Positions 1 through 64,000 of a stretch of DNA of 64,000 nucleotides are shown here, piece by piece. Each line of letters starts with the position of its first letter. Within the stretch, counting starts at the first letter, position 1. Source of the stretch: Elusimicrobiota bacterium (GTDB taxonomy: Bacteria > Elusimicrobiota > UBA8919). Where the stretch lies: NCBI GenBank assembly GCA_028718185.1, contig JAQUMH010000001.1, positions 405,186-469,185 of the forward strand. Reading direction: 5' to 3'. Below the pieces are notes generated by a model. The model was not told where the DNA came from. It did not search any database and was given only the letters and a program-made list of their open reading frames with translations. Made by a program: the position numbers and the translations under genes.

Positions 1-110
1 ACATGATAACCAGCACTAATTATTATAGACTTTTTTTCGTTTTCTGCTTTAAGATAACCATGAAACATTAATAAAACAAACAATATAATAATTAAAATTT
101 GCTTTTTCAT
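1..110 (-). CDS. N-terminus of a secreted protein (partial)
   Basis: The start of a minus-strand gene that runs off the left edge of the window. An ATG at 108-110 opens 36 codons with a typical signal peptide: MKKQ, a hydrophobic core of about 14 residues, then KAENEKKS. A good ribosome binding site (AAGGGAGGAAA) lies 7 nt upstream. It begins 37 nt after the tail-fibre-like gene and probably shares its transcript. Too little is present to name a function. The signal peptide and RBS are read directly; export is inferred. Confidence 0.7.
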   Translation of the reverse strand, partial: MKKQILIIILFVLLMFHGYLKAENEKKSIIISAGYH

Positions 111-147
111 AATTTATTTCCTCCCTTAGAAAAATAATTTTACTAAA

Positions 148-1116
148 TTATACATAAAAAACTATAACGTATAATACAGCGCCTGACACAAAACTACTAC
201 CAAAATATAAGGTAATAATATCAGCATTGTCATTTAAGTCAGCAGAAATCCAATAACGAGCGGTACCATAATCCTGAGTATATGCTACAAAATGATATTG
301 GCCATCAGAATTACCACCACATAGCATTCCTCTCACATTTTCATTTTCAATTGTAACATTAGAAATTTCACAATATTTATTTGTAACCTCGTTTGATGTT
401 AACGTATGTGAATACACTTTCCATTTTAACCCTTCGTTTCCCGCGGCAACTGCACCACTTGCCTTTATATTCCCATTTACTTCTAATTTTTCTGCCGGAC
501 TTGTTGTTCCGATACCGACTTTTCCACCCCCTGACTGCAAAATAAGATCACTCCATGCAGACCAACCAGTATTCAATGCACCAAGCTCAGTATAGGTATT
601 GCCCGTTGAAGCACCGAATAGCACATGAAACAAGGAGCCGGTGTTAGTACCACTATTAAAATCGCTGGTTGTTAGCTCAAGGGGCGTTGCAGTACTACTC
701 CCTTGCACCCGCAATGTGCCATAAGGACTTGTTGTACCTATGCCTACACTACCTCCTCCTGATTGCAAAATAAGATTACTCCATTGAGACCAGCCATTAT
801 TAACTGCAGCAAGTTTGGTATAGGTATTACCGGTTGCAGCACCAAATTCAACATGAAACAAGGAACCGACATTGGTACCACTATTGAAATCACTCGTTGT
901 TAATTCAAGGGGTGTCGCTTCGCTACCACTTTGTACTCGCAATCTACCATATGGACTTGCTGTCCCTATTCCTACTTTACCATCTTCCTGAATCCTCACC
1001 AACTCAGTACCGCTGTCATGTGTGAACTTTATTACATTGGAACTACTGCTTGCATCGTTATCACAATCAATCTGTACATCACCATTTGATAATACCGGAT
1101 TATATTGGTCACTCAT
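148..1116 (-). CDS. Tail-fibre-like beta-repeat protein
   Basis: A 322-aa protein with the VGIGTTSP motifs seen in phage tail fibres and in many bacterial surface proteins that carry an S74 chaperone domain. Two near-identical modules of about 76 residues follow one another (about residues 47-200), each with LELTTSDFNSGTN and LILQSGGG; a third VGIGTTSP leads into a different C-terminal domain (about 220-322). There is no signal peptide and no recognisable S74 chaperone domain. The ATG at 1116 is chosen because AGGAGG lies 8 nt upstream; the ATG two codons earlier is too close to it. A strong promoter precedes it. No other phage structural genes are nearby. Role unknown; a trimeric fibre or adhesin is the likeliest inference. 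Confidence 0.6.
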   Translation of the reverse strand: MSDQYNPVLSNGDVQIDCDNDASSSSNVIKFTHDSGTELVRIQEDGKVGIGTASPYGRLRVQSGSEATPLELTTSDFNSGTNVGSLFHVEFGAATGNTYTKLAAVNNGWSQWSNLILQSGGGSVGIGTTSPYGTLRVQGSSTATPLELTTSDFNSGTNTGSLFHVLFGASTGNTYTELGALNTGWSAWSDLILQSGGGKVGIGTTSPAEKLEVNGNIKASGAVAAGNEGLKWKVYSHTLTSNEVTNKYCEISNVTIENENVRGMLCGGNSDGQYHFVAYTQDYGTARYWISADLNDNADIITLYFGSSFVSGAVLYVIVFYV

Positions 1117-1157
1117 TTCCATTGCCTCCTGTTTTTAATTTTTCATCCTTTACTATA

Positions 1158-1185
1158 ATTATACTACCAAAAAAAAAAACGTCAA
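1158..1185 (-). promoter_or_regulatory. Sigma-70 promoter of the tail-fibre-like gene
   Basis: On the minus strand TTGACG, a 16-nt spacer (mostly T) and TATAAT. The -10 is at 1158-1163 and the -35 at 1180-1185. Transcription would start about 35 nt upstream of the chosen ATG. Confidence 0.7.
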
Positions 1186-1287
1186 GTACTTTTTTTATTT
1201 TGAAAATTTTTTTTCTTTGAGGTTAGGGTATGTAGCATAATTATTTATGCGGTTTTAGATAATAAACTATAATTATTTTACATATAA

Positions 1288-1312
1288 CACGCCAAGGGCG
1301 TGTAACTACAAT
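1288..1312. repeat. AAG-loop hairpin repeat, copy 1
   Basis: CACGCC-AAG-GGCGTG followed by TAACTACAATT. It is one of six elements in the window with a perfect or near-perfect stem, a short AAG-type loop and a (GCA)ACTACA tail, all in the same orientation. It lies in the 1117-1360 gap, which holds no gene besides the promoter at 1158. Confidence 0.65.
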
Positions 1313-1360
1313 TATAATATAGCCCGTAACCCCCACAACGACAATACATTACAATGCCTA

Positions 1361-2191
1361 CTAATTAGGTTTAATTCCGGAAACTTTTATGCTGGCTGCT
1401 GAATCTGAAAGTGTTTTTATTTCTTCTTTTGAAAGATTTAGATTTTTAATAATCGTTTGCACATTAGGGTCGTTAAGCATAAATTCTATAGGAAAAGTAG
1501 TTTCATCCATTATTTTAACTTTTTGAAAACCGACCGATTCTATTGTATTTATATAATCCGGCTTGAGCATCGCACCTGCCAGACAGCCGATATGTGCTTC
1601 AACGGATTCTTTTACAAGTTCAGGAAGCTCTTTTAATAAAACAATATCTGAAACCATAATTCTGCCGCCCGGCTTCAGAACTCTGAATGCCTCTTTGAAA
1701 ACCTTATCTTTATCCGGAGAAAGATTAATAACACAGTTTGACATGATTATATCTACTGAAATATCATCAACAGGCAGATTTTCAATTTCACCTAACCTAA
1801 AATCTACATTTTGATAATTGCCTTTTTTAGCATTTTCTTTTGCTTTTTTAATCATTTCGGGCGTCATATCAATTCCAATGACTTTTCCTTTTTTACCTAC
1901 TTTTTGAGCAGCTAAAAAACAGTCAAAGCCGGGACCGGAACCCAAATCAACAACAGTCTCCCCTTCTTTTAATGAAGCAAGTGACGTGGGATTACCGCAA
2001 CCTAAACCCAAATTAGCTCCTTCAGGTACAGAAATCAGCTCTTCTTCAGTATAACCTATCCTTTTACTGATACTTTCTGCATTCACAGCACTTCCACAGC
2101 AAGAACATTCAGAAGAACAGCAGGAACTGCTTTGTTTTGCAACTTTTGCATAACCTTCTCTGACTGCTTTTTTTATTTCTTTACTTTTCAT
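1361..2191 (-). CDS. arsM: Arsenite S-adenosylmethionine methyltransferase
   Basis: A 276-aa class I SAM methyltransferase that would methylate As(III) with SAM in the cytoplasm. The SAM-binding motif VVDLGSGPGFDC is at about residues 80-91. The conserved ArsM cysteines appear in SNCVINLSP and IGCLAGAML, and a Cys-rich stretch (SSSCCSSECSCCGS) lies at about 21-34. Length and motif order fit ArsM. The ATG at 2191 is chosen because GGAGG sits 5 nt upstream; the upstream in-frame ATG would place this RBS inside the gene. The AbrB-type regulator at 2360-2647 lies upstream on the same strand and probably shares its promoter. No arsR, arsB or acr3 is in view. Confidence 0.9.
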   Translation of the reverse strand: MKSKEIKKAVREGYAKVAKQSSSCCSSECSCCGSAVNAESISKRIGYTEEELISVPEGANLGLGCGNPTSLASLKEGETVVDLGSGPGFDCFLAAQKVGKKGKVIGIDMTPEMIKKAKENAKKGNYQNVDFRLGEIENLPVDDISVDIIMSNCVINLSPDKDKVFKEAFRVLKPGGRIMVSDIVLLKELPELVKESVEAHIGCLAGAMLKPDYINTIESVGFQKVKIMDETTFPIEFMLNDPNVQTIIKNLNLSKEEIKTLSDSAASIKVSGIKPN

Positions 2192-2225
2192 ATTTTCCTC
2201 CAATGTTATTTCGACTTTAACTTAA

Positions 2226-2250
2226 GCAAAGCTATCGCTTTGCCGCTACA
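2226..2250. repeat. Intergenic hairpin GCAAAGC/GCTTTGC
   Basis: A perfect 7-bp stem (GCAAAGC, loop TATC, GCTTTGC) followed by CGCTACA, between the AbrB-like gene and arsM. The layout resembles the AAG-loop hairpins but with a different loop and tail. It could be a related repeat or shape the arsM leader. Confidence 0.45.
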
Positions 2251-2359
2251 TTAAAAATCTAATACGTAAATATTATATCAGGTAAATTTTCAACAAGCGA
2301 CTTAAACAATAACTTACCTTTTACACTTGCATATCTTTTCATACTATTTTGACAATAAC

Positions 2360-2647
2360 CTATTTTTGCGTAGCAACCATCTCTTTCATCATTGGACCTA
2401 GCAGGTCTTTTACCATTCCTGCGAAATCATCAGATTTAATTAGAGAAATACAGGATATCTTTTCCCCCTTCCCCCATGTTACGACAGCCATTTTGTCACC
2501 TGCTTTAATACCTGCCTTCTTTCTTAATTCTTTAGGAAGCACCATTTGCCCCCGTTCATCAATACTTATCAGTGATTCTACCTTACAGCAGCCCAAATTA
2601 CCGCCAATAGTCTGACAGCATTCCATTATCTTTTTACCTTTTACCAT
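2360..2647 (-). CDS. AbrB/SpoVT-type transcription regulator
   Basis: A 95-aa protein with an AbrB/MazE swapped-hairpin DNA-binding domain (SIDERGQMVLPKELRKKAGI, about residues 28-47) preceded by a Cys-rich segment (ECCQ...GCCK). From memory, small AbrB-like proteins with this Cys-Cys start occur next to arsM and next to hgcAB; no hgcA or hgcB is here. The paired cysteines suggest thiol-reactive metal(loid) sensing, which is inference. The ATG at 2647 is chosen because AGGAGGTGA lies 8 nt upstream. Directly downstream is arsM (gap 168 nt). A strong promoter with repeated half-sites lies upstream, consistent with autoregulation. Confidence 0.75.
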   Translation of the reverse strand: MVKGKKIMECCQTIGGNLGCCKVESLISIDERGQMVLPKELRKKAGIKAGDKMAVVTWGKGEKISCISLIKSDDFAGMVKDLLGPMMKEMVATQK

Positions 2648-2739
2648 AATTATCACCTCCTTGTTAAAATCGTTTAATGTGTGATGTGAAAAACTAATTC
2701 TTAATTTTAGTTTATAAAATTACTGATTTTGCTTATATT

Positions 2740-2791
2740 TCAGTATTTTCAGTATCTACTGATATTATAGTAAAAAAAATAATACTGTCAA
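2740..2791 (-). promoter_or_regulatory. Consensus promoter with TTTCAGTAT operator-like repeats
   Basis: On the minus strand TTGACA (2786-2791), a 16-nt spacer and TATAAT (2764-2769): a full sigma-70 consensus. Immediately downstream is the palindrome TCAGTA-TC-TACTGA (2749-2762) and a further direct copy of TTCAGTAT at about 2740. This array lies at the expected transcription start, where a repressor would block initiation. The adjacent AbrB-like protein is the obvious candidate (inference). Confidence 0.65.
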
Positions 2792-2898
2792 GTATTTTCT
2801 TTGTTTTTAAAATATTTTTTGTTGATGATAAGAATTTCAATGCCCCCTCATCTTTCATCTTCTCCCTACGGAATATTGCTAAAAAACCCTCTTTATTA

Positions 2899-2990
2899 GT
2901 CATTGCGAGCGACCAATGGGAGCGTGGCAATCTCTTTTTCCTACGAGATTGCTTCGTCGTCCCGCTTACAGCGTGACTCCTCGCAATGAC
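2899..2990. repeat. ATTGCGAG inverted-repeat element, 92 bp
   Basis: Bounded by perfect 11-bp inverted repeats, GTCATTGCGAG (2899-2909) and CTCGCAATGAC (2980-2990), with an inner inverted pair GCAATCTC/GAGATTGC. It is the main content of the 429-bp gap 2657-3085; the rest holds the promoter above and AT-rich sequence. Related elements are at 15012, 30113 and 49370. It resembles a small non-autonomous palindromic element. Confidence 0.75.
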
Positions 2991-3085
2991 ATCCGAGAAC
3001 TTTTTCAGTAATTTCCCAGCGAGGAGAAGAAAAAGATTAAAGGGAGATAAAATTTATCAGGATAGTTTGTTACAGAATTTTGACA

Positions 3086-5386
3086 TTACTTTATTTCCCA
3101 TAAATGTACATATGATGATTCAGACCAACCATGACTTATTATCGCTTTACGGCCGGGTGCTATTTCAAAAACTTTTGTCCCGTCGTGATGTTCAAATCTA
3201 TCATCAAGAACATAACGCTTCCAACTCAAACCTTCAGGGTCAGATTTTTTATAAACAAGTAATCTGCATCTTGTTCTGTATGACGGCTCAAACGGGTCAT
3301 GTTCCCCGCATATTATTTCCGGTTCACCATCACCGTCCAAATCTGCTACCGCAATGGAATGAGCACACCGCACCTTATCTATTACATGCATTTTCCAATT
3401 TTCATAACCCTTATCAGGACGCTCAAACCAGACAAGACGGGAAAAAGGAGTTTCTTTATGTTTAAAATCAAGAACTTCTTCACCTGCGACTAAATCAGGT
3501 TTGTTTTTATTTCTTATATTGGCAATACAAATACGGCTAACCTTAAAGTTCTTTACAATTTCATGCGTTTTAAATTTACCTTTACCTTTATTTTCTAACA
3601 GAAATTGTCCGGCTATTATATCAAGCCTGCCGTTCCCACATACATCATATGCAACAAACTCTTCCCCATATTTTATTTTTGCTAAAACTCTTTTTTTCCA
3701 ATTTTCTTTTTTAGGATTATCAGGAATCATAAATATTTCAGGATAATTTCCTGTTCCTTCTTCCGTATTGTGATAACCAACAACTAAAGCCAGTTTTCCC
3801 TTTTCGAACAGAGGGGCAATAACACTCCCGTGCGGCCAGTCGCCCTTTCCAATACCGATATTGTGTTCTTCCCACTTTCCATTTTCAGGATCAACCGGTT
3901 TCAACCAGCATAAATTGCTGGATAATTTTCCATACCATCCCCTATTTTTTTTATCAGTACCGGGTTTTATCCCTATAAATTCATCCTTACCATCTCCATC
4001 AATATCATAAACATTTATAATCTGATAAACATTTGGTATATCAAATCTTTCCCATGTCGGGTTTTTATACCACCATGCCCCGCATACAATATCTTTTAAT
4101 CCATCACCATTGACATCTGAAGCAAATATATCTGTACCAGTGTAGGGCTTATCTCTATCTATAAAACTATGGCTATATTCAAGTATCGGCGATTTTTTTT
4201 CAGTCTTTTTCCAAATTTGAACTTTTGCAAGCCCGTATCTCAACCCCCACTCCTTCCCGATAACTTCATCTATTTTATCATTATCAATATCATGCATTAT
4301 TGCCTGATGGGTACCTGCACCTGTATAAAGTATATCTTTTTCCCATTTTCCGCCACAAGCGTGTGAGTCACAAGCGTGTGAACCGCTTTGTGACCCGCTG
4401 CCAACTTCCGAAGAATACTCAATAAGTCTGGCATCCCAGTTAACAGGTTGTCCCCATCCTCCGGCTGCCATCTCAGCAACAAAAATATTTATTTTGTTGG
4501 TATCTTTGTTCTTTTTTATATTCAAAGAATGCGCAAAAACCAATCCCTTGTCTAATTTATGCTCAACCCATGGTTTTTTAGGATTTTCAAGCGTCCTATT
4601 TTCAAACCACGATAAATTTCCATCAACATATTCAGATTCTAATAAAATAATATCCGGTCTCCCGTTACCGCTTATGTCTGCAATTCCAGTTCTACACATT
4701 TCACGAAAACTAGGCGCGTAGATACTTTTATTCCACTTGCCTTTTAATATATTATTACCGGCAGGTGAATACATATGGGGACCAAGAACAATTTCTATTT
4801 TACCATCATTATTAAAATCCCCGGCAATTAGACCCTCAGCAGAATATCCTGTCTGTACAGTATATTTTTCCCATAATTCTGTTATATTTTTTGCCGGTTT
4901 ATAAATAAAAAGCCCGGGAGTATCGCTATACATAGAATTTGCTATTATTTCTTTTTTACCATCACCATCAACATCAATAGATATTATATCATGAGCATGT
5001 CCCAGGCATTCATTATCTATTATATGAATATCCCATTCTTCTTTTCTATTTTTTTTTGGTTTAAACCAGCATAACGTTGTTTTTTTAGTTTTAATATCAT
5101 CCATTCCTGTTACAATCTCTAATATACCGTCATTATCTATATCTTCTAAAACCATTCCTACATTAAAATTTCCTTTAAAAACTATTCCTTTTTCACGGGT
5201 TTTAGGTCTATACCAGTAAAGTGCGGTATCACCCCCGGTGAAAATTTCATTACAACCATCCTTATCAAAATCACCTACTGCTAAAGAATTTAATACCCCG
5301 GCTTTGGGATCTGCATCTAAAATCTCAAATTCCCAATTTTCTTTATACTGATTACCGAAAAAATTGTGCATGTTATTTTCCTTCAT
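3086..5386 (-). CDS. Large FG-GAP/VCBS repeat protein
   Basis: A 766-aa protein made of FG-GAP/VCBS-type repeats, predicted as a beta-propeller with calcium-binding loops. At least ten loops of the form D-x-D-x-D-G-x-x-E/D-I are visible (for example DIDNDGILEIVTG, DVNGDGLKDIVCG, DLDGDGEPEIICG). Proteins like this usually bind glycans or partners at the surface, but no signal peptide is seen, so location is uncertain. The ATG at 5386 has GGGAG nearby; an ATG five codons later has AAGGAAA and is an alternative start. Around residues 336-347 a tandem repeat encodes SHACDSHACGG, which looks like an insertion in a loop. The HPS-RraA gene lies upstream beyond two hairpins. Function unknown. Confidence 0.75.
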   Translation of the reverse strand: MKENNMHNFFGNQYKENWEFEILDADPKAGVLNSLAVGDFDKDGCNEIFTGGDTALYWYRPKTREKGIVFKGNFNVGMVLEDIDNDGILEIVTGMDDIKTKKTTLCWFKPKKNRKEEWDIHIIDNECLGHAHDIISIDVDGDGKKEIIANSMYSDTPGLFIYKPAKNITELWEKYTVQTGYSAEGLIAGDFNNDGKIEIVLGPHMYSPAGNNILKGKWNKSIYAPSFREMCRTGIADISGNGRPDIILLESEYVDGNLSWFENRTLENPKKPWVEHKLDKGLVFAHSLNIKKNKDTNKINIFVAEMAAGGWGQPVNWDARLIEYSSEVGSGSQSGSHACDSHACGGKWEKDILYTGAGTHQAIMHDIDNDKIDEVIGKEWGLRYGLAKVQIWKKTEKKSPILEYSHSFIDRDKPYTGTDIFASDVNGDGLKDIVCGAWWYKNPTWERFDIPNVYQIINVYDIDGDGKDEFIGIKPGTDKKNRGWYGKLSSNLCWLKPVDPENGKWEEHNIGIGKGDWPHGSVIAPLFEKGKLALVVGYHNTEEGTGNYPEIFMIPDNPKKENWKKRVLAKIKYGEEFVAYDVCGNGRLDIIAGQFLLENKGKGKFKTHEIVKNFKVSRICIANIRNKNKPDLVAGEEVLDFKHKETPFSRLVWFERPDKGYENWKMHVIDKVRCAHSIAVADLDGDGEPEIICGEHDPFEPSYRTRCRLLVYKKSDPEGLSWKRYVLDDRFEHHDGTKVFEIAPGRKAIISHGWSESSYVHLWEIK

Positions 5387-5402
5387 GAAGCTCCCTATTT
5401 AA

Positions 5403-5468
5403 CCCCCCTAGTTTTGTCTATGACAAAACTGGCAGGGGGGTGTTTTTTCGCATTTCTGCGAAAAAACA
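5403..5468. terminator. Two consecutive strong hairpins
   Basis: First hairpin: CCCCCCT and AGTTTTGTC pair with GACAAAACT and AGGGGGG (5403-5440), leaving a 3-nt bulge. Second: a perfect 12-bp stem, TGTTTTTTCGCA, loop TTTC, TGCGAAAAAACA (5441-5468). They begin just after the stop of the HPS-RraA gene. The U-rich arm suits intrinsic termination, with possible read-through to the FG-GAP gene. Confidence 0.6.
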
Positions 5469-5472
5469 CAAG

Positions 5473-6759
5473 CTACTTTTTCTCCCACTTTAATAGCTCT
5501 GCGACTTTTGATAAACTAGACCCGTCTTTAATTTCTTTTCTTAAACGGTTTTCCTTTTCCAGAACATCCATTGCACGATTTGTGAATTCAACAGCAACAT
5601 CTTTAGGAATGACCATAACCCCATCATCATCTCCTACTATCCAGTCACCAGGACAAACTTTAACTCCGGCAATTGTTATAGGAACGTTCATTTCGCCAAA
5701 ACCTTTCGGTTCTCCTGCCTGTGGAGTACTTAAAGTTGCAAAAGCAGGGAACTTTAACTTTCTTATATCTTGCGTATCCCGAATCCCTCCAAAAATAACG
5801 ACTCCGGATATTTTCTTATTTATAGCGGAATTAGTGGCAAGTTCCCCCCAAACAGCAGGCGGAACACCACCGGCATCAACAACAATTACATCTCCTTTTT
5901 TTGCAATGTCAATTGCTTCAACCGGTTTTGCCCAGTCGCCGGGATATGTTCTTACCGTTACTGCAGGACCAATCATTTTTACAGACTGTCCGATGGGATA
6001 AATATCCCGCAAAGGTAATCCCCTATGAAGTGCATCAGAAATATTTGCAGTAGAAACCATATTAAGTATCTTTCTTATGTTATCTTCTGAAACCCTTTCA
6101 AAATATTTTGTTTTGATTTTAATTTTTTCTGTAATTGCTTTTTTAATTTTTTGTGTCTCCAATTTTGCATTTTTTGATTTTGTGACTGCTCCGCCGACAA
6201 TAATTATTGAAGCTCCTGCTTTTACGGCATCTGCCGCATTCTCTGAATTTATTCCTCCTGCAATTGCAATAGGAGTTTTAACGGCTGCTGAAATCTTTTT
6301 CACCATATCAAAAGATATTTTTCCTTTCATTTGCTCATCAATAGGAATATGTATGTCAATATAATCCACGCCAAGTTTTTCAACTTCTTTCGCCCGCTTT
6401 ACAACATCGGCAACACCAAGCAAATCAACCATAATCTCAGCACCATAATTTTTACCGGCAGAAACAGCTTCTTTTATTGTTTCATCGTCAGAATAACCAA
6501 GTACCGAAACAATATTTGCACCTGCTTTAGCTGCAATTTCCACCTCAGCCCTGCCGACATCGGCTGTTTTCATATCAGCAACCAATTTCATGTTTGGAAA
6601 TTTTTTTCTCAGTTCACGAATACAACTGAGACCTTCACTCTTAATAAGCGGAGTCCCTGCTTCAAGCCAATCGCAACCGCCGGCAACCGCTTCATCGGCA
6701 AGTTTTAACGCCCTTTTTAAATCCACAAAATCCAGTGCCACTTGTAAAATCGCTTTCAT
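5473..6759 (-). CDS. 3-hexulose-6-phosphate synthase / RraA-like fusion
   Basis: A 428-aa two-domain protein. Residues about 1-210 are an OMP-decarboxylase-superfamily TIM barrel of the hexulose-6-phosphate synthase type (aldol reaction of formaldehyde with ribulose 5-phosphate, or the reverse), with the diagnostic D-x-K-x-x-D as DMKTAD and the phosphate-binding segments IAIAGGI and IIVGGAV. Residues about 225-400 are an RraA/HMG-aldolase-like domain (GGIRDTQDIRKLKFPAF, GDWIVGDDDGVMVIP). Such fusions are known mainly from archaea and some anaerobic bacteria, where the reverse HPS reaction can supply ribulose 5-phosphate. The role of the RraA part is unproven. No separate phi isomerase is in view. 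Confidence 0.85.
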   Translation of the reverse strand: MKAILQVALDFVDLKRALKLADEAVAGGCDWLEAGTPLIKSEGLSCIRELRKKFPNMKLVADMKTADVGRAEVEIAAKAGANIVSVLGYSDDETIKEAVSAGKNYGAEIMVDLLGVADVVKRAKEVEKLGVDYIDIHIPIDEQMKGKISFDMVKKISAAVKTPIAIAGGINSENAADAVKAGASIIIVGGAVTKSKNAKLETQKIKKAITEKIKIKTKYFERVSEDNIRKILNMVSTANISDALHRGLPLRDIYPIGQSVKMIGPAVTVRTYPGDWAKPVEAIDIAKKGDVIVVDAGGVPPAVWGELATNSAINKKISGVVIFGGIRDTQDIRKLKFPAFATLSTPQAGEPKGFGEMNVPITIAGVKVCPGDWIVGDDDGVMVIPKDVAVEFTNRAMDVLEKENRLRKEIKDGSSLSKVAELLKWEKK

Positions 6760-6778
6760 ATATATTTTACCTCTCTAA

Positions 6779-6894
6779 TCGCAAAGTGAAGGAGAAATTT
6801 CTGAAGAGCCTAAATTTGCGACTTATTTGTTCCAGGAGCAAATGATAGAGCGAGTTCTAACGAGCGTCTCGAAGAAATTTACTTCTGAACATTA
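6779..6894. repeat. 115-bp interspersed repeat, copy 1
   Basis: About 115 bp that recur with high identity and in the same orientation at 21032-21147. Both ends carry imperfect inverted repeats built on GGAAG(A/T)AAATTTCT. The element fills the gap between the HPS-RraA gene and the glycosylase gene, ending 1 bp from the latter's stop. Confidence 0.7.
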
Positions 6895-6895
6895 T

Positions 6896-7513
6896 CTACT
6901 TTAGAATTTCCCCTGTTTCATACGACCACATTGCAAGGTCTAATTCATCAATGTTTATCCTTATTTTTTTTGAATAATTTTTTAATTTCTTTTCTATTTC
7001 AACATAATCCCTATCTTTATTATTTATGACTTTCAAATCTCTCAGGCAATTCAAAATATGTTTATCTAAAATTGCATAACCGGAATAACCGATATTTCTT
7101 AAAAAATGACTTGCTTCTTTGTAGCCGATTCCTTTTATGTCTTTAGTTTCCGCAAAGAATTGCCTGCGATCATATGAAGTATTAAATGAATCTAATAATT
7201 TTCTCATATTCAGATTGTAATTTCTTTTCAAATACTCCCTAGTATGAATAATATAACTGGCACGTGTATTATAAAACCTGTGATTTTTATGTAAAAGTTT
7301 CTGTATTTCCTTTTCGTTACCTGTTAATATTTTACTTTTGATTGCAGCAATAGACCTAAGTCCCATTTTTGCCGATGCGTTAGCTGTTAAAATACAAAAA
7401 CAAAGTTCTTCAAAAATCTCTTTGTTAGATTTAGGACTTTTGAACTCAGACAATCGTTTTTTGATTTCCTGTTTCTTAAAGACATGCCAATATTTTAGTT
7501 GTTTTACGTTCAT
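6896..7513 (-). CDS. ogg: 8-oxoguanine DNA glycosylase/AP lyase (Ogg2 type)
   Basis: A 205-aa bifunctional N-glycosylase/DNA lyase of the HhH-GPD superfamily that excises 8-oxoguanine and nicks the abasic site. The helix-hairpin-helix KDIKGIGYKEASHFLRNIG (about residues 124-142) contains the expected catalytic Lys132, and Asp150 in AILDKHIL fits the conserved acid. The small size and missing N-terminal domain match the Ogg2 class, common in archaea and some anaerobic bacteria. The gene is divergent from pckG across a 132-bp region with a palindrome and a promoter. Confidence 0.85.
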   Translation of the reverse strand: MNVKQLKYWHVFKKQEIKKRLSEFKSPKSNKEIFEELCFCILTANASAKMGLRSIAAIKSKILTGNEKEIQKLLHKNHRFYNTRASYIIHTREYLKRNYNLNMRKLLDSFNTSYDRRQFFAETKDIKGIGYKEASHFLRNIGYSGYAILDKHILNCLRDLKVINNKDRDYVEIEKKLKNYSKKIRINIDELDLAMWSYETGEILK

Positions 7514-7528
7514 TTTTTAAAATTGCCT

Positions 7529-7557
7529 AATATCAAAATTAGTATAATTTTGATATT
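7529..7557. promoter_or_regulatory. 12-bp palindrome between the glycosylase gene and pckG
   Basis: A perfect inverted repeat, AATATCAAAATT, 5-nt spacer, AATTTTGATATT, just upstream of the glycosylase start and about 37 bp upstream of the pckG -35. The position and symmetry suit an operator for one or both divergent genes. It is AT-rich and has no adjoining T tract of a terminator. Confidence 0.45.
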
Positions 7558-7593
7558 ATACTAAAAAATATTTAATGTAGCAATTTATTTTTA

Positions 7594-7621
7594 TTGACAA
7601 ACAATTAATAAATCGTATAAT
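7594..7621 (+). promoter_or_regulatory. Perfect sigma-70 promoter of pckG
   Basis: TTGACA (7594-7599), 16-nt spacer, TATAAT (7616-7621). The leader would be only about 18 nt, carrying AAGGAG (7635-7640) 5 nt before the ATG at 7646. Confidence 0.85.
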
Positions 7622-7645
7622 GCTTGGAAAAATTAAGGAGATATC

Positions 7646-9424
7646 ATGGGCACTCCATTAGAAAAATGGGTTGAAAAACAAGCAGAATTAACTAAGCCAA
7701 AAAATATTTACTGGTGTAATGGAAGCGATGAAGAAGCAAAAAAGCTTATTAAGATAGGTCTCTCGGAAGAGCGGATTGGCGACAGCTACGTATTCCGGGA
7801 ATTAAACCAAAAAACCTACAAAAACTGTTTTTACCACAAGAGCCATCCGACAGATGTTGCAAGAACTGAACATCTGACATATGTCTGCCATCCTGATAAA
7901 AACTTAATTGGACCAAATAATAACTGGATGGAACCGGCCGAGGCAAAGAAAAAACTCACGGCGATTTCAGACGGGTGCATGCGCGGCAGAACTATGTATG
8001 TCCTTCCGTATATGATGGGAAACCCGGATTCCCCATACTCAAAAGCATGTGTCCAACTTACAGATACCGCATATGTTGCAGTAAGCATGCGCATAATGAC
8101 CCGCCTGGGAAAAAATGTAATTGAAAAAATCGGTAATTCTGAGAATTTTGTAAAAGGTCTTCATTCTATCGGTGACCTTGATCCTAATAAAAGATTTATA
8201 ATGCATTTCCCGGAAGAAAACTTTGTATGGAGTATTGGTTCCGGTTATGGCGGTAACGCTCTTTTGGGAAAAAAATGCTTTTCATTAAGAATTGCATCAT
8301 ACCAGGGTAAAAAAGAAGGCTGGTTGGCAGAACATATGATTATCATAGGTGTTGAAGACCCGTCCGGTAAAATTACATATATTGCAGCAGCTCTGCCTTC
8401 AGCATGCGGTAAAACTAATCTAGCATTGATGAGCCCATCGCTTCCTGGATACAAAATCTGGGTTTTGGGTGACGATATAGCGTGGTTACATGTTGGTGAA
8501 GACGGCAAATTGTGGGCTATTAACCCGGAAACAGGATTTTTTGGAGTGGCTCCCGGTACTTCAATGAAGACAAATCCTAATATGTTGAAAACACTAAAAG
8601 CAGGCACTTTTTACCCGACACTTTTTACTAATACTGCACTCAATACTGATACAAATGAACCGTGGTGGGAAGGACTTGACGGTGAGACACCTAACAACTT
8701 AATTGACTGGCAAGGTAAAAAATGGGAAAAATCATCAGGAACTAAAGCAGCACACCCAAATTCAAGATTTACTGTTTCTATAACACAATCACCTACGCTC
8801 TCCAAAGAATTTAATAATCCAAAAGGAGTTCCGATTTCAGCAATAATATTCGGTGGAAAACGGTCCACTACTGTTCCGCTAATTTTTGAAAGTTTTAACT
8901 GGCAACATGGCGTTTTCGTTGGTGCCGGGATGGGGTCGGAAACCACTGCAGCAGCAAGCGGGCAAGTGGGAGTTCTAAGACGTGACCCGATGGCAATGCT
9001 TCCTTTTTGCGGTTACAATATGGCGGATTATTTTAAGCATTGGCTAAACATAGGGAAAAAGATAAAAAATTCGCCAAAAATATTTTTTATTAACTGGTTT
9101 AGAACTGATGAGAAAGGTAATTTTATGTGGCCCGGTTTCGGAGAAAATATCCGTGTTTTAAAATGGATAATTGACCGGGTAAGCAGTAAAATTTCAGCAA
9201 AAGAAACATCAATTGGATTTGTACCAAACTTGGACGACATGGAACTTGCCGGATTAAATATACCTAAAGAAAATCTGAAAAAACTTTTTGAAGTTGACCC
9301 GCAACAATGGCTGGATGAAACAGGAGATATTAAAAAATTCTTAGAACAGTTTGGCGATAGAATTCCCCGGGAAATCCTGGATGAGTTAGAACTGCTAAAA
9401 AAACGACTTAGTCCTCAAAAATAA
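7646..9424 (+). CDS. pckG: Phosphoenolpyruvate carboxykinase (GTP)
   Basis: A 592-aa cytoplasmic enzyme that interconverts oxaloacetate + GTP with PEP + GDP + CO2. The GTP-class P-loop ACGKTN is at residues 253-258, followed by the metal-site segment LGDDIAWL. Upstream FPEENFVWSIGSGYGGNALL and downstream FGGKRSTTVPLIFESFNW with HGVFVGAGMGSE are signature blocks of the GTP-dependent family; length is typical (about 600 aa). It is one of two plus-strand genes, with its own consensus promoter and RBS. Its last 17 bp overlap the 3' end of the convergent PilZ gene, leaving no room for a terminator between them. Confidence 0.97.
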   Translation: MGTPLEKWVEKQAELTKPKNIYWCNGSDEEAKKLIKIGLSEERIGDSYVFRELNQKTYKNCFYHKSHPTDVARTEHLTYVCHPDKNLIGPNNNWMEPAEAKKKLTAISDGCMRGRTMYVLPYMMGNPDSPYSKACVQLTDTAYVAVSMRIMTRLGKNVIEKIGNSENFVKGLHSIGDLDPNKRFIMHFPEENFVWSIGSGYGGNALLGKKCFSLRIASYQGKKEGWLAEHMIIIGVEDPSGKITYIAAALPSACGKTNLALMSPSLPGYKIWVLGDDIAWLHVGEDGKLWAINPETGFFGVAPGTSMKTNPNMLKTLKAGTFYPTLFTNTALNTDTNEPWWEGLDGETPNNLIDWQGKKWEKSSGTKAAHPNSRFTVSITQSPTLSKEFNNPKGVPISAIIFGGKRSTTVPLIFESFNWQHGVFVGAGMGSETTAAASGQVGVLRRDPMAMLPFCGYNMADYFKHWLNIGKKIKNSPKIFFINWFRTDEKGNFMWPGFGENIRVLKWIIDRVSSKISAKETSIGFVPNLDDMELAGLNIPKENLKKLFEVDPQQWLDETGDIKKFLEQFGDRIPREILDELELLKKRLSPQK

Positions 9425-9719
9425 CTTTCTTAAACTTCATCGTATCTGAAAATTTTATTTTGGAAAATTTTATACCATAGTTGAAAAGGTTGTCTTTTTC
9501 ATCAATCCTGACAATTTCACATAATACTTCCATTGGTACATTCAACCGCATAAAAAATGGCTTTTTTTTCTCAAGTTTTACATTTGTCTCAATCGCAATA
9601 CCGGTTTTAGATAAATTAATTATACAACCTTTACCTTTTATTTCAAAACTATCGCCATCATAAATATCTGCTATTATTGTCGTAGGAAGCCGTCGATGTT
9701 TCCTTTTTTCTTTTGACAT
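9408..9719 (-). CDS. PilZ domain protein
   Basis: A 103-aa single PilZ domain, a c-di-GMP receptor. The binding residues are present: the R-x-x-x-R-like start KHRRLP (about residues 7-12) and N-L-S-x-x-G in INLSKTGIAIE (about 34-44). It lies 18 nt downstream of the response regulator/GGDEF gene and probably is co-transcribed, so signal synthesis or sensing and readout are encoded together. The target is not evident. It ends inside the last codons of pckG. Confidence 0.85.
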   Translation of the reverse strand: MSKEKRKHRRLPTTIIADIYDGDSFEIKGKGCIINLSKTGIAIETNVKLEKKKPFFMRLNVPMEVLCEIVRIDEKDNLFNYGIKFSKIKFSDTMKFKKVIFED

Positions 9720-9737
9720 CTTGCCCTCCGTTCAAAC

Positions 9738-10673
9738 TTAAATTTTTATTACAAAACTTCCTTTAGTTCTCGTAGGATCTTTTTTTGCTTTAGATTTTAA
9801 CTCGGCTATTTTCTCATTTAACATTTCAAGTGACGGAAACGGATTTTTTTCATTAGTGAGAATGCCTATTGAAACCGACATAAGCGGAAACTTTTTTAAT
9901 TTGTCTTCCCTGTCTCTCGATACAATAAAACCTCTTTTTGCGTCCTCTTCATCGTAATATTGGACAACCATCTTATCATACCTTCTTACTATATATTCAC
10001 AAATAGCATCAATCTTATCAACAGTTGTCACGAATATGAAATCATCACCGCCGATATGCCCGATAAAATCATCTGTATTCCCTGCTTCACTTATTGCTTT
10101 TTTTAAAACATCTGCAGTAAATAATATTGCATCATCACCTTTCTTAAATCCGTATAAATCGTTATATGCCTTGAAATTATCAATATCTAAATAGCAGAAT
10201 GCAATCAAACCTTTTTTTACAATACGGTTTTTAAATTCTTTTTCAATGAACATATTTCCGGGAAGATTTGTTAATGGATTGTATCCTATATCGTCAGCGC
10301 GCCTTTTTAAGTGACGTTCCAGTCTTGCTTTTAATTCCGGGAGATTAAAAGGTTTTTCAAGAAAATCATCTGCACCGAGTTCCAATCCCTTTGCCTTTTC
10401 ATCAGGTCCCATCCTGTATCCTGTATAAATAATTATCGTAATACCTGAAATCTTCGGATTAGACCGTAAACGCCGGCATACTTCATACCCGGACATTTTC
10501 GGCATCATTAAGTCGGTAAGCACAATGTCAGGCGGTGTAGTTTCAATTTTTTTTAATGCTTCTTCACCTGATGTAGCACCATCTACTTCATAACCATATA
10601 CAGTTAACGAGAATTTAAGAAAAGCAATTATCGATAAATCATCATCTATAACAAGAATCCGTTTCTTTTCCAT
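9738..10673 (-). CDS. Response regulator with GGDEF-like output domain
   Basis: A 311-aa PleD-like protein. Receiver domain about 1-120: acidic pocket D10-D12, phospho-acceptor Asp54 (VLTDLMMPKM) and Lys107 (EKPF). GGDEF domain about 135-305: YLDIDNFKAYNDLYGFKKGDD is canonical, but the signature reads GGDDF (208-212), so the catalytic Glu is Asp. The allosteric R-x-x-D I-site is lost (NTDD). It may be a weak or inactive diguanylate cyclase acting as a GTP or c-di-GMP sensor; activity cannot be decided from sequence. No partner histidine kinase is in view. It precedes the PilZ gene. Confidence 0.88.
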   Translation of the reverse strand: MEKKRILVIDDDLSIIAFLKFSLTVYGYEVDGATSGEEALKKIETTPPDIVLTDLMMPKMSGYEVCRRLRSNPKISGITIIIYTGYRMGPDEKAKGLELGADDFLEKPFNLPELKARLERHLKRRADDIGYNPLTNLPGNMFIEKEFKNRIVKKGLIAFCYLDIDNFKAYNDLYGFKKGDDAILFTADVLKKAISEAGNTDDFIGHIGGDDFIFVTTVDKIDAICEYIVRRYDKMVVQYYDEEDAKRGFIVSRDREDKLKKFPLMSVSIGILTNEKNPFPSLEMLNEKIAELKSKAKKDPTRTKGSFVIKI

Positions 10674-10731
10674 AAAAACACTAAATAAACATTACAAAAA
10701 CTCTTATATTCAACTTTATCTCACTATCCGA

Positions 10732-10759
10732 ATTATACAAAAAAATACTGAAATTGCAA
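10732..10759 (-). promoter_or_regulatory. Promoter of the GGDEF/PilZ pair
   Basis: On the minus strand TTGCAA (10754-10759), 16-nt spacer, TATAAT (10732-10737), giving a leader of about 50 nt to the ATG at 10673. Confidence 0.6.
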
Positions 10760-10816
10760 CAAAAAAAACATCTTAAAATTAGAATATGCTTCTCTTTTCC
10801 CTTCACTATTCGAATC

Positions 10817-10915
10817 CACTAATTCACTAATCAACTAATTAACTAGCACCATAAGATGGTGCAACTACATCGGATATTTGACTTTGGACTAAGGACTACG
10901 CACTCATTTGACTAA
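10817..10915. repeat. Two short tandem repeats around an AAG-loop hairpin
   Basis: At 10817-10846 CTAAT-based units of 7-8 bp; at 10846-10862 the hairpin GCACCAT-AAG-ATGGTGC with tail AACTACA (copy 2 of that family); at 10877-10915 GGACTAA-type units of 7 bp. The last array runs through the stop codon of the surface protein gene at 10904, so it changes the very end of that gene. Confidence 0.65.
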
Positions 10916-13900
10916 CCCTATCTTGCCGGTCTTCTTGTTACCAGCACCATCTTCTATCTTGTAAATATATACTCCTCTGCCTACTTTGTCACCATCGTCA
11001 TTCTTACCATTCCACTCTATCCAACCAAAATTACCATAATCCATCTCTTTCAATTCTCGTACCAATTCTCCAGCTACACTATACAACTTCATTATGCTGT
11101 TTACTGGTATGTTTATTACTTTTAACTTACCCTGTACCGCTGTATTTGGATTATACGGGTTAGGATAAACTTTTATATTACTCATATCTGCAAATACATA
11201 ACTACCCAATATTCGGTATGTTGAGAAGTGTTTAACTGTTGCCGTTACTGTATTGTTTGCTTTATCTACTATCTGTCCACCTGCAACCAAATCCCAATCT
11301 GTCCCGGTCCAGTAATATATCCTAAGTCCATCCTCGTTTAATGTTCCTATATCCGCTGCTGTGTATGGTATCGTTATGTTCACTGCCCTTGTGAACGTCT
11401 GGTTTTGCAGTGTTGGAGCACTTTCACCAAATGTTAACTCGCCAAAATCATAACATATTGGATTAACTGTATTTACATATCTCATTGTGTTTCCTACTGC
11501 CGAAGGTACACTTGTTGGTATTGCTGCAAGATACTTGTTCGCAGACAGGACTCCTGCCGGTATCAATATCTTTAGCCCGTTGGCACCCCGTATTGTTCCA
11601 CCTTGATAACCAACTAACTTTGAAATATACATATCACTAAACCTTATCACTACCGGCGCTGTCGTATCACCACTTAACTCTACCGTATCTAGATCACTAC
11701 GGAATGGAATTGAAACATCCTTCTCACCTGCATCTGCCTCAATTAACGTTTCATCAACAGTATTCAATTCAATACCCTTGCTGTTCTTTGTTTTAAGAGT
11801 TAGGGTTCCTGTGTAATCCTTTGCTATGATATTATCACCTTCATCCAAATTATATACCTGCAACCAGAACTTCAAACTTGCAGGTGTTGTTAAATCATCG
11901 TAGTAATATTTATATATTCTGTGTTTTATGTTGTTGTTATATGTCTTAAAACTGTATTGTGCTGAGGTTGCAAGGTTACCGAATGAATCACGGCTATAAA
12001 CCCTGTAATAATAGGTCGTTCCTTTCTTTAACTCACTAAGGCTTACATTGTGGATATTTACAAGTATTGTATTCAATGTAGTTGTGCTATCCATTGTCGT
12101 TGTAAGTCCATATTCTACCTGCGAATCTGAGTTCTCATCAGTATTCCAGGTTATTACAGCAGTATTTGTTGATACCCCAGCTGTTATATTGCTAATTATC
12201 GGCGGATTAGAGTCATTTGCAATCGTCGTAAAAGTATAATCATCAGTCGTTGTTGGGTTATCACTTATATCCGCTGTTACAATCCTGTAATGATAGACTG
12301 TCTTTTCAGTAAGGCTACTTAGTATAACACTGTGGTTGGTTACACCACCCGTATCTGCTAATGTCGTAGTACTACCATATGGTAGGATTGTTCCGTAATG
12401 CACCTTACTGTTGGCTAACTCATTAGTTGTCCATGTTATTACTGCTCCACTGCCGGTTATGTTGGTTGGTGTTACTCCACTTACTATTGGTGGTGTTGTA
12501 TCGGTAGCGCTGGTCTTTATTATATTTATATAGTTGAAATTACCACAGGAATCTGCTGTTCCACTTTCCATCACCAATTTCATAACCTGTGTGCCGCTGG
12601 TAAGCATTACTCCGGTGGATGTGAACGTTGTCCATGTTTGCCATCCGCCTGTATTATATACGGTGGTTGACTTTGTGACATAGGTTGGTGTGCCATTATG
12701 TGAGCCAAATTCAAGATGAACAGGTCCATAGACAGCTGAGCCACCTGCTACTCTTAATACTACTTTATATTCTCCGCCTTGCTGGACGTTTATGCTGTAT
12801 TCAAGCCACTCGCCAGGGTATGTCCATCCTATATCGTATCCTCCTCCAATGTCTGTTGTCGCTTCTACATCTACTCCTTCCGTTGTCCTGTATACCCCGC
12901 CTCCTTGATTAGCGGATTCCGTATCATAGTATGCTTCGCCTTGACCTAATACTCCATCAGTCATCATGTCAAAATTCTCTAGTTGTATTGTTGTTGTTCC
13001 TGAACTTATATTCCACGCTACCCCAGCAGGATATGCCTGCTGAGTATGTGTATGAGCGATTGGACTATTGGACACTAATGACCAGTTATTTTTTTCATCT
13101 GCCGCTTTTATAGCAAAATAATAAGTTGTGTTGGAACTTAAGCCTGTTATGGTATAGGTCTGGTTTGTATTATATATTTGCGGTATAGGTTCACCTGTCA
13201 CCAATGTTGCTGTATTCCAACTGCTTTCCGTGATTGCTAAATTCGTATACCTTATATCATATGTTGTTGCTGTGCCTACTGTTCCATTATCACCAGGCGC
13301 GCACCAATTTAATATTACACTGTTACTGCCTATACTGCTTACTGCTAAAGTGGTTATTACTGAAGGTGATATTGTGTCTTGTAAATAAGTTACATCGGGT
13401 GCATCTATCGGTGTTGTAGGACCTCCGATAGCTGATGCATTATAAATATCCTTAGCCTCAAAATAATATGTATAATCTGTTCCGGCCGAAAGCATTGTTG
13501 AAAAACTGTATATTGCTCCTGAAATACAGGTGCCTGTTTCATAAGTCATTGTAAACGGAGAATCTGAAATTTCTTCTCCGTCTTTCTTGATGTGTAATTT
13601 TGGAGTTCCTTGTTTTGGAATGTCCCAATCTGCATCTGTATACTTTACTCTAAAAGTGAAAATTGTCTCTGTTGTACCTGTTTCTTGACTTAATCCATCA
13701 GAAATATAATTAGAAGTCTCTCCTGTCCAGGAAAGAGTAGGGACAGTATTACTAGTTGGCTTGTAATAAGGCGCACATAAAGGATCTCCTATTATTACTG
13801 CTTTCCAATTGACATATGGACATGCCATATAAAAACTTTCCGCTAAATTGTATCCGGAAGTATATCTACCAAGTAATACCTCGGATTCAGTTACAGCATC

Positions 13901-14890
13901 AGCATACGGCTCACTTACAAATCCACAAACCCCTGTAATCCCTTTAATTATCAAATCTGCTATTAAAGATTGGCCCGTATAATTAGGCCAACCAGCCGGT
14001 AAATTAAAAGTTCTGCCGCTTGATGAAACAAAACTGTCCCCTAAAGAACCCGGACGGAATGAATTATTCTGATATTTTGATAATGAAAAATCCGCCCCTT
14101 CATTGCTACCCCAACTATAATATCCCATTAAATTAGAATATCCTGTTAAAAAAGTACTGGTATTATCATAAACTGTCTGATATCCATTGGCTACTAAATA
14201 ATTTGACCCTGCTTCCATCATATTCACTGCTGATGGATAATTGGGATTTCCATCAAAAAGAAACGTACCTGTAGAACTACTGGCATTAACTGAATTATCT
14301 ATTAAAGTTTTTACTTGTTCTACTGTGTAACCATCTAAACGGGTTACAAGATATAAATTATAACCATTATATGCTGTCTGGTGAGAAAATGATTCTTCTC
14401 TTGCTGTGCCTGTATTATACCACCAGTTTCTCGTATCATATGGATTAGTTTGTCTATCTGCAACTGTTGTAGTTGTAAGATTAACACTATTATCTATACA
14501 AACAAGTTCGTTACAAACAGAAAAATTGGAACAAGTTAATGGTGTTCCTTTGGTAAGTACAATGAAGTCGATTTTGCTGTGCAGATTATTATTTGTTATC
14601 CAATTTTTTATGGCTGTAGCTAAATTCGTATATTCTGTCTCATCAACCGCTTCATTTGTACTGCCTGTATAGTGCATTATATTTATATCCGGGATGTTCC
14701 TTTTAATTTTGTAATAAGCTGCTATATCTTTTGAATACTGACTATTATCATTTACTACCACAAGTACTCTGTCGGGGCTGGGTCTTGTAGGTAATATTGT
14801 CGTCCATCCATATAGGAAATTACTGTAAGTTATAAAAATAAATAACAAAAATATTTTATCTAATTTAATTTTAAAATTAACAACTGACAT
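10904..14890 (-). CDS. Giant multidomain surface protein (TIGR03790-like)
   Basis: A 1328-aa predicted exported protein. After a signal peptide (KIFLLFIFITYSNFLYG) come: a domain resembling TIGR03790 (VLVVVNDNSQYSKDIAAYY; about 30-385), a fibronectin type III domain (about 510-620), a CBM6-like carbohydrate-binding module (YPGEWLEYSINVQQGGEYK; about 625-790), two FN3/phosphatase-N-like domains with WTTNELANSKVHYG and WNTDENSDSQVEYG (about 800-985), and a FlgD/Por-type C-terminal domain with VYPNPYNPNT and GVYIYKIEDG (about 1235-1328). The tail suggests export and anchoring by a T9SS-like route. The start is uncertain: an upstream TTG (14935) and ATG (14902) are in frame; the chosen ATG gives the cleanest signal peptide. 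Confidence 0.75.
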   Translation of the reverse strand: MSVVNFKIKLDKIFLLFIFITYSNFLYGWTTILPTRPSPDRVLVVVNDNSQYSKDIAAYYKIKRNIPDINIMHYTGSTNEAVDETEYTNLATAIKNWITNNNLHSKIDFIVLTKGTPLTCSNFSVCNELVCIDNSVNLTTTTVADRQTNPYDTRNWWYNTGTAREESFSHQTAYNGYNLYLVTRLDGYTVEQVKTLIDNSVNASSSTGTFLFDGNPNYPSAVNMMEAGSNYLVANGYQTVYDNTSTFLTGYSNLMGYYSWGSNEGADFSLSKYQNNSFRPGSLGDSFVSSSGRTFNLPAGWPNYTGQSLIADLIIKGITGVCGFVSEPYADAVTESEVLLGRYTSGYNLAESFYMACPYVNWKAVIIGDPLCAPYYKPTSNTVPTLSWTGETSNYISDGLSQETGTTETIFTFRVKYTDADWDIPKQGTPKLHIKKDGEEISDSPFTMTYETGTCISGAIYSFSTMLSAGTDYTYYFEAKDIYNASAIGGPTTPIDAPDVTYLQDTISPSVITTLAVSSIGSNSVILNWCAPGDNGTVGTATTYDIRYTNLAITESSWNTATLVTGEPIPQIYNTNQTYTITGLSSNTTYYFAIKAADEKNNWSLVSNSPIAHTHTQQAYPAGVAWNISSGTTTIQLENFDMMTDGVLGQGEAYYDTESANQGGGVYRTTEGVDVEATTDIGGGYDIGWTYPGEWLEYSINVQQGGEYKVVLRVAGGSAVYGPVHLEFGSHNGTPTYVTKSTTVYNTGGWQTWTTFTSTGVMLTSGTQVMKLVMESGTADSCGNFNYINIIKTSATDTTPPIVSGVTPTNITGSGAVITWTTNELANSKVHYGTILPYGSTTTLADTGGVTNHSVILSSLTEKTVYHYRIVTADISDNPTTTDDYTFTTIANDSNPPIISNITAGVSTNTAVITWNTDENSDSQVEYGLTTTMDSTTTLNTILVNIHNVSLSELKKGTTYYYRVYSRDSFGNLATSAQYSFKTYNNNIKHRIYKYYYDDLTTPASLKFWLQVYNLDEGDNIIAKDYTGTLTLKTKNSKGIELNTVDETLIEADAGEKDVSIPFRSDLDTVELSGDTTAPVVIRFSDMYISKLVGYQGGTIRGANGLKILIPAGVLSANKYLAAIPTSVPSAVGNTMRYVNTVNPICYDFGELTFGESAPTLQNQTFTRAVNITIPYTAADIGTLNEDGLRIYYWTGTDWDLVAGGQIVDKANNTVTATVKHFSTYRILGSYVFADMSNIKVYPNPYNPNTAVQGKLKVINIPVNSIMKLYSVAGELVRELKEMDYGNFGWIEWNGKNDDGDKVGRGVYIYKIEDGAGNKKTGKIGLVK

Positions 14891-15011
14891 ATCTTGCACC
14901 ATATCAACTTTTTGCCTTTGACAATTTGAATCCAACTATCCTTTATATTTACAATTTATTGATTGCTTTTTGTGAGACTGTTACCCAAGTCAAATTAAGT
15001 TTATTGTTGGT

Positions 15012-15085
15012 GTCATTGCGAATGAAATGAAGTAATCTCGTAATTTTTACATAAAGATTGCCACGGGCTTTGCCCCCGCAATGAC
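15012..15085. repeat. ATTGCGAG inverted-repeat element, 74 bp
   Basis: GTCATTGCG (15012) and CGCAATGAC (15077-15085) form perfect 9-bp ends; the inside contains AGTAATCTCG and AAGATTGCC as in the other copies. It lies in the 14891-15146 gap. Confidence 0.7.
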
Positions 15086-15146
15086 GTTTTGCGACTTTTG
15101 CAACTGATTCTTGTCAAATTTAAAGAGAATTGTAGTTATACTAATA

Positions 15147-15971
15147 TTAGAATTGGTAGCCCAATCCTTTTTTTTCTATTTTCTGCATATTTTTTAAGAC
15201 AGAAATACCGGTATTTATATGTAAATCAGTATATTTTTCAAACACGACTCTTGCACTCTCGTTAGTTTTTATACCTTCTTTTTTTAAAGGAATATCCGAT
15301 ATAAGCATAAGCGCACCTATCGGTACTAATTTGGCAAATCCAACAGTAAATAAGGTTGCACATTCCATATCAATTGCCTGTACTCTTTCACTTAATAGAT
15401 TTTTCTTAAAATCTTCGTTAAATTCCCAGAAACGGACATTAGTTGTATGAATGACACCGGTATGATAGGTTAAACTTCGCCGTTCTAATTCTTCACATAT
15501 AACACGTTGTATAACAAAAGAACTCAGCGCAGGACATTGTGAAGGCAAATATTCGTTAGAAGTTCCCTCGCCTCTTATCGCCGCAACAGGATTAAAAAAA
15601 TCACCTACCTCATACTCTTCCCTTAAACCCCCGCACATTCCTAGCATAACTACTGCTTTTGGTTTTATAAAAGATAGTAATTCTACAATCAAAGCAGCAA
15701 CAGGAGAACCGACACTATAATCAATAATTGATATTTTTTCTTTTTTGTTATGACAGGCCCTCATAACCGAACCATGCATAAGCGGTTGTTTGGACATTTC
15801 ACTGAATATGTCTACGTAAAGTTTAAAATTTGTAAGAAGAATATACGGCTGAAATTCACTTTTTGAACTACCGGTGTATCGTTCGAGTGTACTAATACCG
15901 ACTCTATCCCGTGAGTATTGGTCTATTTGTTCCAATGCTTCTTTTGTTAAATTTGATTTTGAATCACCCAC
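15147..15971 (-). CDS. amn: AMP nucleosidase
   Basis: A 274-aa purine nucleoside phosphorylase-superfamily enzyme, most like the catalytic part of AMP nucleosidase (AMP + H2O to adenine + ribose 5-phosphate). AVVMLGMCGGLREEYEVGDF is the phosphate/ribose-site block and AIDMECATLFTVGF the purine-site block with its conserved Glu; the following SDIPL fits the catalytic Asp. The short length matches the compact amn form. The start is GTG at 15971, preceded by GGAGG that lies in the last codons of the TerC gene, so translation is coupled. It is the last gene of the glmU-led cluster. Confidence 0.85.
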   Translation of the reverse strand: MGDSKSNLTKEALEQIDQYSRDRVGISTLERYTGSSKSEFQPYILLTNFKLYVDIFSEMSKQPLMHGSVMRACHNKKEKISIIDYSVGSPVAALIVELLSFIKPKAVVMLGMCGGLREEYEVGDFFNPVAAIRGEGTSNEYLPSQCPALSSFVIQRVICEELERRSLTYHTGVIHTTNVRFWEFNEDFKKNLLSERVQAIDMECATLFTVGFAKLVPIGALMLISDIPLKKEGIKTNESARVVFEKYTDLHINTGISVLKNMQKIEKKGLGYQF

Positions 15972-15973
15972 AT

Positions 15974-16891
15974 TTACCTCCGCTCGTTTGTTTTTAAAAT
16001 TGAAATAATTATAGAAAAAGAAAGGATTGCCGTTACTACACCCAAAGCAATCCCAATGGGAATTTTATAAAAATCAGATACCAACATCTTTACTCCTATG
16101 AATATAAGGATAGCTGAAAGTCCATAGCTAAGAAAGTAAAACATTTTCATAATTCCGGCAAGTGCGAAAAACAATGCCCTCAACCCCAAAACAGCAAAGA
16201 TGTTTGATGTATAAACAATAAACGGATTGTTTGTAATTCCTAAAACGGCAGGTATAGAATCAACTGCAAAAACAATATCGGTGGTTTCAATAACAATTAC
16301 AACTATCAGTAAAGGAGTAGCAATATACTTTCCTGCTCTTTTTATAAAAAACTTATCTTCTTCGTAATTTTCAGTAGTGTTAAATAATTTACGGAATACT
16401 TTCAGAATTATATTTTTCTCAGGATGCATCTCTTTTTTCTCTTTAGAAAACATTTTAATTCCGGTATAAATTAAAAAAACACCGAATAAATATATCGCCC
16501 AGCTAAATCTTTGAATTATTGCTATACCTGCAAATATAAAAATACCTCTTATAATTAGCGCTCCTATAATACCATAAAAAAGAACTTTATGCTGATATTT
16601 AGAAGGTACTTTGAAATATGAAAATATTATCAAAAAAACAAAAAGGTTATCTACACTCAAAGATCTTTCTATAAGATATCCTGCAAAAAACTTTAATGCT
16701 GTTTCCATACCAAGTAAAAAATAAATCCCAATATTAAAGAGAAGTGCCACTAAAACCCAAAAAACACTTAATTTCAATGATTCTTTAAGACTTATCTCAT
16801 GTGCTTTTTTTGTAAAAACACCCAAATCCAAAAGAAGCATTTCAACGATTACTACCGCAAAAATAATCCATAATAATGTCTGGTTAACCAT
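15974..16891 (-). CDS. TerC family membrane protein
   Basis: A 305-aa integral membrane protein with about 8-9 helices. The TerC signatures are present: IERSLSVDNLFVFLIIF and ETTDIVFAVDSIPAVLGI with membrane-embedded acidic residues. Bacterial TerC/Alx/MeeF members are linked to manganese export. RBS AAGGAAA precedes the ATG. The gene sits 17 nt after a GDT1-family gene, also a Mn exporter family, which supports manganese homeostasis over tellurite resistance; no other ter genes are nearby. The substrate is inferred. Confidence 0.85.
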   Translation of the reverse strand: MVNQTLLWIIFAVVIVEMLLLDLGVFTKKAHEISLKESLKLSVFWVLVALLFNIGIYFLLGMETALKFFAGYLIERSLSVDNLFVFLIIFSYFKVPSKYQHKVLFYGIIGALIIRGIFIFAGIAIIQRFSWAIYLFGVFLIYTGIKMFSKEKKEMHPEKNIILKVFRKLFNTTENYEEDKFFIKRAGKYIATPLLIVVIVIETTDIVFAVDSIPAVLGITNNPFIVYTSNIFAVLGLRALFFALAGIMKMFYFLSYGLSAILIFIGVKMLVSDFYKIPIGIALGVVTAILSFSIIISILKTNERR

Positions 16892-16908
16892 TGAATTTCC
16901 TTAATGAA

Positions 16909-17181
16909 TTAAATTACACCTAACAGTATCAAAACGCCAATAACAACAAAAAAACAACCTGACGCAATCTGAATGTAGTGTTGAGGAACCAACTTATAGA
17001 TTACTTCACCAAAAACAATAGCAAGAATCGTTGCAAGAGCATAACCTAAAACAGATGCACAAAATACAAGATACGGCATTTTTGACTTTGAAACAAGGGA
17101 AAGATTAGCAAGCTGCGTTTTATCGCCCATTTCTGTTAAAAATATCATTCCAAAACTAGTAAAAAATATTTTCCAATCCAT
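16909..17181 (-). CDS. Half-size GDT1/TMEM165 (UPF0016) transporter
   Basis: A 90-aa membrane protein with three predicted helices and the family motif E-x-G-D-K-T in FLTEMGDKTQLANLSLV (about residues 14-30). Full GDT1 proteins contain two such halves; this has one, so it probably works as a homodimer or needs a missing partner. The family exports Mn2+/Ca2+. The ATG at 17181 is preferred because GAGG lies upstream, over the GTG two codons earlier. It follows pth (42-nt gap) and precedes terC. Confidence 0.82.
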   Translation of the reverse strand: MDWKIFFTSFGMIFLTEMGDKTQLANLSLVSKSKMPYLVFCASVLGYALATILAIVFGEVIYKLVPQHYIQIASGCFFVVIGVLILLGVI

Positions 17182-17223
17182 AAACACCTCGCTGATATAC
17201 GCAGAAACTTCAACATCAATCCT

Positions 17224-17781
17224 TTAATTCTCTTTCCTATTAAAAACATTCATTGCTTTTTGTATGCCTGACTCAATAAAAATAGGGATCGCATCCGTTG
17301 CTCTTAAAATTACTGCATCCAATTTTTCCAATTCTTCTTTTAAAAAGTCTGAAAGAACAAAATTTACAGGATCTGATGTTTCAGGCGGACGACCTATCCC
17401 TATTCTTAGCCGCATAAATTCATTTGTACCAAGAGCTTCAATAATTGATTGAATACCATTATGACCACCGGAAGAACCGCCTTTTTTTAATTGAACACGC
17501 CCAAATTCGATATCCATATCATCATGTATAACAAAGATATCTTCACAGTTAAAATTATATTTTTTTATTAGAGGTATTATGGCAGGACCACTTTGGTTCA
17601 TGAAAAGACATGGTTTTGCAATTAAAAAACCACTACTTAAAGATATAATAGCAATATCTTTATATTTTTTCCATTTCAGTGATTCTCTCTCTGCAAAATT
17701 ATCCAAAACAACAAAACCAATATTGTGACGTGTTTTTAAATATTTTTTACCAGGATTGCCCAACCCGACAATTAACTTCAT
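17224..17781 (-). CDS. pth: Peptidyl-tRNA hydrolase
   Basis: A 185-aa enzyme that frees tRNA from peptidyl-tRNA released by stalled ribosomes. Signature blocks: GLGNPGKKYLKTRHNIGF (catalytic His in RHNIG), KPCLFMNQSG and HDDMDIEFGRVQLKKGG with SSGGHNGI. Length is normal. It lies downstream of rplY in the widespread prs-rplY-pth order; the short gap between them is filled by an octamer tandem repeat. Confidence 0.96.
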   Translation of the reverse strand: MKLIVGLGNPGKKYLKTRHNIGFVVLDNFAERESLKWKKYKDIAIISLSSGFLIAKPCLFMNQSGPAIIPLIKKYNFNCEDIFVIHDDMDIEFGRVQLKKGGSSGGHNGIQSIIEALGTNEFMRLRIGIGRPPETSDPVNFVLSDFLKEELEKLDAVILRATDAIPIFIESGIQKAMNVFNRKEN

Positions 17782-17793
17782 ATGTTAAAAAGA

Positions 17794-17864
17794 CGTTCAC
17801 GTGTTAACGTGCTGATATGTTCATGTGTTAACATGTAAACATGTGAACTTATGAACATTTGAAC
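17794..17864. repeat. Octamer tandem repeat GTTCA(C/T)(A/G)T
   Basis: About nine degenerate 8-bp units (GTTCACGT, GTTAACGT, GCTGATAT, GTTCATGT, GTTAACAT, GTAAACAT ...) fill the rplY-pth spacer. The same unit recurs at 20972-21005 in front of glmU. The units are partly self-complementary, so the transcript could fold. Confidence 0.7.
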
Positions 17865-17868
17865 GCCC

Positions 17869-18621
17869 TTATTTTTTCTCTGGTTTCTTTTCTTCTTTAG
17901 GTTTTTCTTCCTTCTTAGCAGGGGCAGCTTCTTTCTTAGCTGCTTCGGCCGGTTTAGCTGCCGGTTTCCCTTCCGCTTCCTCTTCACCTTCCTCAAGTTC
18001 TTTCTTGCCCTTGCCAATGACTTCCGGTTCAGCAAGTGCCTCGGCAGGACCAGGGACAACCTCTTCCAGAATAGTCGGAGAAACAACATTAACGATTATC
18101 TGGTCGGGTTGATTAAGAACTTCTATGTTTTTGGGTAAAACCAAATCTTTCACACTTACAGAATTTCCGATCTGTAGATTACCGATTTCAATAGTTATTT
18201 TTTCGGGAATATCAGTAGGAAGACATTTTACTTTCAATTCCCTTAGTATAAGTGTAATAACTCCTCCTTCCTTAACACCGGGTGCCTCACCACTTAGAAC
18301 GACAGGAACAGATACTTCTGTCTTTTTCTTCATACTAACCTGATAAAAATCAATATGAATCATATTTCTTGTGATAACATGTTTCTGAATGTCTTTTATC
18401 AAAACTGTTTTTGTTGTTTTATCAGAAAAAATCAAATCAATTATAGCATTATGTCCTGCTTTAGAAAGTATAAAACCGAATTTACCTCCATCTACAGTCA
18501 AACTTAAATTTTCTTTTTCCCCGTAGATAACCGCAGGAATTTTTCCTGACCCTCTTAATTTTCTCATCTCACCTTTTGTAATCCCGGACCTACTCTCAAC
18601 ATCTAATGTAAACTTCTCCAT
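17869..18621 (-). CDS. rplY: 50S ribosomal protein L25/Ctc
   Basis: A 250-aa CTC-form L25 that binds 5S rRNA. The N-terminal L25 domain (about 1-90; RKLRGSGKIPAVIYGEKEN) is followed by the TL5/CTC beta domain (about 95-185; VPVVLSGEAPGVKEGGV, VSVKDLVLPKNIEVL). The last 50 residues are a low-complexity Ala/Lys/Glu/Pro tail ending in repeated KKEEKPKEEKK, common but variable in this family. AGGAG is placed well before the ATG. It lies between prs and pth. Confidence 0.96.
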   Translation of the reverse strand: MEKFTLDVESRSGITKGEMRKLRGSGKIPAVIYGEKENLSLTVDGGKFGFILSKAGHNAIIDLIFSDKTTKTVLIKDIQKHVITRNMIHIDFYQVSMKKKTEVSVPVVLSGEAPGVKEGGVITLILRELKVKCLPTDIPEKITIEIGNLQIGNSVSVKDLVLPKNIEVLNQPDQIIVNVVSPTILEEVVPGPAEALAEPEVIGKGKKELEEGEEEAEGKPAAKPAEAAKKEAAPAKKEEKPKEEKKPEKK

Positions 18622-18641
18622 AATAATCCTTCTCCTTTATT

Positions 18642-19577
18642 TTAAACAAATAATTTGGAAACTGACCGACCTTCGTGTATTCTCAAAATAGCATCTGCTA
18701 AAAGTTTTCCAGCTGACAAAACCTTTATTTTTTCCGATTGAATATTATTACATATTGAATTGGTAACAACGACTTCTTTAACCTGAGACTTATCAATTTT
18801 TTCATATGCTTCGCCGGCAAAAATTCCATGAGCTGCTGTTGCATAAATATCTTTGGCCCCGCCTTTTCTAATCGCTTCAACCGCTTTTACAAGTGTACCT
18901 GCTGTATCAATCATATCATCAACAATTATTATATTTTTACCTTTTATATCGCCTATGATATGCATTACTGCCGCCTCATCAGGAGAAATTCTCCTTTTAT
19001 CAATAATCGCAAGCCCGACTTCCATGCGCTTGGCAAAAGAACGGGCACGCTCAACACCTCCGGCGTCAGGCGAAACAACAATAAGATTCTGAAGTTTTTT
19101 CTTTTTAAAATAATCAACAAGAACAGGTCTTACAAATAAATGATCAACCGGAATATCAAAAAAACCCTGGATTTGACCTGCATGTAAATCAAGAGTAAGA
19201 ACTCTGTCAGTACCTGCAACTGTAATAAGATTCGCTACTAATTTAGCAGTTATAGGAACCCGAGGTTCAACTTTTCTGTCCTGCCTTGAATAACCATAAT
19301 ACGGTATAACCGCTGTGATTCTTTCTGCTGAAGCTCTCTTAAGTGCGTCGATAATTACTAAAAGCTCCATTAAATTCTCATTAGCGGGAGATGATGTCGG
19401 TTGAACAACAAAAGTATCACAACCGCGGACATTTTCACTTATTTTTATTTCAATCTCTTTGTCCGGAAACCTGCCAACCTCAATAGCTCCGGGAACTATC
19501 TTTAGAAAATTACAGATTTCCTTTGACAAGCCCCTGTTCGCGGTACCACTAAATATTTTTAATTTGTTTCGTGCCAC
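18642..19577 (-). CDS. prs: Ribose-phosphate pyrophosphokinase
   Basis: A 311-aa PRPP synthetase (ribose 5-phosphate + ATP to PRPP + AMP). Motifs: DLHAGQIQGFFDIPVDHL (flexible-loop region with catalytic His), VVSPDAGGVERARSFAKRM, and the PRPP loop IIVDDMIDTAGTL. The start is GTG, with GGAGG upstream, and it overlaps the glmU stop as TAGTG, so translation is coupled. PRPP supply next to amn in the same cluster points to ribose-phosphate/purine housekeeping. Confidence 0.97.
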   Translation of the reverse strand: MARNKLKIFSGTANRGLSKEICNFLKIVPGAIEVGRFPDKEIEIKISENVRGCDTFVVQPTSSPANENLMELLVIIDALKRASAERITAVIPYYGYSRQDRKVEPRVPITAKLVANLITVAGTDRVLTLDLHAGQIQGFFDIPVDHLFVRPVLVDYFKKKKLQNLIVVSPDAGGVERARSFAKRMEVGLAIIDKRRISPDEAAVMHIIGDIKGKNIIIVDDMIDTAGTLVKAVEAIRKGGAKDIYATAAHGIFAGEAYEKIDKSQVKEVVVTNSICNNIQSEKIKVLSAGKLLADAILRIHEGRSVSKLFV

Positions 19578-20938
19578 TATTTCCTCCTTCTTTTTATAAT
19601 TTGTCTTTCACGTGCAATTGCCAGCATCTTATCCGGAACATCCTCGGTAATAGTTGATCCTGCGGCAACCAAAACACCTTTACCTATTTTAACCGGTGCG
19701 ACAAAATTAGTATTACTCCCTATAAATGAACCATCTCCAATTTCAGTTTTATGTTTTAATTTGCCGTCGTAATTACAAGTAATTGTTCCCGCCCCGATAT
19801 TTATATCTTTACCAAGCTGCGAATCTCCTATATATGAAAGATGAGAGACCTTTGTATTTTCGCCGATACTTGACTTCTTAATCTCCGAAAAATTACCTAT
19901 GCGGGCTTTTGGACCAATTTTCGATTCAGGTCTTATATGTGAAAACGGACCAATTTTTACATCTTTTGAAATTTCCGCACCATAAACAAAAGATGCTTTT
20001 ATTTCAACATTCCTGCCGACAAGAGAATTTTCAATATAACTGAAAGGGCCTATTACACAACCACTCTCTATCTTTGTTTTACCTTTTATAATTGTTGATG
20101 GAAGTATTGTTGCATCTTTCTCTATAACAACCGTTTCATCAATATATGTCGTCTCCGGGTCACTAATTGATACGCCTGAAAACATCAAGTTCTTTAAAAT
20201 ATTTTTTCTTAAAATATTTTCTGCTTTACTAAGTTCATATCTGTTATTTATACCGATAATCTCTTCAGCAGAATTTGTTTTACAGGCAACTATTTTTTTA
20301 TTTTGACTGCTAAAAACTAAAACAACGTCGGTTAAGTAATATTCTCCTTTTGCATTATCCGATTTTATTTTTTTTAGTGCCTTAAAAAGCTCCTGTGCCG
20401 AAAAAACATATATCCCTGTATTTATTTCTTTAATTTTTTTAATTTCAGCATTAGCATCTTTTTCTTCAATTATTGATTTTACAATTCCGCCATTTCTTAC
20501 TATTCTACCATAATTTTCAGGATTTTCAAATTCACAAGTCAGTACCGTGCATACTGCCTTTTCTTTTTCATGAATGTCTAATAATTTCCCAATAGTCTCT
20601 TTTTTAAGAAGCGGTATATCCCCGGAAATCACAATAACATTACCATTGAAATTCTTTAACTTTTTTTCTGCCTGCTTTACAGCATCACCTGAACCAAGCT
20701 GTCTTTTTTGTTCAACAAAAACTATGTTTTTATATTTTCCACTTTCTGTTATCGCTTTTTTTACCTCTGCCGACCTATATCCTACCACAACAATTGTTTC
20801 GCCAAAATCATTAATTACCGTATCAATAACTCTTTCAACAATTGTTTTCCCTGATATTTTATGTAAAACCTTAGGCGTATCAGACTTAAATCTGGTACCC
20901 TCACCCGCAGCCAAAATAATTACATTCGTATCTTTCAT
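19577..20938 (-). CDS. glmU: Bifunctional UDP-GlcNAc pyrophosphorylase/GlcN-1-P acetyltransferase
   Basis: A 453-aa enzyme making UDP-GlcNAc for peptidoglycan and LPS. N-terminal nucleotidyltransferase: ILAAGEGTRFKSDTPKVLHK (about 7-26) and VISGDIPLL. C-terminal left-handed beta-helix from about 255, with many I/V-x-G hexads and the acetyltransferase segments GNFSEIKKSSIG and GAGTITCNYDGK. The reading frame is open upstream to a GTG at 21001, but those 21 codons are encoded by an octamer tandem repeat and align with no part of GlmU, so the ATG at 20938 is chosen; its RBS is weak. Confidence 0.95.
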   Translation of the reverse strand: MKDTNVIILAAGEGTRFKSDTPKVLHKISGKTIVERVIDTVINDFGETIVVVGYRSAEVKKAITESGKYKNIVFVEQKRQLGSGDAVKQAEKKLKNFNGNVIVISGDIPLLKKETIGKLLDIHEKEKAVCTVLTCEFENPENYGRIVRNGGIVKSIIEEKDANAEIKKIKEINTGIYVFSAQELFKALKKIKSDNAKGEYYLTDVVLVFSSQNKKIVACKTNSAEEIIGINNRYELSKAENILRKNILKNLMFSGVSISDPETTYIDETVVIEKDATILPSTIIKGKTKIESGCVIGPFSYIENSLVGRNVEIKASFVYGAEISKDVKIGPFSHIRPESKIGPKARIGNFSEIKKSSIGENTKVSHLSYIGDSQLGKDINIGAGTITCNYDGKLKHKTEIGDGSFIGSNTNFVAPVKIGKGVLVAAGSTITEDVPDKMLAIARERQIIKRRRK

Positions 20939-20971
20939 AAAAACATTTTCTTGTGTTGGTACATTAACTGC

Positions 20972-21005
20972 GTTCACATGTTCACTTGTTGATATGTTCA
21001 CATGA
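20972..21005. repeat. Octamer tandem repeat before glmU
   Basis: Four 8-bp units (GTTCACAT, GTTCACTT, GTTGATAT, GTTCACAT) matching the array at 17794. It lies just upstream of glmU and keeps an open reading frame with it. Confidence 0.7.
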
Positions 21006-21031
21006 GTCGTAAATATATTATCTTGCCTTCA

Positions 21032-21147
21032 TCGCGTAGCGAGGAAGAAATTTCTGAAGAGCCTGAATTTGCGACCTATACCCAACAGGAGCAAATGTTA
21101 GAGCGACCTCAAGGGAGCGTCTCGAAGAAATTTACTTCCGAGCGTTA
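21032..21147. repeat. 115-bp interspersed repeat, copy 2
   Basis: The same element as 6779-6894, same orientation, identical over long blocks such as GAAATTTCTGAAGAGCC and TCTCGAAGAAATTTACTTC. It ends 3 bp from the 3' end of the tRNA-Gln gene. Confidence 0.7.
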
Positions 21148-21149
21148 TT

Positions 21150-21222
21150 CTGGGGAGGATGGATTCGAACCATCGAAATGACGGCTCCAAAGGCCGTTGC
21201 CTTACCGCTTGGCTACTCCCCA
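21150..21222 (-). tRNA. tRNA-Gln (UUG)
   Basis: Read on the minus strand, TGGGGAG pairs with CTCCCCA as acceptor stem; the anticodon arm is ACGGC-CTTTGGA-GCCGT with anticodon TTG, and the T arm contains GGTTCGAATCC. The discriminator is G and CCA is not encoded. A tRNA-Gln upstream of prs-rplY-pth is a familiar gene order in several bacterial groups. Confidence 0.95.
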
Positions 21223-21262
21223 AACATGCGTTTAATCCCATCTCCCGCAAAACAACAAAGTA

Positions 21263-21290
21263 ATTATATTAAAAAAATCTCACTTGTCAA
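21263..21290 (-). promoter_or_regulatory. Consensus promoter of tRNA-Gln (and glmU cluster)
   Basis: On the minus strand TTGACA (21285-21290), 16-nt spacer, TATAAT (21263-21268), about 34 nt before the tRNA. The -35 lies in a 13-bp palindrome CACTTG-T-CAAGTG (21281-21293). The rest of 21294-21452 shows no gene. Confidence 0.8.
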
Positions 21291-21452
21291 GTGATTTTAG
21301 TCGACAGATATGTAAAGTATTTTGTTTATGCTGCAGAAAATTACGGAATGCTATTTTTTTAAATCGTTAATAAGTATTATTACCCCAGCGATTTCTTTCA
21401 TTGATTGTCTCTTGTTGATTGCTTGTTCCTATAATATATCTATATTTTTACT

Positions 21453-22244
21453 TTATAAAGTCAGGAATTTTTGTGCATTTTGAAAAAAAATCTTGTTTTT
21501 TAAATCAGGCGAAATCTCCAAATTCTTCAGCATTTCTACTTCTTCTTTTTGATTTGACCAAGGTGTATCGGTACCAAACATAATTCTATCAGCTGAATGT
21601 TTTATTAATATATCTAAAAATACTTTTTTATCTTTAATGTATTTTAGCGTCATTGATGTTTCAAACCAGATATTCAGTCCGGTGAGTTCTTTCAGTACTT
21701 CATCCCACATTCGCCAGCCGCCGGTATGCGATGCAACAATTCTTAACTCAGGAAACCTTTTTATAACTTTCTTAAGCAACCCGATTGCCGCTCTTTTATC
21801 TTCGCCAAAAGCAATATCAAATCCAGTATGCAAAATAAGTATGAGATTATTCCTGGCAATTTCCTCGTAGATAAAAAACATCTTATCGCTATCTATAGAA
21901 AAATTCTGATACATTGGATGAAGTTTTACCCCAAGTAATTGTTCACCCTTTATTCTTTTTAATAAATCTTTAAATCCTTTGTTTTCGGGATGAATACTGG
22001 CAAAAGGAATAATCCTGTTGCTTTTGATTTTGACGCACCATTTTATAATATTTTCAACTTGTTCCGGTTTTGTCGCAATGTTTAATATAACCGATTTTTC
22101 AATTCCGGAATCATCCATAGATTTCAGAAGCCCTGATACTGTTCCGTCAAAGGACGGTTTTATTTTAGCACTGTAGGCTATTTTTTCCAGCGCACCGGCA
22201 GCTATATTATCCGGGAAAGCATGAGTATGAAAATCTATAATCAT
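21453..22244 (-). CDS. Amidohydrolase-family metal-dependent hydrolase
   Basis: A 263-aa TIM-barrel protein of the amidohydrolase-2 type (COG2159-like hydrolases/decarboxylases). Metal-site residues: D-F-H-T-H at 3-7, ILHTGFD (His), VASHTGGW (His) and FGTDTPW (Asp). Substrate unknown. It resembles the two amidohydrolases at 50085 and 50976 but is a distinct member. It lies 14 nt after the HAD phosphatase gene, probably one operon. Confidence 0.8.
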   Translation of the reverse strand: MIIDFHTHAFPDNIAAGALEKIAYSAKIKPSFDGTVSGLLKSMDDSGIEKSVILNIATKPEQVENIIKWCVKIKSNRIIPFASIHPENKGFKDLLKRIKGEQLLGVKLHPMYQNFSIDSDKMFFIYEEIARNNLILILHTGFDIAFGEDKRAAIGLLKKVIKRFPELRIVASHTGGWRMWDEVLKELTGLNIWFETSMTLKYIKDKKVFLDILIKHSADRIMFGTDTPWSNQKEEVEMLKNLEISPDLKNKIFFQNAQKFLTL

Positions 22245-22258
22245 TGCTTATTGTATCC

Positions 22259-22918
22259 TTAATTTATTATTTTCAAAATATCCAACGGTTTCTTAATGTA
22301 AAAATCCGGCTTGTGCTTTCTTAATTCTTCGGTTGGTCTGTATCCGTAAAGGGCTGCACAGGAGTATACTTTTGAATTCTTTGCTGCAAGTATATCTGTT
22401 TTACTGTCACCGATAATCAATGCATTTTCAGGCTTTATCTTTTCCTTTGAAAGTATCTTTTTTATATAATACGGCGATGGTTTTAGCCGCTCTTTTTCTT
22501 CACTGTTAATCCCTATTATCCCGCTAAAATACTTTCCTATTTTAATATCTTTCAATAATTTCCTGGTAAAAATATGCGCTTTATTTGAAACAACATATAA
22601 AATTATATTTCTTTTTCTTAGTTCTTTTAAGATACTTAATATTCCAGGGTATAATTTAGATTTTTTTACCAGATTTTTACTATAGTGTCTGGTAAATTGT
22701 AATTTTGCTTTTTTAATATCTATTGTATTATTTGTAAGTTTGGAAAATAAATTAACCGCTCCCCTTCCTATAGCACTTTGCACCTGTTCCTTTGACGCCT
22801 TTGCTATCCCGAAATCCTCTAAGACTTTATTTACCGAATAGGTTAAATCATCAAGCGTATCAACAAGAGTTCCGTCAAGGTCAAAAATTATCAAATCAAA
22901 TCTATTTTTATTTAACAT
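22259..22918 (-). CDS. HAD phosphatase (phosphoglycolate phosphatase-like)
   Basis: A 219-aa HAD-superfamily hydrolase: IIFDLDGTLVDTLDDL (motif I), VVSNKAH (motif II), a Lys in RLKPSPYY (motif III) and IGDSKTDILAAKN (motif IV), with an alpha-helical cap between I and II. It is closest in pattern to Gph/PgmB types; substrate unproven. The ATG at 22918 is chosen because the upstream in-frame ATG at 22927 overlaps the -10 box; with this promoter the mRNA would begin at or next to the ATG. Confidence 0.83.
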   Translation of the reverse strand: MLNKNRFDLIIFDLDGTLVDTLDDLTYSVNKVLEDFGIAKASKEQVQSAIGRGAVNLFSKLTNNTIDIKKAKLQFTRHYSKNLVKKSKLYPGILSILKELRKRNIILYVVSNKAHIFTRKLLKDIKIGKYFSGIIGINSEEKERLKPSPYYIKKILSKEKIKPENALIIGDSKTDILAAKNSKVYSCAALYGYRPTEELRKHKPDFYIKKPLDILKIIN

Positions 22919-22925
22919 GTTTATC

Positions 22926-22954
22926 ATTATATAACTTAATAAACCTCATTTCAA
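22926..22954 (-). promoter_or_regulatory. Promoter giving a probable leaderless mRNA
   Basis: On the minus strand TTGAAA (22949-22954), 17-nt spacer, TATAAT (22926-22931). Only 7 nt separate the -10 from the ATG at 22918, the usual distance to a transcription start. Confidence 0.6.
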
Positions 22955-23026
22955 TAGGAATATAACAAACCTCTTTCTTTTTTTTTAAAATAAAATATAA
23001 TAATGCTGTCATTTGACGAATACATT

Positions 23027-25552
23027 ATGAAAAAATATATTGTAATTATTTTTATCTCAAGTATATTGCTATTCCCGGTTGCATTTGCCGGTGTAATTTC
23101 CGAACGATTGCTTCTTAAAGACGATTGGAAAATCTATCCTGATTTACAATTAAAAACCGGCGGAGATAAAATTTCCTCTGTTAAATTTAAGACTGACGGC
23201 TGGTATAATACCGCTGTTCCATCTACAGTACTTGCCGCACTGGTTGAAAATAAAGTTTATTCTGACCCGTATTTTGGAGTGAATTTAAGGTCAATACCTG
23301 AAGACCAGTTTAAATATCCGTGGTGGTTCCGGACAACATTTGAACTACCTAGCGATTATAAAGATAAAAATATGTTTTTGCATCTTGACGGTATCATATA
23401 TCGGGCAGATGTATGGATAAACGGTAAATTGATAGCAGGCAAGGAAAAGGTTGAAGGGGTTTATACCCTGTTTGAATTTAATGTTACCCCTTACATTGTT
23501 AATAACAAACCGAACTGCCTGGCAATAAAGATATATCCTCCCCAAGAAAACAATCTTTCAGTAAATTTTGTTGACTGGAACCCTAAACCTCCGGATAGAA
23601 ATATGGGACTTTGGAAAGATGTCTATATTACAAAAAGCGGACATGTAACGCTAAAACATCCTTATGTTGTTACTGATTTAGATTTATCTTCTCTTGAAAA
23701 AGCGCATATTACTGTTTCTGCCGAAGTTACTAATATAACTGAAAATATTGTTACCGGTATTTTAGAAGGAAAAATCGCAGATATCTCATTTTTACAGGAA
23801 GTAACCCTGAAACCAAATGAAACGAAAATAATAACTTTTTCGCCAAAAAAATATTTACAACTTAATATTACAAATCCTAAATTGTGGTGGCCCAACTTAA
23901 CAGGTCCCCAAAACCTATATAATCTTTCTTTGGAATTCAAAATAAACGGGATTATTTCTGATAGTCAAAATGTCAATTTCGGTATCAGGGAAGTTTCTTC
24001 ATTTTTTAATGAACGAGGGTACAGAGGATTCACAATTAATGGCAAGAAAATCCTGGTTAGAGGCGGCGGTTGGACAGACGATATGCTGTTAAGGCATTCA
24101 TCAAAAGTTGATGAAGCAAAAGTAAAATATACCAAACAAATTAATTTTAACGCCATCCGCGTAGAAGGAATATGGGGAACGGATGAAATGTATGATTTAT
24201 GCGATAAATACGGGATAATGGTTTTAACAGGCTGGACCTGCCAGTGGGAGTGGTTGAAATATGATACCCAGCATCAGTTGGATATTGCCGCTTCTTCATG
24301 GAAAGAACAGATATTGCGTTTAAGAAATCATCCAAGCATACTTGTCTGGTTATACGGAAGCGATAATCCCCCCATACCTAAAGTTGAACAAATATATGTA
24401 GATATTTTAAATAGTTTTGATAAATCAAGACCGTTTTTATCGTCTGCTTCGGAAAAACCAACAAAAATCAGCGGAAATACAGGTGTAAAAATGCGTGGAC
24501 CTTACGACTATGTTATACCGGGTTACTATTATAAAAATAAGCGTGACGGTGGCGCTTTCGGATTCGCCACTGAAGAAGGACCCGGTGCAGTAATCCCTCA
24601 AATTGAAAGCATAATTAAGATGTTCCCGAAAGAGAACTTGTGGCCTATTAATGACGCATGGTATTATCATTCCAGCACACGCGGACATTATCAAAAGGAT
24701 TTGAATGCAAATACTCATGGTATAGATACACAATATGGAGCAGCTACAAGCGCAGAAGATTATTGTAAAAAATCACAGCTGATGAACTATGATGCTAACC
24801 GTGCATTGTTTGAATCGTGGGGAAAAAATAAATTTTTATCTACAGGTATTATATCATGGATGTATAACAGTGCGTGGCCATCCGTTTGCTGGCAAATGTT
24901 TGATTATTTCCTGTTACCTGGCGGCGCTTTTTATGGTGCCAGGAAAGCGTGCGAACCTCTGCATATACAATACTCGTATGATGACGACACTATATATATC
25001 ATTAATGGATACTACCGAAACTTTAAAAATCTTAAAGTTACTGCAAAAACATATAATATCAATATGAAAGAAAAATATTCTGCTGCAACCACCATAGATG
25101 TCCCAGAAAACAGCAATATAAAAGCACTTACCATTAAAAGACCGGACAGCCTAACCGGGACATATTTTGTCCATCTTGAATTAAAGGATGACACTAATAA
25201 ATTAATTTCGTCTAATTTTTATTGTCTCTCTTCGCAATCCCCGCCAAATTTTTCAATGCTTAGTGAATTACCGGTTATAAAATTAATCTCATCTTATAAA
25301 GTTGAAAAAGTCGATACAGATACTGTTTTCAGAGTATCACTAGAAAATCCGACAAAACATCTTGCATTTTTTGTTAATCTTACAATAACAAAAGGGAAAA
25401 ACGAAGATACCGTAACTCCCATATACTGGGACGATAATTATTTTAGTTTGCTGCCGAAAGAGAAAAAAGAAATTACTGCAACTTTTCCTACCGAAGAATT
25501 GTCCGCATCAGAACCTTTTCTGAAGATTGACGGCTGGAATATAGAAAAGTAA
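23027..25552 (+). CDS. Secreted GH2 glycosidase, exo-beta-glucosaminidase-like
   Basis: An 841-aa glycoside hydrolase family 2 enzyme with a signal peptide (MKKYIVIIFISSILLFPVAFAG). Sugar-binding domain about 15-180 (YPWWFRTTFELP, DGIIYRADVWING), Ig-like domain about 190-310, TIM barrel from about 320 (VRGGGWTDDML, FNAIRVEG), then C-terminal beta domains. The acid/base site reads GSD (Asp446) instead of the usual NE, and the nucleophile is Glu516 or Glu517 (ATEEGPG), about 70 residues later. Ser-Asp at this place is characteristic of CsxA-type exo-beta-D-glucosaminidases, so chitosan-like substrates are possible; mannosidase-like action is not excluded. A TATAAT at 22996-23001 abuts an earlier ATG (23003), making ATG 23027 the likelier start. 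Confidence 0.82.
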   Translation: MKKYIVIIFISSILLFPVAFAGVISERLLLKDDWKIYPDLQLKTGGDKISSVKFKTDGWYNTAVPSTVLAALVENKVYSDPYFGVNLRSIPEDQFKYPWWFRTTFELPSDYKDKNMFLHLDGIIYRADVWINGKLIAGKEKVEGVYTLFEFNVTPYIVNNKPNCLAIKIYPPQENNLSVNFVDWNPKPPDRNMGLWKDVYITKSGHVTLKHPYVVTDLDLSSLEKAHITVSAEVTNITENIVTGILEGKIADISFLQEVTLKPNETKIITFSPKKYLQLNITNPKLWWPNLTGPQNLYNLSLEFKINGIISDSQNVNFGIREVSSFFNERGYRGFTINGKKILVRGGGWTDDMLLRHSSKVDEAKVKYTKQINFNAIRVEGIWGTDEMYDLCDKYGIMVLTGWTCQWEWLKYDTQHQLDIAASSWKEQILRLRNHPSILVWLYGSDNPPIPKVEQIYVDILNSFDKSRPFLSSASEKPTKISGNTGVKMRGPYDYVIPGYYYKNKRDGGAFGFATEEGPGAVIPQIESIIKMFPKENLWPINDAWYYHSSTRGHYQKDLNANTHGIDTQYGAATSAEDYCKKSQLMNYDANRALFESWGKNKFLSTGIISWMYNSAWPSVCWQMFDYFLLPGGAFYGARKACEPLHIQYSYDDDTIYIINGYYRNFKNLKVTAKTYNINMKEKYSAATTIDVPENSNIKALTIKRPDSLTGTYFVHLELKDDTNKLISSNFYCLSSQSPPNFSMLSELPVIKLISSYKVEKVDTDTVFRVSLENPTKHLAFFVNLTITKGKNEDTVTPIYWDDNYFSLLPKEKKEITATFPTEELSASEPFLKIDGWNIEK

Positions 25553-25624
25553 ACGCTGTTAAAAATTCTGTTCTCTACCAATCTGTTGCGATAATGGTTT
25601 AAACTTACCGCCAAATTAAATAAT

Positions 25625-27433
25625 CTAGTTAATAACTTCTATTTTTATTTTTAATTTATTCTCTTTAACTTTCATTAAATCTATTACTAAAGGAATTGCT
25701 TCGAAACCAGGAACGAGATTAAAAACTCTTTGAGTAGTGAAATTTTCAAATCCTGCCGGCGAATCTGTAGTAATTCTTAAACATCCCTCAGGTTTTAATA
25801 TTTCAATACAACCGCTACCATTTCTTTTTATCTTCTCACTACCTAATGAAACTACCGGAAAAATGTAATTTATTTTGTCGTAATTAAAATTAGAATTTAT
25901 TTCTATTATAATTTCAATATAATTTTTTAAAAACAAATAGCTGAATCCATATTGTATCGGACTTTTTTTGGGATTAAACTGGTCTTTATCTACCAATTTA
26001 CCGGTCACACTAATTTCCATCTTGTCCCTTTTTTGCTTGTATTGAACTTTAGCACTAAAATCATTCAAATTCCTAAAATAATTACCATCTTGTTCTAATT
26101 CTATCCTTGGAGTAAGAGCCATAGTGAAATTATCTATATGTTTTTGCATATTAGTTGTTTCAACCAACCTATACTCTGTCATACTTGCTGTTACAATAGG
26201 TCCAACGTCTTTATGCCACAGCATAGATAATGCTCCGCCACTTGGATGTCCAGATCTATATGAATTACTAACCCAGTCATATGCTGTTATTGTCCCCCTC
26301 CATTTTCCTATTGCTACAAGCAATGTATCAATCTCTGAATATTTTTTAATACCAAAAGCAGTTTCTCTACATAACTTTCTTTTTTTACCATATTGTATTT
26401 TCCCATTGGTATAATCAAGAACTGTTGCCAGTGCTTTAGCATGACAGAACGTATGATGAATGCACGGTTTATACCCGCGATGGTAGCAGTGAGGACCGCC
26501 ATAGAGAATTCCTTTATGTGTACATTTTTCATAAAGATTTAGATTTCTTAATGCTGCTTCTGCAAACATGGGATTACGATTAGCGAGTAAAGCAAACGCC
26601 GGCTGGCATCCATCAGAAGTACGACTTCCCCAATATGTCCATTTATATATTCTTGTTCCCCAACTATTGTCCCATGCCCCGTCAGGAAGCATAAATTCCA
26701 GATGTGATTTAATTGATTTTTCAACAACATCCAAAATTTTCTTATCTTTCATTATCAATCCGTATATCACCAGTGCGGGCAGAGATTCTTCAACATTATA
26801 GCCTAAATCCACAGGGCTGCATCCTTTCGGACTATAATCAAAATGAGGACTGCCTTCTCCAAAAATAAGATTATTCTCTTTTGATATATATCTTAACGCT
26901 TCGTTAGCAAATTCCTTTGCCTTTTTCTTAAATCTTGGTTCACCATAAATTTCCGATGCAATTGCCATAGTCGCAGAATAAGTAATAGGATAGTTGATAT
27001 TTGACATTTCCCAATTTATAAATTCATATAGAAAATTGCAGGCACGATATAGACGTTCTTTCCATCTTTTATGAATATCCCCTGGAAGAATTTTTCCATG
27101 ATACCTGAGTGCTTCACCGAGAGCAATTGCACCGAACACTGTAATGCCTTTCCAGTTACTTAACCCCGGGTCATTTATCCAGCTTCCATCAGGCTGATTC
27201 GCATTATCTGACCACGCCTGAAGTTTTATTGCTGAATCAAGATATTTCTTTTTACCAGTTACATCCGCCATATACATGAGCGGGTATACAGCGTCACCGC
27301 ACCTTCCATGAATCATTGAACAGGCAGGGCACATAATCCCGCCGTGTTTATCAGGTGATTTCACATCATTAATCTGGAGCTCAACCAACGAATCACACCA
27401 TTTTTTAAGAAGATTGAAATATATTTGTTTCAT
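25625..27433 (-). CDS. Putative alpha/alpha-toroid glycan-processing protein
   Basis: A 602-aa protein whose first 400 residues look like an (alpha/alpha) toroid: helical pairs rich in Trp, Gly and His (NQPDGSWINDPGLSNWKG, SINYPI-like segment, LPDGAWDNSWGTRIYKWTYWG, HRGYKPCIHHTFCHAKAL). The rest (about 430-602) is beta-rich. This two-part plan is shared by many polysaccharide lyases and heparinase II/III-like enzymes, but I cannot assign a family. No signal peptide is evident. It converges with the GH2 gene, so a role in the same glycan pathway is plausible but unproven. The gene ends in TAG. Confidence 0.55.
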   Translation of the reverse strand: MKQIYFNLLKKWCDSLVELQINDVKSPDKHGGIMCPACSMIHGRCGDAVYPLMYMADVTGKKKYLDSAIKLQAWSDNANQPDGSWINDPGLSNWKGITVFGAIALGEALRYHGKILPGDIHKRWKERLYRACNFLYEFINWEMSNINYPITYSATMAIASEIYGEPRFKKKAKEFANEALRYISKENNLIFGEGSPHFDYSPKGCSPVDLGYNVEESLPALVIYGLIMKDKKILDVVEKSIKSHLEFMLPDGAWDNSWGTRIYKWTYWGSRTSDGCQPAFALLANRNPMFAEAALRNLNLYEKCTHKGILYGGPHCYHRGYKPCIHHTFCHAKALATVLDYTNGKIQYGKKRKLCRETAFGIKKYSEIDTLLVAIGKWRGTITAYDWVSNSYRSGHPSGGALSMLWHKDVGPIVTASMTEYRLVETTNMQKHIDNFTMALTPRIELEQDGNYFRNLNDFSAKVQYKQKRDKMEISVTGKLVDKDQFNPKKSPIQYGFSYLFLKNYIEIIIEINSNFNYDKINYIFPVVSLGSEKIKRNGSGCIEILKPEGCLRITTDSPAGFENFTTQRVFNLVPGFEAIPLVIDLMKVKENKLKIKIEVIN

Positions 27434-27538
27434 ACTATATTTTATTTTCTTTTCATAATCCCTGTAGAGTACTCACACATGTCATATTTAACAATTTTTT
27501 AAATAGATTGTAAAAAACTTAAATAATTTAGATTAGAT

Positions 27539-29212
27539 TTAGTTTTCACTATTCAATATTTTTTCCAAATCCTCATCAACGGTTGAAATTGGCTGGATGT
27601 TAAATTTTTCAACCAATATTTTTAATACATTCGGAGAAATGAAAGCAGGTAGCGAAGGACCTAGTTTTATATTTTTTATACCCAAAGACAGAAGAGTTAG
27701 TAATATACATACTGCTTTTTGTTCGTACCATGAAAGTATAAATGAAAGAGGCAAATCATTTACACTGCATTTAAAATGTTCAGCTAATACTGAAGCAATT
27801 TTTATTGCAGAATATGAATCGTTACATTGACCGCAATCTAATAATCTGGGAATTCCACCTATATCGCCAAACTCTAACTTATTAAACCTGAATTTCCCAC
27901 AGGCGAGAGTAATAATAACACAATCTTTTGGAACTTTTTGAGCAAATTCCGTATAATAGTTTCTCCCCGGTTTTGCACCGTCACAACCACCGATAAGAAA
28001 AAAGTGTCTGATAGTTTTATTTTTAATTGCATATATGATTTTATCAGCAACGGATAACACTGCATTATGGGCAAAACCTACAACTATTCTATTATTATCT
28101 TTATCCTGATTAAAACCACCAAGTTGTAATGCTTTTTTAATTACTTCACTAAAATCCTTTTTGCCATTTATTGAATAGATATGCTTGACTCCGGAATAAG
28201 ACACTAAACCAGTTGAGAAAATTCTATCATTATAAGAACTTTTTGGCTTTTGGATACAATTAGTAGTCATTAAAATTGCTACAGGAAACTCATCAAATTC
28301 TTTTTGCTGGTTTTGCCACGCATTACCGAAGTGTCCTATAAGATGTTTATATTTTTTAAGAACCGGATAGCCGTGTGCAGGAAGCATTTCACCGTGTGTA
28401 TAAATATTTACTCCTTTGTTTTCGGTCTGTTTCAGCAACTCTTCTAAATCCGGTAAGTCATGTCCTGAAACAACAATCGCGGGACCTTTTTTCATTCCCA
28501 AAAACACTTCTGTCGGAATTGGATTACCAAAATATTCGGTATGTGCCTTATCCAACATCTCAAGACAAGAAAGATTGACTTTTCCAAACTCCATAATCAG
28601 CTCGATTAAATCATTACTTGACAGAGAATCGTCTACCAACGCCGCTAATCCCTTATGAAAAAAGATATTGATAGCTTTATTGCTGCTTCCCAAAATAATC
28701 GCATGGTCGGCATATGCAGCCATTCCCTTTAAACCATATAGGAGAATCTCTCTTAAACTCCTTATATCTTCATTTAAACCAGGATTAGATAAGACTCCTA
28801 CTTTTTTCCCTTGTTCAACCAGCCCATTAATAGAATTTTCCGGCGACCATTCAGCTGCTTCCGGTAACCTACCGCTGAAAGTCTTTTTATATTTTTTCTT
28901 ATAAGCACCTAAAAATAATTTTTTTATTTTTTCTTTAATATCATATGATTTAAGTATAATTTTTTGCAACTGTTCCGGATTGAAATTCACGTTTGTTACA
29001 GTTGTAAACAATCCCTCAACAATAAATTTGTCAACTTCCGCATCTTCTGCTTTCAACTCATCTGCCATTTTTCCATACACTCCAATACCTTTTAAACTAT
29101 GTAGCAAAAGGTCCTGAAGAATTGCAGTGTCCGATGTTTTACCGCAAACCCCTTGAATAGTACAACCCTTACCACCGGCGGTTTGTTCGCATTGTCTGCA
29201 AAACATATTCAT
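27539..29212 (-). CDS. hcp: Hybrid cluster protein (hydroxylamine/NO reductase)
   Basis: A 557-aa Hcp. The N-terminal C-x2-C-x8-C-x5-C motif (FCRQCEQTAGGKGC...C) binds the cubane cluster. Hybrid-cluster ligands are visible in HGEMLPAHGYP (His, Glu), TTNCIQKP, GGCDGA, LACGKFRFN, and LDCGQCNDSYSA with VDEDLE. In anaerobes Hcp reduces NO or hydroxylamine in nitrosative stress. It lies 9-15 nt after a ferredoxin-like gene, a typical electron donor pairing. Start: ATG 29212 chosen; a TTG two codons upstream is nearer the GGGAG and is possible. Confidence 0.95.
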   Translation of the reverse strand: MNMFCRQCEQTAGGKGCTIQGVCGKTSDTAILQDLLLHSLKGIGVYGKMADELKAEDAEVDKFIVEGLFTTVTNVNFNPEQLQKIILKSYDIKEKIKKLFLGAYKKKYKKTFSGRLPEAAEWSPENSINGLVEQGKKVGVLSNPGLNEDIRSLREILLYGLKGMAAYADHAIILGSSNKAINIFFHKGLAALVDDSLSSNDLIELIMEFGKVNLSCLEMLDKAHTEYFGNPIPTEVFLGMKKGPAIVVSGHDLPDLEELLKQTENKGVNIYTHGEMLPAHGYPVLKKYKHLIGHFGNAWQNQQKEFDEFPVAILMTTNCIQKPKSSYNDRIFSTGLVSYSGVKHIYSINGKKDFSEVIKKALQLGGFNQDKDNNRIVVGFAHNAVLSVADKIIYAIKNKTIRHFFLIGGCDGAKPGRNYYTEFAQKVPKDCVIITLACGKFRFNKLEFGDIGGIPRLLDCGQCNDSYSAIKIASVLAEHFKCSVNDLPLSFILSWYEQKAVCILLTLLSLGIKNIKLGPSLPAFISPNVLKILVEKFNIQPISTVDEDLEKILNSEN

Positions 29213-29227
29213 AAGCAAATATCTCCC

Positions 29228-30073
29228 TTATTTTTTTATTATTTGTCCTTTGATAGAAACGACGTATTCTTTTACAGCTATTTTCTTACCGGAATTTCCC
29301 AACGCTTCTTCTATAATCCGGCTGATACCAAAACAACACGGAACTTCCATATGCACTATTGTAATTGATTTAATGTTGTTAATCTTAAAAATCTCTGTAA
29401 GTTTTTCTATATATTCCTGTAATGTTTTATCTAGCTTCGGACAAAATATTATTAACACTTTGTCTTTAAGAAACTTGCTGTGAAAATTGGCATATGAAAA
29501 AGGCACACAATCTGCAGTTATTAAAAGATTGGCATTTTTAAGATAAGGTGCATTTGGATTCAACAGTTGAAGCTGTACTGGCCAGTTTTTTAGTTCAGAA
29601 TCTAAAGAAATATTTTTATTGTTCTTTCCGGTTTTCTTTATGTTTGTATCTTTTCTAAAATCCACTGATTTTGAACCGGGACAACTGCACTCTGGTTTAT
29701 CCATATTATCACTATTTATATCCGGTATTTTAATGTTTTTTTCTTTAAGGATATTTTCTGCTTCAGCTAAATACTTAATTTGCGAATGTTCCTTAAGATG
29801 TTTTAAATGTGCTTTTATAAGATTATCGCCTCCTTTGATTATATTTTCCATAACCTTCTTCTCGTTATAATTTTCCGTTTCCCGCTCTTCTATAGTAATG
29901 GCTTCTTGGGGACAATTACCAATACAAGCACCTAAACCGTCACACAATAAGTCGCCAACCAACTTTGCTTTACCATCAACAATTTGTATTGCGCCCTCAG
30001 GACAACCGGTAACACATAGTCCACACCCGTTACACCTCTTTTCATCTATACAAATAATTTTTCTTATGGCCAT
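29228..30073 (-). CDS. Dicluster ferredoxin-domain protein paired with Hcp
   Basis: A 281-aa protein. The first 60 residues hold two [4Fe-4S] motifs: C-x2-C-x2-C-x3-C as CNGCGLCVTGCPEGA and CDGLGACIGNCPQEA. The second part (about 150-281) has a Cys pair in VEVPCCFG-like sequence (MEVPCCFGISRI) and LITADCVPFSYANF. Proteins of this layout are common beside hcp in anaerobes and are presumed electron donors. The middle (about 90-135) is charged and low in conservation. The RBS is weak. A repeat element separates it from the upstream small gene. Confidence 0.82.
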   Translation of the reverse strand: MAIRKIICIDEKRCNGCGLCVTGCPEGAIQIVDGKAKLVGDLLCDGLGACIGNCPQEAITIEERETENYNEKKVMENIIKGGDNLIKAHLKHLKEHSQIKYLAEAENILKEKNIKIPDINSDNMDKPECSCPGSKSVDFRKDTNIKKTGKNNKNISLDSELKNWPVQLQLLNPNAPYLKNANLLITADCVPFSYANFHSKFLKDKVLIIFCPKLDKTLQEYIEKLTEIFKINNIKSITIVHMEVPCCFGISRIIEEALGNSGKKIAVKEYVVSIKGQIIKK

Positions 30074-30112
30074 AATCTTTACTCTAATTTATAATGGGAT
30101 CCCTTTTAGCAG

Positions 30113-30243
30113 GTCATTGCGAGCCTGCCTGACGGTAGGCAGGTGACAGCGAAGTCGAAGATCCCATTCATGGGGCAATCTCATAAAATGAGCCAGCCAA
30201 AACCGGGATTGCCACGAGCCGACGAATCGGCTCTCGCAACGAC
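30113..30243. repeat. ATTGCGAG inverted-repeat element, 131 bp
   Basis: Ends GTCATTGCGAG (30113-30123) and CTCGCAACGAC (30233-30243). Inside is a second hairpin, CCTGCCT-GACGGT-AGGCAGG (about 30124-30143), the same palindrome type found inside cusB at 46205. It fills most of the 30074-30277 gap. Confidence 0.7.
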
Positions 30244-30277
30244 ACGACATAAAAGGTTTTTCAACAATATTATAATA

Positions 30278-30580
30278 CTACTTTTCTATTCTATAATCGC
30301 CGTTATGTCTATCCCTTAATTCGCCGAGTTTACTTTTATTCCAGTTTTCTATTCTTGAAAAATACCCGACTATCCTGGTAATATGTTCAACATTCTTACC
30401 TTGAGTAACTTGCTTATCAAGCATTGCCCATTCATTACTCTCTATTGCTTTCTGAGTGAAATGTGCAACAGTATCCAGCCATTGGCATCCGACAAAATAC
30501 CCGGGTTTTCCTTCATGTTCCCCTTCAGACCAGTCATAACCTTTCTCAACACAAGTGTTAATAAAATTTACTATCTCCAT
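30278..30580 (-). CDS. Stand-alone NrdD C-terminal-like small protein
   Basis: A 100-aa protein resembling the C-terminal end of anaerobic ribonucleotide reductase: TRIVGYFSRIENWNKSKLGE followed by LRDRHNGDYRI. In class III RNR the R-x-x-G-Y segment carries the glycyl radical; here RIVGY keeps the Gly and Tyr but lacks the adjacent Cys. The first 50 residues (YDWSEGEHEGKPGYFVGCQW) are not NrdD-like. It could be a spare-part glycyl-radical subunit or an unrelated reuse of the fold. GGGGAGGTGATAA is a strong RBS. It lies between the Rrf2 regulator and the ferredoxin/Hcp genes. Confidence 0.6.
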   Translation of the reverse strand: MEIVNFINTCVEKGYDWSEGEHEGKPGYFVGCQWLDTVAHFTQKAIESNEWAMLDKQVTQGKNVEHITRIVGYFSRIENWNKSKLGELRDRHNGDYRIEK

Positions 30581-30638
30581 ATTTTATCACCTCCCCCCTT
30601 AAAAACATAAAGAATGTGTAATGAAATAATTAAATATT

Positions 30639-31073
30639 TTATTCAATGCCTTCTTGTCTATTTTTTAACAACACATCCTTAAGCAATTTATCAATTGTGA
30701 TATTATTGAATTCTGCTAAAACTTTATTTTCCACATCTTTTATTCTCTTTCTTATGACGCAAATTGAACGATTAGGACATATGTTATTCTTAAACATGCA
30801 TTCAGAAAGTTCAATTTTGCCTTGAAACATCTTAATAAGGTCTGAAATACGAATGTCCTTTACATCAGTTTGTAGTTTAACCCCGCCACTTATTCCCTCT
30901 TTGGAAAGAATAAGGCCTTTTTTTGTCAAAGTTTGTAAAATACCCCTCATAAAATAAAGCGGAACATTTTCTTCCTTTGAAATTTCATTTGAAGACACAA
31001 ACCTGTCTCTATTTTGGGCGAGATTCATAACAGCCCTTACCGCATAGTCAGTATTTTTCTTAAAAAACTTCAT
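30639..31073 (-). CDS. Rrf2-family Fe-S regulator (NsrR/IscR-like)
   Basis: A 144-aa winged-helix regulator. The HTH is at about 25-60 (SNEISKEENVPLYFMRGILQ) and the wing contains the conserved SKEGISGGVKL. Three cysteines, Cys92, Cys99 and Cys105 (C-x6-C-x5-C), match the cluster-binding site of Rrf2 sensors. With hcp downstream, NO sensing (NsrR-like) is the likeliest role; this is inferred from context. A consensus promoter with a palindrome over its -10 lies directly upstream, suited to autoregulation. Confidence 0.88.
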   Translation of the reverse strand: MKFFKKNTDYAVRAVMNLAQNRDRFVSSNEISKEENVPLYFMRGILQTLTKKGLILSKEGISGGVKLQTDVKDIRISDLIKMFQGKIELSECMFKNNICPNRSICVIRKRIKDVENKVLAEFNNITIDKLLKDVLLKNRQEGIE

Positions 31074-31090
31074 ATTATCCCTTATCTAAG

Positions 31091-31122
31091 ACTATTATAG
31101 TATTAGTTTAGATTCTTGTCAA
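31091..31122 (-). promoter_or_regulatory. Consensus promoter and palindrome of the Rrf2/hcp locus
   Basis: On the minus strand TTGACA (31117-31122), 17-nt spacer, TATAAT (31094-31099). The 11-bp palindrome ACTAT-T-ATAGT (31091-31101) covers the -10. The remainder of 31123-31389 contains no gene I can support. Confidence 0.75.
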
Positions 31123-31389
31123 TAAGTTTATTTATTTTCATAATTTTTTTTCTTGAGGTGAGCCCTTAAAGATTAGAGTACTGGGTAAGAATTAATTTTC
31201 ACAAAAACACTTTTCGTAAAAGAACCTGCCGGTAAATTCTAAATAAACTGCGAAGTTAGAATATTAAGATATTATGCTTTAGAAGAGAAAGTGTGGCAAA
31301 ATCATTTTGAGTTTTTAATGTAAACTTCTGTTTAAAACTGAAGAAATCATACTTACAACACCAGAAATGTCCTTATTTTATAAGTTACT

Positions 31390-31743
31390 TTATTTGTAAA
31401 CTGACATTCCAATCGCCGGCATAAGCATAACCATAAACATTCCAATAGTTAATAATATTATTACAATCAATAGAAAAATATTCAACAGTTTAACGATTTT
31501 AGTGTTTTTCCCTATAACTATATAACAATAAATTGCAATTATCGATAATAAAACTATAAACCAGATTCTAGACAGAAAAAATATTATCCTGATTGGCTTA
31601 GGAAGTAACACCACCCCAAAATCATTAAATATTTCTCTAACTTGAGGAATAATAAAAATTAAAATAAAAAAAGTTATTTCTATAAGCAATAGTAATAATA
31701 GTTTATAAATATTATTTTTAATAAATGTAAATATTTTTTTCAT
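31390..31743 (-). CDS. Small membrane protein, unknown
   Basis: A 117-aa very hydrophobic protein with about four predicted helices (LLLLLLIEITFFILIF; IIFFLSRIWFIVLLSIIAIYC; LLNIFLLIVIILLTIGMFMVM). No family recognised. The ATG at 31743 is preferred to one at 31815 since it begins with MKK, though no RBS is clear. It is isolated, with 300 bp of empty sequence upstream and 280 bp of gene-free sequence to the next gene. Confidence 0.5.
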   Translation of the reverse strand: MKKIFTFIKNNIYKLLLLLLIEITFFILIFIIPQVREIFNDFGVVLLPKPIRIIFFLSRIWFIVLLSIIAIYCYIVIGKNTKIVKLLNIFLLIVIILLTIGMFMVMLMPAIGMSVYK

Positions 31744-32026
31744 ATATTTATTATTTTGATTTCTGCTTATATATGGAATAATCAGAGCGAATTTAAAATG
31801 CAAGATTAATTGCAATTAAGTGACATTGTGATTTTACTGTTTTGCCGTTGGAAAACCAAGGAAATGCCTTAAGATATCAAATCTGAAACTTTTATGGATA
31901 CCTAATCGCCAACCTAATTTGAGAATATAGACCAATGATCTGCCTTTACGATTAAACAGATACAGTAAAAACAAGAACCTTCACCTTCGGTTCAGGATGA
32001 CGACAAAGACAATTACAGTCCCACCA

Positions 32027-32794
32027 TTACTGTGTTTCTATATTTCCTATTTTTTCTTTTATTTTTTCAAAAGACTTTTGAGATATTTTTTTCTCTGTTA
32101 TAATTTCAATCAGGTTTTCTTTCGCTTTTTCCTTTCTACCTGCATTTCTTTCTGTAAAATATATATCAAGCCAAATATCTACAGCGTCATCATATCTCCC
32201 ATATTTATTATAAATATTACCCAATATCAACTTAATTTCAAACGGACAATCCGGATATTTCGCAGCTATTTCGAGGTTCTTAATAACATTTTCAAATTTA
32301 CCTTCTTTTGAAAAAACAATGGCAGCTGCATATAAATGATAAGGATAATATTGCGGATTATGTTCAATACCCTCATTTAGAAGTTCCAGTGCTTCATCAT
32401 AACGGGTAAGATTCCATGCAAGTGAAGCGCCGCCAAAACCGTATACATACTTAAAATATGGGTCTATCCTGACACAACGCCGGCACATATCCAAAAAATA
32501 TCTGTATCTTCCATATTCACCTTTTTTTTTAGTGTCTTTTTCATATTTACTATAATCTTCTTCACTAACCTTGTCTTGCCAACCGCTACCGCCATAATAT
32601 TGAAGTGTCTGAATCCAAACCACATCGGCAAATAATCTCCTCATACCAAACAGCAACCCCGCAAAATCAAGCGATTGTGTCTTCTCAGTGACTATATTCA
32701 AAGGTGCAGGATACGGATAATTAAAATTTCTGTTCGCCCACCAGCCGGCCAGAACAAGAACTAATAAAAGTCCAAAGATAGTAACATTCTTCAT
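32027..32794 (-). CDS. Membrane-anchored TPR protein
   Basis: A 255-aa protein with an N-terminal signal anchor (VTIFGLLLVLVLAGWWANR, residues 4-22) and about three to four TPR-like helical pairs (about 95-215; AWNLTRYDEALELLNEGIEH, YHLYAAAIVFSKEGKFENVI, GNIYNKYGRYDDAVDIW). The part at 40-70 (FGMRRLFADVVWIQTLQYYG) is typical of a conserved TPR family in uncultured diderms. Role unknown. Its ATG overlaps the cooC stop (ATGA), so it is the last gene of the heptosyltransferase operon. Confidence 0.75.
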   Translation of the reverse strand: MKNVTIFGLLLVLVLAGWWANRNFNYPYPAPLNIVTEKTQSLDFAGLLFGMRRLFADVVWIQTLQYYGGSGWQDKVSEEDYSKYEKDTKKKGEYGRYRYFLDMCRRCVRIDPYFKYVYGFGGASLAWNLTRYDEALELLNEGIEHNPQYYPYHLYAAAIVFSKEGKFENVIKNLEIAAKYPDCPFEIKLILGNIYNKYGRYDDAVDIWLDIYFTERNAGRKEKAKENLIEIITEKKISQKSFEKIKEKIGNIETQ

Positions 32795-33516
32795 AAAATA
32801 TTTGATTTTAATAAAATACTCTCTATATCATTTTTGATTTCGGCATTATCAATATCAAAAATATTCTTTTTATTTTCAAAATCATTAAAAAAATCTTCGT
32901 TATAATTTATATTCCCTATTGTTTCTAAACCATCAACCTTATTAGTATTTTTGTCTTTAAATTTATTAACAATTAAATACTTCTTGTGGATTTTTATAGG
33001 CAGGCTTTCGGCTGTTTTTTTAACATTTTTGGCTGCAAGAAAACTTATATTAGTGGGTTCTGTAACTATAAACAACGTATCTACTTCATCATTAGTCAGC
33101 CGTGAAAGATGTTCCATTCCCGCTTCATTATCTACGATAATAAACGGATATTGTTTATTTAGCTTTTTCAAGAAAGTTCTCAAGATATTATTTACCGCAC
33201 AATAACACCCCGGTCCTTCAGGTCTTCCCATAACGAGCAAATCAAACCCCTTGTCCGTTTCAGTAATACACTCCTGCATTTTCATATCAAGCCATTCAAT
33301 TTTAGAAATTCCTGAAGGGTTTTTTTTAAATTCTTCTTCCCTTAAATCTGAAACAGTCATTTTATAATCAACGCCTAAATAATATCCCAGATTTGCATTA
33401 GGGTCAGCATCAACAGCAAGAACAGGTTTTTTCCCCCTCTCTATTAGATGCTTAACAATTAAAGATGAAACGGTTGACTTTCCAACCCCGCCTTTTCCTG
33501 CAACTGCTATTATCAT
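32791..33516 (-). CDS. cooC: CooC-type nickel-insertion ATPase
   Basis: A 241-aa MinD/ParA-superfamily ATPase: deviant Walker A GKGGVGKST (7-15), VDADPNANLG (36-44) and the C-x-C metal site in GPGCYC (Cys104, Cys106), diagnostic of CooC, which loads nickel into CO dehydrogenase. IVDNEAGMEHLSR matches the Walker B region. No CO dehydrogenase or acetyl-CoA synthase gene is in the window. It overlaps the MetE-like gene by ATGA upstream and the TPR gene downstream. The methyltransferase-like neighbour suggests a link to C1 metabolism. Confidence 0.88.
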   Translation of the reverse strand: MIIAVAGKGGVGKSTVSSLIVKHLIERGKKPVLAVDADPNANLGYYLGVDYKMTVSDLREEEFKKNPSGISKIEWLDMKMQECITETDKGFDLLVMGRPEGPGCYCAVNNILRTFLKKLNKQYPFIIVDNEAGMEHLSRLTNDEVDTLFIVTEPTNISFLAAKNVKKTAESLPIKIHKKYLIVNKFKDKNTNKVDGLETIGNINYNEDFFNDFENKKNIFDIDNAEIKNDIESILLKSNIL

Positions 33517-34565
33517 AGTTTAATTATATTTTCCGCCAGGTTTTTTGTAAAAATAATAATTTTTTTTGCTAGTTCTTCAGGAAGGGAACCTACCCCGCAT
33601 GAGGGCGTAATAAGATACTGGCTCCTGACTGCTTTTTCATTAATTCCTTTTTTAACAAGATATTCCATTTTATTTGTAAAATTTGAAGTTACTGAACTTA
33701 TCGTTTCGGTATTTATTGCATCTGAACTTGGCACTATCCCCCACGCTAAAATACCACCTCTTTGCAAAAACATATTCAATTTATCCGGATAAAGCGTTAA
33801 ACCGTCGAAACAACTATAGGCATCAAAAGATATTATGTCAATATTAGTATCCATCAAAATAGACCAATCGGTATTACCGCAGCAATGAACACCAGATAAC
33901 GCATTCTCTGAATGTATCCCGTCGCTTACCTCACTAAGATATTTTATGACATCTTCGCGGGACACCTGGGTAAAGGCACTGCCAAATGACGATAGATACG
34001 GTTCATCTATAAACATAATAACGCTGAGTGCTGAGTCTACCTGTCCGCCAATCTGTGTGGCGGAAGTTCTAAGCTTTCTTATCTGCCACCGTGCTTTCAT
34101 TGTCAGTGCTTTCACTACTACATCGCTGAACTGTTCATTGTAAAATATTGAACGGTTATCCTGGTCGGTAACTTTCAGACCAAATGTAATGGGACCGGTT
34201 ATTTGACCCTTAACGGCAGGAAGTGGGAAGTGGGAAGTAGAAAGTAGGGAAATAAATTCATATAATCCTGCTGCATACTCTGAAGATATCTTAAAATATT
34301 CCAAATCGTCAGCAATAATTTTCTCATAAAACTTTTCTAAACCCGGCAAGGTGTTGTCTTTTATATTAAAATATATTTTTTGGTTTTTTTCATCAACCAC
34401 CAGACAAGGAAAACCTTCGGAATACTGAACATACATATTTTCCTTGAAATTTCTTTTTGGTAGCTGCGGCCATACGGGAATACCAAGGTTTTCTGACATA
34501 ATCTTAGTTGCTATTTTCTCGTTACTATACGGCATACTTCCGATTGCTGTTGATAATTTAAGCAT
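33513..34565 (-). CDS. MetE/UroD-like methyltransferase
   Basis: A 350-aa TIM-barrel protein like the catalytic half of cobalamin-independent methionine synthase and the archaeal/anaerobic MetE-like methyltransferases. Candidate zinc ligands are in VHCCGNTDW (His, Cys) and TPSCGVGSLP (Cys). GSMPYSN and KGQITGPITFGLKV are family blocks. A degenerate heptamer repeat (34217-34250) encodes SLLSTSHFPLPAV just before KGQITGP, an apparent insertion in the barrel. The substrate may be a methylated corrinoid protein (inference from CooC next door). Overlaps waaA by 8 nt and cooC by 4. Confidence 0.78.
   Translation of the reverse strand: MLKLSTAIGSMPYSNEKIATKIMSENLGIPVWPQLPKRNFKENMYVQYSEGFPCLVVDEKNQKIYFNIKDNTLPGLEKFYEKIIADDLEYFKISSEYAAGLYEFISLLSTSHFPLPAVKGQITGPITFGLKVTDQDNRSIFYNEQFSDVVVKALTMKARWQIRKLRTSATQIGGQVDSALSVIMFIDEPYLSSFGSAFTQVSREDVIKYLSEVSDGIHSENALSGVHCCGNTDWSILMDTNIDIISFDAYSCFDGLTLYPDKLNMFLQRGGILAWGIVPSSDAINTETISSVTSNFTNKMEYLVKKGINEKAVRSQYLITPSCGVGSLPEELAKKIIIFTKNLAENIIKL
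34217..34250. repeat. Heptamer repeat inside the MetE-like gene
   Basis: GGAAGTG/GGAAGTA units in tandem, kept in frame with the gene. The same unit is at 34935, 47274, 55171 and 61444. Confidence 0.75.
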
Positions 34566-35841
34566 TTTTTAATAACTCCGAAACTACCTTTAGATTTCTA
34601 TCGGTCGCCCCACGCTGGCTTATGACAATTTCCCTTGCCCGTTTTCCCATTTCAGTCCTCATATTACGATCATTCAACAGCTTAAAAACACTGTCAAATA
34701 ATTCATTATCATCATTTATTTGAAAAACTGCATTACCTGAAATTAAAGATTTTGCAGATTCTTTAAAATTCTTAACATATTTTCCAAATATAACTGTTTT
34801 GCCAAGTTCTGCCGGTTCAAGCATATTATGCCCGCCAGCACCATCGAAAAGACTACCACCGACAAAAATAACCGTTCCGATAGAATAAACATCCGTAAGC
34901 TCACCCATGGTGTCAAGTAAAAGACAGTTGAAAGCAGGAAGTGGGAAGTTGGCAGTGGGAAGTTGGGAACGGCGTGTAAATATTAGATTTTCTTTTTGAA
35001 GAAGCTTTTCTATTTCATTGCATCTTTCCGGGTAACGAGGTGCAATTATTAATTTAAGATTTTTAAAATCCGAAATAAGTCTTTTATAAACGTTTATTAC
35101 TATTTCTTCTTCTTTCTCCCTGGTGCTCCCGGCGACAAAAATTAAGTCATCCTCCACAAACCCAAAATCCTTTTTTTTGACTTCGGACTTCGGACTTCGA
35201 ACTTCGGACTTTATATCATATTTCATGTTACCGGTTTTAACTACATTTACAGAATTATATCCCAAGGTGATAAACTTCTTCTTATCCGATTCTTCTCTGG
35301 CACAAATAAAATCAATTTTTTTTAAAATCTCACGCATAAATTCTCTTATAAATAGATATCTTTTAAAACTCTTATCAGACATTCTCCCATTTATTAAAAT
35401 AATCTTTGCACCTTTTCTTTTCGCTGAAAATATTAAATTGGGCCACAGCTCGCTTTCGACAAGTATAAGCATTTCAGGTATTACATTGAAGAATAGTTTT
35501 TCCACACAGAACGGGATATCGATAGGCGCAAATATGACATTATCGGCAATATTTTTTTCAAAAATATATTTATATCCATATGGTGTCATTGTTAATACTA
35601 AAATTTTCTTTTCAGGAAACATCTGTTTCAATTTTACAATAAACATTGTAACTGTTCTTAATTCCCCGACAGAAGAAGCGTGGAGTAATATATATTTACC
35701 TTTTTCTATATCATAAAACCCAAGCCGCTGCAGGCTCCCGACCGATACCTTATTAAAAAGGCCAAGCTTATATTTCCATAAAAAAAATGGAATAATAAAA
35801 ACAAAGCTAAAACCAACCAGTATATTATAAACTAGCAGCAC
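34558..35841 (-). CDS. waaA: Kdo transferase
   Basis: A 427-aa 3-deoxy-D-manno-octulosonic acid transferase that adds Kdo to lipid A at the inner membrane. An N-terminal membrane anchor (about 1-22) precedes a GT-B fold: HASSVGELRTV, LVESELWPNLI, INGRMSDKSFKRY, and the donor-site block GGSLFDGAGGHNMLEPAELG. Two tandem repeats are embedded in frame: one encodes KSEVRSPKSEVKK (35179-35212) and one RRSQLPTANFPLPAFN (34935-34970), both at expected loop positions. The start is GTG at 35841, inside the last codons of the heptosyltransferase gene; the SD is 12 nt away, so coupling is likely. Confidence 0.93.
   Translation of the reverse strand: MLLVYNILVGFSFVFIIPFFLWKYKLGLFNKVSVGSLQRLGFYDIEKGKYILLHASSVGELRTVTMFIVKLKQMFPEKKILVLTMTPYGYKYIFEKNIADNVIFAPIDIPFCVEKLFFNVIPEMLILVESELWPNLIFSAKRKGAKIILINGRMSDKSFKRYLFIREFMREILKKIDFICAREESDKKKFITLGYNSVNVVKTGNMKYDIKSEVRSPKSEVKKKDFGFVEDDLIFVAGSTREKEEEIVINVYKRLISDFKNLKLIIAPRYPERCNEIEKLLQKENLIFTRRSQLPTANFPLPAFNCLLLDTMGELTDVYSIGTVIFVGGSLFDGAGGHNMLEPAELGKTVIFGKYVKNFKESAKSLISGNAVFQINDDNELFDSVFKLLNDRNMRTEMGKRAREIVISQRGATDRNLKVVSELLKNA
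34935..34970. repeat. Heptamer repeat inside waaA (1)
   Basis: GGAAGTGGGAAGTT-type units of about 7 bp, in frame with waaA. Confidence 0.75.
35179..35212. repeat. Heptamer repeat inside waaA (2)
   Basis: Nearly five copies of ACTTCGG with one A-for-G change, in frame. A different unit from the other waaA array. Confidence 0.8.
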
Positions 35842-36790
35842 AGTGTAAAAAAACCTCCTCGACAGAAATGTTTTTCATGCATTTAAAATCAGCGACAGAA
35901 CATATATTTGAACCCTTTGTTGAACATGGTTTACAAGAAAGATTTTTTGAAAAAACATAAGATGTTTTAATATCGGGATAAAACCCGAATTCTTTAACAG
36001 TTGGTCCAAAAAAAGCAGCGACCGGAACTTTTAGCGCTTCAGCTACATGCATAAGTCCTGTATCATTTGTAAATAAATATTTACATTTTCTAAGTAACAA
36101 GGCTGATTCCTGAAAAGAAAGCCCGCAAAGATTTTTTGCCTTATTTCCGATTTTATTTTTTATATTTTCACAATATTGAAAATCATTTTTACCGCCGAAT
36201 AACATTATTTCATGATTGTAAGTTTCTAATATTTTTCCGGCAAGCTTAACAAAATATTCTTCAGACCATCTTTTTGTCTTCCAGACAGAAACCGGACAAA
36301 ATCCTATACAATTCCCTGATATATTAGTCTTGTTATTCACTTTTTCGTCAATAAAAAAATCTAATCCTTTATTATCATCCAAAACACCAAGCGGCCGGAC
36401 AGTATCTAAATATCTTCTTGAAACCGGTATATTCTCCTTGTAAAGATTTATTCCAAATTCTACTAAAAAGAATCGCTTTAATGCAAAATTCTTATATTTT
36501 AAGACTTTAGTGCCGGCAAAGAGCAATAGTAAAAAACTTCTGAAATTCCGGTGTATATCAATGATAACATCATATTTTTCCGATTTTAACCTTTTAGAAA
36601 ACTCAAATACCCTTCCATCATATAAGATCAGATTTGAAATGTACGGGTTTCGGGAAAGCAATTCAGAATATTCTTTTTTAAGGATAAAATCAATTTGAGC
36701 ATCAGGAAACTTATTCCGCAGACATCTAATTAAAGGTGTAGATAGGATGATATCACCAATGGAACTTAACCTTACTATTAAAATTTTCAC
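35825..36790 (-). CDS. LPS heptosyltransferase (GT9)
   Basis: A 321-aa glycosyltransferase family 9 protein of the WaaF/WaaC/RfaQ kind that adds ADP-heptose to the LPS inner core. The N-terminal block KILIVRLSSIGDIILSTPLI and the donor-site block FTNDTGLMHVAEALKVPVAA are typical; PVSVWKTKRWSEEYFVKL fits the nucleotide site. The GTG at 36790 begins exactly at the conserved VKILIVR; the alternative TTG at 36820 lies between the -35 and -10. First gene of the operon with waaA, the MetE-like gene, cooC and the TPR gene. The C-terminus has a Cys cluster (CKPCSTKGSNIC). Confidence 0.88.
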   Translation of the reverse strand: MKILIVRLSSIGDIILSTPLIRCLRNKFPDAQIDFILKKEYSELLSRNPYISNLILYDGRVFEFSKRLKSEKYDVIIDIHRNFRSFLLLLFAGTKVLKYKNFALKRFFLVEFGINLYKENIPVSRRYLDTVRPLGVLDDNKGLDFFIDEKVNNKTNISGNCIGFCPVSVWKTKRWSEEYFVKLAGKILETYNHEIMLFGGKNDFQYCENIKNKIGNKAKNLCGLSFQESALLLRKCKYLFTNDTGLMHVAEALKVPVAAFFGPTVKEFGFYPDIKTSYVFSKNLSCKPCSTKGSNICSVADFKCMKNISVEEVFLHCAASL

Positions 36791-36799
36791 GATTAAGTT

Positions 36800-36827
36800 A
36801 TTATACACAGGAAAACACAAAAATCAA
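36800..36827 (-). promoter_or_regulatory. Promoter of the heptosyltransferase operon, near-leaderless
   Basis: On the minus strand TTGATT (36822-36827), 16-nt spacer, TATAAT (36800-36805). Nine nt separate the -10 from the GTG at 36790, leaving no room for an RBS. Confidence 0.6.
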
Positions 36828-36876
36828 GGGGATTTAGACTTTTTCAGGAATGTTATAATAGAATTTATTCTCTAAT

Positions 36877-37323
36877 TTAGGATTTAACAGGTTTCAATTT
36901 TAGCTCTTCGGGATTAACCTGTTCCCCACACTTTGGACAATGATATTTAACTTCAGTTTTGATAAGTTCTTTGTCATGGTGTGGACATTTACCAGGTTTT
37001 GCTTTTTGATAATCGCAATCTTTTTCTGGACAAGCATACGTCAATAACACCTGTTTCATTTCAAGATTCATACCGCATTTAGGACATTTTCCAGATTTTT
37101 CACTCTGCACTTCCGGATGCATAGGACAGACATAAACACTGGAATAGAAAGATTCTTTTGCTTCAATCTTTCTTTCTGATTCTTCTTTCTCTGGCTTTTT
37201 TCCATCTTTATGTTCACTGTGTTCGTCACCGTCACTGCCGTGACATGCCATAGCAAATACCGGAGAACTACCAAGCAAATAACCCAATAGCATTGTTACT
37301 ATAAACATATTAAATATTTTCAT
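36877..37323 (-). CDS. Periplasmic heavy-metal-binding domain protein, copy A
   Basis: A 148-aa protein with signal peptide (IFNMFIVTMLLGYLLGSSPVFAMA) and an acidic/His linker, then three Cys-rich zinc-ribbon-like units: VCPMHPEVQSEKSGKCPKCG (HMBD, as found on CusB and CopA), ACPEKDCDYQ with GKCPHH, and HCPKCGEQ. The first unit is the family often seen in copper/silver systems; the tandem of three in a free-standing protein suggests a periplasmic metal buffer or chaperone (inference). It lies 29 nt downstream of the YHS-cupredoxin gene. A close paralogue (copy B) is at 41018. Confidence 0.75.
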   Translation of the reverse strand: MKIFNMFIVTMLLGYLLGSSPVFAMACHGSDGDEHSEHKDGKKPEKEESERKIEAKESFYSSVYVCPMHPEVQSEKSGKCPKCGMNLEMKQVLLTYACPEKDCDYQKAKPGKCPHHDKELIKTEVKYHCPKCGEQVNPEELKLKPVKS

Positions 37324-37352
37324 TTTTTCTAAAACTCCTTATTTACGGATTT

Positions 37353-37913
37353 TTATTCTTCTACAATCAACTTTCCTTTCATTTTAGAATGTCCCATGCC
37401 ACAATATACCGAACATAAAATATCAAATTTTCCGCTTTTATCGGCAAAGAACTCTATTTTTTTGTATTCGCCTTTTTTTACATCTACCTTGATTCCATAA
37501 TTTTTTATATAAACTCCGTGAGGAACATCCCGAGAAGTAACTGTGAGTTTTACTATGTCACCCTTTTTGACAACAATTGGGTCCGGTGAAAAACCATATT
37601 GATACGCCTCTAAACTGATATCTTTAATTTTGGAAATGTATTTTTCCGGGTCACTTTTAAATTTTCCCAAGCAGTCTGGGCAACAAAAATAATATGTCTT
37701 ATTTTTATAAATGTATGAATTTTTCTCAGATGCCTTTTCATTCGGCATTACCGGACAAACACCTACATTCTTTTCTGGTGATTTCTTTGCTGATTTTTTC
37801 TCATGTTTATGTTGTTCTACACTTCCATCGTGCTGATGTATCTCTGCCATTATAATGTTACTGACTAAAAGATAACCTAATAACACAATAAAAACAATAC
37901 TATATTTCTTCAT
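37353..37913 (-). CDS. YHS-cupredoxin fusion, copy A
   Basis: A 186-aa exported protein (signal peptide 1-23, then a His/Lys-rich linker IHQHDGSVEQHKHEKK). Residues about 50-95 are a YHS/TRASH-like metal-binding domain (CPVMPNEK, TYYFCCPDCLGKFKSDPEKY). Residues about 100-186 are a cupredoxin with the full CuA ligand pattern of cytochrome oxidase subunit II: His132 (DVPHGV), then C-x3-C-x3-H-x2-M as CSVYCGMGHSKM (Cys167, Cys171, His175, Met178). No oxidase genes are present, so a copper carrier or redox role in metal resistance is inferred. A paralogue is at 41919. Confidence 0.82.
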   Translation of the reverse strand: MKKYSIVFIVLLGYLLVSNIIMAEIHQHDGSVEQHKHEKKSAKKSPEKNVGVCPVMPNEKASEKNSYIYKNKTYYFCCPDCLGKFKSDPEKYISKIKDISLEAYQYGFSPDPIVVKKGDIVKLTVTSRDVPHGVYIKNYGIKVDVKKGEYKKIEFFADKSGKFDILCSVYCGMGHSKMKGKLIVEE

Positions 37914-38055
37914 TTTCTAAACCTCCTTTTTCTACCATCCGAACAAGTCGCAGAGAGCCATAAAACTGTGTGCTATATTCCCGTTCTCCAATTTCACAGC
38001 AGCGGCAAAGTGAGAAGCTCCGAAACATCATCCCCACCCACAAGTTGTACCTTGA

Positions 38056-38460
38056 TTATACTGAAAGCCACCATATCAGGAAAATCCCAACAGCCCAATC
38101 ATAGAATGTGCAACTGACAATATACCATTCAGGTACCTTGGTTTTAACTATTCTTAATTTCTCATGGTGAATAGCATCCCATATGCCATGCCAGAAATAA
38201 CCTGCGATAAGAAAATATGGCGTTACTATTATACTGAGAAGTAGCAACGCGATATACATAACAACATTAGACACTTCAATAAAAACGTCTTTTTTGCTTG
38301 TGGAACCAGAAAAAGCAAATCCAAAATAAGCTCCGGCAATACCCATAAGCAGTATTGTAAAGAAATTCAATACATTTTGTTTTGGAAGCAAAAAAGCAAT
38401 TCCAACTGTTATCGGCACTGTAATTAGTGCAACAAGGAGACCAATATATTTTTCTTTCAT
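38056..38460 (-). CDS. Four-helix membrane protein, unknown
   Basis: A 134-aa integral membrane protein with four predicted helices (LLVALITVPITVGIAFLL; FFTILLMGIAGAYFGFAF; VMYIALLLLSIIVTPYFLI; CTFYDWAVGIFLIWWLSV). The segment FWHGIWDAIHHEKL, with two His and acidic residues between helices 3 and 4, could bind metal. No family recognised. It sits inside the metal-resistance locus between copA and the copy A genes; RBS GGAGAAAA. Confidence 0.6.
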   Translation of the reverse strand: MKEKYIGLLVALITVPITVGIAFLLPKQNVLNFFTILLMGIAGAYFGFAFSGSTSKKDVFIEVSNVVMYIALLLLSIIVTPYFLIAGYFWHGIWDAIHHEKLRIVKTKVPEWYIVSCTFYDWAVGIFLIWWLSV

Positions 38461-38649
38461 TTTATTTTCTCCACTAAATCATTCATTCATCCTGATTGAA
38501 TGTCGGGGTTATTATTTATTTTTTCATTGTTTTACCACGATATTCATACTTATACTTATTTCCCTTAGAACAACAACTATTCTGAATTGAACTTTTATAT
38601 TTTAAATCCCTTATTACTCATCTCCAATTCTTATCTTTAATTAAATAAA

Positions 38650-40272
38650 TTACATCTTCAATCTTCGCAGTCTAAGTGCATTACTAATTACGGATACCGA
38701 ACTAAAACTCATAGCGAGTCCTGCAATCATGGGGTTAAGAAGTAACCCAAAAAAAGGATATAAAATTCCTGCAGCAATAGGTATCCCGAGTGTATTATAA
38801 ACAAAAGCAAAAAAAAGATTTTGCCTAATATTCTTCATTACTGCCTTGCTTAAACGAATTGCTTTTACTATTCCTCTTAGATCGCCTTTAACTAATGTTA
38901 TGCCTGCACTTTCAATAGCTACATCGGTTCCTGTACCCATAGCAATGCCAACTTCTGCTTCCGCTAATGCAGGTGCATCATTTATACCGTCACCTGCTAC
39001 CATAACAATAGTGCCTTCTTCTTTAAACTTTTTAACAATTTCTTGTTTATCTTTGGGCTTCAATTCAGCCCTTATATCATCAATATCTAATTCTTTGGCA
39101 ATTGCTTCAGCAGTTTTATGATTATCACCTGTAAGCATAATAATTTTCAACCCCATATTGTGCAATTCAGATATAGCACTCTGCGTAGTTTCTTTTATAG
39201 GGTCAGAGATGCCAAGAATACCTATTACCTTTTTTTCAACTGCCACCCAAACAACAGTCTGAGCTTTTTGATAAAGCACGGAAGCCTTGCTTAGCAACTC
39301 ATCTGAAGGTCTAATATCAAAACTTTCTATAAACTTCTGATTCCCAAGTAATGATGCTTTTCCATTATATGTTCCCTTAATACCGCCTCCTGTTACTGAC
39401 TGAAAATCACTAACAGGTTTAAAATTCACATTTTTTTCTTTAGCATAATCAATAATAGCTTTGGCTAATGGATGCTCACTACTCTGTTCAAGTGAAGCCG
39501 ATATATTTATTAATGATTTTTCTTCTCCATAATTTGCACTTATACAGGACGTTACTTGCGGTTTCCCTGCTGTCAAAGTCCCTGTCTTATCAACAAGAAT
39601 ATGCGTAATTTTTCCTGTTTTTTCTATTGCTTCGGCATTCTTAATCAAAATACCAACTTGTGCCCCCTTTCCAACACCAACCATCACTGACATTGGCGTA
39701 GCCAGTCCAAGCGCACACGGACATGCTATAATTAAAACAGAAATTGCACTTACTAATGCATATGCCAAAGAAGGCTCTGGTCCCCAAATATACCAGGCAA
39801 TAAAAGCGCCAACAGCGCATACAACAACCGCAGGAACAAAATAACCGGAAACCTGATCTGCAAGTTTTTGTACAGGAGCGCGACTACGTTGAGCTTCAGC
39901 CACCATATGAACAATCTGTGAAAGCAACGTTTCGGAACCCACCCTCTCAGTTCGCATGGTAAAACTGCCTGTTTGATTAACAGTAGCACCAATAACACGA
40001 TCGCCAACGTTCTTAACTACCGGTATGGGTTCTCCTGAAATCATTGATTCATCAACAGTGCTTTTGCCATCAACAATAACACCATCGATTGGTATTTTTT
40101 CACCAGGTTTTACACGCAAGATATCGCCTTTTTGAATCTTATCTATAACAACACTCTCTTCTTTGCCATTTATAATACGATGAGCATCCTTAGCAGCAAG
40201 ACCAAGCAATGATTTAATAGCATAACCTGTTCTTCTTCGGGCTTTTGCTTCTAATAATTGGCCTAAAATCAC
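38650..40272 (-). CDS. copA: Cu(I) P-type ATPase, C-terminal part
   Basis: 540 residues that form the bulk of a P1B-1 copper ATPase: actuator domain (MISGEPIPV), transmembrane CPC motif ([12 protein letters not shown]), phosphorylation site DKTGTLT, nucleotide-domain SEHPLAKAI, hinge [13 protein letters not shown], and the Cu(I) site residues YN (FAFVYNTLG) and M-x-x-S-S ([16 protein letters not shown]). It stays in the same frame as the preceding 212-codon part and is separated from it only by a TAG at 40288-40290 and five further codons. On its own it could start at GTG 40272 but would lack the first helices. Confidence 0.9.
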
Positions 40273-40287
40273 TAATACAGTGATTAC

Positions 40288-40926
40288 CTATGCTGCTTCA
40301 AAATAAAGACTTATCGCTCCTTTGTCTTTGAGTGATTCCGGAAATATGCCGGGAAACACAACTGCTATAGCACTAAATCCATATGCAGTACCTACCCCCA
40401 TTGCTATAAGAGTGAACATGTTTGGGCTTTTATTTAAAATAGAATACCACGCCCTTGTGAAAAACATTCCACCTGCCCAAAAAATAACAGGTGTTGATAT
40501 TATTAACTGAGCCCATCGCGAAATAGAAGAAGATAACAGTGCCGAAAAATTAAAACCGGGGAACATGTCTCCTAATGCCAAAATAAAAACAGGGACTGTC
40601 AAAAATAATCCAAGCCAGAATTTTATGGATAAAGAACGTTCCTCATTATTGTTTTCTGAGTCAATAATATCTCTCAACTCAAGGGACATTCCGCATTTTG
40701 GGCAATTCCCTGGTTTGTTCTGTTTGATCTCGGGATGCATAGGACAGGTGTAAATAGTATTTTGCCGGTTTGGATCCAGGTCAGCAGGTTGGTCGAATTT
40801 TTTTTCATTTTCAATAAATTTATTTTTGCAATACTCACTACAGAAAAAATAGGTTTTACCGTATTCTTCTAATTTTATTGCTTTTTGTTCATCTACTTCC
40901 ATTCCGCACACTAAATCTTTTACCAT
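40288..40926 (-). CDS. copA: Cu(I) P-type ATPase, N-terminal part (ends at in-frame TAG)
   Basis: 212 residues that form the front of the ATPase: a YHS domain (DLVCGMEVDEQK, TYFFCSEYCKNKF), an HMBD (YTCPMHPEIKQNKPGNCPKC), then the first transmembrane helices. It ends at YFEAA; in CopA proteins this block continues directly as a helix (V-I-x-x-L-V-x-L-G-Q), which is what follows the TAG here ([10 protein letters not shown]). So one codon interrupts an otherwise intact gene. The ATG at 40926 is preferred (AGGG upstream) to GTG 40935. A YHS plus HMBD front end is typical of copper ATPases in anaerobes. Confidence 0.88.
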   Translation of the reverse strand: MVKDLVCGMEVDEQKAIKLEEYGKTYFFCSEYCKNKFIENEKKFDQPADLDPNRQNTIYTCPMHPEIKQNKPGNCPKCGMSLELRDIIDSENNNEERSLSIKFWLGLFLTVPVFILALGDMFPGFNFSALLSSSISRWAQLIISTPVIFWAGGMFFTRAWYSILNKSPNMFTLIAMGVGTAYGFSAIAVVFPGIFPESLKDKGAISLYFEAA

Positions 40927-41017
40927 TTTTAACACCCTACAAATTATCGCAAATCTAACACAAATATTCGTGAATAATTCGCGTTACTTTAGTATGTATT
41001 AGCGTTTTTTATTACAA

Positions 41018-41461
41018 CTATTTCACAGGTTTTAGTTTCAAATCTTCGGGATTGACCTGTTCACCACACTTTGGACAATGATACTTAACTTCAGTTTTGA
41101 TAAGTTCTTTATCATGGTGAGGACATTTACCCGGTTTTGCTTTTTGATAATCACAATCTTTTTCCGGACAAGCATACGTCAACAACAATTGTTTCTTCTC
41201 AAGGTTCATACCGCATTTCGGACATTTTCCGGATTTTTCACTTTGGACTTCCGGATGCATCGGACATACGTAAATCGATGAATAAAATCGTTCTTTAGTT
41301 TCAATTGGTTTCGTTGATTCTTTTTTCTCTAATATTTTTCCATCTGTATGTTGGCTGTGTTCATCCTCTCCACCTTCATGACACGACATAGCAAAAATAG
41401 GAGAACTGCTTAGCAAATAACCTAATAATACTGTACCTATAAAAACATTGATTTTACGCAT
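41018..41461 (-). CDS. Periplasmic heavy-metal-binding domain protein, copy B
   Basis: A 147-aa paralogue of the protein at 36877, nearly identical over its last 90 residues, which carry the same three Cys-rich units; signal peptide and linker (GGEDEHSQHTDGK) differ more. RBS GGAGGGA. A palindrome overlaps its upstream region (41482-41503). It precedes copA by about 90 nt and was probably produced by duplication of a cupredoxin/HMBD pair. Confidence 0.75.
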   Translation of the reverse strand: MRKINVFIGTVLLGYLLSSSPIFAMSCHEGGEDEHSQHTDGKILEKKESTKPIETKERFYSSIYVCPMHPEVQSEKSGKCPKCGMNLEKKQLLLTYACPEKDCDYQKAKPGKCPHHDKELIKTEVKYHCPKCGEQVNPEDLKLKPVK

Positions 41462-41481
41462 AATTTCATCCCTCCTGCTTT

Positions 41482-41503
41482 ATCTGTTTTTATAATAACA
41501 GAT
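41482..41503. promoter_or_regulatory. Palindrome ATCTGTT-N8-AACAGAT
   Basis: A perfect 7-bp inverted repeat with an 8-bp spacer that contains AT-rich -10-like sequence, about 20 nt upstream of the copy B metal-binding gene. Symmetry and position suit an operator. The rest of 41504-41690 shows an imperfect inverted repeat (GATTGATAT/ATATCAGTC, about 41617-41655) and no gene. Confidence 0.45.
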
Positions 41504-41690
41504 TTTAAAATATTTTTCTTGTAAAGATAACTACACATGCTAACTAAAACCATTAACACCTGTTATTTTAACTAAACATTATTTAAGTTATACCACACAT
41601 TAGACTATGGTCGGCGATTGATATCCTGATAAACATATTGGCATATCAGTCTAAATATTATTCTATTAATTACAATATAATTAATAATTT

Positions 41691-41903
41691 TCAAGAAGCT
41701 ACTTTATGATGTTCGGACATAAATTTCTTCATCTCATCATCATTACAAAAATATAATGTTTTACCATCATAATCCATCTTTACCATTGCTGATGCTTTCA
41801 TCTCCATTCCATCTGATGCACACTTAGCCATTTCTTCTGATGGTTTTTTAGCACAAGCAGAAAAAACAAAAATAAAAAGAATAAACACATAATATTTAAC
41901 CAT
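41691..41903 (-). CDS. Small YHS-like lipoprotein
   Basis: A 70-aa lipoprotein: signal peptide with lipobox FSAC (Cys17), then a compact YHS-like metal-binding segment (AKCASDGMEMKASAMVKMDY, TLYFCNDDEMKKFMSEHHK) rich in Met, Cys and His. RBS GGGGAGG. It lies 15 nt downstream of the copy B YHS-cupredoxin gene. Presumed to sit on the outer or inner membrane and bind copper (inference). Confidence 0.7.
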   Translation of the reverse strand: MVKYYVFILFIFVFSACAKKPSEEMAKCASDGMEMKASAMVKMDYDGKTLYFCNDDEMKKFMSEHHKVAS

Positions 41904-41918
41904 ATTTTACCTCCCCTC

Positions 41919-42482
41919 TTATTCTTCTACAATCAGTTTACTCTTCATCTTAGAATGTCCTTCACCACAATATACTGAGCATATAATATCAAATTTTCCG
42001 CTTTTATCGGCAAAAAACTCTATTTTTTTGTATTCGCCTTTTTTTACAACTACCTTGATTCCATAATTTTTTATACAAACTCCATGAGGAACATCCCGGG
42101 ATGTAACTGTAAGTTTTACTATGTCACCCTTTTTGACAACAATTATGTCCGGTGAAAAACCATATTGATATGCCTCTAAATTAATATCTTTAATTTTCGA
42201 AATGTATTTTTCCGGGTCACTTTTAAATTTCCCCAAGCAGTCCGGGCAACAAAAATAATATGTCTTATTCTTATAAATGTATGAATTTTTCTCAGATGCT
42301 TTTTCATTCGGCATTACCGGACAAACACCTACATTCTTTTCTGGTGATTTCTTTGCTGATTTTTTCTCCTGTTTATTTTTTTGTTCTCCACTTCCTTCGT
42401 GATGATGCATCTCTGCAATCACACGATTACTGGTTAAAAAACAACTCAACAAAATAATAACGATAATACCAAATTTCTTCAT
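41919..42482 (-). CDS. YHS-cupredoxin fusion, copy B
   Basis: A 187-aa paralogue of the protein at 37353. Signal peptide, His-rich linker (EMHHHEGSGEQKNKQEKK), YHS domain and cupredoxin with the CuA-type ligands (DVPHGV; CSVYCGEGHSKM). The two copies agree at almost all positions after residue 40, so the duplication is recent or under gene conversion. RBS AGGAG. It is 128 nt downstream of cusA. Confidence 0.82.
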   Translation of the reverse strand: MKKFGIIVIILLSCFLTSNRVIAEMHHHEGSGEQKNKQEKKSAKKSPEKNVGVCPVMPNEKASEKNSYIYKNKTYYFCCPDCLGKFKSDPEKYISKIKDINLEAYQYGFSPDIIVVKKGDIVKLTVTSRDVPHGVCIKNYGIKVVVKKGEYKKIEFFADKSGKFDIICSVYCGEGHSKMKSKLIVEE

Positions 42483-42506
42483 TTTTTCTCCTTTAGCAGA
42501 TATTTA

Positions 42507-42560
42507 CCCCAAACATGTAAACTGCTTGGGGTTTGCCGACCAAAGTCGGCAACTACTGTT
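42507..42560. repeat. Hairpins between cusA and the copy B cupredoxin gene
   Basis: ACCCCAA/TTGGGGT with a 13-nt loop (42506-42532) followed directly by the AAG-family hairpin GCCGAC-CAAA-GTCGGC with tail AACTAC (42535-42556), copy 3. The pair could attenuate or process the transcript between cusA and the downstream genes. Confidence 0.55.
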
Positions 42561-42609
42561 ATGATACTGTTCCCTGTCAGTGAAGTATAGTTTATTATTA
42601 TTTGAATTA

Positions 42610-45600
42610 TTAAGTTGTAAGTTTTGAAATATCAACTGTGCCTTTTTTCATTTCGAAATTCCATTTCCAGATTTCATAAATTACAGGGTATATTAAAAGT
42701 TCCATAATGAAACTCGTAAAAGTGCCGCCTACCATAGGTGCCGCTATTCTTTTCATCAGGTCAGCGCCGGTTCCCGCTGACCACATTATCGGGATCAATC
42801 CTATAAATATCGCGCTAACAGTCATCATTTTAGGTCTTATCCTTTTCACCGCCCCATGTATAATTGCTTCTTTTAAATCAGATAGTGTTTTCATTTTGCC
42901 CTTTTTAACTGCATCACTGTAAGACAAATCAAGGAACAAAAGCATAAACACACCTGTTTCAGCGTCAAGCCCCATCAAAGCAATCATTCCGACCCAGACA
43001 CCTATAGAAACGTTATAACCAAGTAAATACATAAACCATACTGCTCCGACCAAAGAGAAAGGAACTGCAAGAAGAACCGTCAAAGTTTTCACTACTGATT
43101 TTGTATTCATGTATAGTAAAAGAAAAATTATGAAAATTGTTACCGGAATGATTACTTTAAGCCGTTCTCTTACTCTCATCATATTTTCATATTGTCCGCT
43201 CCATAAAAGCGAATAACCGGTTGGCAGTGTCAATTTTTCTTTAACAATTTTTTTTGCTTCACTAACATAACTCCCTACATCTCTTCCAGCCACATCAACA
43301 TAAACATAGCCGGTAAGAAGTCCATTTTCATTTCTTATCATTGAAGGTCCTAATGAAAGATGAATGTCCGCAAGCTCACCCAACGGAATTTGTGCGCCTG
43401 ACATTGTCGGGACCAGCACCCTTCTCAGTTTTGGTAAAGTATCTCTTAATTCACGGGCATACCTGACATTTATTGTATATCTTTCACGACCTTCAATTGT
43501 TGTTGTAATAGGTTCCCCGCCGATTGCAGACATAATAACCATCTCTGCTTCTTTTATACTCAGTCCATACCGTGCAAGTTGTTCTCTTTTTAAATCAAAG
43601 TCTACAAAATAACCGCCTGCAACCCTTTCAGCATAAATACTTCTTGTTCCTTTAGTATCTTTTAAAATCACTTCTATGTTAGTCCCGATTTTTTCTATTT
43701 CCTTTAAGTCACCACCGGAGATTTTTATTCCAACCGGAGTTCTAACACCCGTAGTCAACATATCAATTCTCGCCTTAATCGGCATTGTCCATGCATTTGA
43801 GACACCGGGGAATTGCATTTTTGAGTCCATCTCATTTATTATATCTTCCCATGTAATTCTATCCCGCCAGACAAGTCTGAATGGTTCCTTAAAAATTTCC
43901 GGCATCCATGAGTACCACCTTTTAACTTCACGCCACTCTTTTTCCGGTTTCAGTATAACTGTAGTCTCCATCATTGAAAACGGTGCCGGGTCAGTGGATG
44001 TATCAGCCCTGCCTGCTTTTCCAAACACTCTTTCTACTTCCGGAACGCTTTTTAGTACTTGGTCCATAGTCTGAAGTAATTTTTGGGCTTCTGTTACGGA
44101 AATACCGGGAAGAGTTGTCGGCATGTATAAAATAGAACCCTCATTTAAGGGCGGCATAAACTCCGAACCTAATTTAAAATAAACAGGTATCGTTGAGATA
44201 ATTAAAATAATTGCGGTAATAATTACTGTCTTTTTATATTTCAGCACAAGGTTACATACCGGCTCATATATCTTAAAAAGAATTTTACTTATCGGGTGGT
44301 TCTCTTCTTTATAATATTTCCCTACAGTAATCGTATTATATAGTGAAGATAGCCATCTTGGTTTGAAATGTGAATAATCCATTTTTACGAAAAGAAGCCG
44401 TATGGCAGGGTCTAATGTAACCGCTAAGACAGCTGCAAAAGCCATTGCTAAATTCTTACTAAATGCTAATGGCCTGAAAAGTCGGCCTTCCTGGTCGACA
44501 AGAGTAAAAACAGGCATAAAAGCAACAGCAATAACCAGGAGAGAGAAAAATATGGAAGGAGCAACTTCCTGTAATGCTTGTATGCGGATTTCGTGAAAAT
44601 CTCCTTTTTTTCCGCCTTCTATCCACATCTCAAGTTTTTTGTATGCATTTTCAACTTCAACAATAGCACCGTCACATAATACTCCTATTGAAATAGCTAT
44701 TCCGGATAAAGACATAATATTTGCAGTAAGTCCCATAAGATACATCGGTATAAATGCCAGTACTACGGATAGAGGAATGGTTATTATCGGCACTATCGCG
44801 GACGGAAAATGCCATAAGAAAAAAAGAATTATCAAACAAACAACAATCAATTCTTCTTTAAGCTGGTGTATTAATGTAGATATTGCTTTAAGTATAAGCT
44901 CTGAACGGTCATATGTAGTTACAATTTCTGCTCCTTTCGGGAGAGACGGTTCTATTTCTTTTATTTTTGCTTTTACACGGTTTATAACATTTAATGCATT
45001 TTCCCCCTGTCTCATTATAACAATTCCGCCTACTGTATCTCCTTCTCCGTCTAAATCTGCAATACCTCTTTTGATTTCAGGACCGAGTTCTACTTTTGCA
45101 ATATTTTTTATCAATACCGGAGTACCGCTCATATCTTTTCCGACAACAATATTTTCAATGTCTATTTTTGATTTAACATAACCCCTTCCGCGAACCATGT
45201 ACTCGGCACCGGAAAACTCCACTAATCTTCCGCCTACATCATCATTGCCGTCTCTGATTGCTTCAATCACTTTCATTAAAGGAATATTATATGATACGAG
45301 TGCATTTGGATTTATACTTACCTGATATTGTTTTTGAAATCCGCCGATTGATGCAACTTCCGCCACTCCCGGAACTGATTGAATATAGTATCGGAGATAC
45401 CAATCCTGATAACTTCTTAAGTCCGCTAAACTATTGTTTCCCGTTTTATCTACAAGGGCATATTGATATACCCAGCCGACACCGGTTGCATCAGGACCTA
45501 ATTCTGTTTTAACGCCTTCTGGAAGACGCGGGAGTATTTTACTTAAATACTCCAGTGTCCTGCTTCTCGCCCAATATATATCAGTTCCATCCTGGAAAAT

Positions 45601-45945
45601 TACATATACATATGAGAAACCAAAATCTGAAAATCCTCTAATCGCTTTAATTTTAGGTGCACCTAACATTGCAGTAACAATCGGATAAGTAACCTGGTCT
45701 TCTATAACATCGGGGCTTCTATCCCAGCGAGAATATATTATAACCTGGGTATCGGATAAATCCGGTATAGCATCTAAAGGGATATTTTTTATGCAATAAA
45801 TAGCTACTGCAACAGCAACAGCAGTAAAAATTATAACCAAAAACTTGTTCTTTGCAGAAAACCCAACGATTTTCTCAAGAAACCCTAAATTATGCCGACC
45901 AAGGTCGGCAACTACATTATTATCTTTTAAATTTTTATCGTCCAT
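42610..45945 (-). CDS. cusA: Heavy-metal RND efflux pump, CusA/CzcA family
   Basis: An 1111-aa inner-membrane RND pump (HME type) that would export Cu+/Ag+ or divalent metals with CusB and TolC. Twelve helices with two large periplasmic loops: IPLDAIPDLSDTQVIIYSRW after helix 1, GIAISIGVLCDGAIVEVENA in helix 4 with the proton-relay Asp/Glu, GSEFMPPLNEGSILYMPTTL after helix 7. Typical length is 1040-1050; the extra length includes an N-terminal extension. Its first 20 residues (NVVADLGRHNLG) are encoded by an AAG-loop hairpin repeat. The ATG at 45945 has AGGAG 8 nt upstream. Metal specificity cannot be read from the sequence; copper is inferred from neighbours. Confidence 0.93.
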   Translation of the reverse strand: MDDKNLKDNNVVADLGRHNLGFLEKIVGFSAKNKFLVIIFTAVAVAVAIYCIKNIPLDAIPDLSDTQVIIYSRWDRSPDVIEDQVTYPIVTAMLGAPKIKAIRGFSDFGFSYVYVIFQDGTDIYWARSRTLEYLSKILPRLPEGVKTELGPDATGVGWVYQYALVDKTGNNSLADLRSYQDWYLRYYIQSVPGVAEVASIGGFQKQYQVSINPNALVSYNIPLMKVIEAIRDGNDDVGGRLVEFSGAEYMVRGRGYVKSKIDIENIVVGKDMSGTPVLIKNIAKVELGPEIKRGIADLDGEGDTVGGIVIMRQGENALNVINRVKAKIKEIEPSLPKGAEIVTTYDRSELILKAISTLIHQLKEELIVVCLIILFFLWHFPSAIVPIITIPLSVVLAFIPMYLMGLTANIMSLSGIAISIGVLCDGAIVEVENAYKKLEMWIEGGKKGDFHEIRIQALQEVAPSIFFSLLVIAVAFMPVFTLVDQEGRLFRPLAFSKNLAMAFAAVLAVTLDPAIRLLFVKMDYSHFKPRWLSSLYNTITVGKYYKEENHPISKILFKIYEPVCNLVLKYKKTVIITAIILIISTIPVYFKLGSEFMPPLNEGSILYMPTTLPGISVTEAQKLLQTMDQVLKSVPEVERVFGKAGRADTSTDPAPFSMMETTVILKPEKEWREVKRWYSWMPEIFKEPFRLVWRDRITWEDIINEMDSKMQFPGVSNAWTMPIKARIDMLTTGVRTPVGIKISGGDLKEIEKIGTNIEVILKDTKGTRSIYAERVAGGYFVDFDLKREQLARYGLSIKEAEMVIMSAIGGEPITTTIEGRERYTINVRYARELRDTLPKLRRVLVPTMSGAQIPLGELADIHLSLGPSMIRNENGLLTGYVYVDVAGRDVGSYVSEAKKIVKEKLTLPTGYSLLWSGQYENMMRVRERLKVIIPVTIFIIFLLLYMNTKSVVKTLTVLLAVPFSLVGAVWFMYLLGYNVSIGVWVGMIALMGLDAETGVFMLLFLDLSYSDAVKKGKMKTLSDLKEAIIHGAVKRIRPKMMTVSAIFIGLIPIMWSAGTGADLMKRIAAPMVGGTFTSFIMELLIYPVIYEIWKWNFEMKKGTVDISKLTT
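45893..45915. repeat. AAG-family hairpin inside cusA, copy 4
   Basis: TGCCGACC-AA-GGTCGGCA followed by ACTACA. It is translated as NVVADLGRH near the cusA N-terminus. Confidence 0.75.
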
Positions 45946-45991
45946 GTTTAATTCTCCTGACGTTGTTTGCTTAGCTCTGCTCACATATTTG

Positions 45992-46018
45992 GCACGCCAA
46001 GGGCGTGCAACTACAATT
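45992..46018. repeat. AAG-loop hairpin between cusB and cusA, copy 5
   Basis: GCACGCC-AAG-GGCGTGC followed by AACTACAATT, in the 107-bp gap between cusB and the cusA start. It is 77 bp from copy 4. Confidence 0.75.
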
Positions 46019-46052
46019 GTGTTTCGTTCATCCCCCCATCAAACGCCGTAGT

Positions 46053-47315
46053 CTATTTTTCTATCGCTGATTTTAAGCTTGACTCTGAATCAATTAAAAA
46101 GTTTGCTGAAGTTACAACTTCTTCTCCAACTGAAAGTCCTGAAATAATTTCGTAATATCCTTCTGCACTATGTCCGACTTTAATCTCCCTGGGCTCATAA
46201 ACTCCCTGCCTATCGGCAGGCAGGCCTGCCCCTTTTTTTACAAAAACAACCTGTCTTGTCCCTGTATCAATGACTGCTTCTTCCGGAACAGCAATCTTTT
46301 CGCCGAAATCAACATGAATAACAGCATCCACATACATATCAGGTTTAAGTAATCCTTCAGGATTAGACACTTCCGCCCTTGCCCGTAATGTCCTGGATTC
46401 ACTCTCTAAATACGTATCAACTGCCTTTATCACCCCGGAAAATGTCTTTCCGGGTAAAGCTACGGATGTGACATCCATAATTTGTCCCGGTTTAACCAAA
46501 TCAACTTCAGACATATAAATCTGAGCATATATCCAGACAGTTCCGCCAGGCTTCCCTACTAAAATAAGATTAGTAAATGTTTCAGAACTCTTTGATAATT
46601 CCGTAATCTGGTCATCGGATAACCCCAAGTGTTTTAGTTTTAGTGCTGAGGAATCTAAAAGTGAGTCTGCCTGTTGAATCCCTATTTGGGATTCCTGCTC
46701 GTTTTCATTAGTATTTAAGGCATTTTCAGCAACAAGTTCCTTCCGCCTATCAAGTGTCTGTTTGTATTCAACAATAGCATTGTAAAGTTCAGGGTCATGA
46801 GCTACTCTGCCTGAAGCACGGATATCAAAAATAATTTTCCGTTTTTTTACTATTCCGGTTTTTACACCTATTAGCTGCTGTTTTTCTTCCGATATTGTAA
46901 CCTTAGACAGACCTTCTACTTTGGATGTCCCTGCCGGACTATTTTCATCAACTTCATATGGCACCATTTCCATACCCATAGAATCCTTGCCCGGTTTGCC
47001 GGAAATTTCGCCTGGATTCATTGAAGAGCGGTACATGATTTTCTTTTTCATAGGTTGAGGAACGGATTTTTCTTTCATCGGCACCAATTTCATTCCGCAA
47101 ATAGGACAATTACCGGGCTTATCTGATATATAAGTAGGATGCATAGGACACTGATATTTTTGGGATATTTGCTTGTTAACTCCCTGACTTGATATTTCTT
47201 TTTTTGAACAAGAAACGAAAAAAACAGGAAGCAGTATGTAATAAACAAATAACAGAAGCAAACACTTCCACAACCACTTCCCACTTCCCACTTCCCACTT
47301 TCTGTTAATTATCAT
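46053..47315 (-). CDS. cusB: CusB-like periplasmic adaptor with HMBD domains
   Basis: A 420-aa membrane-fusion protein linking CusA to TolC. It is a predicted lipoprotein (lipobox VSC after a long hydrophobic stretch). Two HMBD-like segments follow (YQCPMHPTYISDKPGNCPIC; a degraded RSSMNPGEISGKPGKDSMG), then barrel-sandwich and alpha-hairpin regions (TGIVKKRKIIFDIRASGRV, VWIYAQIYMSEVDLVKPGQ). The ATG at 47315 has GGAGG 6 nt upstream. Two repeats lie in frame: the heptamer array codes KWEVGSGKW at the N-terminus, and a palindrome codes GAGLPADRQG (46205-46230) in a C-terminal loop. Confidence 0.9.
   Translation of the reverse strand: MIINRKWEVGSGKWLWKCLLLLFVYYILLPVFFVSCSKKEISSQGVNKQISQKYQCPMHPTYISDKPGNCPICGMKLVPMKEKSVPQPMKKKIMYRSSMNPGEISGKPGKDSMGMEMVPYEVDENSPAGTSKVEGLSKVTISEEKQQLIGVKTGIVKKRKIIFDIRASGRVAHDPELYNAIVEYKQTLDRRKELVAENALNTNENEQESQIGIQQADSLLDSSALKLKHLGLSDDQITELSKSSETFTNLILVGKPGGTVWIYAQIYMSEVDLVKPGQIMDVTSVALPGKTFSGVIKAVDTYLESESRTLRARAEVSNPEGLLKPDMYVDAVIHVDFGEKIAVPEEAVIDTGTRQVVFVKKGAGLPADRQGVYEPREIKVGHSAEGYYEIISGLSVGEEVVTSANFLIDSESSLKSAIEK
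46205..46230. repeat. CCTGCC palindrome inside cusB
   Basis: CCTGCC-TATC-GGCAGG plus CAGGCCTGCC, in frame, coding LPADRQ. A related palindrome is part of the element at 30113. Confidence 0.7.
47274..47303. repeat. Heptamer repeat in the cusB signal region
   Basis: Four tandem CCCACTT units (GGAAGTG on the coding strand) at codons 5-14 of cusB. Confidence 0.8.
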
Positions 47316-47316
47316 T

Positions 47317-48600
47317 TTAATCCTCCAATTTAGAACCAATAATTTTCTCAAGGACAGCAAGATTCTGATAATATTCCGCAATATATTTGTAATATTCAAG
47401 CCGGAAATCCAACAAAGTCCGGACACTATCAAGCAAATTCAAAAAATCATCCTTGTCTGAACGATAGGAAGACTCGGTTATTCTTAATAATTGCTCAGCT
47501 TGAGGTAATACACTGGAACGATAAAGTTCTATCAACCGTTCAGCGGTTTTTAATTTTACATAAAAATCTTTTGCCTGATATACAGTCATTAGTTCCGTAC
47601 CTTTCTTTTCCGAATCTGCCATTTTCAATTCATCTGACATCTCTTTAACACCGAGTGCAGGCTTCCAAAACCATAACGGTACCGTAAATCCAACCATAAA
47701 ATCCTGATTTTTTTCTCCGGTCATCATCTTTCTGTTACGATACGTTAAGTCAAAGTCAGGTAAGAACTCAGCCATTGACATTTTCTTTGCCCACTTGCTT
47801 TTTGAAACTGATGCATTTTGCTGTTTGATTTCGATATTATTTTCAATTACTAATTTTTTTATTTCATCCCAGCTGTTTTTTACCTGCGGACTTGGCATCA
47901 AATCTTCGGGTTCGCCTAACTCACTGCTTACATCTTTACCTATGATAGAATTTATTTCTGCTTTAATAGTTTCTTTTTCCTTTTCCATTGTTATAATCAT
48001 GTTAAACATTTTAGATGTCTCAACCTGCGCTCGCAAAACATCACCCTGAGTCGCTTTACCGACAACGTATTTTGATTCGGCAACCTTACTGAAACCGTCC
48101 ATAATTTTAGCAGTTTGTTTGTATGTTTCAATTGATTTGCTAACATAAAAATACATTGCATAGCTTATTTTCAATTCCGACAAAACCTTTAATTCAGTTC
48201 CTTTATATTCCCATTCACTTTTTTCTGCTTCATATTTTGCAATTTTTCCTTTTATTGAAAGTTTACCGGGAAAAGGAACCATTTGGGTTACCCCGACCAT
48301 TTTTTCTTCTGCATCGTTTATGTTAAAATTATTTTTAGGCATTCTTTCCCAATCAAAAAATAACTGCGGATTTTCATAACTTCTATCCTGCCAGATTCTT
48401 GATTTAGATGCGTTCCAACTTTCCTTTGCAGCAATAATTTCAGGATTATTCTGTCTTGCTTCATTCACTAGAGAATCTAATGTTATAACATTTTGAGGTT
48501 CTGAAAATAGAACAATAAAAAAACCGTGGGATAGCAATCCCACCGCTACAAAAAATCTAATAAATGAACCTGTTATTATTCGCATTTTCCGCAAAAACAT
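47317..48600 (-). CDS. TolC-family outer-membrane efflux protein
   Basis: A 427-aa outer-membrane channel of the TolC/CusC/CzcC type, third part of the pump. A hydrophobic signal (FIRFFVAVGLLSHGFFIVLF) precedes two long alpha-helical repeats (SLVNEARQNNPEIIAAKESW, VKLKTAERLIELYRSSVLPQ) and the YRSDKDDFLNLLDSVRTL block. The start at 48600 lies inside the end of the CnrX-like gene with GGGGGA upstream; ATG 48585 is an alternative. It overlaps its upstream neighbour and is 1 nt from cusB, so the three pump genes are tightly coupled. Confidence 0.88.
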   Translation of the reverse strand: MFLRKMRIITGSFIRFFVAVGLLSHGFFIVLFSEPQNVITLDSLVNEARQNNPEIIAAKESWNASKSRIWQDRSYENPQLFFDWERMPKNNFNINDAEEKMVGVTQMVPFPGKLSIKGKIAKYEAEKSEWEYKGTELKVLSELKISYAMYFYVSKSIETYKQTAKIMDGFSKVAESKYVVGKATQGDVLRAQVETSKMFNMIITMEKEKETIKAEINSIIGKDVSSELGEPEDLMPSPQVKNSWDEIKKLVIENNIEIKQQNASVSKSKWAKKMSMAEFLPDFDLTYRNRKMMTGEKNQDFMVGFTVPLWFWKPALGVKEMSDELKMADSEKKGTELMTVYQAKDFYVKLKTAERLIELYRSSVLPQAEQLLRITESSYRSDKDDFLNLLDSVRTLLDFRLEYYKYIAEYYQNLAVLEKIIGSKLED

Positions 48601-49037
48601 TTTTCATCCCCCATTCTCTTACATTTGCTGCATAATTCTTCACTAACAACTGAAAAAAATATTTTTTGCTGGTCGGGATCTAATATTTTTTTTATATTCA
48701 ACATATATTGAACAGTCACTCTCTGTTGTTTAGATTGATTTACATTTATTCTATTAAGACAATTTAAAATTGTTTTATTATTTAAATCCTTAGAAGTTTG
48801 AATAAGTATATTTAGTTGTTCTCGCTCTCCTTGTAATTCGTTACAAAGTAATTTTATATCCGCATTATATTGCATTTCCAACAGATTGAATTCTTTAAGT
48901 TGTTCTTGAGAAAGATTTAGTTTTTTTGTCAATGATTGAATTTCTGTAGCATGGCAAACTTTTCTTGCAATATAAAGACCTGCAGTAAAAACCACTGCTA
49001 TTATGATGATAGATAAAATCACTTTTCCTATTTTCAT
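48576..49037 (-). CDS. CnrX/Spy-like periplasmic metal sensor
   Basis: A 153-aa membrane-anchored protein (helix about 6-25), then a Spy/CpxP/CnrX-like four-helix hairpin (LNLSQEQLKEFNLLEMQYNA; LLCNELQGEREQLNILIQ; a C-terminal LDPDQQKIFFSVVSEEL). It ends in a Cys cluster (CSKCKRMGDEKCFCGKCE) that could bind soft metals, unlike the His/Glu site of CnrX. It overlaps the anti-sigma candidate (ATGA) and lies directly before the pump genes. The order sigma, anti-sigma, sensor matches the cnrYXH idea, though in a different order. Confidence 0.75.
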   Translation of the reverse strand: MKIGKVILSIIIIAVVFTAGLYIARKVCHATEIQSLTKKLNLSQEQLKEFNLLEMQYNADIKLLCNELQGEREQLNILIQTSKDLNNKTILNCLNRINVNQSKQQRVTVQYMLNIKKILDPDQQKIFFSVVSEELCSKCKRMGDEKCFCGKCE

Positions 49038-49312
49038 TGTTTAATCCCCTTAAAAATAAAATCACTAAATGAATCTATACCTTTTATCGAAAATATTTTT
49101 GTTTGTTCGTCCGATGGATGGTATAGTTTCCCCTTCGCTGTAAAAACACCGATAATTAAGCCAATGATAAAAATTGACGGAACGAACTTCAATAATGCAT
49201 AATAAGAAAATCTTTTCTCTCTTTTATCAACCGCTTTCCAGAAATTTCTTCTGAAATTTTCTGATGGTTCAATTTCTTTGATATTTTTAAGTAAAACATC
49301 TATTCTATCCAT
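49034..49312 (-). CDS. Small membrane anti-sigma factor candidate
   Basis: A 92-aa protein with one transmembrane helix (about 43-60; FVPSIFIIGLIIGVFTA), a charged cytoplasmic N-terminus of about 38 residues (LLKNIKEIEPSENFRRNFWK) and a short periplasmic tail. Size, topology and position between an ECF sigma factor and a CnrX-like sensor fit CnrY-type anti-sigma factors. No sequence motif proves it. GGAGGTGTAAC precedes the ATG. Separated from the sigma gene by a repeat element. Confidence 0.65.
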   Translation of the reverse strand: MDRIDVLLKNIKEIEPSENFRRNFWKAVDKREKRFSYYALLKFVPSIFIIGLIIGVFTAKGKLYHPSDEQTKIFSIKGIDSFSDFIFKGIKQ

Positions 49313-49369
49313 GTTACACCTCCACTAATATAAACACTTGAACCCTGAAAAACTTGCGGGCAATAAGTT

Positions 49370-49456
49370 AGATTGCTTCGTTGCCCCGCTAAACGGGGTT
49401 CCTCGCAATGACTATACTCCCTTTGTCATTGCGAACCAAAGGTGAAGCAATCTCAT
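49370..49456. repeat. ATTGCGAG element, inverted pair of half-elements
   Basis: AGATTGCTTCG...CTCGCAATGAC (49370-49412) followed after 12 nt by GTCATTGCG...GAAGCAATCTCAT (49425-49456), so two halves point outward. The first half also has a CCCCG/CGGGG hairpin. It occupies the sigma/anti-sigma gap (49313-49524), which holds no gene. Confidence 0.7.
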
Positions 49457-49524
49457 AAATTTTAGAATTATTATATAACGGTTTGATTATACAAATAATT
49501 GATTAAAATAAGGTTAAATTAAAA

Positions 49525-50064
49525 TTAGAGGTTTTTAATCTTTTTACGAAGGTTGCTCTTTGCTCTGAAAATGAGGGATTCCACAGAAGGTATGCTTTTT
49601 TGAAGTATTTCAGATATTTCCTGGTATGACTTATTCTCATAAAAAGAAAGTATAACCGCAGATTTTTGTAAAGATGGTAATTGAGAAAGTGCAATTCTTA
49701 CTTTTTTTGTAGTTTCTTCTTCTTCAAGTATTTGCTGCGAGTCCTTTTGTTTTAAATCAGGGAACTGTACAGGAAAATCGTCTTCTTCGGTATGCTGTAG
49801 CCAGTCCAGTGAAAAAAATTTAATAATTTTCCTTCTTCTTTGTAAATTTAAAGCAAAGTTTGTAGCTATTCTGTAAAGGTAAGTGGAAAATTTTGCAGTG
49901 GGTTCATATTTATCAATTGCTTGATAAACTCTTAGGAATGTTTCTTGTGCTGCATCTTCAGCATCCTGGCGGGAACCAAGAAATTTATAAAGGTAGTTAA
50001 TTAATGGTTTTTCATATTTATTAAGAACATCATTAAATACAAATTTATCATCTCTTTTATTCAT
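49525..50064 (-). CDS. ECF RNA polymerase sigma factor
   Basis: A 179-aa sigma-70 family ECF factor. Region 2: FLGSRQDAEDAAQETFLRVY and FSTYLYRIATNFALNLQRRR (about 29-77). Region 4: LSQLPSLQKSAVILSFYENK and SYQEISEILQKSIPSVESLI (about 127-166). The first gene upstream of the anti-sigma, sensor and Cus pump genes, so it probably drives the locus in response to metal. It begins only 20 nt after an amidohydrolase gene; there is no room for its own long promoter, hence read-through from upstream or an internal promoter. Confidence 0.92.
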   Translation of the reverse strand: MNKRDDKFVFNDVLNKYEKPLINYLYKFLGSRQDAEDAAQETFLRVYQAIDKYEPTAKFSTYLYRIATNFALNLQRRRKIIKFFSLDWLQHTEEDDFPVQFPDLKQKDSQQILEEEETTKKVRIALSQLPSLQKSAVILSFYENKSYQEISEILQKSIPSVESLIFRAKSNLRKKIKNL

Positions 50065-50084
50065 TAAGTAGGGAAAAATTCCTA

Positions 50085-50963
50085 TTATCCAAGCCCCAAT
50101 AATTTTTTTGCGTTTTCTTTTGCTACTTTCTGAAACACTGTTTCGCTTATTTTCTTTTCACTTCTAAGTTTAAGTAAGAAATCAACCAGTTTAGTGTGTG
50201 TAAGCGGTGTACAGATATCTGTTCCGAAATAAAGCCTGTCCTGGAATTCATTTAGAAATTTTACAGCATAATCAGGGTCTCGCGATAAAGCGTTATAGCC
50301 ACTACCAGCAGAAAGATCTCCTAACATGTTAGGATAACGCCGCATCAATTTTGGAACCACCCCTTCTTCTTTGACCGGATAGTTCGGGTACCCGAACCTG
50401 TCTCCGGGTGTTTCTAAAAATGCTATCTCCGACCAGAAAGCTGCAGAATGTCCAAGAAATTTAAGTTTTGGAAATAATTGTAAACTCTGTTCTAACAGCG
50501 GTAAACCCGGATCATCATATAAACCATAAGTATTGCCTATTTGATGTGCAATATGAAATGTCAAAGGAAAACCAACTTGTTCAACATGTTTAAAAAGATT
50601 TTGAACTAACGGGTTATTGAACGGTAAATTAGCTAAAACTTCACCTATGCCCTTACAACCTTTGTCTTTATAAAACCTAAGTATGTCTCCTAAGGGGGCA
50701 TCAGCTGAATTAGTCATCGCTCTCGGGTCAATATTGCAGAATGGAATAAACCTGCCGGGATATTGTTTGCTTATTTCAATGACTTCCTCATTGGACTGAG
50801 GCACAATTTCGCATTCGGGACTGACATTCGGAAGCATTACTGCACTTTCAATACCAATCTTATCATAACGCTCAATTAACTGTTCCGGAGTATTATAAGA
50901 TTGTACTTTCCCACTAGGAAATCCCAGGATTTTACGAACATGAACATGAATATCAATAAACAT
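50085..50963 (-). CDS. Amidohydrolase, paralogue 1
   Basis: A 292-aa amidohydrolase-2 TIM-barrel protein. Metal/active-site segments: DIHVHV (4-9), KGIGEVLANL (Glu), TFHIAHQ (His), FLGHSAAFW (His), FGTDICTPL (Asp). It shares the blocks IPFCN.DPR, GDLSAGSGYNA.SRD and FGTDI with the next gene, so the two came from duplication. Substrate unknown; this subfamily is frequent in glycan- or aromatic-catabolism clusters of uncultured anaerobes. 12 nt downstream of paralogue 2. Confidence 0.82.
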   Translation of the reverse strand: MFIDIHVHVRKILGFPSGKVQSYNTPEQLIERYDKIGIESAVMLPNVSPECEIVPQSNEEVIEISKQYPGRFIPFCNIDPRAMTNSADAPLGDILRFYKDKGCKGIGEVLANLPFNNPLVQNLFKHVEQVGFPLTFHIAHQIGNTYGLYDDPGLPLLEQSLQLFPKLKFLGHSAAFWSEIAFLETPGDRFGYPNYPVKEEGVVPKLMRRYPNMLGDLSAGSGYNALSRDPDYAVKFLNEFQDRLYFGTDICTPLTHTKLVDFLLKLRSEKKISETVFQKVAKENAKKLLGLG

Positions 50964-50975
50964 GATTTTTTTCCT

Positions 50976-51833
50976 TTATAAATCAAATAATTTTATTGCA
51001 TTGTTTTTGGTTATTTTATCAAATGCTATTTTTGATATTTTGCTTTCCTTCTTAATATTTTTGAAATAATCCAGTATCGGTATTTTTTGTCCCACGTTGG
51101 CTATATCCGTTCCAAATAATAATTTATTCTGAAATTCTTCAAGGAACTTGTATCCGTATTCTTTATCACGTGATATAGCATTATACCCGGAACCCGCAGA
51201 GAGATCTCCATATAAATTAGGATATTTTTTAAGTAAATACTGTAATCTACCGGGAGATTTTATAGCATTTTTTGGATAATCGCCACGGGTTTTTTCATCT
51301 ATATCTGCACTTATTTCCGACCAAAAAGCCATCGCATGTCCTAAAAATATCGTTTCAGGAAACTCCTTTAGTGCTTTTTCAAGCCTTGGCAAGTTGATAT
51401 CATCTACTAATCCATAAGTGCCGCCAAACTCATTATATAGATGAAATGTTATAGGAAGCTTGAATTTTCCGCAATAATGATATAAATTCATACACAACGG
51501 GTCGTCAAAATACAGGTTACTGGTAAGTTCTCCCAACCCTTTAAATCCTTCACTTTTATACTTGTTCAGTATCCAGGTAAAATCTGTTTTAGGTGAGTTA
51601 TATCCCTGCCTCGGATCTAAATTACAGAAAGGTATTATCCTGTCAGGATGACGGTGGTATGCTTCCAATACATCTTCAGGACCAAAATAAAAATATGGTG
51701 TTTCAGGACTTGGTCCAACCGGCAAAACTGCAAATTTTTCCATCTCCAACTCGTCCATTTTTTTTAAAAGTTTCTCTTCTGTTAACGGCTCCGCATCCCA
51801 GGCGGTTATTATGTGCGTGTGTATATCGATCAT
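50976..51833 (-). CDS. Amidohydrolase, paralogue 2
   Basis: A 285-aa amidohydrolase-2 protein with the same active-site order: DIHTHI, KGLGELTSNL (Glu), TFHLYNE (His), FLGHAMAFW (His), FGTDIA (Asp). About half of its residues match paralogue 1, including GDLSAGSGYNAISRD. The two may act as a heteromer or on successive substrates (inference). Lies between the isomerase-like gene and paralogue 1. Confidence 0.82.
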   Translation of the reverse strand: MIDIHTHIITAWDAEPLTEEKLLKKMDELEMEKFAVLPVGPSPETPYFYFGPEDVLEAYHRHPDRIIPFCNLDPRQGYNSPKTDFTWILNKYKSEGFKGLGELTSNLYFDDPLCMNLYHYCGKFKLPITFHLYNEFGGTYGLVDDINLPRLEKALKEFPETIFLGHAMAFWSEISADIDEKTRGDYPKNAIKSPGRLQYLLKKYPNLYGDLSAGSGYNAISRDKEYGYKFLEEFQNKLLFGTDIANVGQKIPILDYFKNIKKESKISKIAFDKITKNNAIKLFDL

Positions 51834-51906
51834 GCTACAAACCCCCTTATTATAAAACTGTGCTATGTGCGATGTGTAATGAAATGAGAAATAATCAATA
51901 TTTTTT

Positions 51907-52725
51907 TTAAGAAATCTGTTTCAAGGTTTTCTTAAAGAAACTTATACTCTTCTTTACTCCTTCTACTACATCAATTGTTTCATCTTCGAACTCTAGCGAC
52001 AAGTAACCTTTGTAATTATTGTCTTTAAGTATCTGGAAACATTCCTTTATTTTTATAAATCCTTCGCCTGCAACACATGGTATAGTACGGTGGTCTTTAT
52101 CGTATTTAATATCCTTTGCATGTACATGAACAACATACTCTAAAATATTTTTTGTGGCTGACACTGAATCTTCAATTTTAGTCATGTTATCAAACATAAA
52201 ATTAGCTATATCCAAAGTACATTTTAAATATTTTGACTTAAACTCTTTGATTATATCTAATATTTCACTGCTTAAACCGGGTAAATCACCGTGATTCTCT
52301 AATGCAAGTATTACCTTGTTCTTCTCGGCGTATGGCAGGCACTTCTCTAAACCAATCCTCACTTTTTTTAGTGATTCTTCTCTGCTTAGTTCCTCGTGGG
52401 TTCCGCCAAATATTCTTACTTTATCTGTATTAAGTCGCAGGGCAGTATCTATTCCCCTTTTGACATAATCTATTTGCTTGTTCATTTCTTCCTCGGAAGA
52501 AGTAGTAAATTTATTTCCAATAGCAAACACTGCTAATGATATTTTATTTTCTTTTAGCCATGCCGGTATCTTTTTTATTTCCGCTTCCCTGTCTTTCCAA
52601 TAATAATCGGTTATATCTACTCCATCAACACCAAGTCCGGCACAGAACTTTATAAAACCCTCTACATCCATTTTACCCTTGTTCCAATAATCTGCTACAC
52701 TAACCATAGTTACCGATGTCTTCAT
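51907..52725 (-). CDS. Sugar phosphate isomerase/epimerase-like TIM barrel
   Basis: A 272-aa AP-endonuclease-2/xylose-isomerase-like protein (COG1082). The metal ligands are readable: Glu in LALENHGDLPG, Asp in CTLDIANFMFD, His in VHVHAKDIKYD and Glu in GYLSLEFEDE. Substrate unknown; the family includes inosose and ketose epimerases. No signal peptide. It lies between the aminotransferase and the amidohydrolases. An octamer repeat fills the gap before it. Confidence 0.83.
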   Translation of the reverse strand: MKTSVTMVSVADYWNKGKMDVEGFIKFCAGLGVDGVDITDYYWKDREAEIKKIPAWLKENKISLAVFAIGNKFTTSSEEEMNKQIDYVKRGIDTALRLNTDKVRIFGGTHEELSREESLKKVRIGLEKCLPYAEKNKVILALENHGDLPGLSSEILDIIKEFKSKYLKCTLDIANFMFDNMTKIEDSVSATKNILEYVVHVHAKDIKYDKDHRTIPCVAGEGFIKIKECFQILKDNNYKGYLSLEFEDETIDVVEGVKKSISFFKKTLKQIS

Positions 52726-52745
52726 TCTTTTCTCCTTTACGTATA

Positions 52746-52805
52746 AGTTATAGAGTTATAGGGTTTTAGGGTTTTTAACTCTATAACTCTACGAACTCTA
52801 TAACG
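52746..52805. repeat. Octamer tandem repeat ACTCTATA
   Basis: Degenerate 8-bp units (GTTATAGA, GTTATAGG, GTTTTAGG and, on the other arm, ACTCTATA, ACTCTACG) arranged as an inverted pair, so the transcript could form a long hairpin. Same unit as 55271-55333. Confidence 0.7.
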
Positions 52806-52813
52806 CTTTTTTC

Positions 52814-54136
52814 TTACTTTTTATGTTTTTTATGGCTCCAACCGCCAAGTCCTACAGGGTTACCTTTATCTCCGGGTAATAACTCTTTATAATTTTCTGC
52901 TGCTTTACGAAACGCCATTGCATATTCTTTTATTATCTGCGGTTTATAATGTTTAAACCACGGTATAGTTAGTACTTGTTCATTAATTTTTTCAGAAACA
53001 GGCAAAGAACCGATCGGCTGCCTTATATCAACCGGTGAATTAGCTATCCTGGTAGGCTTGCCGTCATTGTAGACATCTATTTCATTAAAAAGTGGATGAG
53101 TATGTAAAGGTCTGTTACAGCCAGCCCAAACATCATTTATTCCTTCTGCTCTTACTGCTTCAGTAAATCTACTGACAGACAATCCACCTAACTCATTACT
53201 ATTATAAAAAGCTACTGGTGCATACCAACCGCCTTTTGTACTATTGGATTCTTTAGCCAAATGCAGTTTAATACCGGGAACACCTTTTAATAACTCATTA
53301 AAATATTTCATTGCTTTATCAATTTCTTTAATTTGTTTCGGATAGTTTTTTAACTGAACTACACCTACTGCCGAGCTAAGTTGATGCATACGGTATTTAT
53401 AACCACCCCAGGGAATATCAGCACCGCTCTTCAAATCTTCTAATTGTAAACCGGCATGGCGTTCATAATGACCAAACAACACTGCCCTTTCATAAATACG
53501 CTGGTCATTGGTCAGCATAATTCCTGCTTCACCTATTGCAAATGATTTCCCGCTCATTAACGAATATGCAGATACATCACCGAAAGTTCCCGTAATTTTT
53601 CTTTTGTATAATGCACCTTGTGAATGGGAACAATCTTCAATAACTTTAAGATTATGTTTCCTGGCTATTTTCATTATAGCATCCATATCTGCTGGTACTG
53701 CACAATAATGAACTACCAGTATCGCTTTTGTTCTTTCTGTAATATGTCGCTCAATATCATTAGGATCAATGCATAAAGTTTCAGGATGTATATCCGCAAA
53801 AACGACAGTCCCGCCAAGCGAAAATACCGGTAAACATGACGCCCAGTAGGTAACGGATGGACAGATTATTTCGTCACCTTTCCCGATACCTAAACCGAAC
53901 ATAGCACCATGCAGTGCTGCTGTACCATTGTTATGGCCTAATGCATATTTCACTCCATGCCATTTGGCAAATCCTTCTTCAAATTTCTTGGTTACGTCTA
54001 TATCCGACATCCTACCGTCCCTGAGAACTTCGAGAACTTTCTTCTCTGTTTCTTTAGTGACTATCGGCCATTTAAACATATCTCCGACTTTACCCTGAAC
54101 CGCTTTCTTTCCTCCCAAAATTGCAAGTTTACTCAC
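52814..54136 (-). CDS. DegT/DnrJ/EryC1-type PLP aminotransferase
   Basis: A 440-aa fold-type I aminotransferase of the DegT/AHBA-synthase class, which aminates keto sugars or related cyclic ketones. YALGHNNGTAALHGAMFGLG is the phosphate-binding start, VIEDCSHSQGALY holds the PLP-pyridine Asp, and SLMSGKSFAIGEAG holds the Schiff-base Lys. Length is slightly above the usual 370-400, with a basic tail (GGWSHKKHKK). With the isomerase-like and amidohydrolase genes it suggests amino-sugar or inositol-like metabolism (inference). RBS AAAAGGAGGA. Confidence 0.88.
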   Translation of the reverse strand: MSKLAILGGKKAVQGKVGDMFKWPIVTKETEKKVLEVLRDGRMSDIDVTKKFEEGFAKWHGVKYALGHNNGTAALHGAMFGLGIGKGDEIICPSVTYWASCLPVFSLGGTVVFADIHPETLCIDPNDIERHITERTKAILVVHYCAVPADMDAIMKIARKHNLKVIEDCSHSQGALYKRKITGTFGDVSAYSLMSGKSFAIGEAGIMLTNDQRIYERAVLFGHYERHAGLQLEDLKSGADIPWGGYKYRMHQLSSAVGVVQLKNYPKQIKEIDKAMKYFNELLKGVPGIKLHLAKESNSTKGGWYAPVAFYNSNELGGLSVSRFTEAVRAEGINDVWAGCNRPLHTHPLFNEIDVYNDGKPTRIANSPVDIRQPIGSLPVSEKINEQVLTIPWFKHYKPQIIKEYAMAFRKAAENYKELLPGDKGNPVGLGGWSHKKHKK

Positions 54137-54299
54137 GTAATCCTCCTTTTATGTTCTTTATACTTAACTCATAGATGCATTTAAATCTTCATGCTAATGA
54201 AGTTATACATCCTAACCCGGATTTTTCTAAAAAAAATCAAGAAAATATCAAATTTCTAATTTTTTATTTGTATTATGAAGTATCAGTTAGAAAGGTAAA

Positions 54300-55232
54300 T
54301 TAAAATTTCGCACCAAACGAAATACGATGGGTATCTCCTAACTCACCAAACGGAACAAACGCATAGTCAAGTCCGAATCCCCATACCCGAAATCCTGCTC
54401 CTACCCCTAACCCTACTATTTCACCTAATGTTGCTGTGTCATAACCAAATCTGTATCCACTTCTTAATGCTAACACATCCTTTATCCAATATTCTGCTCC
54501 TATTGATGCGTATAACTTATTATCTATAACATATTCATCCAAATCACATGCTACTGTCAAATCTTTTACTAATTTATATGCAGCCCCTACTTTTATATCC
54601 AACGGGAGCGGGTCAACCTCATCTATAAACTTTACCCCATAACTGATATTTTGAATATTCATCGTAAGTGACAACTTATCATCTGCCGGATAATATGCTG
54701 ACAAATCTAATGCTATTGTAAACGCTTTTTCATCGCTTAATTTCTGACTTATTATTTTTAATCCGCCACCTACTGCCAAATCCTGTAATATGCTATTTGC
54801 TATATCTTTTCTTGCATAGTTTAAAAACACTGCCATATCTGATGCTGAAAAATCCCCGAGCCTTGTTTCTGTTAAATCCCGTTTTTCTATATCACTTACT
54901 TGTAAGTAAGTAACTCCAACACCGATATAATGCTTTTCTGCTACCAAACCTGTATAACCTATAAACCCGGCATTTACATCTTCAAAATATTTTAAATATG
55001 TCGCTGATACTTCCTGCTTATTTATCCGCGTCAACGATGCGGGACTATAATATATGCTATTTACATCATCTGCTACTGACCCAAAAGCACCTGCCATCGC
55101 TAACGGCCGCGCTCCCATTCCTATCTTTAAAAACTGACAACCGGTCGTGCCTAATCCTTTGCCGTAAAAGCAGGAAGTAGAAAGTAGGAAGTAGGAAGTA
55201 AATAAAAGAATTAAACTTAAAATCTTTTTCAT
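54300..55232 (-). CDS. PorV/PorQ-family outer-membrane protein
   Basis: A 310-aa outer-membrane beta-barrel like PorV/PorQ, the shuttle and sorting components of type IX secretion. Signal peptide (KKILSLILLFTSYFLLSTSC), then the family block GMGARPLAMAGAFGSVADD and IYYSPASL, many amphipathic strands and a C-terminal aromatic (GAKF). The ATG at 55232 has GGAGG 5 nt upstream. The heptamer repeat at 55171 encodes part of its signal peptide. It follows a large CTD-bearing protein, a likely substrate. Other T9SS core genes (porK-N, sov) are not in view. Confidence 0.82.
   Translation of the reverse strand: MKKILSLILLFTSYFLLSTSCFYGKGLGTTGCQFLKIGMGARPLAMAGAFGSVADDVNSIYYSPASLTRINKQEVSATYLKYFEDVNAGFIGYTGLVAEKHYIGVGVTYLQVSDIEKRDLTETRLGDFSASDMAVFLNYARKDIANSILQDLAVGGGLKIISQKLSDEKAFTIALDLSAYYPADDKLSLTMNIQNISYGVKFIDEVDPLPLDIKVGAAYKLVKDLTVACDLDEYVIDNKLYASIGAEYWIKDVLALRSGYRFGYDTATLGEIVGLGVGAGFRVWGFGLDYAFVPFGELGDTHRISFGAKF
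55171..55202. repeat. Heptamer repeat in the PorV-like signal peptide
   Basis: GGAAGTA units with small changes; translated on the minus strand as TSYFLLSTSCF. Confidence 0.8.
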
Positions 55233-55247
55233 ATAAACCTCCGATAA

Positions 55248-55333
55248 GCAGACCAAGGGTCTGCAACTACAACTCTATAACTCTAAAACTCTATAACCCT
55301 AAAACCCTAAAACTCTATAACTCTATAACCCTA
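55248..55333. repeat. AAG-loop hairpin (copy 6) followed by ACTCTATA octamers
   Basis: GCAGACC-AAG-GGTCTGC with tail AACTACAACT (55248-55274), then about seven 8-bp units of ACTCTATA/ACCCTAAA up to the 1617-aa gene's stop region. Two repeat families abut here. Confidence 0.7.
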
Positions 55334-58300
55334 TTTTATTATCGCTAACTTTAACGGTTTATGTTTGTTTAATGACTTGTTACCATTTTTTGCTATTAAG
55401 AAATATACACCTGACGCACACTTATCATTACGGTCGTTCCTGCCATCCCAGTCAACATAATAGATATAACCGCCATCACGGATACCGTCATCTATTTCTC
55501 TTACCAACTCTCCTGCTAAGTTGTAAATATAAAATTTTATATTGACTGAAGCACCCAGCGACGGTGGCAGACAATACTTGATTATCGTACCTTTTGTTGT
55601 CAGATTAGTCCCTAACGCTCCCCCGTCTGTCAAAGTAACTATCTTCTCTGTTAAATTAAACGGATTAGGGAAGTTGAACATTTGAAAACCTTCTGTCCAA
55701 TTGACATTTGTAGACGGCTGACTTTTAAAAACAGCAAAAACACCGCTCTGTGAAGAAGAAGCAGCGCGATTAACAACAAACCTGCCATTTTGTATGATTG
55801 AATGACCGGCCAGACGAACGGTAGAAGTTGATTTTGAAGCATCCGCTATCGATTCTACATCAAGCGAGACTGTTCCTGAAATAGGATCAATTGTCTTTAC
55901 ACCCGGTACTAACTCCCATAGTCTTTTATCCGGATTATATTGGTAAATTTTCAGTTTATCCAAATCTGTTTCAGTTACTTTTTCCTTGTCATAATTCAAA
56001 GATAGCGTTACGGATTTATTCATCTGTGAATTTGCCAAATCAACCTGATAAACATCGCTAGCTACTGCAGCTGCATCTACGCTTAAAAGTTGGGAAGCAA
56101 TCGAATTATCGGTACCTTGCAATTTAAATGACGGAATGTTTGAAGAGAATCCGCCAATTACAAAAGCAGGTGCACCCATAGCCGGCGATGCGGAAACCGT
56201 AACAGATGAAGCCGTCAGACAGCCGGCATCAAGTTCTATCTGAGTGTTGTCGTCACCGAGTTCATCAATTGCCACACTGTCACCTTCGGCAATTCCTTCC
56301 GCTACATCTTTTTTAGTCTGACGTTTTACATTACCCCCGAACTTTATATCGTCCGTATTGTTTTTCCCGGAACCATCATCAGATATTACCCGAAGATTAT
56401 AATTATGGTTTATATTAGTTTCCAGAAGATTTACATACAAAGAATATGTATTGTTAGGACCTGATAAAGGAAGCGCCTGTATAGCCTTGCTCTCGTCATA
56501 ACTATCTCCGGAATTGTACCAGCAGACAGGTGCAGCAACAAGTTTTTTAGGTGAGGTGAACAGGAACAGATATTTTCTGGGATTGTCAGTCTTTTTAACA
56601 ATAATTTTTAATTTTGGCGGTAGTGACTTTAGTTCAAAATCCTGAACATTATCACCAACAACCGGAGTCACTTCAACATACTCAACAATTTTTCCTGACG
56701 ACATTACATAAACTTTATATATATGCCCTGAAATCAAACCTGAAATGTAGTAATTACCGCTTTTGTCCGTCATTGTTTTATTAACCGGCAGATATTTTGA
56801 AATATTTTGCGTATTGTATGTCTCATCATAACAGGCAATCTTTGCATTTGCAAGTGTTTTGGCAAAAGGTATTTTCTGGGAGTAAACAGTACCGGCAATT
56901 GCAGCATCTGCTGTTGTCAGTTGAAAATTTTCGGCAGTAATACTGTTACCTATGCTAATTTTGTCCCCTGCCAAAGCACAACCGTTTCCCGATACCTGAA
57001 TCCTAAATATACCCTTAGGAAGCCCGGTAATTGAATATTCACCGCTAGAATTACAAACTGTATATTTTTGAACTGACTTGTGATTTGCAACAACCTCGGC
57101 ACCTTCAAGCGGTACACCCGTAGTTGATGTAACCACACCGGATATCGTGAGACCGTTACCGGATAAAGCATCAAAATCCAAATCAAGTGTGGTTGTTGCC
57201 GTTGAATAAACCACAATATCCTTCATAAACGGCGGATAATTTGGCGTTTCCGCTACCATTATATACTTTCCAGGCGGCAGCATATCTACATAATAATATG
57301 GCGGCGAATCTTTAAGCGTTTTTTGTTTGTTTATTTCATTGGGATTCATAAAAAACACTTCCCATGGTATCAGACTTTCCTTATCATTTTTAGGCCTTGC
57401 ACCGGAAAACCCACGCCAGGTACCGTTTATATCGTAAAGCATAACAGTCGGTATGTTTTTTAACATTGCATCTTGACCTTCTTTTTTGCCTTTTTCATAA
57501 TCAGCGGATGTCCATATATTGTTTCCTGTAATTTTTCCTGTAATTTTTCCTTTTCCGGTAACCGCACCTTCGAAAGGAATATATGTAGTAACATTCGGCT
57601 GTAGCGGGTCATATTTAATTTCAGTGTTTTTTGCCTGGGAAATTACGGTTATTGTCTGGTGCTCGGTACGCATAGGACCGTTAGTATAAATTTTATCATC
57701 TGCACCACCGAACATCTCAAATTTTATAAGATACAGGCTGTATCTTCCGGGAGCGGCAATGGTCGGCTGCCAACCAATTGATTTTATTTGTCCCCCCGAT
57801 CCTCCTTGCGTGTAAGTTGAAAGCGAATATTCAAAACTCATCGGGGTATTGGAATCACTGTCCATAAGAGTATCTATTTGATGACCATTTAAAACATCAT
57901 CGGAATTAAAACCTACAATATAATAATATCCGGTTGTCCCCGCAGGAAGAGACGGCATCGGCGACGGTGCTTGTGCTTCGCATTTCACTCCGTTTGTAAG
58001 CGGTATTTCAACATATGTTTCTTTTCCCGGTGAAACCATTACATCACTTATTGTGATAGTTCTTGGCCAGGTATACCCGTTACCACTACCATATATTGAG
58101 ACATTATAAAGTCCGGGAACAAGACCCGTTATTTCAAAAATACCTGAATCAGGAACATTAATATCACCATTACTTATTCGTGAATTTGCTCTTATACTAA
58201 TTTCTCTGCCGTTATTGTTATCATGAACCGGCTTAAAAATCGTGCCATCAGGTAACCGAACTACGCCTTTAATTTTTCCTGCAGAAGCCATTGCAAAATC

Positions 58301-60184
58301 AAAAACCACTTCGCCGGAGACAACATTTGAAAAATCAACCTGTGTATCAAACCTATTGACGATTCCCCAGTATTCTGCTTTTACATCAACCCAGTATTGT
58401 GCTCCGGAAGAAACTGGTATCTCGTAATCTCTTGTCTCACCTTTAGCAATAACTCCTGAAATTGTTCTGAATATTGACTTGGATTTGTGGGTAGACCAAT
58501 CACCTTGAAATTCTTCTCTTGCCATTATTACAATAGGATTTTCAGCTGGAATGTTTGCTGCTTCAAGAAATTTTATTGTTCCTTTGATTTTACAAGTCGC
58601 AGTGCCTTCTGTTTTAATATCTATAACAACAGGGTTTGGACTTGAATGCACCGGATCTGAACTCCCATCAGCAGAATACACAATCCATTCCGCAGGCAAT
58701 TTATCATTTGCCACGACTTCTGTGGAAATACTAACACGAACATCGTCATTTAAACGAAGACCGGTATTGGGATCCATATTTTTATCATTCCAGTCACCTT
58801 TATAATTATAAATGAAATTTATTCCTATGAGGTCTGACCATACACTTAAGGTAACATTACCGACCGACAAACCGGTTATGTCAAATTTTCCATCAGCTCC
58901 GGTTCTTATGCGGCCATTGGAAGGCGAAGCTTTCCCCCATTCAATTCCGGAAGAACTGTACATATCATATCCTTGCCACCTGTCACCGTCACCCCATATT
59001 TGAATATTAGCGAAAGGAAGCGGAACACCTCCGACTTTAACTTCACCTTTGAGCCGTCCGTTAACCGTACGAAGAATATATTGGTTATGAGGAATTGGCA
59101 TTAATGCGTAGCAGTACTCAGTAGTATAAGTAGTTGGAATAGGATTAGAAGGAACCACAATTTTATTTTTACCATCATATGTATAACCATTAATTCTATC
59201 ATTACCATTAGTCATGCTAACACCACGCGGACCATCATTGACACCTTCATATCCCAGTCCATTTATATTAATGTTATAATTAGTGTCAGCTGGAACATTA
59301 TAAAATGTAAACCTACCGTTCGAATCAGTCATAGTAAAAGTTTGCCATTTCGGCTGAAAAGAGTTTTGCTGTTGGGAGTACAACTGAACATTCATATCGG
59401 CAATACCGGCACCGTTGGTAGTTACAACAACTCCTTCGAAAGCAAGATCACCTTCCGGCGCAACACCAGTATCCTGTGTCTGCGCCGCCATTGCATCGCG
59501 TGCCGCAAAATCAAAGTATATGGGAGTCGCTGGATTCACAGGTGGATAAGCATCTGCTATTACCGGTAATGCCAGCGGTTTATTTAATGCTTTATTGTCC
59601 TTGGGAGAAAATATATTAATTACATATGTGTTTTCCGGTGCAGCGGGAATATTTGGAACGAAAATATATCCTGTGGAAGCAGGGTCCAATCTCTGAATTG
59701 GGTTCATATTTCCATCAACAGCAAAAGGTATATCCGAAAGAAAAGCAACTTGCTCATTGGTAATTACATTCCTGATATCACCCATCATTGCAACACCTGT
59801 AGAGATGTTTACTACACCTATCCTTATTCTTCCGACATTAGTCAAATCCTCATTTAAAAACAGAGAAAGCGTCTTATCAATTGGCGTATTTACCTGAAGT
59901 GCTTTCCTCTCCATTACCTGGTCCCTGACAGTAGGTCCCTTTCCATGCCGTGTGGCGAAAACTGTATATTGGGTATTGGGCAATATATTAAGAACTACTC
60001 TGCCTTGCGCATCCGTAATTCCACTTGCAGTAACATCCTGGGGATTGCCCATAGTGTCAAAAGTCATAGCTGATACTCCGGCACCCTGTACGCCTGTTTC
60101 AATAGTTAGCTGAATAGCAGAAAGACCGCTGATTACCGCTGAAAAAAACAATGCGCTAATTACCGCTGATAATTTATTTTTCAT
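55331..60184 (-). CDS. 1617-aa surface protein with carboxypeptidase-regulatory-like repeats
   Basis: A very large exported protein (signal peptide NKLSAVISALFFSAVISGLS). At least four Ig-like carboxypeptidase-regulatory-type beta sandwiches are visible (about 245-320, 370-460, 1005-1080, 1095-1175), each with the pattern G-x-V...G-x-x-L/I...D-x-x-G-x-Y/F-x-I/F-x-x-L/V-P. The C-terminus (about 1515-1617) is a FlgD/Por-type sorting domain: FPNPFNLTEK, IYNLAGELVREIDDGIRDGG, GVYFLIAKNG. Other segments are unassigned. The signal peptide is built from an ATCAGCGGTA repeat that continues upstream of the gene. Likely secreted by the same route as the 1328-aa protein, with the PorV-like protein next door. 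Confidence 0.75.
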   Translation of the reverse strand: MKNKLSAVISALFFSAVISGLSAIQLTIETGVQGAGVSAMTFDTMGNPQDVTASGITDAQGRVVLNILPNTQYTVFATRHGKGPTVRDQVMERKALQVNTPIDKTLSLFLNEDLTNVGRIRIGVVNISTGVAMMGDIRNVITNEQVAFLSDIPFAVDGNMNPIQRLDPASTGYIFVPNIPAAPENTYVINIFSPKDNKALNKPLALPVIADAYPPVNPATPIYFDFAARDAMAAQTQDTGVAPEGDLAFEGVVVTTNGAGIADMNVQLYSQQQNSFQPKWQTFTMTDSNGRFTFYNVPADTNYNININGLGYEGVNDGPRGVSMTNGNDRINGYTYDGKNKIVVPSNPIPTTYTTEYCYALMPIPHNQYILRTVNGRLKGEVKVGGVPLPFANIQIWGDGDRWQGYDMYSSSGIEWGKASPSNGRIRTGADGKFDITGLSVGNVTLSVWSDLIGINFIYNYKGDWNDKNMDPNTGLRLNDDVRVSISTEVVANDKLPAEWIVYSADGSSDPVHSSPNPVVIDIKTEGTATCKIKGTIKFLEAANIPAENPIVIMAREEFQGDWSTHKSKSIFRTISGVIAKGETRDYEIPVSSGAQYWVDVKAEYWGIVNRFDTQVDFSNVVSGEVVFDFAMASAGKIKGVVRLPDGTIFKPVHDNNNGREISIRANSRISNGDINVPDSGIFEITGLVPGLYNVSIYGSGNGYTWPRTITISDVMVSPGKETYVEIPLTNGVKCEAQAPSPMPSLPAGTTGYYYIVGFNSDDVLNGHQIDTLMDSDSNTPMSFEYSLSTYTQGGSGGQIKSIGWQPTIAAPGRYSLYLIKFEMFGGADDKIYTNGPMRTEHQTITVISQAKNTEIKYDPLQPNVTTYIPFEGAVTGKGKITGKITGNNIWTSADYEKGKKEGQDAMLKNIPTVMLYDINGTWRGFSGARPKNDKESLIPWEVFFMNPNEINKQKTLKDSPPYYYVDMLPPGKYIMVAETPNYPPFMKDIVVYSTATTTLDLDFDALSGNGLTISGVVTSTTGVPLEGAEVVANHKSVQKYTVCNSSGEYSITGLPKGIFRIQVSGNGCALAGDKISIGNSITAENFQLTTADAAIAGTVYSQKIPFAKTLANAKIACYDETYNTQNISKYLPVNKTMTDKSGNYYISGLISGHIYKVYVMSSGKIVEYVEVTPVVGDNVQDFELKSLPPKLKIIVKKTDNPRKYLFLFTSPKKLVAAPVCWYNSGDSYDESKAIQALPLSGPNNTYSLYVNLLETNINHNYNLRVISDDGSGKNNTDDIKFGGNVKRQTKKDVAEGIAEGDSVAIDELGDDNTQIELDAGCLTASSVTVSASPAMGAPAFVIGGFSSNIPSFKLQGTDNSIASQLLSVDAAAVASDVYQVDLANSQMNKSVTLSLNYDKEKVTETDLDKLKIYQYNPDKRLWELVPGVKTIDPISGTVSLDVESIADASKSTSTVRLAGHSIIQNGRFVVNRAASSSQSGVFAVFKSQPSTNVNWTEGFQMFNFPNPFNLTEKIVTLTDGGALGTNLTTKGTIIKYCLPPSLGASVNIKFYIYNLAGELVREIDDGIRDGGYIYYVDWDGRNDRNDKCASGVYFLIAKNGNKSLNKHKPLKLAIIK

Positions 60185-60300
60185 AATATACCTCCAAAAT
60201 CGCTGATTAAGACAGATTTATTATTAATTCAACGCTGATTGCCGCTGATTTTCATCTGCGGTCATCTACGCATTTCTATCTACGAATATCTGCATTTCTA
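60126..60300. repeat. CGCTGATTACCGCTGAT repeat cluster
   Basis: CGCTGATT/ACCGCTGA-type units at 60127-60170 (inside the coding region, as the signal peptide), 60200-60207 and 60233-60250, followed by ATCTGCG/ATCTACG units to 60300. The repeats cross the start codon and fill the gap before the barrel gene. Confidence 0.65.
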
Positions 60301-61512
60301 ATATTCCCAGTTTAGTCCTGCAAAATAATTTTCTGTATTGTAATTATATCTATAATTAGCTTCGTATTTATTGTTTGAAGATGAGTCCCTGTAGTTACCT
60401 GCCACTTTTACTGAAAGTGCTTTATATACAGGAACAATCAGTGAAATCCCTGTTGAGTTTGTTGTTTGAGTAATTTTTGATGTTTTGTAATTACCTTCTA
60501 CATCCTGAGCCGGCCGTTCATTATACTTTCTATATGCAATATCCCACCAAAAATTTAACTTTGCATCTTTTACAAGTGAAAATGTTAAAGACGGAGTAAT
60601 ATTATTTTGAAAAAAATCATAGTAATTTGGATTGTATTGAGTCCTGTTAGCATCATATGAATTCTGCTTAGAATTGTAGTACTGAACTGAATCATATAGT
60701 CCTATTGAAACACTCTTTAATTTCTGAGAAATACCGAATGTAATCAAATGTACTAAATCACTTCTTTTTGTAGAAGAAAAACTTCCACTTTTCTCGACAA
60801 TTGTCTGGTCTTTAAATATTTTGTAAGCGACATCATACGTTATTTTACCTGTAAGTGTTTCTGAAAACATGTGAAGCGTCTCAATAAACAACTCGTGTGT
60901 TGAATAATCTAAAACATCTTTCCCGGCATTAGCTGAAACCTCAGTATACGTTGCAGTGTCTATTGAAGTCTGATATGTTGTAATAAGCGATGCGTAGTTC
61001 GGATAAGCCATAATGTAGAAGTCGTAACCGGTCCTCAAATTCCAACTCTCATATTTTTTTTCAACTTCTAATCCGCCTATTATCCTATTATAGTCAAAAA
61101 GACCTTTGTTGAACTTCTCGTCTTTTGTTTCTTTTAGATATTCTATCTTATAACCGGCTTTTACTTTACCCTTTAAAGTATCAGAAAACTTGTGAGTAAG
61201 TTTTAAGGTAAGTGAATTGTCCAATAATGCTCTTGTAAGAGTTCCACCGCCTACCAATTCCCTAACATCTTTTGTGCCGGAATAAAGTCCCTGGTAAATA
61301 GGAAGAAGTGCAGTCTTTTCAGAAAAATTTATAACCGGCGAAAAGAAAATATCGGCATTGCCGGCAAAAGAATCTGATTCACCTTCCAGAAAATATTGTC
61401 CGCCAAGAAGTGAAACATTGGCAACGGGAGTGACCTTGACTTCAGGAAGTAGGAAGTAGGAAGTAGGAAGTAAGATGAAAAATAACAAAAATGAAAAACG
61501 GTATTTAGACAT
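60298..61512 (-). CDS. Beta-barrel outer-membrane protein, unknown
   Basis: A 404-aa exported protein (signal peptide YRFSFLLFFILLPTSYFLLP, which is part-encoded by a heptamer repeat). The rest is alternating aromatic/hydrophobic strands typical of a porin-like barrel (SLTLKLTHKFSDTLKGKVKA; KAGYKIEYLKETKDEKF; SVKVAGNYRDSSS), ending in YFAGLNWEY, with a C-terminal aromatic as in outer-membrane barrels. GGAGG is 6 nt before ATG 61512. It lies between the FecR-domain gene and the 1617-aa gene; role unknown. Confidence 0.7.
   Translation of the reverse strand: MSKYRFSFLLFFILLPTSYFLLPEVKVTPVANVSLLGGQYFLEGESDSFAGNADIFFSPVINFSEKTALLPIYQGLYSGTKDVRELVGGGTLTRALLDNSLTLKLTHKFSDTLKGKVKAGYKIEYLKETKDEKFNKGLFDYNRIIGGLEVEKKYESWNLRTGYDFYIMAYPNYASLITTYQTSIDTATYTEVSANAGKDVLDYSTHELFIETLHMFSETLTGKITYDVAYKIFKDQTIVEKSGSFSSTKRSDLVHLITFGISQKLKSVSIGLYDSVQYYNSKQNSYDANRTQYNPNYYDFFQNNITPSLTFSLVKDAKLNFWWDIAYRKYNERPAQDVEGNYKTSKITQTTNSTGISLIVPVYKALSVKVAGNYRDSSSNNKYEANYRYNYNTENYFAGLNWEY
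61444..61473. repeat. Heptamer repeat in the barrel signal peptide
   Basis: Four GGAAGTA units in tandem; translated on the minus strand as LLPTSYFLLP. Confidence 0.8.
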
Positions 61513-61581
61513 GAAAAACCTCCAAAAGTTTGTTCTAACTTTCTTATGAACCATAGAACTTGAGAACATATGAACGCCTTT

Positions 61582-63093
61582 CTATTCTATTTTTGGTGAC
61601 TGACTTAAAGAACTTGGTAATGATAATATACCGGAATCAGACAAAAGTTTTGATGAGAATATTAAATCGATTTTCTGGTCATATTTTGCAGAAAAGAGCG
61701 ACGATGTATAAACATTTTCAAAATTAAGTGTTAAAATTTTTTCTTTTATTTTATCGGCTGAAATATTGGCTGTATCTACTATGTCTGTAAATGTCTGAAC
61801 CTTTCCATTATCATCTATAATGTAGTTATGCTTCTCAATCCAAGTACCATCACCATATACATCCCTATATGCAAAATGAAATGCCGTATTACCATCGGGC
61901 ATCATCTTAAACGTTGAAACAGCAGGGTCGGTATGACTCTCATATGCAGTGCCAGGCAAAAACGTGAATTCGTCTGCTTGAGATTTATTGTCTCCATTAT
62001 CCACAAATTGCCACATTAGCTTACCTTTCCCTGAATTCTCCGTAGAATCGGCATTGCCTATATAAAATTTATAATTCGGAAGAAACAGGTTCCATTCAGT
62101 CGCTGATAGCGAATCATCCGGAATCATTTTACCACCCGATGCTTCTTCCAATATTTTATCATATGTATTTGACATTACAGAATCAAGATTTGTAATATAC
62201 CATTCCGGTGCAGTTGAACCCTCGCTATGGAACATATTCTTTGTTACATCATTTAAATTTGCCGGTAACTCCTTATTAAAGGTAAAAAGAATTTTACCAA
62301 AATCAAAACGATTTTCTCTCTCGTTTAGAACAACATACTTGAACTGATTCTTATTTTCTGCCGGGCGATAAACATATTCCTCAAGACGAACCCGGTTACC
62401 GGAAACATCAACTAACGCCTTGCCATTTTGATATTCCGCTAATTTTATTTCTTCGGCGGCTCGCCCCATAACCGATTCACGGGATATTTCCATAAATATT
62501 TCCCGCTGTGCTTCCGATTTTATATCATCTTTCTGCTCTTCCGATTTCTCACCTGTTTTCCCGTTATCCATTTTTTCAGGCTCTTTTGGTGCTTCACCTT
62601 TTTGTATCGTTGTAAATTCACCGGGGTTTACAAAAACCTCACTGCCGGTTGTTTCTTCTTTTACAGCAACAACACCCTCATAGACTTCAAGCCGTGTTTT
62701 CGAATCATCCGCAACGTCAACAGCAAAATCAGTTCCTCTTACAGCGCAAATAGCAGTCGGTGTTTTTACTTCAAATTTCTGCCTTACTTGAAGTTTTTTA
62801 ACCAGTGCCCGAATCTTACCGACTAACACGACAAACACTGACGTATTATCGGTGATTTCCAGAAGCTTTCCCTGTGTTTTTTCTGAAATAGAAACCTTAT
62901 GACCATTAATTAAAACCACAGCTGATGATTTAGTCGATGTCTTTACTATATCATTGGGATTGAGTTGTTGCCCGGGAACTGCAGAAACACCGTTAATGGT
63001 TACACCGCCGTTTACAGTATTAATTTTAGCAGAAGCAAAACTTAAAGATGATAAAGAAAACACACACAGTGCACATAAAAATATTTTTTTCAT
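61582..63093 (-). CDS. FecR-domain surface protein
   Basis: A 503-aa exported protein (signal peptide KKIFLCALCVFSLSSLSFAS). Residues about 25-165 are a FecR domain: GGVTINGVSAVPGQQLNPND, VLVGKIRALVKKL, VKTPTAICAVRGTDFAVDV and RLEVYEGVVAVKEE. This form, without an N-terminal cytoplasmic anti-sigma part, occurs in surface or peptidoglycan-associated proteins rather than iron-siderophore regulators. A charged linker (EKMDNGKTGEKSEEQKDD) leads to an unassigned C-terminal region. GGAGGTG precedes ATG 63093. First gene of the surface cluster. Confidence 0.8.
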   Translation of the reverse strand: MKKIFLCALCVFSLSSLSFASAKINTVNGGVTINGVSAVPGQQLNPNDIVKTSTKSSAVVLINGHKVSISEKTQGKLLEITDNTSVFVVLVGKIRALVKKLQVRQKFEVKTPTAICAVRGTDFAVDVADDSKTRLEVYEGVVAVKEETTGSEVFVNPGEFTTIQKGEAPKEPEKMDNGKTGEKSEEQKDDIKSEAQREIFMEISRESVMGRAAEEIKLAEYQNGKALVDVSGNRVRLEEYVYRPAENKNQFKYVVLNERENRFDFGKILFTFNKELPANLNDVTKNMFHSEGSTAPEWYITNLDSVMSNTYDKILEEASGGKMIPDDSLSATEWNLFLPNYKFYIGNADSTENSGKGKLMWQFVDNGDNKSQADEFTFLPGTAYESHTDPAVSTFKMMPDGNTAFHFAYRDVYGDGTWIEKHNYIIDDNGKVQTFTDIVDTANISADKIKEKILTLNFENVYTSSLFSAKYDQKIDLIFSSKLLSDSGILSLPSSLSQSPKIE

Positions 63094-63110
63094 AAAACAC
63101 CTCCACAAAC

Positions 63111-63140
63111 ATAGTTAATAGTTGATAGTTCATAGTTATT
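63111..63140. repeat. Heptamer repeat ATAGTT(A/G/C)
   Basis: Four units of AGTTAAT/AGTTGAT/AGTTCAT/AGTTATT just upstream of the FecR-domain gene. The rest of 63141-63355 shows a weak AAGCG/CGCTT hairpin near 63335-63351 and no gene. Confidence 0.7.
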
Positions 63141-63355
63141 TTAATTTTAACATTATGATGTCAGACAGGAATTTTTAAAGTAAAATAATCATAAAACATC
63201 TATAAAATATATAACACAATTGAAATATATTGTCAAGCAGTTTTTTATCGCGAGAACCATTAAAACAATATGTCCTTATATTTTATCGTCAATAAAATTT
63301 TTTTTGGATATTATTTTGTGATTTTTTACACAATAAGCGGTTTACACGCTTTTGG

Positions 63356-64000
63356 CTATTTTTTCAGTTCTTTTATTTCAGTTGGAACAAGTTTTGAAAA
63401 ATCAGCAATCTGTATAAATTGATTATAAATAGCAGAAAGAAGCAATAACCGGTTATTTTTAACTTCTTCGTCTTTATCCATAATAAGAATCTTTTCAAAA
63501 AAACTATCCACCGGTTTTCTTAATGAAACTAGATATTGAAGTACGGTTTTATAATCATTTATTCCAATTGCTTTATCAATTTCCGATTTAATATCTAAAA
63601 ATACTTTATAAAGTGTTTTTTCTTCATTTTCTTTTAGCAACTCTTCTCTGACCTCTGATTTTTCATATCCTTTTTCTGATATTCTCGCTTGTTTCAGTAT
63701 ATTCCCTATCCGCTTAAATGAAGTGGCAATGGGTTCAAAATCAGGGAGAGTCCTTATTGAATGAACAGCAACAACACGGTTATATGAATCGTAAATATCA
63801 TCAAATTTAACTGATAAAACAGCATCTATTTCATCATTTTTAATATCTTTATTAGAAAAATATGTTGAAAGTCTTTGTTTTAAAAAATCCTTAACTTGTA
63901 ATATAATTTTTTCATTATTTTCAAACTTCAAAGGTTTATCATCTATTAACATATTTTCAATTGCCTGACTGGTTATTTCACTTAATGAAAAAGATAACTC
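63356..64000 (-). CDS. glyS: Glycyl-tRNA synthetase beta subunit, C-terminal part
   Basis: 215 codons open to the right edge, with no start in view. The region matches the C-terminal helical/anticodon-binding part of bacterial GlyS: SVKFDDIYDSYNRVVAVHSI, FEPIATSFKRIGNILKQARI, the LVSLRKPVDSFFEKILIMDK block and NRLLLLSAIYNQFIQIADFS. This class is the alpha2beta2 enzyme typical of Gram-negative bacteria; glyQ lies outside. The frame continues past the internal Met at 63952, so that is not the start. Confidence 0.93.
   Translation of the reverse strand, partial: ELSFSLSEITSQAIENMLIDDKPLKFENNEKIILQVKDFLKQRLSTYFSNKDIKNDEIDAVLSVKFDDIYDSYNRVVAVHSIRTLPDFEPIATSFKRIGNILKQARISEKGYEKSEVREELLKENEEKTLYKVFLDIKSEIDKAIGINDYKTVLQYLVSLRKPVDSFFEKILIMDKDEEVKNNRLLLLSAIYNQFIQIADFSKLVPTEIKELKK

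Follow-up and report, generated by a model that had tools for sequence, protein, structure and literature searches.

Anaerobic, class III ribonucleotide reductase (RNR) is the sole source of dNTPs in many strict anaerobes, and oxygen destroys this enzyme via its glycyl radical.

The idea of a spare part for an enzyme of this kind comes from pyruvate formate-lyase (PFL). Only two PFL spare parts, YfiD/GrcA and phage T4 Y06I, have been validated and others have been speculated, and whether glycyl-radical enzymes besides PFL have spare parts is explicitly an open question (PMC8683613). Divided RNRs have also been described. In NrdJa/NrdJb, the split class II RNR of Pseudomonas, a large chain is accompanied by a small C-terminal chain (PMC4520616, PMC9669993) that comprises the IscU-like and zinc-finger region. 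In Aeromonas phage phiAS4 and Lactococcus phage 949, NrdD is encoded in separate reading frames, which represent one gene interrupted by introns, inteins, endonucleases or breakage (PMC3653736). In the non-subscription literature, we found neither a NrdD spare part nor a class III RNR that is split with its radical glycine on a separate chain.

Here, we describe a small protein, designated the mini, that shares features with each of these systems. Like YfiD/GrcA and T4 Y06I, it is a stand-alone copy of a C-terminal radical domain with a different N-terminus, it has a phage version, and it is linked to O2 or radical damage (PMC8683613). Unlike YfiD/GrcA, its predicted target is NrdD and not PFL, its tail belongs to the NRDD family and not to PFL-type radical domains, its gene is linked to Rrf2/Hcp or superoxide reductase/rubrerythrin genes, and in some phyla it is the sole source of the radical glycine; the two proteins are not homologous outside the radical loop. 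The mini resembles NrdJb in being the small partner of a large chain, but it bears the radical glycine. It differs from the split phage nrdD genes in having its own N-terminal domain and being encoded elsewhere, often in a genome with intact nrdD or without any nrdD. The spare-part idea is already known, for PFL only; the searchable literature yielded no account of a NrdD spare part, of its becoming an obligatory subunit or of its occurrence across phages.

A stand-alone protein with a NrdD tail

The window, i.e., the whole stretch of 64,000 nucleotides that was analyzed, encodes the mini on its minus strand. The gene starts with ATG behind a strong Shine-Dalgarno sequence (GGAGGTGAT, 30586-30594), and the protein has the following parts:

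30278..30580, minus strand: stand-alone NrdD-tail protein (mini), 100 aa; from translation, Pfam NRDD and homologues
30401..30580, minus strand: N-terminal domain, residues 1-60, proposed docking domain; AlphaFold2 pLDDT about 92-95
30305..30397, minus strand: NrdD glycyl-radical tail, residues 62-92; Pfam NRDD 531-560
30365..30367, minus strand: codon of Gly72, the predicted radical glycine of R-x-V-G-Y; from its invariance and alignment to the NrdD of the same genome
30302..30352, minus strand: predicted C-terminal helix, residues 77-93, with WNKSK..GEL.DR; AlphaFold2

The original prediction, made from the nucleotide letters, was that this protein joins a tail like that of NrdD to a distinct N-terminus, and database searches bore out both parts. 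Residues 62-92 matched positions 531-560 of Pfam NRDD (model length 562) with an E value of 6.2e-6 and 25.6 bits, 0.6 bits below the gathering cut-off of 26.2, and the NCBIfam NrdD model TIGR02487 matched at the same place (E 4.7e-5). The Pfam search returned no family besides NRDD, and the NCBIfam search, with E values up to 1, returned no PFL or GrcA model. Residues 1-60 had no known match in Pfam, NCBIfam or PDB sequence searches. In a six-frame search of the genome (3.03 Mb, 96.7% complete), NRDD was located in just two places, one being a full-length NrdD (1-561) and the other the mini's tail.

The radical loop of NrdD lies in cis after a zinc ribbon (PMC4493059), whereas the mini has a different N-terminal domain that lacks the ribbon (CxxC...CxxC) and contains only C10 and C32 as cysteines. 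The ten-stranded catalytic barrel and finger-loop cysteines are also absent from this 100-residue protein, which did not match NRDD 1-530; judged by its sequence, the mini is not itself a NrdD enzyme. What it does have is the R-x-x-G-Y...WN..K..E...R motif of the NrdD C-terminal radical domain (T. maritima Gly621; PDB 8p23), and its nearest solved sequence is PDB 8p23 residues 705-735 (E 0.036). This motif is invariant in the 42 aligned family members, including Gly72 (42/42), W80, N81, S83, K84, E87 and R91, and conservation is far higher in the tail than in the N-terminus.

Gly72 (RIVGYF) aligns with the tail glycine of the NrdD encoded in the same genome. Over 29 residues, the tail of that NrdD (TRIVGYYSRIPNWNKSKIGELKDRHKGNY) shares 79% identity with the mini tail; the figure for mini residues 61-99 is 67%. 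The Cys normally next to the radical glycine had been noted as missing from the mini. We discarded this as a defect: the genome's own NrdD (TRIVGYYSRIPNWNKSK) and other NrdDs of its subgroup likewise have no Cys beside the glycine, and the caveat is therefore void for this subgroup.

Full-length homologues with 51-70% identity, including the N-terminus, were found in at least 10 other genomes; some belong to the window's own bacterial family (G001, G002 and G005; genomes are labeled G and loci L) and others to different lineages. Where dN/dS could be computed, the values were 0.06-0.25, although many pairs had saturated dS. Because of these homologues and low ratios, a chance open reading frame or pseudogene fragment could be ruled out.

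Predicted structure

An AlphaFold2 model of the mini was built with 42 sequences. The N-terminal domain is predicted to fold as a helix, three strands and helices, and is followed by a low-confidence, unstructured loop (residues 61-75) in which Gly72 has no defined conformation. A different fold or a buried glycine had been named in advance as evidence against a NrdD-like tail; in the model, Gly72 lies in the unstructured loop and not in a buried core, and the claim stands. In NrdD, the radical glycine is buried inside the enzyme (T. maritima Gly621; PMC4493059), and the model would fit a docking domain joined to a loop whose ordering takes place only within NrdD.

Foldseek searches of the PDB and viral models gave no match to the N-terminal domain at E <= 0.001. 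VIA-align detected weak HicA- and dsRBD-like matches to its alpha-beta3-alpha fold, the best being HicA with a Z score of 5.7. With Z under 8, this likeness may be just a common small alpha-beta arrangement, and we therefore draw no functional inference from it.

The NrdD of the same genome

The genome contains a gene row nrdR-like - small redox-like protein - nrdG - nrdD. No class I or class II RNR was detected in a PF02867 search of this 96.7% complete genome, so the cell seems to rely solely on class III RNR. The situation corresponds to that of YfiD/GrcA in that a stand-alone small protein duplicates the radical domain of a co-resident full-length enzyme. It is not that of a split RNR, whose large chain lacks a catalytic segment: NrdD is intact here, which rules out that the mini replaces a lost tail in this genome.

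Linkage to stress genes

In the window, the mini is the second gene of a minus-strand cluster with the order Rrf2 regulator - mini - 4Fe-4S protein - Hcp:

30639..31073, minus strand: Rrf2-family regulator, first gene of the cluster; Pfam PF02082, E 5.5e-30
29228..30073, minus strand: 4Fe-4S ferredoxin-like protein, 281 aa; Pfam Fer4
27539..29218, minus strand: Hcp, hybrid cluster protein (hydroxylamine/nitric oxide reductase); NCBIfam
31094..31122, minus strand: promoter of the Rrf2 gene, TTGACA-17-TATAAT; likewise precedes Rrf2 in G002 and G005
31086..31111, minus strand: inverted repeat CTAAACTAATACTATAATAGTCTTAG across the -10 box; probable Rrf2 operator, a function assigned by inference

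This neighborhood agrees with the earlier suggestion of a nitrosative-stress locus. Hcp scored 832.6 bits against the NCBIfam hydroxylamine reductase model (cut-off 367), and the Rrf2 protein has three clustered Cys residues (CMFKNNICPNRSIC), like cluster-binding Rrf2 sensors. The inverted repeat pairs at 10/13 positions here, and the same motif pairs at 9/13 in G002 and 10/13 in G005; recurrence of promoter and repeat suggests that the Rrf2 operon may be autoregulated. A published reconstruction of the NO regulon does not mention nrdD or RNR (PMC1274295).

The Rrf2-mini-4Fe-4S arrangement occurs in four genomes, with Hcp in this one. The Rrf2 gene directly adjoins the mini in G002 and G005 as well, where the order of the three genes is kept; L034 has the same order with one small gene inserted, and in G001 the mini and 4Fe-4S genes are together. 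The syntenic 4Fe-4S homologues adjoining the mini in G001, G002, G005 and L034 are 42-65% identical. The approximately 150 bp between the mini and 4Fe-4S genes in the window (30104-30255, GGTCATTGCGAGCCTGCC...) resemble an inserted element; the GGTCATTGCGAGCCTGCC motif of this segment has a single occurrence in the 64,000-nt window.

Other genomes place the mini in different stress settings. In G100 and G102, desulfoferrodoxin (superoxide reductase) and rubrerythrin flank it on either side and an Rrf2 gene lies some 2 kb upstream; G100 has an intact NrdD besides. In several Planctomycetota, the mini adjoins a universal stress protein gene.

Loss of the NrdD tail and presence of the mini

In Auribacterota/UBP3 (G103-G105), the genes are arranged nrdR - tail-less nrdD - mini - nrdG, and the minis are 51-54% identical to the one studied here. 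The NrdD of these organisms (800 aa) keeps its zinc ribbon and has an unrelated C-terminal end without R-x-x-G-Y; no other NrdD was found in these genomes.

A survey of 294 Planctomycetota genomes revealed four states: an intact NrdD tail without mini, an intact tail with mini, a damaged tail with mini, and an absent tail with an unlinked mini. Fourteen genomes have an intact tail and a mini elsewhere, two of them with two minis. In the damaged state, the glycine of the cis tail is changed to D, S or N and the mini is kept (RIGDY in G443, RTDSY in G350, RSDNY in G396), or the glycine is retained with little else (RTDGY in G374). The tail is gone and an unlinked mini is present in 14 sampled genomes, plus G107. 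The zinc ribbon remains on the large chain of tail-less NrdDs. In Auribacterota and part of Planctomycetota, as in a split RNR, the segment missing from the large chain is encoded by one and the same mini family. The planctomycetotal genome G336 has a second mini (L236 4970-6990) next to ThyX and a small MazG-like protein, which could represent a nucleotide module of a prophage.

A tree computed from 58 NrdD cores with the tail left out requires at least 6 changes of tail state. The mini is present with 22 of the 24 NrdDs that lack an intact tail versus 19 of the 34 that have one (Fisher p 0.0035, uncorrected for kinship); a phylogenetically paired co-occurrence test was not significant, with too few independent pairs. 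The two exceptions without an intact tail and without a detected mini, G306 and G221, are possibly incomplete assemblies. G306 is sister to mini-bearing genomes, and its mini may therefore be just unassembled; G221 is the sole genome of its tail loss. Many genomes have an intact NrdD and no mini, and the mini is therefore not essential to NrdD as such. The tails of minis co-vary with those of their cognate NrdDs (Mantel r 0.88, p 0.0005), a correlation confounded by shared descent.

That the family replaces the tail where NrdD has lost its own, and that the mini lies within an oxidative-stress gene row in other genomes, lends strong comparative support to the initial analogy with spare parts of the YfiD/GrcA kind. 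Apart from these cases, the large Planctomycetota genomes G229 and G298 encode divergent NrdD-like proteins (L282, L283) with RIADY at the expected radical glycine, and no mini was detected there.

Minis in phages

IMG/VR was scanned twice, the second scan yielding 86 relatives of the mini. At least 65 of 80 IMG/VR phage loci have a stand-alone mini with no NrdD core within 6 kb, and no NrdD enzyme was found in the 20 first-scan contigs searched whole (up to 208 kb; these may be fragments). The phage neighbors belong to a late gene module (terminase, portal, major head and tail genes), and the L109 contig has thymidylate synthase ThyX near the mini. The G-Y pair was kept in every mini inspected, including ten phage loci that were missed by the motif filter and read by hand. 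The mini was not found in PHROGs, INPHARED or PLSDB, which cover known phage families, GenBank phages and plasmids.

The stand-alone NrdD tails of IMG/VR phages are loci L105-L125 and L304-L381. Two of three phage loci with an apparent mini and core, L319 and L324, were rejected as false positives of the core motif. The phage NrdD of L373 and L374 is encoded in an open frame of 1676 aa, roughly double the normal length, and may contain inteins.

Other divisions of NrdD

Two other families of the window's phylum have a different NrdD type, whose core ends at NRDD position 531-540. A separate protein of 59-75 aa with the tail YSRVVGYLRPVQNWNKGKKEEF is encoded about 0-150 bp downstream of the core, and its gene precedes nrdG wherever the downstream region was read. 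Both chains have a short helical-looking stretch at the cut, and, judging from the sequences, the split appears to have arisen independently, with a docking device of its own. It comprises loci L045-L068 of genomes G009-G096; the N-terminus of its tail protein differs from that of the mini, and extra unlinked tail copies occur in G013, G015, G035, G037, G048, G058 and G072. A third NrdD type, in G033 (L044 1489-3897), has a 746-aa core, a stop and a 54-codon frame with RRITGYLVGTMDKWNDAKR, apparently yet another independent split.

Proposed function and alternatives

We consider it probable that the mini acts in trans as a glycyl-radical subunit of class III RNR and, in the window, as a stress-regulated spare part. 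The trans function is argued from the comparative evidence, and repair of NrdD under stress is what we infer for this locus. NO or oxidants would be sensed by the Fe-S Rrf2 repressor, and its release under nitrosative or oxidative stress would allow expression of the mini, 4Fe-4S and Hcp genes. The N-terminal domain of the mini would then dock on NrdD with a quenched or cleaved tail, and the mini tail (Gly72, RIVGYF) would substitute for the C-terminal radical loop in the barrel. Gly72 would be charged by the radical-SAM activase NrdG, and the charged mini would activate the barrel cysteines as usual, leading to catalysis and restoring NrdD.

The mini might instead be a constitutive alternative trans subunit that competes with the cis tail, e.g., in RNR tuning or regulation, and reflect early gene splitting rather than repair. 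In one Planctomycetota clade, minis occur with intact tails alongside decayed ones, so that the mini seems to predate tail loss, and the Auribacterota mini is in a plain nrd operon and not in a stress locus. However, the neighbors of the mini in G100/G102 and in the family to which the window belongs are Hcp, or superoxide reductase and rubrerythrin, rather than nrdDG, and an Rrf2 gene precedes it; we regard this explanation as unlikely. Location in a stress locus would also suit a decoy or brake that, under NO stress, fills the NrdD barrel or NrdG and stops dNTP synthesis, as a tail mimic could block either partner. Such a role is quite improbable: lineages with a tail-less NrdD keep the mini in the nrd operon, which would be senseless for a pure inhibitor, the glycine is kept without exception among the inspected minis, and phages, which need dNTPs, carry the gene.

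A NrdD-like tail could also have been recruited to another role, such as nucleic-acid binding, since the best structural neighbors of the N-terminal domain are the HicA and dsRBD folds. These scores may reflect the common arrangement alone, though, and the stronger conservation of the tail and the tracking of NrdD tail loss by the mini make recruitment highly improbable. As for a functionless, decaying fragment of a duplicated nrdD, most of NrdD is indeed missing and the NRDD score is slightly below the gathering cut-off, but dN/dS is well below 1 in all computable pairs, the predicted N-terminal domain is distinct and folded, synteny is conserved, and the mini occurs in several phyla and in phages. 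The conservation data refute this reading, and its probability is negligible.

Returning to the mini as a trans-acting subunit, we lean toward a broader view in which widespread, mobile glycyl-radical subunits of class III RNR serve as stress-induced spare parts where NrdD is intact, become the sole source of the radical glycine after repeated tail loss, and act in phages as genes that revive or hijack host anaerobic DNA-precursor synthesis. If true, PFL would no longer be the only glycyl-radical enzyme with a spare-part system, and class III RNR would have its first natural split that puts the radical glycine on a chain of its own. The mini family offers ready test systems in its optional stress-linked, presumed obligatory, intermediate and phage versions, and may be relevant to the survival of anaerobes exposed to NO and O2 when no second RNR is present.

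Follow-up and report, generated by a model that had tools for sequence, protein, structure and literature searches.

Two copies of a secreted protein in a copper-resistance locus combine a metal-binding YHS domain with a cupredoxin that has the complete ligand set of the CuA centre. The protein, here called YHS-CuA, probably chaperones and buffers Cu(I)/Ag(I) in the periplasm for the efflux pump CusCBA, taking the role of CusF or CupA with respiratory-type ligands. Because it adjoins a Cu/Ag efflux pump in a genome without a detectable CuA respiratory enzyme, its most likely function is to carry or buffer copper that is to be exported. Canonical CuA is best known from two respiratory enzymes, in which it is an electron carrier; in our assessment, a site of known type appears here in an architecture and a setting that are both new, encoded by a bacterium that is probably an anaerobe.

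Two YHS-CuA proteins with a complete ligand set

Both reading frames are present at the coordinates originally given, but on the minus strand of the window (the whole stretch of DNA analysed, 64,000 nucleotides), which the original prediction left unsaid; the plus strand there is rich in stops. Their products share 87% identity:

41919–42482, minus strand: YHS-CuA copy 1, 187 aa; signal peptide (about residues 1–23), His/Lys-rich linker (about 24–49), YHS domain (about 50–95) and CuA-type cupredoxin (about 96–187)
37353–37913, minus strand: YHS-CuA copy 2, 186 aa; domains and ligands as in copy 1

We take YHS-CuA to be a secreted, putatively periplasmic protein. The YHS family (Pfam PF04945) matches the two copies with E-values of 2e-8 and 1.9e-8 (34.5 and 34.6 bits, against a gathering score of 30.3), and the Pfam families Cupredoxin_1 (1.6e-8 in copy 1, 3.5e-10 in copy 2) and COX2 (3.5e-8 and 9e-10, respectively) match above their curated cut-offs. 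The C-x3-C-x3-H-x2-M motif reads CSVYCGEGHSKM in copy 1 and CSVYCGMGHSKM in copy 2, and the upstream His ligand lies within SRDVPHGV; in copy 1 the ligands are H133, C168, V170 (through its backbone oxygen), C172, H176 and M179. The Pfam matches, the motif and the upstream His together bear out the original prediction that each copy consists of a YHS domain followed by a cupredoxin with the full CuA set. The motif is confined to two of the 244 open stretches of at least 60 aa in the window, namely the two YHS-CuA frames, and a chance origin is ruled out by the expectation of 0.015 from composition-shuffled ORFs. The first cupredoxin strand keeps its aromatic residues (AYQYGF, against AFAFGY in Thermus). 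The copies differ at an additional Cys close to the His ligand in copy 1 (HGVC), where copy 2 has Tyr, and at the inner residue of the ligand loop, which is Glu in copy 1 (CGEGH) and Met in copy 2 (CGMGH).

The best NCBIfam matches of YHS-CuA are L-NosZ, nitrosocyanin, NosZ and CoxB, all far under their equivalog cut-offs: 49.5 and 56.9 bits against 147.7 for CoxB, 63.7 against 700 for L-NosZ and 48.7 against 625 for NosZ. The domain is therefore CuA-like and outside any named CuA enzyme. An identity as NosZ or L-NosZ was rejected on these scores and on the length of 187 aa with no propeller domain, and one as cytochrome c oxidase subunit II on the CoxB score and the lack of a detectable COX1 (PF00115) in the four carrier genomes. 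Among solved structures, nitrosocyanin and Thermus ba3 CuA match best (E about 1e-11). CusF_Ec (PF11604) is absent from the Pfam matches of the YHS-CuA proteins.

Predicted geometry of the ligand site

The AF2 model of the mature protein has a mean pLDDT of 74.6, pulled down by its disordered first 38 residues. Aligned with the CuA domain of Thermus ba3 (2cua_A; VIA-align), it matches 94 of 94 residues without a gap at 1.2 Å (Z 14.8), and CuA domains are its best matches. A constant offset of +4 places H110, C145, C149, H153 and M156 of the model, which correspond to H133, C168, C172, H176 and M179 of the full-length protein, on H114, C149, C153, H157 and M160 of 2cua, the crystal ligands of Thermus CuA. 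The model is metal-free, and its confidence in the ligand loop is moderate (pLDDT about 75–83). Structure prediction had been suggested as a check on ligand geometry, and in this metal-free model all five ligands superpose on those of the crystal; because they do, the case that would count against a CuA site, ligands that cannot meet, does not arise at the level of the model. The predicted structure is thus a cupredoxin fold with its ligands arranged as in known CuA.

Relatives and selection

Searching 341 genomes at a strict limit recovered the fusion in three further genomes of the same phylum, two of the same family (G006 and G007) and one of another (G336), in which an HMBD (heavy-metal-binding) domain is fused N-terminally to give HMBD-YHS-CuA. 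The survey of domain architectures that had been suggested thus finds the fusion recurring in this phylum. The five proteins of the four genomes all keep the five CuA ligands and the four YHS cysteines, and their alignment has no indel from the YHS CC motif to the Met ligand. Between copies 1 and 2, dN and dS are 0 and 0.21 in the YHS domain, 0.05 and 0.35 in the CuA domain, and 0.20 and 0.22 in the N-terminal 49 residues. The low dN relative to dS in the YHS and CuA domains indicates purifying selection that maintains both metal domains in both copies; the linker drifts.

No relatives were found in viral contigs or in phages. Relatives from genome contigs comprised COX2 proteins, YHS-only proteins and a standalone cupredoxin of Bacillales, the fusion not being among them, and G318 was rejected as a carrier on a match that is YHS-only. 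A sample of 395 genomes from one other phylum yielded two standalone CuA lipoproteins, both in genomes that have COX1; 398 genomes sampled from a second other phylum gave zero matches, a result uninformative on its own, given the strict E-value limit and a group without a positive control. In a tree of CuA domains, the YHS-CuA proteins cluster together with weak support (76/87) and the deeper branches lack resolution; the nearest protein by path is that of Ilyobacter.

A copper-resistance locus around a Cus-type pump

Together with the two YHS-CuA genes, the following features make up a locus spanning 36877–50064, given here in order of transcription; copy 1 lies between the CusA-type pump and the small lipoprotein, and copy 2 between the DUF6010-like protein and the last HMBD protein:

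49525–50064, minus strand: ECF sigma factor, first gene of the locus (Sigma70_r2, 1.8e-19), with the same pairing in G006 and G007
49034–49312, minus strand: probable 92-aa anti-sigma factor, without a Pfam match and named by position and by similarity to the genes that follow the ECF sigma factor in G006 and G007
48576–49037, minus strand: CpxP/Spy-like periplasmic metal-resistance protein with a Cys-rich tail (Metal_resist, 1.7e-4, below the cut-off)
47317–48600, minus strand: CusC-type outer-membrane efflux protein (OEP, 1.7e-43)
46053–47432, minus strand: CusB-type adaptor with an N-terminal HMBD (Pfam and NCBIfam domain matches)
42610–45984, minus strand: CusA-type RND pump for copper/silver, 1124 aa (E. 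coli CusA, 3k07, matched by phmmer at E about 0)
41691–41903, minus strand: small putative lipoprotein of 70 aa, immediately after copy 1 and with part of a YHS-like domain (YHS, 9e-5, below the cut-off)
41018–41461, minus strand: secreted Cys-rich HMBD protein, partner of copy 1 (HMBD, 1.8e-16)
38650–40935, minus strand: CopA-type P1B ATPase (YHS, HMBD and pump, by domain matches) with an in-frame TAG at codon 216
38056–38460, minus strand: DUF6010-like small membrane protein, between copA and copy 2 (7e-6, just below the cut-off)
36877–37323, minus strand: secreted HMBD protein, partner of copy 2 (HMBD, 2.3e-16)

The pump scores 1012 bits to E. coli CusA (3k07) and 476 bits to ZneA, which marks it as the Cu/Ag type, and it retains three Met at what we take to be the positions of the E. 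coli CusA metal site. The methionine triad of CusA has been described (PMC7558416). The HMBD protein at 41018–41461 has homologues near YHS-CuA in G006 and G007, its domain being part of YHS-CuA itself in G336. The pair of YHS-CuA and HMBD genes is duplicated (36877–37913 and 41018–42482, minus strand), with one pair on each side of copA.

Pump genes of the cus type occur in all four YHS-CuA loci (the window, G006, G007 and G336). G006 and G007 share the order ECF sigma, YHS-CuA, anti-sigma, small membrane protein, HMBD protein, cusC, cusB, followed in G007 by a full-length cusA ORF; the G006 stretch ends before a complete cusA. In G336 the order is cusC, HMBD-YHS-CuA, cusB, cusA, so that the fusion occupies the slot between cusC and cusB that cusF holds in the E. 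coli order cusC-cusF-cusB-cusA. In the window, G006 and G007, YHS-CuA lies near cusCBA, outside the cusC–cusB interval.

Several further features of this DNA deserve mention. The CopA-type gene is divided by its single in-frame TAG, both halves sharing one frame; as TAG terminates 11 other genes here, recoding is unlikely, and the TAG would fit a recent nonsense mutation or an error in the assembly. A Cys-rich tail, CDEYCKVxCGxC...C, closes the probable anti-sigma factors of G006 (L023:13078–13548) and G007 (L024:10940–11350); a comparable tail in the window is carried by the CpxP/Spy-like protein and not by the probable anti-sigma factor. These tails possibly sense metal in the periplasm. At 1361–2203 on the minus strand, the window also encodes a methyltransferase (Pfam methyltransferase matches) with a Cys-rich N-terminus (CCSSECSCCG), which presumably resembles arsenite methyltransferase (ArsM).

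Respiratory and Cus partners

COX1 (PF00115) had no match in the window's genome, G006, G007 or G336. In the window's genome, which is 96.7% complete, there was likewise none to the cytochrome c assembly protein family, SCO1/SenC or CusF (CusF_Ec, PF11604; searched for in this genome only). These absences are subject to the draft state of the genomes and the sensitivity of the family models; each family search was positive in control genomes. The only CuA/COX2 matches in the window's genome are the two YHS-CuA proteins. That no oxidase or N2O reductase is nearby, as originally noted, is thus true of the window and also of the genome as tested.

A carrier of copper for export

If YHS-CuA is a chaperone and buffer for CusCBA, the YHS thiolates C54, C78, C79 and C82 would capture or exchange metal, and the CuA-type site (H133, C168, C172, H176 and M179) would bind one or two copper ions, probably reduced, and would pass copper on to CusB/CusA. 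We infer the copper occupancy, nuclearity and redox state of the site, the direction and partner of transfer, and docking on CusB. The proposal has precedents. In E. coli, CusF does the periplasmic chaperone job, and CusCBA is most important there under anoxia (PMC7558416). The copper chaperone CupA has a cupredoxin fold, and its binuclear copper cluster is essential for copper resistance, which shows that such a fold with a site for several coppers can serve this purpose (PMC7558416); the cupredoxin CopI functions in copper tolerance when oxygen is low (PMC13308877). PmoD indicates that a CuA site is possible outside the two classical enzymes (PMC6189053), and in at least one enzyme the YHS domain is copper-responsive (PMC4626032).

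Other roles have to be weighed against this one. We consider it unlikely that YHS-CuA is a soluble electron carrier, in which a mixed-valence purple site would shuttle electrons between periplasmic partners. Its full ligand set, the CuA fold of the model, the first-strand aromatics preserved as in Thermus and the standalone CuA lipoproteins of two genomes that have COX1 all speak for such a carrier, but COX1 went undetected in all four carrier genomes and cytochrome c assembly protein and SCO1 in the window's genome, the locus is without a redox enzyme, both YHS and HMBD are modules that bind metal, and the adjacent genes serve efflux. The leading claim of the original prediction, a CuA electron-transfer centre, is accordingly the part that is not supported. 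What stood of its picture of a CuA-like site in a metal-resistance locus is the fusion, the full ligand set, the locus, the probable anaerobe and a genome in which no CuA enzyme was found. Its alternative, a site that stores or passes copper, fits better, given cus pump genes in four of four loci and, in one of these, the gene in the cusF slot.

Storage without delivery is a doubtful account. Here the YHS domain, the His-rich linker and the CuA site would form a passive periplasmic sponge that reduces free copper and hands none to the pump, as might be read from the two copies, their His-rich linkers, the Cys-rich HMBD partners and the description of CopI as a modular copper buffer (PMC13308877). 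Yet a constant linker and a precise, fully conserved five-ligand site exceed the needs of a sponge, and the cusF-slot position in G336 suggests delivery. Very unlikely, in our estimate, is a periplasmic copper sensor whose copper binding alters contact with the anti-sigma factor and turns the locus on. The YHS-CuA gene does sit between the genes for the ECF sigma factor and the probable anti-sigma factor with its Cys-rich tail in G006 and G007, and the YHS domain of a mycobacterial adenylyl cyclase is a probable copper sensor (PMC4626032); against this, the sigma and anti-sigma genes of the window are several kilobases away from both copies, a sigma factor was not noted next to the gene in G336, and two near-identical copies would be unusual for a sensor.

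The chaperone and buffer for CusCBA therefore remains our preferred reading. Points against it are the moderate confidence of the metal-free model in the ligand loop, the position of the gene outside the cusC–cusB interval in the window, G006 and G007, and the fact that complete CuA ligand sets in characterised proteins belong, as far as is known, to electron-transfer centres. More tentatively, we suggest that YHS-CuA might hold a real binuclear CuA-type centre that serves copper export, the YHS and CuA domains forming a relay that keeps or makes Cu(I) before CusCBA is loaded, in bacteria that have no respiratory use for CuA. That complete CuA ligand sets turn up in the copper pump locus of a probable anaerobe, joined to YHS and in one case at the place of cusF, points to a copper-handling role for CuA-type sites as well. 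YHS-CuA offers a small soluble protein for a direct test of such a role, and is a candidate for the missing periplasmic chaperone in Cus systems that have no CusF.

Comparison with known systems

The CuA domains of Thermus ba3 subunit II (2cua), COX2 and NosZ share with YHS-CuA the cupredoxin fold and five side-chain ligands at identical spacing; YHS-CuA differs from these domains (about 26–39% identity) in being soluble and secreted, with a YHS domain in front and no detected oxidase or N2O reductase partner. CopI of Rubrivivax is also a periplasmic cupredoxin, with a His-rich N-terminal region and a role in copper tolerance at low oxygen, but it is a green cupredoxin not described as CuA and is not known to have a YHS domain. 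CusF of E. coli cusCFBA is likewise a small secreted protein of a cusCBA locus, and its gene slot is the one used in G336, but its fold is unrelated, an OB-like barrel of five strands whose ligands are His, two Met and Trp (PMC7558416). The S. pneumoniae CupA and CopA metal-binding domain (4f2e, 4f2f) match the model in cupredoxin fold (Z 12.9–13.1; 4f2e, 12.9). CupA shares a multi-copper site and a copper-resistance role with YHS-CuA, but is membrane-anchored, has no YHS domain, partners CopA in cytoplasmic copper export and uses bis-thiolate and Met-rich sites (PMC7558416). PmoD resembles YHS-CuA as a CuA site outside oxidases and N2O reductase that is linked to copper handling, and differs in building CuA across a homodimer with an unusual ligand set (PMC6189053).

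In the open-access papers searched we found no paper combining a cupredoxin with a YHS domain, which is no proof of absence, and none combining a YHS domain with copper resistance and a periplasmic setting. A standalone CuA cupredoxin with the CuA ligand set and 46% identity is encoded on plasmid pILYOP02 of Ilyobacter polytropus, a fermentative anaerobe; it differs from YHS-CuA in being a putative lipoprotein with no YHS domain. On this conjugative plasmid the gene (L022:9890–10282) adjoins two multicopper oxidases and periplasmic heavy-metal sensors.
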